Positions 1 through 24,419 of a stretch of 24,419 bases of DNA are shown here, one piece after another. The notes beneath the pieces were generated by a model. The model was not told the origin of the DNA. It saw only the letters and a program-made list of their open reading frames with translations, and did no database searches. Made by a program: the position numbers and the translations under genes. Source of the stretch: a virus. The stretch is taken from positions 1 to 24,419 of the IMG/VR virus record IMGVR_UViG_3300037502_000177, one strand, 5' to 3'. How positions within the stretch are numbered: the first letter of the stretch is position 1; the number at the start of each line of letters is the position of its first letter.

Positions 1-27
1 CAAGTGCCGGGTGTCTATGTCTTCTAA
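1..27 (+). CDS. 3' end of an upstream gene, possibly terminase large subunit (partial)
   Basis: Frame 1 stays open from the window edge for eight codons (ending V-Y-V-F) and stops at 25-27. In HK97-type phages the gene before the portal is normally the large terminase subunit. Overlap of its stop with the next start (17) fits the tight packing seen elsewhere here. Too little remains to identify it. The -Y-V-F ending is only compatible with, not diagnostic of, terminase; another frame could equally be the real one. Confidence 0.3.
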   Translation, partial: QVPGVYVF

Positions 28-160
28 GGTTGTAATCGCTACTCAGGTCGCTGGCGCAATAGCGGTCAGCCTCGGAGTTGGCCTAATCTTTATACCCGCC
101 GGAATTATTACAGCTGGCCTATTCTCGATTCTGTTCGGAATAGCCCTAGAGAGGCGCTAA
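17..160 (+). CDS. 47-aa hydrophobic membrane protein before portal
   Basis: This short gene encodes 47 residues, starts at ATG 17 (an in-frame GTG lies at 11) and ends in TAATG shared with the portal start at 160, so the two are translationally coupled. After a short N-terminus with one Lys, residues about 6-42 are almost entirely Ala, Val, Gly, Leu, Ile and Phe with a central Ile-Pro-Ala-Gly turn. This suggests one long or two short membrane helices, ending in a Glu-Arg-Arg tail. I do not recognise a family. Its position between terminase and portal is typical for small unassigned actinophage genes. A role at the membrane is inference from composition only. Confidence 0.6.
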   Translation: MSSKVVIATQVAGAIAVSLGVGLIFIPAGIITAGLFSILFGIALERR

Positions 161-1515
161 TGCTAAATAACATTTTCGAGAAGCGAGCAATTACCCCGAA
201 CTCACTTTGGGGAGCTGGCCTAGATTTCGAGCTTCAGAATAACTCTGGAACTTTCATTGACGAAGATAACATTTATAAACTCGCCGGAGTATCCGCGGCA
301 GTCTCGCTAATCGCGGGAACTATCTCGACCCTTCCGATGGATGCCTGGGTTCGCAGAGACGGCCAGAAGCAACTAATGCGCCCCAAGCCAGACTGGGTAA
401 ATAGACCGGATGTTTCCTTCGTAGATCGCACTCCATTTATCAGTTCGATTATCGCTTCTCTAATGCTCGATGGAAATGCTTTTATTAGAGTCTTCCGCGA
501 TGAAGAAGGATTCCCGATAAATCTAACTGTCCTAAATCCGACAAAGATTGAGGTAAAGAGAAACAGAATTGGAGCAGTTCGATTCGAGTATCAAGAAGAT
601 GGCAAGACTTATACCTCCGACCAGATTCTTCACATTGTCGAATCAGTAATGCGCCCCGGCTCTGTTCGAGGAGTATCTAGAGTCGATGCGATGAAAGATG
701 CTTTAGGTCTCGGACTAGCTCTCGACTCTTACGCTCAGAGATTCTTCGGACAGGGCGCTTCTGGAAACTATGCGCTAGTAACTCCCGCGACTCTAACCGA
801 AGATCAGGCTAAGGCTCTTGCTAAATCCGTAGATGCTAGACACGGCGGCTGGAGAAAAGCGCATAAGACTATGGTTCTTCACTCCGGTTTGGACATAAAG
901 GATATCGGAGTAAATCCAGAGGAATCGCAGCTATTAGATTCCCGCAGGATGTTTATCGAAGACCTATGCCGAATCTGGAACATACCTTCGCATATGATGA
1001 ACCTGCCCGGAACTAATACTTACTCATCGGTGGAAGCCACTCAGATAGAGTTCGTTACACATACGCTCAGACCCTATGTAGCGATTATCGAAAACTCGCT
1101 CTCTACTTTGCTTCAGGTTTATCCAAACGGACAGGGAGCTTTCGTAGAGTTCAATATGAACTCCCTACTAAGAGGAGATGTTCAGTCTCGCTTTACCGCT
1201 TACTCGCAGGGCATCCAGGCCGGTATCCTTACCGCTAACGATGCGAGAGTCGCGGAAGGTCTATCTAAGATTGACGGAGGAGATATCCTTCGAGTTCCGC
1301 TCTCGAATGTAAACATTGACGCGGCGGATTTAGTAGCTACTGATAAGCGCGTAGTAATGGCTCAAAAGCTAGTCCAGGTTGGCTTCGATCCTGCCGATGT
1401 TCTAAGAGCGATGGGCTTACCGGCTATTACCCATACCGGAGTTCCAAGCACTCAGCTTCAGCCAGTTTCTCAAATCGACCCAGTAAATCCATCCTCTGTC
1501 TACCCGGAGAACTAA
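160..1515 (+). CDS. Portal protein (HK97 gp3-like)
   Basis: The 451-aa product matches the usual length of HK97/SPP1-type portals. The portal forms a dodecameric ring at one capsid vertex, where DNA enters and the tail attaches. Family-like stretches are the early helix with V-S-A-A-V-S-L-I-A (about residues 43-52), the M-L-D-G-N-A-F wing motif (about 102-108), and the D-L-C-R-I-W-N-I-P stretch (about 268-277) followed by S-S-V-E-A-T near 291. The last pattern is typical of the portal clip/crown side. The start ATG overlaps the previous stop (TAATG). Gene order (portal, later protease, capsid) supports the call. The C-terminus from about residue 420 is Pro/Ser/Thr-rich and probably disordered. 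Confidence 0.93.
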   Translation: MLNNIFEKRAITPNSLWGAGLDFELQNNSGTFIDEDNIYKLAGVSAAVSLIAGTISTLPMDAWVRRDGQKQLMRPKPDWVNRPDVSFVDRTPFISSIIASLMLDGNAFIRVFRDEEGFPINLTVLNPTKIEVKRNRIGAVRFEYQEDGKTYTSDQILHIVESVMRPGSVRGVSRVDAMKDALGLGLALDSYAQRFFGQGASGNYALVTPATLTEDQAKALAKSVDARHGGWRKAHKTMVLHSGLDIKDIGVNPEESQLLDSRRMFIEDLCRIWNIPSHMMNLPGTNTYSSVEATQIEFVTHTLRPYVAIIENSLSTLLQVYPNGQGAFVEFNMNSLLRGDVQSRFTAYSQGIQAGILTANDARVAEGLSKIDGGDILRVPLSNVNIDAADLVATDKRVVMAQKLVQVGFDPADVLRAMGLPAITHTGVPSTQLQPVSQIDPVNPSSVYPEN

Positions 1516-1863
1516 ATGCAAGCACCTGCGACACTAAATCTAAATTGTTGGCAAGGCGCCAATTTCGACTACTCGCTAACCTGGCGAACTAACGGAACCG
1601 CCGTAAATCTAACCGGCTATTCGGCAAGGATGCAGGTTAGAGAGACTTACGATTCGACAACTCCGGTTCTAAGCCTTACTAGCGGAAGCGGAATTACTCT
1701 AGGCGGAACTGCTGGTTCGATTATCCTCGAAGCTACCGCGACTACTACCGCGGGAGTTCCATCTGGCCAGTATGTTTATGACCTAGAACTCGTTACAGGC
1801 GGTGGCTATGTTACGAGATTACTCGAAGGTAACTTCACAGTCGATCCAGAGGTAACTCGTTGA
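1516..1863 (+). CDS. Small beta-rich virion protein, fibre-associated
   Basis: This is a 115-aa product that starts directly after the portal stop. It is rich in Thr, Gly and Val with alternating beta patterns: [11 protein letters not shown] (about 31-41), then [11 protein letters not shown] (about 59-69), then G-Q-Y-V-Y-D-L-E-L (about 84-92), and a conserved-looking end E-V-T-R. The layout resembles the immunoglobulin-like or BppU-N-terminal-like small proteins that often precede collagen-repeat fibres in prophages; this is a family impression, not a proven match. The next gene starts inside its stop codon (TTGA), which suggests coupled expression with the collagen-like protein and a possible adaptor or decoration role on the head. 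Confidence 0.6.
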
Positions 1864-3470
1864 GCCAAATTTATGTAACGACCGGAACAGCGGTAGTAGA
1901 GGTAACTGCCCCTAATACCGCAACTATTATTACGAGCGGAACTTTCTCTGCCGTAGTAAATGAGAATCAAGCTACTCTGGTCGATAACATAATTGGCGCT
2001 ACCGCAATCGCAGAACCCGCCTACATACAGTTCAATGTAAATGCTGTTCCCTCTATCGCAGTCGGTCGAATCGGCTGGAATGATGCGGATAAAACTCTAG
2101 AACTTGGAATGACCCCGACTGTAAATCAAAATGTCGGCCAAGAGCTTTTTATTCTTTGTAAATCCTCGGATGGTTCGGAGCGAACTAAGGGCAAGGCGGT
2201 TTATGTAACCGGATCCGATGGAAATAACAAACTTGTCTCCTACGCCTCCGCAAGTAGCGAGGCAACTAGCTCGAAGACTATCGCTATTATGGCCGAGACA
2301 ATTAGCGGTGGCAGTAAAGGATTTGCGGCAAGCTTTGGCCTAGTAAGAGGCATAAATACAAATGGGCTAACCGAAGGCGCTGCTGTATGGCTATCTCCAA
2401 CAGTTCCCGGAGGCCTAACTTCTACTAGGCCTCCTGCTCCGGATAACGCCGTTTTTATTGGCTACTGTATTCGAGCAAATCAAAACAACGGAATTATCTA
2501 TGTAAATATTCAAAATGGATACGAGCTAGATGAGCTTCACAATGTAAGACTTACGACTCCGACCGATGGTCAATCTTTAGTTTATGACTCGACTTCTAAT
2601 CTTTGGGTAAATGAGACAGTATTAGGTCAGCCGACAGTCCTATCGGTTGGAACAGTTACTAGCGGAACAGTTGCCGCGGTCACAGTTACCGGAACAGCTC
2701 CTTCGCAGACTCTAAATTTTGTTTTACCGAAAGGCGATAAAGGAGATACCGGCGCAACTGGAGCGCAAGGGGCAAAGGGTGATAAGGGTGATAAAGGGGA
2801 TACTGGACTTACTGGCGCGACTGGTGCTACTGGCGCTACTGGGCAGACTGGCCCACAAGGCGCACAAGGAATTCAGGGAAAGACTGGGCCACAGGGGCCG
2901 CAGGGGCTAACCGGAGCAACCGGAGCAACTGGCGCAAAGGGAGATAAAGGCGATACCGGAGATCCGGGGCAAGCCGCGACTATCGCAGTCGGAACTGTTA
3001 CGACAGGAAGCGCGGGAAGCTCTGCCTCGATAACAAATGTTGGAACTTCTAGCGCAGCTATTTTCGACTTTACTATTCCTAGGGGCGATACAGGAGCTAC
3101 CGGTGCTACCGGGGCTACTGGAGCGACCGGCGCTAAAGGAGATAAGGGAGATACCGGAGATGCCGCGACTATTACAGTCGGCACAGTTACTACCGGCGCT
3201 CCCGGAAGTTCCGCGACTGTAACTAATGTCGGCAGCACTAGCGCCGCTATCTTTGACTTTTCTATTCCGGCAGGAGCAACCGGAGCAACTGGTGCGACCG
3301 GAGCTACTGGCCCACAAGGCCCATCCGGAGTTATAAATGCTACCTCTCCCCTTACTTACGATTCTCAAACTCAAACAGTCGCGATAAATACCACCGCCGC
3401 AGGTATAACGATAAATGGAACAGCAGTCGCTTTAGGCGGAACGATTACTGTCTTAGCTAGGTTGGGATAA
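1860..3470 (+). CDS. Collagen-like fibre / head decoration protein
   Basis: The 536-aa product starts at TTG 1860 (TTGA overlap with the upstream stop). Residues 1-258 form a non-repetitive, beta-rich head domain including a segment with the pattern of a virion-surface or lyase-type fibre head. From 259 on, a module of about 34-37 residues (V-G-T-V-T-T-G ... F-x-I-P-x-G) occurs three times (about 259-292, 373-409, 436-472). Each copy is followed by collagen Gly-X-Y triplets: about 292-370, 409-434 and 472-490. A globular C-terminal cap of about 45 residues follows. Collagen-type triplets form trimeric rods in phage fibres. It is unusual that the gene lies between portal and protease rather than after the tape measure, so it may decorate the capsid rather than the tail tip. 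Opposite-strand open frames here are artefacts of the GC-rich repeats. Confidence 0.85.
2632..3330 (+). repeat. Collagen-triplet and beta-module repeats inside the fibre gene
   Basis: The DNA carries three imperfect copies of a module of about 110 bp, each followed by runs of ggA-gcN-acN and ggN-gaT-aaG triplets. The copies differ at third positions, so they have diverged as protein repeats. Such arrays are prone to length change by recombination or slippage. The first module (from about 2632) is the most diverged; the second and third (from about 2976 and 3165) are closest to each other. Confidence 0.8.
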
Positions 3471-4984
3471 TGCCTTACTTTATTTCAAATACGAACCCGG
3501 ATTGTTCAGGATGGGCTGTCGAGAAAGAAGATGGCGAGGTAATCGGCTGCCACGATACTAAGCAGTCTGCTATCGACCAGATGGTCGCGGTATCTATTGC
3601 CGAAGGTATGGAGCCAGGCGGCGAAAGAGCTAAGCCTACCGAACTAGAAGTCGGAGATTATGTTTCTTGGAACTCCTCCGGAGGTCGCGCTAGAGGCGAG
3701 ATAGTTCGAATAGAAAGAGATGGAACTATAAATGTTCCAGATTCGAGCGTAACTATTACCGGAACTCCCGATGATCCAGCCGCTCTTATTCAGATTTATC
3801 GCAGGGTAGAAGGAGGATGGGATGATACCGATGTTTATGTCGGGCATAAATTCTCTACTCTTACTAAAATCGACCGACTAGAAGAACCGATGGATGAACC
3901 GGAAGATGACGAAGTTCGACAGGTAGATCTAACTCCGCCCGCCTATATGAGAGCCTCCGCTCGTAGAGGCCTAGAGTGGTATTCCGAAGGATTAGGCGGC
4001 GATGGCCTAGTCGATAGAACTATTCGCGAGGCTCGTGAGATGGCAGAAGGTCGAGTCTCTGCGGATAAGTGGAACAGAATCCAGGCTTGGATTGCCAGAC
4101 ACTTAGTCGATCTAGATTCGCCAGATGCGAATCCAGAATCAGATAATTATCCTTCACCGGGAGTTGTTGCGATGGCTCTCTGGGGTGGAGGAACAACAAG
4201 AAGAACCGCACTCCGCGCTCAGGCTTATGCGGAAGGTGTAGTCGCTAGACTAGAAGCCGAAGAAGAACGAGGAAAGATGAAGCACGAAACCAGAAACTTT
4301 GACGCTCAGTTTGAGCTAAGAGAAGAAGGCGATGGTATGACCTTTGTCGGTTATGCCGCAAAGTTCAATTCCCCATCCGAGGATCTAGGCGGATTCGTGG
4401 AGACTATCGAACCAGGCGCTTTCCGCCGCTCGCTACGCGCTCGCAACGATGTAAAGCTTTTAGTAAATCACGATACTGGTCGCGTATTAGCTTCCTCCCG
4501 CTCCGGAACTATGAAGCTTTATGAAGATGAGGTTGGACTCCGAGTAGAGGCAAGCCTGCCTAATACCTCCGATGGTAGAGATATGGCAGAGCTGCTAAAG
4601 CGTGGAGACCTAAACAAAATGTCTTTTGGCTTCGCGGTTCAAAAGGATGCTTGGAACAACGAAATGACCGAAAGAACTCTAAAGTCTGTTCGACTATTCG
4701 AGGTCTCGATTGTTGCCTTCCCTGCCTATGCCGCGACCGAAGCAATGGTTCGCTCCCTAGATAAGGCAGCAAAGCGGGCGCAGGTAGATCCAGATCAGCT
4801 CGCGGATGCCGTATTCAAGCTAGAAGAAGGCGCAGACCTAACGGATGAGCAGGCAGAGCTAATCAAGACAGTTGTAAATTCCCTTACTCCAACTCAGGTA
4901 AAGGAAGAAGAACAAACCGAAGAAGAAGTCAATTTGTTAGAGCTAAAGCGCAAGCAGCTCGACCTATTACTAAAGAGGAACTAA
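3470..4984 (+). CDS. Multi-domain prohead protease (HK97 gp4-like, family U35/S78)
   Basis: The 504-aa product is much longer than a usual prohead protease (about 200-250 aa). Residues 1-45 form a small domain with the pattern C-S-G-W-A-V ... G-E-V-I-G-C-H-D-T-K. Residues about 60-137 contain V-G-D-Y-V-S-W-N-S-S-G-G and G-E-I-V-R-I and look like a Tudor/SH3-type barrel of the hypervirulence-associated (Hva1) kind. Residues about 150-262 are a helical domain with A-R-R-G-L-E-W and W-I-A-R-H. Residues about 270-432 are the protease, with the catalytic His in V-N-H-D (H334) and the nucleophile Ser in K-M-S-F-G-F (S385), the pair expected for this family. An acidic Glu-rich C-terminus follows and may serve as scaffold. 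ATG 4277 (codon 270), after GAGGAAAG, could be an internal start giving the protease alone. The protease matures the capsid and removes scaffold. Confidence 0.9.
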   Translation: MPYFISNTNPDCSGWAVEKEDGEVIGCHDTKQSAIDQMVAVSIAEGMEPGGERAKPTELEVGDYVSWNSSGGRARGEIVRIERDGTINVPDSSVTITGTPDDPAALIQIYRRVEGGWDDTDVYVGHKFSTLTKIDRLEEPMDEPEDDEVRQVDLTPPAYMRASARRGLEWYSEGLGGDGLVDRTIREAREMAEGRVSADKWNRIQAWIARHLVDLDSPDANPESDNYPSPGVVAMALWGGGTTRRTALRAQAYAEGVVARLEAEEERGKMKHETRNFDAQFELREEGDGMTFVGYAAKFNSPSEDLGGFVETIEPGAFRRSLRARNDVKLLVNHDTGRVLASSRSGTMKLYEDEVGLRVEASLPNTSDGRDMAELLKRGDLNKMSFGFAVQKDAWNNEMTERTLKSVRLFEVSIVAFPAYAATEAMVRSLDKAAKRAQVDPDQLADAVFKLEEGADLTDEQAELIKTVVNSLTPTQVKEEEQTEEEVNLLELKRKQLDLLLKRN

Positions 4985-5202
4985 TGGCTACCAAAGAGCA
5001 AATCAAGCAAACGATTCTAAAGATCGCCGGAGAGCCTTCTGTTGGAGAGATTTACTCTCTAGCCGATAAATGGGCAGATGCTATTTGGAAACTAGACAAT
5101 CCAAACTTCGCAGTCAAAGAAGACAGCGAAAACAACGGCAGCCAATCGGCGAGCGCTGCCACGAGGGAAACTCGCATTACCAAGCCAACAGAAATTCGCT
5201 AA
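4984..5202 (+). CDS. 72-aa unknown protein between protease and capsid
   Basis: The gene starts in a TAATG overlap with the protease stop. The N-terminal 45 residues look helical and amphipathic (K-E-Q-I-K-Q-T-I-L-K-I-A-G, then S-L-A-D-K-W-A-D-A-I-W-K-L). The C-terminal third is polar and probably unstructured, ending in K-P-T-E-I-R. No family is recognised. Placement right before the capsid terminator and coupling to the protease suggest a capsid assembly accessory such as a scaffold or small decoration protein. That is inference from position only. The gene is followed by a strong terminator, so it closes the portal-protease transcription unit. Confidence 0.7.
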   Translation: MATKEQIKQTILKIAGEPSVGEIYSLADKWADAIWKLDNPNFAVKEDSENNGSQSASAATRETRITKPTEIR

Positions 5203-5238
5203 CCCCCTTCTAGCGATAGTTGCCAAGAGCGAGTTCCG

Positions 5239-5281
5239 CCCCGCAGGGTCTTTTCCTTTCTACCTGCGGGGTTTCTCTTTT
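5239..5281 (+). terminator. Rho-independent terminator before the major capsid gene
   Basis: A perfect 9-bp stem pairs CCCCGCAGG (5239-5247) with CCTGCGGGG (5263-5271) over a 15-nt loop. It is followed by TTTCTCTTTT (5272-5281). It separates the portal-protease operon from the capsid gene. Confidence 0.9.
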
Positions 5282-5297
5282 GGTATAGAATAAAACT
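5282..5297 (+). promoter_or_regulatory. Candidate promoter for the major capsid gene (TATAGAAT)
   Basis: Right after the terminator T-tract lies TGGTATAGAAT. TAGAAT at 5286-5291 fits a TANNNT -10 box, and TGG before TATAGA also fits an extended -10. The predicted start of transcription, 6-7 nt later, falls at ATG 5298. Related GGTAGAAT words occur before 9493 and 11409. No convincing -35 was seen. Confidence 0.6.
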
Positions 5298-5377
5298 ATG
5301 GCCGAGCGTTAGCGCCGCCTGTTTCAGTTCTGCGTTAGCGCGGCTGAAGTTCAACTAACAATTAGGAGAAATGCCAA
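5298..5377 (+). promoter_or_regulatory. 80-nt capsid mRNA leader with mini-ORF and direct repeat
   Basis: If transcription starts at 5298, the mRNA begins with ATG of a four-codon ORF (M-A-E-R, stop 5310-5312). The 10-nt word GCGTTAGCGC occurs twice, at 5306-5315 and 5332-5341, 26 nt apart; short GC-rich pairings between GCCGC and GCGGC are possible. The leader ends in AGGAG (5364-5368), 9 nt before the capsid ATG. An out-of-frame ATG at 5371 lies closer to the Shine-Dalgarno but opens only a short frame. Whether the mini-ORF or repeats matter is unknown. Confidence 0.4.
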
Positions 5378-6553
5378 ATGTCACAGTCTTTTATCAAGGC
5401 TCAGGCAGAGGCTCGCGCAAAGGCGTGGGAAGAAGCAAAAGCGCTTCTTGACACCGCTGCCGCAGAGAAGCGTGATCTAACCGCTGAGGAGACTCAGAAG
5501 TTCGACCGCATCAACGCAGAACTTGACGAGCGAGCTGCTGCTATCGAGACAATCCGCAAGGCAGAGGAGCGCGAGGCTAAGGCCGCCGCCGCAGCTTCAG
5601 ACTTTGCTGTCTCAGATGTAGTTAAGTCCGACTACGACTATGTCCGCGCACTAGCAAAGGGAGAGATTCGCTCTCACTCTTTCGAGACTCGCGGAACTCT
5701 AACCCCTTCCGGTTCTTCAGGTCTAGTGCCACAGAGCTTTGTTGCTCGTGTCTATGACCTAGCTCGTGAAGTTGGTCCAATGCTCGATGTTTCTGAAGTA
5801 TTCCAGACGCAGAGTGGGGAAGATTTGAAGATCCCAACTTTGACTGCTTATGGAACTGCTGGTTACGAAGCACCTGGCGCAGAGATTGACGAAAGTGAGC
5901 CTACCTTCAGCTCCATTACATTGGGCGCGAAGAAATACGCTTTCTTGGTTCCAGTGGCGCGTGAGCTAATCGAAGATGGTGGAGTGGATGTTGCCGAGGT
6001 TCTTGCTCGCGCAGCTGGAAACTCAATCGGTGTCGCAGTAAATGCTGCACTTACCACTGGTGCTGGTGGAGCTTCTGCTCCTACCGGAATTATGACCGCT
6101 GCGGGAACTGGTGTAAATGGCACCATCGCAGGCGGCCTATTCACCGCAGACCAACTCATCGACCTTGTCTACTCAGTTGATGGTGCTGTGCGCAGATTGA
6201 ATGGAACCGGATGGCTTATGTCTCCTTCCGCAATCCGTAACGCCCGCAAGCTGAAGGACAACGATGGCCAATACTTGTTCCAGCCTTCACTTCAGGCTGG
6301 ACAGCCAGACTCGCTACTTGGCTTCCGCGTGTATGAAAACCCAGGCGTGGCCGCTGTTGGTTCAGCTGCAGCTTCGGTTGGTTTTGGATACCTGCCTAGC
6401 TACAAGGTTCGCGTTGCTGGTGGCCTTCGTGTCGACAGGAGCGATGACTTCAAGTTCGCAAACGACCTCAGCGTTTTCAGATTTATGATTCGCGTTGATG
6501 GAAACTTGTCGCACCAGGAGCACTTCAAGATTTTCAAGGGATCGGCTGCTTAG
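5378..6553 (+). CDS. Major capsid protein (HK97 fold)
   Basis: The 391-aa length is typical of HK97-type capsid precursors. Residues 1-75 are a charged coiled coil rich in Ala, Glu, Lys and Arg, the delta-domain-like scaffold that the protease removes. The remainder has the family's pattern: a Gly/Ser linker followed by L-V-P-Q-S-F-V (about 115-121), then a central region K-I-P-T-L-T-A-Y, then K-K-Y-A-F-L-V-P-V-A-R-E-L (about 186-198). The C-terminus has F-A-N-D-L-S-V-F-R-F and D-G-N-L-S-H-Q-E-H-F-K. The start is chosen by AGGAG at 9-nt spacing. The gene sits alone between two terminators with its own -10 box, giving high monocistronic expression. Arg is nearly always CGC/CGT here, whereas neighbours use AGA freely, consistent with translational selection. 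Confidence 0.94.
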   Translation: MSQSFIKAQAEARAKAWEEAKALLDTAAAEKRDLTAEETQKFDRINAELDERAAAIETIRKAEEREAKAAAAASDFAVSDVVKSDYDYVRALAKGEIRSHSFETRGTLTPSGSSGLVPQSFVARVYDLAREVGPMLDVSEVFQTQSGEDLKIPTLTAYGTAGYEAPGAEIDESEPTFSSITLGAKKYAFLVPVARELIEDGGVDVAEVLARAAGNSIGVAVNAALTTGAGGASAPTGIMTAAGTGVNGTIAGGLFTADQLIDLVYSVDGAVRRLNGTGWLMSPSAIRNARKLKDNDGQYLFQPSLQAGQPDSLLGFRVYENPGVAAVGSAAASVGFGYLPSYKVRVAGGLRVDRSDDFKFANDLSVFRFMIRVDGNLSHQEHFKIFKGSAA

Positions 6554-6573
6554 TCTTTCTTAGAAACTCTGGC

Positions 6574-6602
6574 AAAACCCTCGCTAAAAGGCGGGGGTTT
6601 TT
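6574..6602 (+). terminator. Rho-independent terminator after the major capsid gene
   Basis: An 11-bp stem pairs AAAACCCTCGC (6574-6584) with GCGGGGGTTTT (6591-6601), one T-G wobble, with loop TAAAAG and a run of five T at 6598-6602. It ends the capsid transcript. Confidence 0.9.
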
Positions 6603-6604
6603 GC

Positions 6605-6625
6605 TATTCTGGGGTTAGAAAGGAA
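6605..6625 (+). promoter_or_regulatory. Candidate -10 box and ribosome site for the sugar cassette
   Basis: TATTCT (6605-6610) fits TANNNT, with a predicted start near 6617. GAAAGGAA (6618-6625) is a Shine-Dalgarno 3-4 nt before ATG 6629. A new promoter is needed because a strong terminator lies just upstream. Confidence 0.45.
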
Positions 6626-6628
6626 TTT

Positions 6629-7831
6629 ATGAAGCCAGAAAAGTTAGACCTGACCATAACTACTTGGTCAAACTCGCCCTATCAGCCAACCGGCTATGGG
6701 ATGCAAATAGGAATCCTTTTAGACTTCCTAGTAAAGCACGGAGTAAGAGCGGCGCACGCTTCGAACTGGGGATTAGAGGGAAGTAACTCTACCTACAAAA
6801 CCGCATACGGAGAGATTCCGCACTATGCGAGAGGTTACGATCCGATGTCTCAGGATTCGCTCGCGGTTGCGCATAAAATCGAAGCCGCTAAGTCCGACTA
6901 TAAAGACTACATACTTACTCTTGGAGATGTCTGGACCCTAAAGCCGGAGATTTGGCCGACCGAAGAATTTCCAAGAATCCTCTCGTGGGTTCCGCTAGAC
7001 CATATCTCAATGCCACCTGCGGTAAAGCGATGGCTGCAAAAAGAAAATGTAACCCCTATTGCGATGGCTCCTTTTGGAAAAGAGCAGCTAGAGGAAAATG
7101 GAATCGAGGGAATGTACATACCGCACTCGATAGATACAGTCTCGACCTTCAAGCCAACTGAGAAAATCGGCAAGCAAGATGCTAGAGAGTTCTTAGGGCT
7201 AAAGGATGATGACTTCCTAATCGTAATGAACTCAGCTAATAAAGCTAATAAGTCAATTCACCGCAAAGCCTTCGCTGAAGCTCTTATGGCCTTCGCGGTA
7301 TTTAGACAGAAAGTGCCTAACGCCTATCTCTACATACATACAGAGCCAAAAGGAATCTACGGCGGCTATCACCTGCCTCGAATTGCCGAAGCCTGCGGAG
7401 TTCCGCTCGATGCGGTTATCTTCCCGGATGCTATCGACTACCGCTTAGGTATCGACCCGAAGGATCTAGCCGGCTTTTATTCAACTGCGGATGTTGCTTT
7501 ACAGCTTTCCCTCGGAGGCGGGTTCGAAATTCCAATTATTGAGGCGCAGGCCTGCGGCACTCGTGTTATCGCTACCGACTGGACTGGGCCAAGAGACTTA
7601 GTAGCGGAAGATGGCTTCAAGGTCTCCGGACAGTTGTTCTGGGATGAAGCGCAGCTAGCTTGGTGGAAGACTCCTTCTATCGCCTCTATCGTTACGCAAC
7701 TAGAAAATGCTTATGAGGTAGCGAAGTCCGAAGGAAGACACTCCGAGACCGCTCGAAAGTTCGCGCAGCAATTCGATTCTCAGAAGGTCTGGAATCACTA
7801 CTGGATGCCTTTCCTAAAGGGGCTTCAGTGA
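6629..7831 (+). CDS. GT4-like glycosyltransferase (GT-B fold)
   Basis: The 400-aa product has the layout of a GT-B retaining glycosyltransferase. The N-terminal domain carries S-P-Y-Q-P-T-G-Y-G-M-Q (about 16-26), the usual acceptor-side glycine loop. The C-terminal domain carries G-G-G-F-E-I-P-I-I-E-A-Q-A-C-G (296-310) and then D-W-T-G-P-R-D-L-V. This stretch matches the sugar-nucleotide site of family GT4, but the first Glu of the common E-x7-E pair is a Gly (G297) while the second is kept (E305). The start ATG 6629 has a good Shine-Dalgarno. It overlaps the next gene by 4 nt (GTGA). It opens a three-gene sugar operon inside the structural module, so it probably adds sugar to a virion protein. 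Host envelope modification is the alternative. Confidence 0.82.
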   Translation: MKPEKLDLTITTWSNSPYQPTGYGMQIGILLDFLVKHGVRAAHASNWGLEGSNSTYKTAYGEIPHYARGYDPMSQDSLAVAHKIEAAKSDYKDYILTLGDVWTLKPEIWPTEEFPRILSWVPLDHISMPPAVKRWLQKENVTPIAMAPFGKEQLEENGIEGMYIPHSIDTVSTFKPTEKIGKQDAREFLGLKDDDFLIVMNSANKANKSIHRKAFAEALMAFAVFRQKVPNAYLYIHTEPKGIYGGYHLPRIAEACGVPLDAVIFPDAIDYRLGIDPKDLAGFYSTADVALQLSLGGGFEIPIIEAQACGTRVIATDWTGPRDLVAEDGFKVSGQLFWDEAQLAWWKTPSIASIVTQLENAYEVAKSEGRHSETARKFAQQFDSQKVWNHYWMPFLKGLQ

Positions 7832-8472
7832 TCCTTATTGTTCCTGTCCTAAACCGATACGACCTTTTACAAAGGATGGTTCATAGTATTGACTACGAAA
7901 TTAGCGACTTGCTAATTATAGACAATGGCAGGGAACTAGGGGAACTAGAAGTTCCGGATTTTGTAAAGAAGACTCATATCCTTACTATGCCTACTAATCA
8001 GGGAGTAGCCGGGAGCTGGAACCTGGGAATCAAGTGCTTTCCCTTCGAGCCTTTCTGGACTTTTACTTCGGCGGATAATCAGTTCAAGCCCGGAGCGCTA
8101 AAGAATCTTGCCGAGCAATCGAGGCCGGATACCCTAACCCTAAACTCGATCTGGCCGCACTATCAGAGCTTCAGCGTAGGAGAACAGCTAGTTCAAGAAG
8201 TCGGATTATTTGACGAGTCTATCTATCCGATTTATTTCGAGGATAACGACTATGAGCGCAGGGTAGTAAATAAAGGCTTCTCGGTTCTAAAGATAGAAGC
8301 CCCGGTTCATCACGATAATGCCTCTACTATTACCGACCCGAACTATGCGAATCGTAATGGCGTTAGCTGGCCTTCTAATCAGGCTTACTATCAAAATAAA
8401 TGCGATACCGATAACTTCTCCGAAGGTCGCTGGAATCTCGAAAGGATTAGGGCTAATAGTTGGCACAAGTAA
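7828..8472 (+). CDS. GT2-like glycosyltransferase (GT-A fold)
   Basis: The 214-aa product starts at GTG 7828, overlapping the previous stop (GTGA). Expected GT-A features are visible: an N-terminal V-P-V-L-N-R-Y-D-L-L strand-loop, then L-L-I-I-D-N-G (about 28-34), then N-Q-G-V-A-G-S-W-N-L-G-I (about 57-68). T-S-A-D-N (about 80-84) stands in the DxD position. F-E-D-N-D-Y-E-R-R (about 132-140) holds the likely catalytic acid of inverting GT2 enzymes, followed by a His-His-Asp stretch. No membrane helices are present, so it is soluble. It is shorter than many GT2 enzymes but complete in the catalytic core. The two transferases together suggest a short glycan of at least two sugars, or two alternative additions. 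Confidence 0.85.
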   Translation: MILIVPVLNRYDLLQRMVHSIDYEISDLLIIDNGRELGELEVPDFVKKTHILTMPTNQGVAGSWNLGIKCFPFEPFWTFTSADNQFKPGALKNLAEQSRPDTLTLNSIWPHYQSFSVGEQLVQEVGLFDESIYPIYFEDNDYERRVVNKGFSVLKIEAPVHHDNASTITDPNYANRNGVSWPSNQAYYQNKCDTDNFSEGRWNLERIRANSWHK

Positions 8473-9467
8473 CGATTACCGGAGTGGCTGGATTCTTAGG
8501 CTCGCACCTAGCGGATCTATTCCTAGCCGAAGGCTGGAAGGTAAAGGGAATCGACTCGCTAGTCGGAGGCTATCTCTCTAATGTTCCGGATGGCGTGGAA
8601 TTTTACGAGCAAGATTTAGCCTGGGATGTAGAGCTAATGGAGGAAGGATTCGTTGGCTCAGATTTAGTTATACACGCGGCCTGTACGGCCTACGAGGGGC
8701 TTTCTGTATTCAGCCCTAGTCTCGTGATACAAAATACAGTTCAGGCCACTACAAACGCTCTGGTGGCTTCTCAGAGGCAGGGAGTAAAGAAGTTTATCTA
8801 CCTTTCCTCTATGGCGCGTTATGGAGCCTTGCCTACTCCTTATACGGAGGATATGACAACTGCGCCGCAAGATCCGTATGGCATAGCAAAGATGGCTTCG
8901 GAGCTTCTAGTAAAAAACATTTGTAATACCCACGAGATGGACTGGGTAATCCTAGTTCCGCATAACATAATTGGGCCACGCCAAAAATACGATGACCCCT
9001 TCCGGAATGTAGCCTCGATTATGACTAACCGATTACTTCAGGGTAAGCCACCGATTATCTACGGCGATGGAACTCAGATGCGCTGCTTTAGCTTTATTGA
9101 CGATGTTATCGAGCCGCTTTATACAGCCTGCCTAAGTGAAGATGCTGTCGGAGAGGTTATAAACATTGGCCCCGATGAGGAATCTGTAACTATAAATGAA
9201 CTCGCAGAAAGACTTCAGAAAATAGTCGGAACAAACTTCGAGCCTATTTATACCGGAGGAAGGCCGCAGGAGGTAAAGATAGCTCTCTGCTCTAGCGATA
9301 AGGCAAGGAAACTTCTGGGCTATAAAACCTCGACAACCCTCGACCAGGGGCTTACTGAGCTAGTCGAGTGGATAAAAGAAAGAGGAGCTAAAGACTTCGA
9401 GTATCACCTGCCTATTGAGATAGAGTCCGACCGGCTCCCGGAAACCTGGTCTAAGCGGTTGTTCTAA
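8460..9467 (+). CDS. NAD-dependent sugar epimerase/dehydratase (extended SDR)
   Basis: The 335-aa product starts at TTG 8460 inside the end of the GT2 gene (13-nt overlap). The Rossmann glycine motif is G-V-A-G-F-L-G (8-14), at the very N-terminus, which supports the TTG start. The L-S-S-M (115-118) and Y-G-I-A-K (140-144) motifs give the Ser/Tyr/Lys catalytic set of extended short-chain dehydrogenases. F-S-F-I-D-D-V (about 212-218) is the C-terminal substrate-domain motif of the UDP-glucose 4-epimerase group. The likely role is conversion of a nucleotide sugar (epimerisation or 4,6-dehydration) to supply the two transferases upstream. The exact substrate cannot be read from sequence. The gene ends just before the promoter of the connector operon. 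Confidence 0.88.
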   Translation: MAQVTITGVAGFLGSHLADLFLAEGWKVKGIDSLVGGYLSNVPDGVEFYEQDLAWDVELMEEGFVGSDLVIHAACTAYEGLSVFSPSLVIQNTVQATTNALVASQRQGVKKFIYLSSMARYGALPTPYTEDMTTAPQDPYGIAKMASELLVKNICNTHEMDWVILVPHNIIGPRQKYDDPFRNVASIMTNRLLQGKPPIIYGDGTQMRCFSFIDDVIEPLYTACLSEDAVGEVINIGPDEESVTINELAERLQKIVGTNFEPIYTGGRPQEVKIALCSSDKARKLLGYKTSTTLDQGLTELVEWIKERGAKDFEYHLPIEIESDRLPETWSKRLF

Positions 9468-9469
9468 AG

Positions 9470-9489
9470 GTAGAATTTAGGCAGGAGAA
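9470..9489 (+). promoter_or_regulatory. GGTAGAATTTA promoter-like word before the connector operon
   Basis: TAGAAT (9471-9476) within GGTAGAATTTA fits a -10 box. The same 11-nt word lies before 11409 (11385-11395). AGGAG follows at 9483-9487, 5 nt before ATG 9493. No clear terminator precedes it, so readthrough from the sugar genes is also possible. Confidence 0.5.
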
Positions 9490-9492
9490 AAA

Positions 9493-10086
9493 ATGGCAAT
9501 TTCTAATGGTTACGCAACCCTTCAGCAAGTCAAATCAGCGATAAGAATCGCGGATGGTTTTGACGATTCAAACCTAGAGATGGCTATCGAGGCCGCCTCT
9601 AGGCAGATTGACTCTTATACAGAGCGCTACTTCTACAACGCCGGAACAGCTACGAAGATCTTTGCCCCGATAGATAACTTTGTATGTCCTACCGAAGACT
9701 TTATTACCCTTACAAAGGTAGAGACCTCCGAAGACGGAGAAAGCTACGATACCGAATGGTCGGCTAGCGACTGGCAGGCAGAGCCTCTAAATGGTCGCGC
9801 CGGTGGTCTAGTAACCGCTTATACCCAGATTAGAGCTATCGAGGATTATCTATTCCCATACCGAAATGGCGAAGCGACTGTTCGAGTTACCGGAACTTGG
9901 GGATGGTCTGCTGTTCCTATCGCGATTACCCAGGCAACGATTATTCTTGCCTCTCGAATCTTCAAGCGCCTAGATTCGCCTCTAGGAATTATCTCTAACG
10001 AACTAGGTTCTATGCGAGTCGGCTTTAGGCTCGATCCCGATGTACAGCACCTTATCGACCCTTACCGCAGAATTGCGATGGCCTAA
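9493..10086 (+). CDS. Head-tail connector (HK97 gp6-like)
   Basis: The 197-aa product begins with a helical pattern typical of the connector family that packs under the portal: T-L-Q-Q-V-K-S-A-I-R-I, then L-E-M-A-I-E-A-A-S-R-Q-I-D-S-Y-T (about 29-44). A beta-rich middle follows with F-I-T-L-T-K-V-E-T-S-E-D-G (about 72-84), and V-T-G-T-W-G-W (about 133-139) precedes a last long helix with A-S-R-I-F-K-R. These are recurrent features of actinophage gp6-like proteins. It overlaps the next gene by one nucleotide (TAATG). Start support is AGGAG at 5-nt spacing. Confidence 0.8.
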   Translation: MAISNGYATLQQVKSAIRIADGFDDSNLEMAIEAASRQIDSYTERYFYNAGTATKIFAPIDNFVCPTEDFITLTKVETSEDGESYDTEWSASDWQAEPLNGRAGGLVTAYTQIRAIEDYLFPYRNGEATVRVTGTWGWSAVPIAITQATIILASRIFKRLDSPLGIISNELGSMRVGFRLDPDVQHLIDPYRRIAMA

Positions 10087-10493
10087 TGGCGATTATCTCC
10101 GAGCTAAGAGATGGGATTGCTGCGAACTTAGCAACTATCCCCGGGCTAAGAACCGCCGCGACTATTCCGGATAACCCTAGCCCGCCTATTGCGATAGTTC
10201 AGCTAAATCGAGTTCAGTATCATCAAGACTTCAAGCGCGGAATGACGGAGTATAACTTTGCGGTTCAGGTCGTTGTTGGTCGCGTGGATGAAAGAAGCGC
10301 ACAACAGCGACTAGATGCCTACTGCTCTAGCACCGGAGAATCTGCTATCGGTCTTGCGATAGAATCGGATAGGACACTAGGCGGTAAGGCCTTTTCCTGC
10401 ATAGTGACCGAGATGACGAGCTACGGCTCAGTTTTGATTTCAGATGTTACTTATCTGGCGGCTGAGTTCAATGTTCGTGTTTTAGCTAGCTAA
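10086..10493 (+). CDS. Tail terminator-like or head-closure protein
   Basis: The 135-aa product has an N-terminal helix (I-S-E-L-R-D-G-I-A-A-N-L) followed by T-I-P-G-L-R and P-D-N-P-S-P-P-I-A-I-V. This resembles the small neck or tail-terminator proteins that precede the tail tube gene. The middle is beta-stranded (Y-N-F-A-V-Q-V-V-V-G), followed by a helix with D-A-Y-C-S and a C-terminal strand (F-N-V-R-V-L). Order (connector, this gene, tube) fits a tail terminator that caps the tube. Head closure is the alternative, as no other candidate for that role is obvious between connector and tube. Confidence 0.6.
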   Translation: MAIISELRDGIAANLATIPGLRTAATIPDNPSPPIAIVQLNRVQYHQDFKRGMTEYNFAVQVVVGRVDERSAQQRLDAYCSSTGESAIGLAIESDRTLGGKAFSCIVTEMTSYGSVLISDVTYLAAEFNVRVLAS

Positions 10494-10511
10494 CACATAG
10501 GAGAAAAATAA

Positions 10512-10922
10512 ATGGCAAAGCAAATCCTGACGGATGTTGTAGTCCAGCTAAACGGAACTGCGGTTTCGCAGAATGTAAATTCCGTAGAGCTAACCACAAC
10601 AGCAGATGCGATCGAGACCACCTCTTTTGGTGACTCTGGATGGCGCACTTACAAAGGCGGCCTAAAGAGCGGCAGCGTTACATTGTCTTTCCACAATGAC
10701 TACGCTTCTACTGCTCTAGACAGCATCCTTTACAGCTTGTTCAACACAGTTGCGACAGTAGCGATTTTCCCTGCTGGAACTCCTGCTGGAACCAACGCGC
10801 CTAAATATGAATTTACTGCGCTTATCGACAATGTAGCCCCGGTTAGTGGAGCAGTCGGCGATCTAGCTGTACAGAACCTAACCTGGACTATCACCGGAGC
10901 AGTTGGCCGCGGAACAGTCTAA
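10512..10922 (+). CDS. Major tail tube protein
   Basis: The 136-aa product is beta-rich, with T-D-V-V-V-Q-L-N-G-T (about 7-16), then E-L-T-T-T-A-D-A-I-E-T-T-S-F-G-D-S-G-W (about 26-44), then a K-S-G-S-V-T-L-S-F strand. The last motif set is common in short actinophage tail tube proteins (about 130-150 aa). The gene stands directly before the frameshifting chaperone pair, the usual place for the tube. AGGAGAAAAATAA before the ATG provides a strong ribosome site. Fewer CTA and AGA codons than neighbours, as in the capsid gene, suggest high expression. Confidence 0.82.
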   Translation: MAKQILTDVVVQLNGTAVSQNVNSVELTTTADAIETTSFGDSGWRTYKGGLKSGSVTLSFHNDYASTALDSILYSLFNTVATVAIFPAGTPAGTNAPKYEFTALIDNVAPVSGAVGDLAVQNLTWTITGAVGRGTV

Positions 10923-10952
10923 ATAAATAAATAGAAAGAAAGGAAACCAAGT

Positions 10953-11210
10953 ATGAGAATGCAGCTCGAAGTCGAGTTCTTGGATGGAACTAAGAAGGAT
11001 GTCCAAGTAGTGATGTCCGATATGGTGAAGTTCGAGAGCGAGTTTTCACTAAGCATCGCCAAGCTAGGGCAGGAGATGAAAGTAACTCACCTGCTCTGGC
11101 TTGCTTGGTCTTCGCTAACTAGACAGAAGCAAGTAACTACCGACTTTGATAGTTGGGTAGAGACTGTTGCTGCTATTGGAGCGACTGACCCAAAAGCATC
11201 CAAGGGCTAG
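10953..11210 (+). CDS. Tail assembly chaperone, short form (lambda G-like)
   Basis: The 85-aa product is the zero-frame form. It starts with a strand pattern (M-Q-L-E-V-E-F-L-D-G-T-K-K-D-V) and a helical core with L-L-W-L-A-W. Tail assembly chaperones hold the tape measure while the tube polymerises; they are not part of the finished virion. The ORF stops at TAG 11208-11210, 13 nt beyond a slippery heptamer (CCCAAAA). AAAGGA lies upstream of the ATG. Placement between tube and tape measure is canonical. Most ribosomes should make this form. Confidence 0.85.
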   Translation: MRMQLEVEFLDGTKKDVQVVMSDMVKFESEFSLSIAKLGQEMKVTHLLWLAWSSLTRQKQVTTDFDSWVETVAAIGATDPKASKG

Positions 11211-11353
11211 GAGATAGCTCCGCGCATTGGTATCTAGTCGGTCTGGCTTACGAATACAAAATTAGCCCGGCTGAACTTATGAAGCTAGATGAAAGAATGC
11301 TCTGGACAATGGGCAGATACTTAGTCTGGAGAGCGCAAGAGATGAACAAATAG
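10953..11353 (+). CDS. Tail assembly chaperone, -1 frameshift fusion (lambda GT-like)
   Basis: Slipping by -1 on C-CCA-AAA (11189-11195) lets reading continue from 11195: AGC ATC CAA GGG CTA GGA and so on, to TAG at 11351-11353. This adds 52 residues (starting S-I-Q-G-L-G-D-S-S) to the first 81 and gives 133 aa. The extension is coherent: W-Y-L-V-G-L-A-Y, then S-P-A-E-L-M-K-L-D-E-R-M-L-W, and W-R-A-Q-E-M-N. This Trp/Leu-rich helical pattern is typical of T-domains in gpG-gpGT pairs. The extension ends just before a terminator, so it fills otherwise unexplained DNA. The T part has no good start of its own, which supports frameshifting over separate translation. Confidence 0.88.
11189..11221 (+). 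promoter_or_regulatory. -1 ribosomal frameshift site (CCCAAAA) with weak downstream hairpin
   Basis: CCCAAAA has the X-XXY-YYZ form in the right phase (GAC-CCA-AAA-GCA). A small hairpin GGAG/CTCC with loop ATAG lies at 11210-11221, 14 nt after the slip site, which is farther than usual and weak, so its role is doubtful. Confidence 0.8.
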
Positions 11354-11356
11354 AGG

Positions 11357-11380
11357 CCGCCTCGATAGAGGCGGTTTTCT
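11357..11380 (+). terminator. Rho-independent terminator after the chaperone genes
   Basis: A perfect 7-bp stem pairs CCGCCTC (11357-11363) with GAGGCGG (11368-11374) over a GATA tetraloop, followed by TTTTCT. It starts 3 nt after the frameshift ORF stop and ends the connector-tube transcript. Confidence 0.9.
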
Positions 11381-11384
11381 ATTA

Positions 11385-11404
11385 GGTAGAATTTACTAGA
11401 GGTG
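11385..11404 (+). promoter_or_regulatory. GGTAGAATTTA promoter-like word before the tape-measure operon
   Basis: GGTAGAATTTA (11385-11395) repeats the word found at 9469-9479. TAGAAT is at 11387-11392. AGAGGTG (11398-11404) may serve as ribosome site for ATG 11409. A promoter is expected here because a terminator ends upstream transcription 5 nt earlier. Confidence 0.55.
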
Positions 11405-11408
11405 TTCG

Positions 11409-12020
11409 ATGATAAAGCCCGGTCTAGAGATAAGCGCACAGGAAATACGCGCACTAAAACGCGACCTAAAAGAGATCGAACCTAGTCTTCAGAGACAGTT
11501 TGTAAAAGATATAAAGATTATCGGTAGCGAGGCTGCTAAACCTATCAAGCAAGCCATTAGGCGAGTTCAGCCCCTAAGCGGTATGCGCTTCAACTATGGG
11601 CCGACTGGGTGGGGCAGAGGGAAGCCGATTGACTCGACAACTGTTAGATCTAAGCTAAAGACCGGCGGAAGAAGCCTAAATACTTCTTTAGTTAGCGTTG
11701 CGGTAAATTCTCCGGCAGTAGCGATTACAGATATGGCCGGTCGATCCGGAGCTTATGTAGGGCAGGGTAGAAAAAGAACAGGCCGAACCCCGGTAGTTAG
11801 AAGAACTGCCGATGGAAGCCTTATCGCCTATGCGAGAAGAACGCCGGCGGAAGCAGGTCGAAAGTTTATTCAGAATCTAAACGCCGCGGCGGGTATTCTA
11901 AAGCGTGGCGCTTCTCGTATCGCCTGGCCTTCGGTCGAGAAAGACCTGCCTAATTACGAGAAAAGGATTGACGGAGTTATCGAAAGTTATTACCGAACCG
12001 CGAACAGGAAGTTCAACTAA
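11409..12020 (+). CDS. Basic minor structural protein (HK97 gp10-like candidate)
   Basis: The 203-aa product is strongly basic. N-terminal residues about 8-55 are helical (Q-E-I-R-A-L-K-R-D-L-K-E-I, then A-A-K-P-I-K-Q-A-I-R). A Gly/Arg-rich middle follows (G-P-T-G-W-G-R-G-K-P, then S-K-L-K-T-G-G-R-S-L), and beta-like stretches lead to a C-terminal helix with A-G-R-K-F-I-Q-N-L. The first part resembles the gp10/tail-completion family that sits in the neck. Its location after the chaperones, immediately before the tape measure, is unusual for that family. It is certainly phage structural-region material, but the function is uncertain. Confidence 0.55.
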   Translation: MIKPGLEISAQEIRALKRDLKEIEPSLQRQFVKDIKIIGSEAAKPIKQAIRRVQPLSGMRFNYGPTGWGRGKPIDSTTVRSKLKTGGRSLNTSLVSVAVNSPAVAITDMAGRSGAYVGQGRKRTGRTPVVRRTADGSLIAYARRTPAEAGRKFIQNLNAAAGILKRGASRIAWPSVEKDLPNYEKRIDGVIESYYRTANRKFN

Positions 12021-14651
12021 ATGTCTGTAAATGTAGTCCTCAAAGCGATTTGGGATGATAAGGGTATAAAGGAAGCCGAAAAGGCTTTTGGTAATTTCGG
12101 TAAGAACATAGATAAGGCCTTCAAGGCCGTTGCGGTCGGAGTCGGTCTAGCTACCGCGGCCTTTGCGAAGTTTGGCGCGGATGCGATAAAGCAAGCCTCG
12201 AACCTAGCCGAATCTACTAACGCCGTAAATGTTGCCTTCGGACAATCAGCCCGGGCGGTTCTTGCTATTGGAGAATCCTCTGCGGAATCTTTAGGTCTCG
12301 CTCGATCCGAGTTCAATTCTGCCGCTGTTAGATTCTCTGCTTTCGCCGAAAGGGTTGTTGGACAGGGCGGCGATGTTGCTGGCTTTATTGGAGATATAAC
12401 TCAGAGAGCCGCAGACTTTGCTTCGGTTTTCAACATAGATGTAGCCGAAGCTTTACAAGTTTTCCAGTCTGGTCTAGCCGGAGAAGCAGAGCCTCTAAAG
12501 CGCTTCGGTATAAACCTTCTAGATAGTGAAGTAAAGGCCTATGCCCTCCGCGCCGGAATAGTCGGAGTCGGCGAGGCGATGACCGAAACCCAGAAGGTTC
12601 AGGCTCGCTTTGGTCTTCTAATGGAAGCAACCTCTAAGACTGCCGGAGACTTTGCTAATACTTCCGATGGGCTAGCTAATCAGCAAAGAATCCTTACCGC
12701 TCGATTTACGGATCTTCAGGCCGAAGTTGGAACAGCTCTTTTACCGGCAGTTACTAACCTAGTCGGAGTATTTGCCGACAGGCTTATTCCGGTCTTCGAG
12801 GATTTTGGAGACTTCCTAGCATCGCCGCAGGGTAAGAAGATAATCGAAGATACCGCGACTACGATTGCGAATCTATTCGACTTCCTAGCGGATAACCTAA
12901 CTACGATAGTCGATTTTGCTATAAAGATAGCTGCGGCTATTACAGCCCTAAAGCTGCTAAAGACTGCGCTAGAACTTGCTTCTATTGCCCAGGCAGCTTT
13001 CAACCTAATCGTAAAAGCTAACCCCTATGTATTAGCAGCTAGCGCTATCTTTGCCCTAATCGGCGGTCTAAAGATTTTCACGGATGCCCTAGTCGATTCT
13101 GGAATCGTAAAGGAAAAGGATCTAAAGTCTTCCGAGGCTCTAACCGATGAAATTCGAAGACTAAAAGAAGCCCACGAAGACGGCCTAATTCCGACCGATA
13201 AGTTCAAAGTAAAGCTCGCTCAGCTAGAAGGCGAACTAAAGGCTGTTCAAGGCGCGGCGATGAATGTAGATCTATCGAAGCTACGCGGGCAGTTCGGAGA
13301 TACCCGAGCCGATGCGCTACGCCTAGTAAATGCTCAAAGGCAGCTTTACTATGCGATGAAAGGCCTTACTCCTCCTCCTCTGCCCGGAGCGGATGACGAT
13401 ACCGGCGGTGGCGGAGGCGGTGGAGGCGGCGGAGGCCAGTCCGATAGAGAAAAGGCCTTCGAGCGAGTCCAGAAGATTATCAAGGATGCTCAGAAGAAGA
13501 TTCGCGATGCTCAGGAGCGCTACCGCGAGGCTCTTGCTTCGGCTCAGAAGACCTATAACAAAACAATTGCTGAAGCTACAAAGACTTACAGCGAGGCCGT
13601 TACCCAGGCTGAGATTCAGAGAGATAAGTCTCTAGCCGATGCCCTAAAGGCGCATAACCAAAACATTTCGGCTATCCAGAAAGACTTTGCTAATAGGCAA
13701 GCCGACATAATCCAGCAGAGTATCGACCGACTACGCGATGCCTACGCTTCCGCGGTTCGAGCTAATGTTGCCGACCTATTCGGAACAGAAGAAGTTGGCA
13801 AGTCGATAGACAAGCTAATTACTACCCTGCGCGACCGCCTAACCGCTTCTAGAACCCTAGTCTCCAATACGGCTCTATTGGCCTCCAGGGGCTTCTCTCA
13901 GACATTTTTGGAGCAGGTAGTATCTTCCGGACTAGAGACCGGTAATGAGCTGTCTAAGGCGATTCTAGAGGCCACTCCCGAGACCCAGAAAGAACTCCAA
14001 TCCCTGTTCGGCGCTCTAGAGACAGAGTCCGAGAGCGGTATGGACACTCTCGCCAAAACTATCTTTGAGAAGACTGGCCTAGCGACTACAGAACTAAAGA
14101 GACTCTTTTCGCAGACCAATACGGATCTAGCAGAGGCTCTAAAGCAAGCGCAGATTGACTACACCGAATCTCAGGCAACTATCCTTACAACCTTCGATGA
14201 GGCTCTAACTCAGGCTCAGAAGGCTAGGGATGAGGCCTTTACTCGCGCTACCGATTCTCTAAATGAGGCTCTAGCTTCCGCTCGCGACCAATACCTAGAG
14301 ACCCTAGAAGATATTAGAGAGGCCTTCGATGAGCAAATCAAGGCTCTAGAGGGGCAGCTAGGCGGGCTTGGAAATACAGTAAAGCAATTCCTAGCTATGC
14401 TCGCGCAACTAGCTACCGCTGGCGCTCCTAAAATCTCTACCCTGCCATCCTTCCCTTCCGGAGGCGCTACCCCGGTTATTCAAACCTTGCCTTTGAATAC
14501 TGGAAAGCCGACAGTAATAAATAACAACACTATTCAGGTGAAGTATGACGCTACTGTTTCTCCTGCGATGGCCGGAGCGGCTGTATCTAAGGCTATAAAT
14601 AAATACACCGCGACAGGCGGCGGTCTAAAGATTGGTTCGGCGGCGGTCTAA
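12021..14651 (+). CDS. Tape measure protein
   Basis: This is the longest gene (876 aa) and lies straight after the chaperone operon, as expected. The tape measure fixes tail length and helps DNA passage; by the usual rule of about 0.15 nm per residue the tail would be near 130 nm. Residues about 40-350 are Ala/Leu-rich and helical with hydrophobic helices near 295-355 (including N-P-Y-V-L-A-A-S-A-I-F-A-L-I-G-G). A run of 11 Gly follows D-D-D-T at about 462-472. Two long coiled-coil blocks follow (about 475-570 and 700-780), separated by a segment with L-F-G-T-E-E-V-G and L-A-S-R-G-F-S. The end is Thr/Asn-rich. No peptidase or lysozyme domain is recognisable. Confidence 0.93.
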   Translation: MSVNVVLKAIWDDKGIKEAEKAFGNFGKNIDKAFKAVAVGVGLATAAFAKFGADAIKQASNLAESTNAVNVAFGQSARAVLAIGESSAESLGLARSEFNSAAVRFSAFAERVVGQGGDVAGFIGDITQRAADFASVFNIDVAEALQVFQSGLAGEAEPLKRFGINLLDSEVKAYALRAGIVGVGEAMTETQKVQARFGLLMEATSKTAGDFANTSDGLANQQRILTARFTDLQAEVGTALLPAVTNLVGVFADRLIPVFEDFGDFLASPQGKKIIEDTATTIANLFDFLADNLTTIVDFAIKIAAAITALKLLKTALELASIAQAAFNLIVKANPYVLAASAIFALIGGLKIFTDALVDSGIVKEKDLKSSEALTDEIRRLKEAHEDGLIPTDKFKVKLAQLEGELKAVQGAAMNVDLSKLRGQFGDTRADALRLVNAQRQLYYAMKGLTPPPLPGADDDTGGGGGGGGGGGQSDREKAFERVQKIIKDAQKKIRDAQERYREALASAQKTYNKTIAEATKTYSEAVTQAEIQRDKSLADALKAHNQNISAIQKDFANRQADIIQQSIDRLRDAYASAVRANVADLFGTEEVGKSIDKLITTLRDRLTASRTLVSNTALLASRGFSQTFLEQVVSSGLETGNELSKAILEATPETQKELQSLFGALETESESGMDTLAKTIFEKTGLATTELKRLFSQTNTDLAEALKQAQIDYTESQATILTTFDEALTQAQKARDEAFTRATDSLNEALASARDQYLETLEDIREAFDEQIKALEGQLGGLGNTVKQFLAMLAQLATAGAPKISTLPSFPSGGATPVIQTLPLNTGKPTVINNNTIQVKYDATVSPAMAGAAVSKAINKYTATGGGLKIGSAAV

Positions 14652-15883
14652 TGCCACAGCCTATTCAGAAAGTCGAAATTGGATTCGACCTTACCGATAC
14701 CGGAACTGGACCATTTTTCCGGTTAGATGACCCTATCCAGGGAGTCTTAGATAATACTTTCTACATTTTGGGCGGAACTCTTTTCTACGATGTAACCGAT
14801 AAGGTAACTTCCGTAGCTATTCGCCGCGGTAAGAACCGCGAACTAGACCAATACGACCAAGGTTTAGCGAATGTTGTTTTCAATAACAATGACCGAACCT
14901 TCGATCCGGAATACAGCCTTAGCCCATACGCCGGGCAGATTATCCCTAAGAGGCAAATTCGTATCTCCTCTAATGGAGAGCTTCAGTTCTTTGGCTTAGT
15001 CGATGACTGGAATCTTCAGTATGAACCTAACGGAGATTCGATAGCCGCAGCCGCCTGCTCGGATGCTACTGCGGCCTTTGCGGTTCAGACTCTATTTACT
15101 CGGACTAATACAGCGCAGAAGTCAGGAGAAAGAGTAAATGAAATTCTTTCCCTACCTGAGATCGACTGGCCGCTTTCTCTAAGACAAATAGATACTGGGC
15201 AAATGACTCTCGGAGCGGATACCATTCCGGATAATACAAACGCTCTTTCCTACTTCCGACTTATCGAACAGTCCGAACCCGGTTCTTTCTTTATAGGAAA
15301 AGACGGCTCTGTAACCTTCAAAGATAGAACAGCTGCCCCTCTTTCTAACGGAGTTACTCTTGCCGATGATGGAACCGGAATTAGATACCAGTCGATGCGA
15401 GTTCAGTATGGCTCCGAACTCCTAGCTAATGAGATAGTCCTAGAGTCGGTAATTACTAATACGCAAGTAACACAGCAGGACCTCGACTCGATTGAGGAAT
15501 ATGGAGTCTTCAACCTAACCCGAACCGGGCTTCTAATCGGTAATGATGACGATCTTCAGGAGCTAGCAGACTTCTACTCTCAGAAGTATTCGCAGCCGGA
15601 ATACCGCTTCGACTCGGTAGAGGTCTTACTTGACGAACTAAGCCAGGTCGATCAAGACAGCCTTCTAAACCTGGAACTTGGGGATGTCGTGGAGATAAAA
15701 TTCACGCCGAATCTAATCCCTCCCGCCATAACTAAATATGCTGAAATTATCCGTATCGACCACAGTATCGACCTGAATAATCACATCTTGTCTCTTGGCT
15801 TCAATACCCTAGACTTTGCTTTGCTAGTCCTGGATGACGCTCAATTTGGTAAGCTAGACTCAGGCAACGCGTTAGCCTTCTAA
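14651..15883 (+). CDS. Minor tail protein (Dit/Tal-region, actinophage type)
   Basis: The 410-aa product follows the tape measure with a TAATG overlap. It reads as a beta-rich baseplate protein with V-E-I-G-F-D-L-T-D near the N-terminus and F-N-N-N-D-R-T-F-D-P (about 75-84). Motifs R-I-S-S-N-G-E-L-Q-F-F-G and V-D-D-W-N-L-Q-Y follow near 104-124. The N-N-N-D-R-x-F-D-P stretch recurs in actinophage minor tail proteins at this position. It probably forms the distal tail hub that joins the tube to the fibres. Later residues contain an alternating beta/charged pattern without an enzyme signature. Confidence 0.78.
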   Translation: MPQPIQKVEIGFDLTDTGTGPFFRLDDPIQGVLDNTFYILGGTLFYDVTDKVTSVAIRRGKNRELDQYDQGLANVVFNNNDRTFDPEYSLSPYAGQIIPKRQIRISSNGELQFFGLVDDWNLQYEPNGDSIAAAACSDATAAFAVQTLFTRTNTAQKSGERVNEILSLPEIDWPLSLRQIDTGQMTLGADTIPDNTNALSYFRLIEQSEPGSFFIGKDGSVTFKDRTAAPLSNGVTLADDGTGIRYQSMRVQYGSELLANEIVLESVITNTQVTQQDLDSIEEYGVFNLTRTGLLIGNDDDLQELADFYSQKYSQPEYRFDSVEVLLDELSQVDQDSLLNLELGDVVEIKFTPNLIPPAITKYAEIIRIDHSIDLNNHILSLGFNTLDFALLVLDDAQFGKLDSGNALAF

Positions 15884-15893
15884 AGGAGATTCA

Positions 15894-16439
15894 ATGGCTG
15901 GATTAGGCCGCAAAGTTTTTACCGCCGGTGAGGTGCTCACTGCCGCAAATGTTCAGGATTACCTGCAAGACCAGGCGGTGATGGTCTTTGCTAGTAGCGC
16001 GGCTCGATCCTCTGCGATTGGAACCGCTACCGAAGGTATGGTTACCTACCTCTCGGATACGAATGAGATTCAGGTAGCGACCGCAACTAATACTTGGGCT
16101 ACTGTATTTCCTGTTTCCCTGCCAACAACTGCTGTCAACTCAATCACCGCTGCGTACACCGCTGTCGCAGGGGATGAAAACGACACTATCTATGTTTCTG
16201 GAACTGCCGCTGTAACTGTCACAATCCCTGATGTTCTTTCTGTCGGTGGTCGAATTGACATTTGGAGAAACGCTGGCGGCACTGTAACCATAGCTGCTGG
16301 TAGCGGTGTGAGTGACTGGGCTGGGGCCGGGACCGCCGGGACCGCAGTCCAATTTAAGATTGACCAAACTTACAACGCTGCAACTGTTCAAAAAGTTGCT
16401 GCTAACACTTATCGAGTAGTTGGAAAGATAACTGCATAA
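15894..16439 (+). CDS. Minor tail / fibre adaptor protein, probably chimeric
   Basis: The 181-aa product starts after AAAGGAG. The first ~75 residues (L-G-R-K-V-F-T-A-G-E-V-L-T-A-A-N-V-Q-D-Y, then a V-F-A-S-S-A-A-R segment) are a recurrent N-terminal motif of actinophage tail-tip proteins that anchor receptor-binding parts. From about residue 79 (near 16130) it becomes a beta-rich repeat-like domain (V-T-V-T-I-P-D-V-L-S and G-T-V-T-I-A-A-G-S-G). Leucine use shifts there from CTA toward CTT and CTG. The change coincides with the start of the AT-rich fibre block, so a recombination joint inside this gene is likely. It overlaps the next gene by TAATG. Confidence 0.72.
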   Translation: MAGLGRKVFTAGEVLTAANVQDYLQDQAVMVFASSAARSSAIGTATEGMVTYLSDTNEIQVATATNTWATVFPVSLPTTAVNSITAAYTAVAGDENDTIYVSGTAAVTVTIPDVLSVGGRIDIWRNAGGTVTIAAGSGVSDWAGAGTAGTAVQFKIDQTYNAATVQKVAANTYRVVGKITA

Positions 16440-16999
16440 TGCCTATTCCTTTAGGAATTATTGCTGTTGCAGGAGCAGGTGCAGCAGGTGGTGGTGGTTC
16501 TTTTGACCTGCTTGAAACTGTAACGATAGGCACTACAACTGCAAGCGTGACATTTAGCGGTCTTGGAAGCTATACAAATTACAAGCATTTACAAATCAGA
16601 GCTGCCGTTCGTATAAACGCTGGGGTTGTTCAAACTGCTGGGCCAGTTGTTCAGTTGAATAGCGATACTGGCTCAAACTACGCTAGACACAATTTATCTG
16701 GAGATGGTTCTTCGGTTGTTAGTACTGCCCAAACAGGAACAAGTGGTTTTTATGGACTTATTTCAGCTGGAGCAAACGCAGGAGCTAACATTTTCGGAGT
16801 TGCGGTGATTGACATTCTTGATTTCTCATCAAGTAATAAGAACACCACTTTGCGTTCTCTAACTGGGGTTGCGGCAAGCGAAAGCAGAATTGCGTTACGC
16901 TCAGCTTTATGGAACAACACCGCCGCTGTTACAAGTATTACTTTTGCCGATGCTGACATTTTAGCCGGCAGCCGTTTCTCCTTGTATGGTTACAAGTAG
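16439..16999 (+). CDS. Tail fibre-type protein, tandem paralogue 1
   Basis: The 186-aa product shares a domain with the next two genes. Recurrent parts are a leading hydrophobic strand set, T-A-S-V-T-F-S, then N-S-D-T-G-S-N-Y (about 74-81), then D-I-L-D-F-S-S-S-N-K (about 124-133), then W-N-N-T-A-A-V-T-S-I-T-F, and an end L-A-G-S-R-F-S-L-Y-G. It begins with a Gly/Ala-rich strip of about 25 residues (A-G-A-G-A-A-G-G-G-G) which may be a flexible linker. The start overlaps the upstream stop. Probable role: receptor-binding or virion surface protein at the tail tip, inferred from context. Confidence 0.7.
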   Translation: MPIPLGIIAVAGAGAAGGGGSFDLLETVTIGTTTASVTFSGLGSYTNYKHLQIRAAVRINAGVVQTAGPVVQLNSDTGSNYARHNLSGDGSSVVSTAQTGTSGFYGLISAGANAGANIFGVAVIDILDFSSSNKNTTLRSLTGVAASESRIALRSALWNNTAAVTSITFADADILAGSRFSLYGYK

Positions 17000-17017
17000 G
17001 CAGGGAAAGGAAAAAAG

Positions 17018-17521
17018 ATGCCCACATCCACCTACGATCTGATAGCTTCTAATGTTCTAGGCTCTAGTGCTGCAAGCGTAACTTTTTCTTCTATCCCTGC
17101 GACCTATCGGGATTTGATACTCGTTATTGACGCTTCTTCTGCCGACCCAACAGCGATGCAAACTAGATTCAATTCTGATAGCGGAGCTAATTATGGTTAT
17201 GTAAGAGCGACTGTTGACGGTGCTGGCAGTATTACGAGTGCTGCCGCTTTTGGGGCAACAAGTTTAGTAAATCCGAGCTTCTCTCCAATTTACGAAAATG
17301 CAACAGTTCACATTATCCAAGTAATGGACTATTCAGCAACCGATAAACACAAAACAGTATTGTCTAGGTATAACTATGGAACTGGCGGAGTTTACAATGG
17401 AGTCGCTATGACGGCTGATAGGTGGGCAAATACAGCCGCTATAAATACAATTAGCGTTGGTGTAAATTCTTCAAACTTTGCTAGTGGGAGTTCGTTTTAC
17501 CTATTCGGAATAGTGAGCTAA
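17018..17521 (+). CDS. Tail fibre-type protein, tandem paralogue 2
   Basis: The 167-aa product has the same scheme as its neighbours: S-A-A-S-V-T-F-S-S-I-P, then F-N-S-D-S-G-A-N-Y-G-Y, then I-Q-V-M-D-Y-S-A-T-D-K-H-K-T (near 105-118), W-A-N-T-A-A-I-N-T-I, and the end G-S-S-F-Y-L-F-G. AGGGAAAGGAAAA gives a strong ribosome site. AT-rich third positions and few CTA codons mark it as different from the tape-measure region. It probably encodes a variable tail-tip protein. Function otherwise unknown. Confidence 0.7.
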   Translation: MPTSTYDLIASNVLGSSAASVTFSSIPATYRDLILVIDASSADPTAMQTRFNSDSGANYGYVRATVDGAGSITSAAAFGATSLVNPSFSPIYENATVHIIQVMDYSATDKHKTVLSRYNYGTGGVYNGVAMTADRWANTAAINTISVGVNSSNFASGSSFYLFGIVS

Positions 17522-17523
17522 TT

Positions 17524-18003
17524 ATGGCTATGACACTTGTAAGCACAGTTGTTTTATCTACAACTGGTCAAATACTAATAACTAACATTCCTCAAACTGG
17601 CAAAGATTTATTGCTATTGGTTTCTGGCAGGGTAGATAATACAAACAAAGATGGGGCTTTGAGGTTCAACAATGATAGCGGCTCTAATTACACTCTAAGA
17701 ACCTTAGAAGGCTCTGGGTCTGCTGCTAGTAGTGCATCTGAAACAACCAGTTTTATTAGAATTCTCAACAGTCAATCGGGTTTTACGACTAATACTTTTA
17801 CAAATCAAGCAATTTATGTTGCTAATTACACAAGCACTACCAATAAATCTATAAGCGTGGATGAAGTAACTGAAAACAATGCAACTCAATCTTTCCAACG
17901 AATTTCTGCTGGCCTTTATACAACATCATCAGGTATTACACAACTTGAGATTTTTGCCAGCACCATAGCCAACAGCTCCGCAAGCCTCTACATCATCTCT
18001 TAG
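17524..18003 (+). CDS. Tail fibre-type protein, tandem paralogue 3
   Basis: The 159-aa product is the most AT-rich of the three; 17521-17580 holds only 19 G or C in 60. It keeps the F-N-N-D-S-G-S-N-Y motif (about 48-56) and a later Y-T-S-T-T-N-K-S segment matching D-Y-S-A-T-D-K in paralogue 2. It lacks the conserved W-x-N-T-A-A motif and has divergent C-terminal strands (I-A-N-S-S-A-S-L-Y-I-I). It follows paralogue 2 by 2 nt and may be a decaying or further diverging copy. Role as for the other two: probable receptor-binding surface. Confidence 0.65.
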   Translation: MAMTLVSTVVLSTTGQILITNIPQTGKDLLLLVSGRVDNTNKDGALRFNNDSGSNYTLRTLEGSGSAASSASETTSFIRILNSQSGFTTNTFTNQAIYVANYTSTTNKSISVDEVTENNATQSFQRISAGLYTTSSGITQLEIFASTIANSSASLYIIS

Positions 18004-18004
18004 A

Positions 18005-18017
18005 TAGGATAGAAACT
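18005..18017 (+). promoter_or_regulatory. Candidate leaderless -10 box (TAGGAT) before 18018
   Basis: TAGGAT (18005-18010) fits TANNNT and stands 7 nt before ATG 18018, with no Shine-Dalgarno in between (AGAAACT). Transcription would start at or next to the A of the start codon. Confidence 0.45.
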
Positions 18018-18263
18018 ATGTCAGATACCCCAGTAAAAATCGTGATTGACCTCTCAAAGCCAGAGGGCGAGCGTGAGCAGATTATCCCTCTAACCGAGGA
18101 TGAGATCGCCGAGCGTGAAGCTCTAGCAATTCAGGCCGCTCAGGAACAGGCCGAGCGTGAGGCTGCCGAACAGGCAAGGCAAGAACTAAAAGCCTCTGCT
18201 AAGGCAAAGCTAATCGCCGGGCAACCTTTGACCGCCGAAGAAGCAGACACTCTCGTTATCTAA
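18018..18263 (+). CDS. 81-aa acidic coiled-coil protein
   Basis: The product is small and very charged: residues 22-60 are almost all Glu, Ala, Gln and Arg, predicting one long helix or coiled coil. It ends in P-L-T-A-E-E-A-D-T-L-V-I, a conserved-looking tail. Short proteins with this charged pattern and ending are common beside phage tail-fibre genes and may be virion accessory or fibre-assembly helpers; this is inference. It probably has a leaderless start and is the first gene of the lysis region, or last of the tail module. Confidence 0.65.
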   Translation: MSDTPVKIVIDLSKPEGEREQIIPLTEDEIAEREALAIQAAQEQAEREAAEQARQELKASAKAKLIAGQPLTAEEADTLVI

Positions 18264-18269
18264 CCCTGC

Positions 18270-18283
18270 GATAAACTTTCACT
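18270..18283 (+). promoter_or_regulatory. Candidate leaderless -10 box (TAAACT) before 18284
   Basis: TAAACT (18272-18277) is followed by exactly 6 nt (TTCACT) and then ATG 18284. No Shine-Dalgarno is present in the 20-nt intergenic region. The same arrangement recurs at 5286, 19607 (minus) and 19633. Confidence 0.5.
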
Positions 18284-18529
18284 ATGGCAGACGAAACAAC
18301 AGGCTCAGTTAGAGTCACGCAAGCTCAAATCTACGAGAAGCTCCTAGAGATAAACTCCGTCCAAATTCAGATGGTTGCGGAGCTAAAGGGGCTAAAGGAA
18401 ATCCCTAACCGGATGAACAAAGTCGAGCAGTCTATTGCTCGTTTTGAGTGGATTGAGAAGTTGGCTTTTGTCGCTATCGGCGCAGGGCTTTCGGGCTTCG
18501 TTGCCGCACTATGGGCGCTAATCCGATGA
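18284..18529 (+). CDS. XhlA-like membrane-anchored coiled coil (lysis)
   Basis: The 81-aa product has an amphipathic coiled coil (about 13-50: I-Y-E-K-L-L-E-I-N-S-V-Q, then M-N-K-V-E-Q-S-I-A) followed by one C-terminal membrane helix (about 58-80: L-A-F-V-A-I-G-A-G-L-S-G-F-V-A-A-L-W-A-L-I). That is the layout of XhlA/hemolysin-type phage lysis accessory proteins. These sit beside endolysin and holin genes, and the endolysin follows with a 4-nt ATGA overlap. It may act as an antiholin or co-holin; this cannot be decided from sequence. Confidence 0.75.
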   Translation: MADETTGSVRVTQAQIYEKLLEINSVQIQMVAELKGLKEIPNRMNKVEQSIARFEWIEKLAFVAIGAGLSGFVAALWALIR

Positions 18530-18963
18530 GACACCCTTTCCCTAAGAAGACTATTACTTCGCGCTTCGGAACTACGGATCGCCGGATTACCGCGCACCGC
18601 GGCCTCGACTATGCGCCTAAAGAGGGAACTAAGATTCCTGCGGTCGCGGATGGAACTATTCAGTCGGTAAAGTTTTCCCGGATTTTAGGTTGGGTTCTAG
18701 TTCAGTCTGCCTGGGATGTAATCAAGGGAAGAACTGTTTTTATCGGTTACTGCCACCTTCAGGAAAAGCCGACTCTAAAAGTCGGAGACAGGGTAAAAGA
18801 GGGGCAAGCTATCGGCAAAGTCGGAAATACCGGCTCAGCATCTCGCGGGGCGCACCTTCACCTAACTATTGGCCCAAAAGTAAATTCGGTCTTTATCGGA
18901 GTAGTCTTCGATCCTGAGAAGTTTATTGACGAACAGATTGCTTATGCCAAGCTGGAAGCATAG
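18526..18963 (+). CDS. M23 peptidase endolysin
   Basis: The ~145-aa product is a single LytM/M23 zinc endopeptidase domain. Zinc ligands are His and Asp of H-R-G-L-D-Y (about 24-29) and the last His of H-L-H in G-A-H-L-H-L-T-I-G (about 110-118). The typical G-T-x-I-x-A-V-A-D-G-T motif (about 33-43), S-R-F-G near the start and G-N-T-G-S-A-S just before H-L-H all fit. I chose ATG 18526 (ATGA overlap) over ATG 18511, five codons upstream. The protein has no signal peptide and so needs a holin. Cleavage target would be stem-peptide or cross-bridge bonds in peptidoglycan. It lacks a separate wall-binding domain. Confidence 0.9.
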   Translation: MRHPFPKKTITSRFGTTDRRITAHRGLDYAPKEGTKIPAVADGTIQSVKFSRILGWVLVQSAWDVIKGRTVFIGYCHLQEKPTLKVGDRVKEGQAIGKVGNTGSASRGAHLHLTIGPKVNSVFIGVVFDPEKFIDEQIAYAKLEA

Positions 18964-19162
18964 AAGAAGGCTAATTTACTTGTCTTTCTTCCTTGCCTCC
19001 TTGATGATTATGTTCGGGGCGGCAACCTTTGCCTCCGATTCTTCGGTCTCGCGGGAGCTAATAATCGGCGGGGTGGCTCTTATATCTATCATCCTTACCG
19101 CTTATACTGCTTTTGCTACTTATGAAGATGTAAAGAGAAAGGATAGAGATGAAGTTCTTTAG
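18944..19162 (+). CDS. Two-TM membrane protein, holin candidate or accessory
   Basis: I prefer ATG 18944 (72 aa: M-P-S-W-K-H-R-R-R); an in-frame ATG at 18926 would extend it by six residues and deepen the overlap with the endolysin. It has a basic N-terminus, a first membrane helix (L-I-Y-L-S-F-F-L-A-S-L-M-I-M-F-G), a short loop (S-D-S-S-V-S-R-E), a second helix (L-I-I-G-G-V-A-L-I-S-I-I-L-T-A-Y), and a charged tail. Two TM segments with a basic start is a holin-like layout. The following gene has an r1t-type holin pattern, so this one could be a second holin or antiholin. Confidence 0.65.
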   Translation: MPSWKHRRRLIYLSFFLASLMIMFGAATFASDSSVSRELIIGGVALISIILTAYTAFATYEDVKRKDRDEVL

Positions 19163-19343
19163 TTACGCGTTTTGGTCTTATGCCGGAGAGAGGGCGATAA
19201 AGACCATCGCTCAGGCCGCGATTGCTTTTCTAGGTTCTGGCTCGATTGGGCTATTTACCGCAGACTGGGCAGGCTTGCTATCGGTATCGCTAGGAGCAGG
19301 CCTTCTAAGCGTATTGACCTCGATCGTAAATCACAAAGAGTAA
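19149..19343 (+). CDS. r1t-like holin
   Basis: The 64-aa product carries the pattern of the r1t holin family: W-S-Y-A-G-E-R-A-I-K-T-I-A-Q-A-A-I-A (about 9-26) and D-W-A-G-L-L-S-V-S-L-G-A-G-L-L-S-V-L-T-S (about 39-58). Two short membrane helices and a charged end are visible. It overlaps the upstream ORF by 14 nt. The holin permeabilises the cytoplasmic membrane so that the M23 endolysin can reach the wall. The stop at 19341-19343 abuts the WhiB gene on the other strand with no gap and no terminator visible. Confidence 0.88.
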   Translation: MKFFSYAFWSYAGERAIKTIAQAAIAFLGSGSIGLFTADWAGLLSVSLGAGLLSVLTSIVNHKE

Positions 19344-19595
19344 CTAGCGCTCGTGAGGGAGAGTAGCAGCCCAGACTCCGTATCGCTGGCCTGACTCGAC
19401 CGCATACCGAAAACACTCTGCCTTTATAGGACAGTCGTTACAGAGCCTTTTAGCTATAAGAGTCGCTAGTTGCCGCTTCATTGGATCCGGGATATCTTCC
19501 GGGTAGAAAAGCTCCGGAAAGTCTTCGCAGGCTACCCCGCCGTTAGCGTGAATAGCCTTTAGAAGCCGGTAGTGCTTCTCGTCAAAATGGCCCAT
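19344..19595 (-). CDS. WhiB-family iron-sulfur regulator
   Basis: The 83-aa product is the only clear minus-strand gene. Four cysteines fit the WhiB iron-sulfur motif: C23, C52, C55 and C61 (C-x28-C-N-D-C-P-x4-C). The G-V-W (73-75) turn follows, though the second Gly of G-V-W-G-G is Ala-Ala here. A Glu-Arg end replaces the long basic tail of some family members. WhiB proteins occur in Actinobacteria and their phages, and act as redox/NO-responsive transcription factors, often by binding the primary sigma factor. Its start is 6 nt behind a TAGACT box, with the YqaJ gene divergent, so it may regulate its own and the recombination promoter. Confidence 0.92.
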   Translation of the reverse strand: MGHFDEKHYRLLKAIHANGGVACEDFPELFYPEDIPDPMKRQLATLIAKRLCNDCPIKAECFRYAVESGQRYGVWAATLPHER

Positions 19596-19644
19596 CCGAG
19601 GAGTCTACAAAATAAATGTCCGACCCCTATGGAAAACTCCTACT
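19596..19644. promoter_or_regulatory. Divergent WhiB/exonuclease promoter region
   Basis: 49 bp separate the two divergent ATGs. On the minus strand TAGACT (19602-19607) stands exactly 6 nt from the WhiB ATG. On the plus strand AAAACT (19633-19638) stands 6 nt before ATG 19645. Neither side has a Shine-Dalgarno, so both genes look leaderless. GTCCGACCCCT lies at 19618-19628 between the two boxes and recurs at 23952-23962. Confidence 0.6.
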
Positions 19645-20538
19645 ATGTTCGAAATTTACGCACCCGAAAAGATAGGCAACGCAACCCTCCTCGGAGTCTT
19701 CAAGGCCGGTTCTGAAGACTGGCACAAGGCTAGAGAAAACTCCATTGGTGGAAGTGAAATCTCCACGATAGTTGGCCTAAACCCTTTTGAGAGTCCATAC
19801 ACTCTCTGGGCTAAGAAGACGGGAAAAATTCCCGGAGATATCGAAGAAAACTGGGCTATCCGGTTCGGGAAGGCCTTCGAAGAACCGATTCTAAAGCTCT
19901 GGGCTGAGGAACACCCCGAATACGAGGTCTTTACTACCGGAACTTATCAAGACGGCCTGCTGCCTTTTAGACACGCTAACCCCGATGCTCTTGCTAGACA
20001 CCGCGAGTCCGGGGAGTGGGTAGTTATCGAAGTAAAGACCGGAAGACAAACTTGGGAATCTTTGCCTATGGGTTATTACGCGCAGGTTCAGCACTACCTA
20101 GACATTTTAGGTTTAGAGAAAGCCTTCTTAGTCGCGGTGGCCGGAATGAGCTGGTATGACATTGAGATTAGTCGCGATGAGTTCGATATCGAAGTTCAAA
20201 GGCAGAAGGCGGTCGAGTTTATGGCCTGTATCTTTTCTGACCAAAAGCCGGAATGGGATGGTTCTGAATCGACTTATGAAACTGTTCGCTATCAGCACCC
20301 GGAGATCGAGGAAAGGGAAGTAGAGATTGACTCTTTATTCCTTCTCGCAAATGCTCAGGAAGCTTACGATAAGGCGGCAGAGGAGCTTCGATACTACAAG
20401 TCTCAGACCCTCGATGCGATGGGCAAAGCTAAACACGCTTACTTAGAGGTCGATGGACAAAAAATAAGAATCGCCTCTAGGCAGGCAAAGAAAGATGGAT
20501 TACCTTACCTAATAGTACACAAGAGAAAAGGAAAATAA
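19645..20538 (+). CDS. YqaJ/lambda-exo type exonuclease
   Basis: The 297-aa product belongs to the PD-(D/E)xK recombination nucleases. It shows G-G-S-E-I-S-T-I-V-G-L-N-P-F (35-48), G-K-A-F-E-E-P-I (75-82), N-P-D (112-114, catalytic Asp), I-E-V-K (128-131, catalytic Glu and Lys) and Y-Y-A-Q-V-Q-H-Y (144-151). It would make 3' overhangs by 5'-3' resection, paired with the annealing protein encoded next. No Shine-Dalgarno: its ATG is 6 nt behind the AAAACT box. It opens the replication and recombination arm and is divergent from WhiB. Confidence 0.9.
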   Translation: MFEIYAPEKIGNATLLGVFKAGSEDWHKARENSIGGSEISTIVGLNPFESPYTLWAKKTGKIPGDIEENWAIRFGKAFEEPILKLWAEEHPEYEVFTTGTYQDGLLPFRHANPDALARHRESGEWVVIEVKTGRQTWESLPMGYYAQVQHYLDILGLEKAFLVAVAGMSWYDIEISRDEFDIEVQRQKAVEFMACIFSDQKPEWDGSESTYETVRYQHPEIEEREVEIDSLFLLANAQEAYDKAAEELRYYKSQTLDAMGKAKHAYLEVDGQKIRIASRQAKKDGLPYLIVHKRKGK

Positions 20539-21105
20539 ATGTCTCGCTTCAATCTAGAAAATTACGCCACTGTTGCCGAAAGACTGGCTAAGTTTCACAA
20601 AGACTATCCGGATGGTCGAATTGTCTCGACTCTAATCGGATCTAACGATATGGGTAACGGAAAAACCCAATGGGTAGTAAAAACCGAAATCTATCTAACT
20701 GCCGGAGACCAGGCTAACGGCCTAGTAAAGGGAACTGGGTTCGCCGCAGAGATTGACGGAAGCGGAGGCGCTAATAATACGGCGGCGCTACCTAATGCCG
20801 AAACTTCGAGTCTTGGCCGCGCTTTGATGGCTATCGGTTACGCGATGAATAAAGACCCGAAGACTCTTGCCTCTCGCGAGGAGATGGAGAAAGTAACTCG
20901 CGAGGATTGGCTCGATAAAGCTGCTACGCTGGAAACTATCGAGCAGCTAAGAGATTTATACACTCTGGCGAAATCGAGTAATGCCCACCCGGAGGTATTA
21001 GAGAGACTGAAGGCCTATGCTGACCGATTTACACAAGGCGAAGCTACACGAGCTTCAGGAGGCCTATCTAATAGCCCGATTCAGGGGAAAAGAAAAGGAA
21101 GCTGA
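20539..21105 (+). CDS. Single-strand annealing recombinase candidate (Erf/Rad52-like)
   Basis: The 188-aa product stands immediately behind the exonuclease, the usual place of the annealing partner. It carries N-A-E-T-S-S-L-G-R-A-L-M-A-I-G-Y (86-101), a motif common to Erf/Sak-type single-strand annealing proteins. A strand-rich N-terminal half precedes it (W-V-V-K-T-E-I-Y-L and T-G-F-A-A-E-I). It has a charged helical end and a Gly/Ser/Lys-rich C-terminus. AAAGGAAAATAA precedes its ATG. The recombinase pair would repair or circularise phage DNA. Exact family (Erf, Sak or other) needs a profile search. Confidence 0.72.
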   Translation: MSRFNLENYATVAERLAKFHKDYPDGRIVSTLIGSNDMGNGKTQWVVKTEIYLTAGDQANGLVKGTGFAAEIDGSGGANNTAALPNAETSSLGRALMAIGYAMNKDPKTLASREEMEKVTREDWLDKAATLETIEQLRDLYTLAKSSNAHPEVLERLKAYADRFTQGEATRASGGLSNSPIQGKRKGS

Positions 21106-21199
21106 GTTCTGGAATAAGGAACTTACAGATTTATTATTAGGGGTTTTAGGTGATTCAGGAGATCCAGAAACAACTAGCGGAGCTGATTCAGGAGAATAG
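21017..21199 (+). CDS. 60-aa helical protein nested between recombination genes
   Basis: The gene starts inside the annealing gene (89-nt overlap, other frame) and overlaps the next gene by 50 nt. GAAGG precedes its ATG. Residues 1-45 are an amphipathic helix (L-H-K-A-K-L-H-E-L-Q-E-A-Y-L-I-A-R-F-R-G, then W-N-K-E-L-T-D-L-L-L-G) and the rest is acidic and flexible. It fills the 44-nt gap between the neighbours. This, with codons such as CTA, TTA and GAG in frame, suggests it is real. Function unknown; a small partner of the recombinase is conceivable. Confidence 0.55.
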   Translation: MLTDLHKAKLHELQEAYLIARFRGKEKEAEFWNKELTDLLLGVLGDSGDPETTSGADSGE

Positions 21200-21473
21200 T
21201 CGCGGCTCTAACGCACTATTCGAAGCAGAAAAGGCTCTTGCTGAAGCGGAATACGCTCTAGACCTAGCGGAGCAGAAGGCTTACATAAAAGCCTCCGGAA
21301 CTGTCCGGGATAGAGAAGCGATTGCTAAGTTAGAATCGGCAGACCTGCGATTAGCGCGAGACCTCCGGAAGGCCGAATTAGGCCGTATCCGGCAAAAGAT
21401 AAAGTCGATTGAGACGGCTTCTATGGTCTTAGCTACGCAGGCAAAACTTATAGGGCAGGAATCTAGGCTCTAA
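21150..21473 (+). CDS. 107-aa charged coiled-coil protein of the recombination module
   Basis: GTG 21150 is the only usable start, 50 nt inside the previous gene. The product is helical almost throughout, with heptad-like Ala/Glu/Leu repeats: L-F-E-A-E-K-A-L-A-E-A-E-Y-A-L and later A-I-A-K-L-E-S-A-D-L-R-L-A-R-D-L. A short turn K-A-S-G-T-V-R-D-R-E interrupts the helix. Similar small coiled-coil proteins recur beside phage recombination genes, but I cannot name a family. The stop lies 1 nt before the TTAGA array. Confidence 0.65.
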   Translation: MIQEIQKQLAELIQENSRGSNALFEAEKALAEAEYALDLAEQKAYIKASGTVRDREAIAKLESADLRLARDLRKAELGRIRQKIKSIETASMVLATQAKLIGQESRL

Positions 21474-21561
21474 TTAGCCCTAGAAGGCGATTAGAAGCCT
21501 TTAGAGACCTTTAGGGTATCTCTACCTGCCTTAGAGGGCTTAGAGGCTTAGAAAGGCGATT
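21474..21561 (+). repeat. TTAGA-type direct repeat array (candidate iteron/operator/origin)
   Basis: In this 88-nt gap, TTAG(A/G) words begin at 21491, 21501, 21511, 21531, 21540 and 21548; further TAG words are at 21475 and 21481. The first three are exactly 10 nt apart and the fourth two steps on, so they lie on one face of the helix. An additional word, AAGGCGATTA, occurs at 21483 and 21553. The gap precedes the HNH and replication-initiator genes. No terminator hairpin or clear -10 box is seen. Confidence 0.5.
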
Positions 21562-21906
21562 ATGGCGGTTTCAGACAGGGTAAGAAGGCAAGTAGAAAAG
21601 CGCGATCTAGCTTGCTGGCATTGCGGCTCTACGGAAGGCCTAGTTTTACACCATCGCCGGAATCGCGGAATGGGCGGATCGAAGCTAATCGACACCGCGC
21701 AGAACCTAATTCGAGTCTGCCAGGCCTATAACAGCCTTATGGAGTCCGACCCAGCAACCGCTTCCGAGGCGCGAGAGTTCGGGCACAAACTTCAATCCTG
21801 GAGAGATATTTCAGACCCTCTTTTCGATGTTCCAAATCTAATTTGGTATACATTGACGGAGGCAGGTGAGAAAGTAAGAACCGAAGCACCTAGCTATCTG
21901 ATTTAG
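21562..21906 (+). CDS. HNH endonuclease (small, phage type)
   Basis: The 114-aa product has the usual layout: C-W-H-C (18-21), L-H-H-R-R-N-R-G-M-G-G-S (29-40) with the catalytic His pair, N48, and V-C-Q-A-Y-N-S (52-58). C18 and C21 with C53 would help bind zinc, though the expected second Cys of C-x2-C at 53-56 is Tyr (Y56). The G-M-G-G-S-K loop is common in phage HNH proteins with packaging or nicking roles. Its placement among replication genes, right behind the TTAGA array, suggests an origin-nicking or repair role rather than packaging. Confidence 0.82.
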   Translation: MAVSDRVRRQVEKRDLACWHCGSTEGLVLHHRRNRGMGGSKLIDTAQNLIRVCQAYNSLMESDPATASEAREFGHKLQSWRDISDPLFDVPNLIWYTLTEAGEKVRTEAPSYLI

Positions 21907-21914
21907 GAGGGGTT

Positions 21915-22154
21915 ATGGATATCGAGGAGCTAGCTCGCAAAATGCGAGAAGAAGCTTTAGCCTCGGAGAGTTACTGGAAGCGCAAGGTCGAGGAGATGCG
22001 GCAAGAGCGCGAGAAACTCGAAGCCGAAGAAAGAGAAAGACTCGCGAGAGAGCGCGAGGCCGAACTAAAGCTCTATTTCAACGCCGGAAGATACGCCGGT
22101 GGGGCTAGAGATAAAAACTCGATCGAGGCCTGGAAGAAAATAAATCTAATTTGA
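21915..22154 (+). CDS. 79-aa charged coiled-coil protein
   Basis: GGAGGGG precedes the ATG. Residues 1-55 are a highly charged helix with M-R-E-E-A-L-A and repeated E-R-E-K-L-E-A-E-E-R-E-R-L-A. A short end carries F-N-A-G-R-Y-A-G-G-A-R-D-K and K-K-I-N-L-I. No family is recognised. Such proteins commonly act as coiled-coil bridges; a role with the neighbouring replication protein is inferred only from position. Confidence 0.6.
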   Translation: MDIEELARKMREEALASESYWKRKVEEMRQEREKLEAEERERLAREREAELKLYFNAGRYAGGARDKNSIEAWKKINLI

Positions 22155-22176
22155 TAGTTTTAGAAAGGGGAAGCAA

Positions 22177-22920
22177 ATGCCGCTAATTAGAGGCCATCAC
22201 GATTTTGACGATCACTTTACGCAGATTCCTAATCATTGGGTTAGGGATAATCGACTTAGCCTAAAGGCTCGCGGTCTTCTAACGATGCTTATGAGCCACC
22301 GCCCAGGATGGGCGCTAAGCATAAATTCGATTGCCCGCGAGTGCCAGGAGGGAAAGGATGCGATTAGATCCGCTATCGCCGAATTAGAGCGATACGGCTA
22401 TTTAGAGCGCTCTCAGATAAATGAATCCGGTCGCTATGGAGAGGCTATCTGGACTACTAGAGACCCGGCGGATTTGCCGTTGTCGGAAAAGCCGTTATCG
22501 GATAATCCGACTACAAAGAACACTATTACTGAAGAAGAACAATATAAGAACACTACGAGCGAGTTAGAAGCTAAATTCGAGGAGTTCTGGAAGGAATACC
22601 CGCGGAAGATAGATAGAGCTGCGGCTAAGAAAGCCTTTAGGTCTGCTCTAAAGAGAGCTAAGTTTGAAGAACTTCTAGCCGGGGCTATTGCTTACCGCAA
22701 CGACCCTTCGAGGAAACCCGAATTTACCAAGTATCCGGCAACCTGGCTAAATGCCGATGCCTGGGAAAACTCCGCGACCCTTCCGGAGGCTCGACAGGCC
22801 GCGGAGGAGCGCAGGGCAAAAGAGAAAGCTCGATCCGATGCGTACATAAAAGAGATGGAGGAGATAGCAAAAAAGGCTGTTCCACTTACCCCGGAGCTTA
22901 GAAAGAAGCTAGGGTTATAA
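22177..22920 (+). CDS. Winged-helix replication protein (DnaD/replisome organiser-like)
   Basis: The 247-aa product has two parts. Residues 1-80 form a winged helix-turn-helix (L-S-L-K-A-R-G-L-L-T-M-L, then I-A-R-E-C-Q-E-G, then A-I-A-E-L-E-R-Y-G-Y-L) like the helix-turn-helix domain of phage replication initiators. A linker follows, then residues 134-197 (F-E-E-F-W-K-E-Y-P-R-K ... P-A-T-W-L-N) as in the C-terminal domain of such proteins, and a charged helical end. It probably loads a helicase at an origin; the TTAGA array upstream is a candidate site. Start: AAAGGGG, 7-8 nt before ATG. Confidence 0.78.
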   Translation: MPLIRGHHDFDDHFTQIPNHWVRDNRLSLKARGLLTMLMSHRPGWALSINSIARECQEGKDAIRSAIAELERYGYLERSQINESGRYGEAIWTTRDPADLPLSEKPLSDNPTTKNTITEEEQYKNTTSELEAKFEEFWKEYPRKIDRAAAKKAFRSALKRAKFEELLAGAIAYRNDPSRKPEFTKYPATWLNADAWENSATLPEARQAAEERRAKEKARSDAYIKEMEEIAKKAVPLTPELRKKLGL

Positions 22921-22921
22921 A

Positions 22922-23182
22922 GTGCAAAAACAATGTCCGAGGTGCGGGATAGTCTGGGAAGTAAATGAGACTCGAAAGATTCCAGACTCTTGCTCCTCTT
23001 GTAGGGCAAGGAAACAAACAAAAATAGGTGACTGCCTCATCTGGCAAGGAAACTATGCGGATGATTTAGTCACACCCATAAATGAAGATGGTGAATTAGT
23101 CGTTACCGGCGAGCCGACCTGCGGGCATCTCGACTGCGTAAATGGCGAACACCGCAGAAAGGTAACAAATGATAAAGAATGA
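22922..23182 (+). CDS. Zinc-ribbon protein with HNH-like C-terminus
   Basis: GTG 22922 starts an 86-aa product 1 nt after the previous stop. Residues 5-8 (C-P-R-C) and 24-27 (C-S-S-C) form a four-cysteine zinc ribbon. Later G-D-C-L-I-W-Q-G (about 36-43) and T-C-G-H-L-D-C-V-N-G-E-H (about 66-77) look like an HNH_3-type end, in which C-x-x-x-x-C-V-N-x-x-H normally follows a catalytic His; here the catalytic-His segment appears missing or replaced. So it may be a zinc-binding accessory or a decayed HNH nuclease. It overlaps the SSB-like gene by 14 nt. Confidence 0.65.
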   Translation: MQKQCPRCGIVWEVNETRKIPDSCSSCRARKQTKIGDCLIWQGNYADDLVTPINEDGELVVTGEPTCGHLDCVNGEHRRKVTNDKE

Positions 23183-23486
23183 AGCTACTGTAAAAGTAAC
23201 CGGATGGCTAAATGACCCGAAGAACTTCGACTGGGGTTCTGCGGCTAAGGTCTCTGTCGATGTTCGAAAGAAGACCGAATCCGGAACCTGGGAGACAGTC
23301 GATAAAGTTGTCTACGATGTAACTTGGGATAATACTTTTCCGGATGCGAAGCAGGTAACTGTCGAAGGCCGAATCTCCGGACTAAATATCTACGAGAAGC
23401 GCGATGGATCTACCGGGGTAAGTATCAAGGTTCGGGCGGAGCGAGTAATGGCTGCGGTCGAGAAGGATGAGTCAGCTCCCTTCTAG
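23169..23486 (+). CDS. SSB-like single-stranded DNA-binding protein
   Basis: The 105-aa product is strand-rich (V-K-V-T-G-W-L, then K-V-S-V-D-V-R-K-K, then Q-V-T-V-E-G-R-I-S-G, then G-V-S-I-K-V-R-A-E), as expected for an OB-fold. It ends in K-D-E-S-A-P-F, closely resembling the acidic D-x-x-P-F tip with which bacterial SSB recruits partners. Phage SSB proteins of about 100 aa are common beside recombination genes. Function therefore is to protect single strands in replication and exonuclease recombination. Confidence 0.75.
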   Translation: MIKNEATVKVTGWLNDPKNFDWGSAAKVSVDVRKKTESGTWETVDKVVYDVTWDNTFPDAKQVTVEGRISGLNIYEKRDGSTGVSIKVRAERVMAAVEKDESAPF

Positions 23487-23495
23487 ACTTAGAGG

Positions 23496-23915
23496 GTGCT
23501 AACTTTCGAGGTATTCGGAGACCCTGCTCCACAAGGCTCTAAGCGCGTGGTTCGGGGCAGGGTAATCGAAGCTTCTAAAAAACTAAAACCTTGGCGGCTA
23601 GCAATCGCTAAAGCGGTAGAGGCAGGGCTTCCCGCAGAGCATAATCTAATTCTTGGGCCGGTAAAGGTAGAGGTCGAGTTCTACCTTCCGAGGCCGGCAA
23701 CTATAAAACAGGGTAAAAGAGCCTTTCCAATTGTTCCTCCGGATGTAGATAAGCTCGCCCGCGGCCTCCTAGACGGCCTAAATCAGGGAGAAGACGGCAA
23801 GGCTAATACCGGCCGCCTTTGGGCGGATGATTCGATAGTTGTCGAGCTAATAGCCCGGAAGTTCTACGCCGATGAGCGAGATCCGGGCGCGGTAGTCCGT
23901 ATTACCGCGGTCTAA
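23496..23915 (+). CDS. RusA-like Holliday junction resolvase
   Basis: GTG 23496 starts a 139-aa product of normal RusA length. Motifs are G-D-P-A-P-Q-G-S-K-R (8-17), P-P-D-V-D-K-L-A-R-G-L-L-D (81-93) and L-W-A-D-D-S-I-V-V (108-116). D83, D85 and D111/D112 fit the acidic site; the usual Lys four residues after the second Asp is Arg here (R89). RusA cuts four-way junctions made in recombination or replication. It ends the replication gene run and is followed by a control region. Confidence 0.87.
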   Translation: MLTFEVFGDPAPQGSKRVVRGRVIEASKKLKPWRLAIAKAVEAGLPAEHNLILGPVKVEVEFYLPRPATIKQGKRAFPIVPPDVDKLARGLLDGLNQGEDGKANTGRLWADDSIVVELIARKFYADERDPGAVVRITAV

Positions 23916-24000
23916 TTGTTACCAAGCTGTTACCAAACCTTGTAGCCCTAAGTCCGACCCCTCCCTTACTCTGAACAGGTAAGGGAGAAAGGAACCCGAG
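23916..24000 (+). promoter_or_regulatory. Promoter/operator region before the small-gene run
   Basis: TGTTACCAA occurs at 23917-23925 and 23928-23936, 11 nt apart. GTCCGACCCCT is at 23952-23962. TACTCT (23967-23972) fits TANNNT. A 9-bp perfect dyad CTCCCTTAC (23961-23969) and GTAAGGGAG (23979-23987) spans it, with a 9-nt centre; no T-tract follows, so it is not a terminator. GAAAGGA (23987-23993) is a ribosome site for ATG 24001. Confidence 0.6.
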
Positions 24001-24129
24001 ATGTTCTTCAAGGACAAGACAATCTACAAAGTATTCGCAACTCGTAAAGGAGCGGAAAACTACATAGCTCGCTGGTCAATCGAGGCGAGCATCGAAGTAA
24101 TCGACAACAGATTTTTCGTAGTCGGATAG
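24001..24129 (+). CDS. 42-aa small protein
   Basis: ATG 24001 with GAAAGGA at 7-nt spacing. The product is M-F-F-K-D-K ... R-W-S-I-E-A-S-I-E-V-I-D and ends F-F-V-V-G. It shows a beta-alpha-beta-like alternation and no recognised family. It opens the small-gene run under the regulated promoter. Confidence 0.6.
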   Translation: MFFKDKTIYKVFATRKGAENYIARWSIEASIEVIDNRFFVVG

Positions 24130-24140
24130 GGGAAAACAAA

Positions 24141-24311
24141 ATGAAGAAGTTCGAAGTTACTTATTACAACTCGGTAAGAAAGACCGAAAATAGCATCATC
24201 GTAAAAGCTCGCAGCTTAGAGTCGGCAAGAGCCGAAGAAGAAAGAGCCATCGCGGTTATGAAAGATTGGAATCCTTTCGTAAGCGTAAAGTCAGTAATCG
24301 AGGTGGCCTAA
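24141..24311 (+). CDS. 56-aa small protein
   Basis: ATG 24141 follows AGGGGAAAA. The product has an N-terminal strand (K-K-F-E-V-T-Y-Y), a central charged helix (S-L-E-S-A-R-A-E-E-E-R-A-I-A-V) and a last strand (S-V-K-S-V-I-E-V). No family is recognised. Its stop overlaps the next start (TAATG), so it is coupled. Confidence 0.65.
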   Translation: MKKFEVTYYNSVRKTENSIIVKARSLESARAEEERAIAVMKDWNPFVSVKSVIEVA

Positions 24312-24409
24312 TGGATCGCCAACTACTAATCGACCTAGCTTTAGCTATCGCCGTATTTATCGGAGGCCTAATAATCGTTAGCCTCCCTAGCAAGAAGGGA
24401 AAAAAATAA
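24311..24409 (+). CDS. 32-aa single-TM peptide
   Basis: The gene has TAATG overlaps on both sides. The product is mostly one membrane helix (about 5-25: L-L-I-D-L-A-L-A-I-A-V-F-I-G-G-L-I-I-V) ending in basic Ser-Lys-Lys-Gly-Lys-Lys. Phage peptides of this kind may act on the host membrane, but no function can be assigned. Confidence 0.55.
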   Translation: MDRQLLIDLALAIAVFIGGLIIVSLPSKKGKK

Positions 24410-24419
24410 TGTATTCGAG
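24409..24419 (+). CDS. 5' end of a further small gene (partial)
   Basis: ATG 24409 overlaps the previous stop (TAATG) and stays open (M-Y-S) to the window edge. Only the start can be seen. Confidence 0.4.

Follow-up and report, generated by a model that had tools for sequence, protein, structure and literature searches.

The window, that is, the whole 24,419-base virus record analysed here, comes from a siphovirus with an HK97-type head. Between the genes for the major capsid protein and the head-tail connector, it carries an island of three overlapping sugar genes, which encode a GT4-like glycosyltransferase (GT), a GT2-like GT, and an extended SDR nucleotide-sugar enzyme (Table 1). The initial annotation had described this arrangement from the sequence, and both the exact coordinates and the family matches were confirmed. 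The GT4 gene runs from an ATG to a TGA codon, the GT2 gene starts with GTG and overlaps the GT4 gene by 4 nt, and the SDR gene starts with TTG and overlaps the GT2 gene by 13 nt; 25 nt separate its stop codon from the start of the connector gene. The island has the same orientation as the head and tail genes and is preceded by a conserved promoter. Searches of the window for Rfam families and tRNAs gave no hits. A search with PADLOC gave no match for GT4, GT2, or SDR, and the possibility that the cassette is a defence system was rejected on this basis. The hosts are probably actinobacteria, judging by the host of Pontimonas phage phiPsal1, the Microbacteriaceae assembly L316, and a putative WhiB-like ORF at positions 19344-19595.

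Table 1 Annotated features of the island between the capsid and connector genes and of its flanks
Feature	Position	Strand	Evidence
Major capsid protein, HK97 fold; constant left flank	5378..6553	+	PF05065, 187 bits
Intrinsic terminator hairpin followed by a T run	6577..6598	+	Covariation across 15 relatives
Extended -10 element TGcTATTCT of the island transcript	6602..6610	+	Conservation of TGnTAnnnT
Ribosome-binding site of the GT4 gene, AGAAAGGA	6617..6624	+	Sequence; kept in close relatives
GT4-like glycosyltransferase, constant anchor enzyme	6629..7831	+	PF13692, GT-B fold, capsid linkage
GT2-like glycosyltransferase, first gene of the exchangeable module	7828..8472	+	PF00535, phrog_29879, motifs
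Extended SDR nucleotide-sugar enzyme, epimerase-like, second module gene	8460..9467	+	PF01370, motifs, 4zrm
TAGAAT, possible -10 element before the connector gene	9471..9476	+	Conservation in relatives
Head-tail connector, HK97 gp6-like; constant right flank	9493..10086	+	PF05135, phrog_442

The hairpin that follows the capsid gene has an 8-pair stem, with 100% of the cells paired across 15 relatives, compared to at most 63% in slid controls, and four of the pairs show two-sided compensatory changes. Directly after the T run, the pattern TGnTAnnnT is present in 51 of the 55 relatives, against 4.9 in shuffled sequences, so that the -10 box that had been proposed behind the capsid terminator is supported better than expected by chance. 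A sigma-70 consensus scan demands a -35 box and therefore reported nothing at the start of the island; the extended -10 element was detected by its conservation. In 62 of 134 relatives, TAGAAT occurs in the 60 nt that precede the connector gene (3.2 in shuffles), and some relatives have an additional terminator in front of this gene. Given these signals at both ends, the island can be predicted to produce either its own, separate late transcript or one that reads through into the neck and tail genes.

In profile searches, the window GT4 matched PF13692 (39.3 bits, cut-off 27) and PF00534 (33.3 bits, cut-off 26.4), and its AlphaFold model (pLDDT 91.4) has the GT-B fold, matching the structures of MshA, PimB', and BshA. 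The complete EX7E motif of the GT4 family is absent: the last Glu (305) is invariant, the first one is replaced by Gly297, and a new Glu appears at position 300. The resulting sequence, GGGFEIPIIE, is found in the window and its nearest relatives, whereas most relatives have the canonical GEGFGxPxxE, with the first Glu present in proteins about 40-51% identical to the window GT4. We count the window enzyme as a divergent, GT4-like putative glycosyltransferase. The altered motif is retained alongside different downstream modules; therefore, we read the loss of the first Glu as a probable change in donor handling rather than decay.

The GT2 matched PF00535 (33.7 bits vs a cut-off of 23.3) as well as phrog_29879, and its acidic motifs are invariant, namely D83, FDE at positions 128-130 (F128-D-E130), and DND at positions 139-141 (D139-N-D141). 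The SDR matched PF01370 with 155.8 bits; its GxxGxxG (G8/G11/G14) and YxxxK (Y140/K144) motifs are invariant in nine relatives, and the nearest solved structure is 4zrm, a UDP-glucose 4-epimerase. Against NCBIfam, the SDR reached no equivalog cut-off, the best scores being 119.7 of the required 475 for LegB and 108.8 of 262 for GalE. Its SSMARYG segment appears to be devoid of the acidic residue that is typically found in 4,6-dehydratases. In the comparisons that allowed dS to be estimated, dN/dS was below 0.1 for GT4, GT2, and SDR, indicating strong purifying selection on each of them; the values are rough, as dS is near saturation.

The DNA of the cassette had no match among phage records, and therefore we turned to protein searches. 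Loci were gathered by capsid homology, by the connector, and by the cassette enzymes, and all counts refer to the matches listed, at most 80 loci per search, whereas the matching viral contigs number more than 600. In a cassette-blind sample, collected by capsid homology alone and restricted to those distinct contigs, among the matches listed, that extend 700 nt or more past the capsid gene, GT4 is encoded directly behind the capsid gene in 107 of 108 contigs. This near-universality pertains to the clade whose capsids share about 50% identity or more with that of the window. In the single exception (L219), GT4 and the connector are on the opposite strand, which looks like an inversion or a misassembly. 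Because of this constant position behind the capsid gene, GT4 is to be considered a core gene of the clade rather than an insertion; clade relatives without GT4 were not found among the matches listed, and insertion of the cassette as a whole was rejected for this gene. Thus, the original notion of an inserted three-gene cassette survives for the GT2 and SDR genes, which form an exchangeable module, and fails for GT4. Likewise, the accompanying statement that head genes are normally uninterrupted at this site holds for the distant phages Shagrat and phiBT1 but not in the clade of the window, where the site is always occupied. The more distant phages with an unoccupied capsid-connector site are Rhodococcus phage Shagrat, phiBT1, and Microcystis phage Mae-JY02.

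Among more distant relatives, GT4 is encoded near capsid genes of different types. The order is capsid-86 aa-GT4-PF04488 GT in L317 and capsid-GT4-GT2-SDR-connector in L318, the latter being the order of the window at a GT4 identity of 34%; in three other loci (L320, L323, and L326), GT4 lies near capsids of the PF25209 type, and it is also located near the capsid gene of Microcystis phage Mae-JY09. GT4 relatives are rare in bacterial assemblies, with 12 loci detected in 84,980 species scanned, a count limited by the search patterns, and those with readable upstream sequence are mostly found behind phage capsid genes, including those of the PF25209 type.

Only the part of the island behind GT4 varies, and in the window, this exchangeable module consists of GT2 and SDR. 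Altogether, 24 types of gene sets follow GT4 in 103 non-redundant phages, and at least 38 cargo changes, nearly all sugar-related, map to the tree of the capsid and connector. The cargo consists almost wholly of sugar enzymes and methyltransferases, and examples of the sets are GT2 with SDR, as in the window; GT2 with a TagD-like cytidylyltransferase; another GT2 with an RmlD-like reductase; a GT-like protein (c8) with GT2; SDR with a methyltransferase and GT2; GT17; and nothing beyond GT4 itself. The exchange is traceable at the DNA level. Two phages that carry GT2 with SDR (L008) and GT2 with the cytidylyltransferase (L207) are 95.8% identical up to the GT4 stop codon and unalignable from there on, until identity resumes, at 94.9%, 22 nt before the connector. 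Another pair, L204 and L201, has the same breakpoints, with identity outside and different gene sets inside. Overall, the module-swapped pairs show 93-96% DNA identity on both flanks, which is lost at the GT4 stop codon and regained immediately upstream of the connector. Such pairs recur in independent samples, so that assembly error is a poor explanation.

The modules also have a history distinct from that of the phages that carry them. The proteins of one relative (L071) are 76% (SDR) and 69% (GT2) identical to those of the window, but the identity drops to 60% for the capsid and 47% for GT4; elsewhere, SDRs are 66-68% identical where the capsid identity is about 50% and that of GT4 about 40%. 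The partner of GT2 (SDR, cytidylyltransferase, or other) requires 7 changes on the GT2 tree vs 16 on the capsid-connector tree of the same phages, and the acidic motif of GT2 varies with the partner, being mostly SAD next to SDR and NDD next to the cytidylyltransferase. Therefore, the modules are functional pairs, in which GT2 is co-inherited with its partner enzyme rather than with the phage. As a side observation, the TagD-like cytidylyltransferase of one common module also fits the chemistry of wall teichoic acid, which counts against the virion as the destination of the sugars.

We consider it probable, at roughly 60%, that the island is a late-expressed virion-glycosylation locus in which an anchor enzyme is combined with exchangeable modules. 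This reading is favoured because of the late, structural-operon position of the genes, the universal linkage with the capsid gene, the recurrence behind unrelated capsids, the presence of soluble enzymes only, and the existence of Corndog-type GT genes inside a head operon. In particular, the persistence of the capsid linkage over large distances makes the virion a likelier target than the host wall. Taking the observed gene order, enzyme families, and module exchange as the starting point, we infer the acceptor, the sugars, the order of their addition, and the advantage as follows. GT4, produced late from the island promoter, would act in the host cytoplasm and attach the initial sugar to an abundant structural protein, the leading candidate being the major capsid protein and perhaps also the tail tube, via a C-terminal Ser/Thr. 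GT2 would then attach the next sugar, with the sugar-nucleotide donor supplied by SDR. GT4 would remain fixed, while the block behind it (a transferase and a donor-maker, sometimes with a methyltransferase) would be swapped as a whole when related phages recombine, and near-identical phages would thus bear different glycan coats. The advantage might lie in an altered virion surface that counters binding by molecules derived from hosts, grazers, or competitors.

The capsid protein of the window ends in ...FKGSAA, where the Ser near the end is a candidate acceptor. Of 194 distinct capsid relatives, 190 have a Ser or Thr among their five C-terminal residues, a count that comes without a proper control; its position shifts among the C-termini (GSAA, GAAS, GATA, SSNS), and four relatives end in GNAA, which counts against a Ser/Thr acceptor. 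The C-terminus of the tail tube usually contains Ser or Thr, too. With only three GT-free control phages, this feature was rejected as proof of the acceptor, and the pattern is suggestive of a C-terminal glycan site on the capsid. The collagen-like fibre, also named as an acceptor at the outset, is unlikely to play this role in general: among the 31 cassette-bearing genomes whose upstream sequence is long enough, 13 have its gene and 18 lack it, and it was rejected as a general acceptor.

Several known systems resemble the island in part. Virion glycosylation is reported for the mycobacteriophages Che8, Corndog, and Myrna and is said to require gp110 in Che8 and gp38 in Corndog (PMC12363180); the Corndog capsid and Che8 particles are reported to be glycosylated (PMC12363180, PMC11600133), with the mycobacteriophage glycans located on the C-termini of the capsid and tail tube (PMC12619734, PMC12363180). 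In the Corndogvirus Firecracker, gp33-gp36 are a methyltransferase and three GTs encoded between the portal and the protease. The window resembles Corndogvirus in that, in both, a tailed actinophage has overlapping GT genes stacked within its head operon; tandem overlapping GT genes are common to both the Corndog and the Che8 types, and the head-operon position is that of Corndog. The two differ in the location, which in the window is between the capsid and connector genes, and in the enzymes, those of Corndogvirus being a TylF-like methyltransferase, phrog_4447, phrog_1721, and GT25 (PF01755), with which the window GT2 shares just an FDE-like motif. Che8 gp108-gp110 are also three overlapping sugar genes, reportedly linked to glycans on the capsid and tail-tube C-termini, but they reside at the right genome end, far from the head genes, and encode a GT2-methyltransferase fusion, a GT2, and a GT25, in contrast to the GT4 and SDR of the window. 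Single-sequence comparisons, which are weak, detected no homology of the window GT4 to Che8 gp108 or Firecracker gp34, or of the window GT2 to gp109, gp110, or gp35; the cassette had no hit to GT25 (PF01755), the family of Che8 gp110 and Corndog gp38, and hhalign gave a probability of 0.1% for the GT2 profile against gp110. Membership of the cassette in the Che8/Corndog enzyme families was rejected for lack of the GT25 feature. Like the missing first Glu of GT4, the failure to detect homology to these enzymes counts against virion glycosylation. By analogy, the island would work like the Corndog arrangement, built from other enzymes. Virion glycosylation, which had been suggested from the outset, is thus retained as the best-supported function, shorn of the three-gene insertion, the collagen-like fibre as the general acceptor, and homology to the mycobacteriophage enzymes.

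Among the matches listed, phiPsal1 (MG835450) has the closest proteins of any named phage; its genes 010-012 include counterparts of GT4 and GT2 (45% each) at the same site, between the capsid and neck genes, and a minus-strand methyltransferase replaces SDR; the authors do not discuss the function of these GT genes (PMC6106888). The solved fold closest to GT4 is also viral, namely the GT-B protein B736L of chlorovirus NY-2A (3oy2; E 5.6e-18, TM 0.73); with 16% identity and a common fold, it is no close kin of the window GT4. In chloroviruses, the capsid protein is glycosylated by the virus itself, and the glycan combines a conserved core with a variable part (PMC9614988). Unlike the phage considered here, they are viruses of eukaryotic algae and have N-linked glycans.

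For phage GTs, the usual explanations are superinfection exclusion and protection of the DNA; documented cases of virion glycosylation are confined to a few mycobacteriophages. The main alternative is that the host envelope is the target, with the enzymes altering, for instance, teichoic acid or some other polymer of the wall and thereby blocking superinfection or keeping the progeny from sticking to debris. Soluble GT4 and GT2 enzymes are able to act on cytoplasmic wall precursors, and the module with the TagD-like enzyme is common in relatives. Published proposals point in the same direction: the GTs of the first Nanopelagicales phage isolates, which infect freshwater actinobacteria, were suggested to function in superinfection exclusion or DNA protection (PMC10202952), and the same role was proposed for pelagimyophage GTs (PMC7029224). 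Nevertheless, we regard modification of the envelope as unlikely, if still a serious contender, in view of the head-operon position and the invariant linkage with the capsid gene, other capsid types included. The island lies outside any lysogeny module, and late expression would leave little time for wall remodelling. Furthermore, a hydrophobicity scan, in which the membrane ORFs of the window served as the control and scored 1.9-2.2, above the threshold, identified 11 of 747 island proteins that reached the threshold, 10 of these being GT2; no membrane GT, flippase, or exporter was seen among the 747, so that a flippase-dependent wall pathway was not apparent. The hallmark of Gtr-type seroconversion, a membrane flippase or membrane-bound GT beside a cytoplasmic GT, was not found in the same set.

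The island could also be an ordinary moron, in which three genes with a promoter of their own were inserted sporadically and sit between the capsid and connector genes by chance, with no relation to the virion. The promoter and the upstream terminator are as expected of a moron, some relatives have a terminator before the connector as well, and GT2 and SDR move horizontally; however, the presence of GT4 behind nearly all capsid genes among the matches listed is anything but sporadic, and the slot is always filled by sugar-related genes. For GT4, this explanation is already largely refuted, and for the island we deem it improbable. Glycosylation of the phage DNA as protection from restriction, which has been proposed for related freshwater phages (PMC10202952), is more improbable still: the complete genome of phiPsal1, a carrier of the GT pair, has no annotated DNA-hypermodification gene, none was noticed among the ORFs of the window, the genes are located among head rather than replication genes, and profile searches yielded no match to a DNA glucosyltransferase family.

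Within the virion-glycosylation reading, we tentatively suggest, at somewhat less than even odds, that the locus is a virion serotype switch, with a fixed, capsid-linked GT and modules exchanged precisely between gene edges. If so, near-identical phages would differ in their head glycan, in a counterpart of the switching of O-antigen and capsule loci in bacteria, and the glycan coat would be a core but fast-diversifying virion trait in nature; phages that differ solely in the module should then differ in virion glycan mass. In the open-licence literature, we found no paper on a fixed, capsid-linked GT with exchangeable modules. In this reading, the capsid-linked anchor GT is the constant part throughout a large aquatic actinophage group and recurs in phages of other phyla.

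In the GT4 enzyme encoded directly behind the capsid gene, comparison with the relatives shows that the EX7E active-site motif is altered: the first glutamate is gone, and a new one appears three residues further on, so that GGGFEIPIIE replaces the usual GEGFGxPxxE. This variant is common to the window and its nearest relatives, which differ in their modules, the exchangeable genes behind GT4.

The gap between the capsid gene and GT4 is occupied in a few relatives by a minus-strand gene (loci L267 and L284), and thus, this gap also acquires foreign genes. The capsid-GT4 arrangement extends to other phyla: one locus (L317) resides on a 318-kb Pirellulales contig. An unusual cargo gene follows GT4 in a phage locus from a Chloroflexi assembly (L322). 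In another relative (L219), the GT4-connector block and the capsid gene lie on opposite strands of a single contig, an apparent case of either inversion or misassembly.

The capsid gene of the window seems to be preceded by the same layout as the island: a long hairpin, its T-rich tail and then a TGGTATAGA box, so that this gene may be expressed as a separate transcript. Further upstream, a collagen-like gene lies between the portal and protease genes; of the 31 cassette-bearing relatives whose sequence extends far enough upstream, 13 carry such a gene, with 11-58 triplets. The N-terminal extension of the protease is unusual for a head protease. In the tail region, three consecutive short genes, alike in appearance, lie in the most AT-rich part of the window (lowest GC 0.38).

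Features of the window and of loci in relatives
Locus	Positions	Strand	Feature
Window	1860-3470		Collagen-like gene, 27 consecutive GXY triplets
Window	3470-4984		Prohead protease, long N-terminal extension matching TUDOR-like domain (PF11160)
Window	5239-5300		Putative hairpin, T-rich tail, box
Window	7514-7543		GT4 motif variant, residues 296-305
Window	16439-18003		Short tail-region genes
L267	1525-2079	-	Weak YgjP-like metallopeptidase match
L284	7242-7796	-	Weak YgjP-like metallopeptidase match
L317	6442-9790		Capsid, 86-aa ORF, GT4, PF04488 glycosyltransferase
L322	9200-10582		Radical-SAM/B12-binding-like protein
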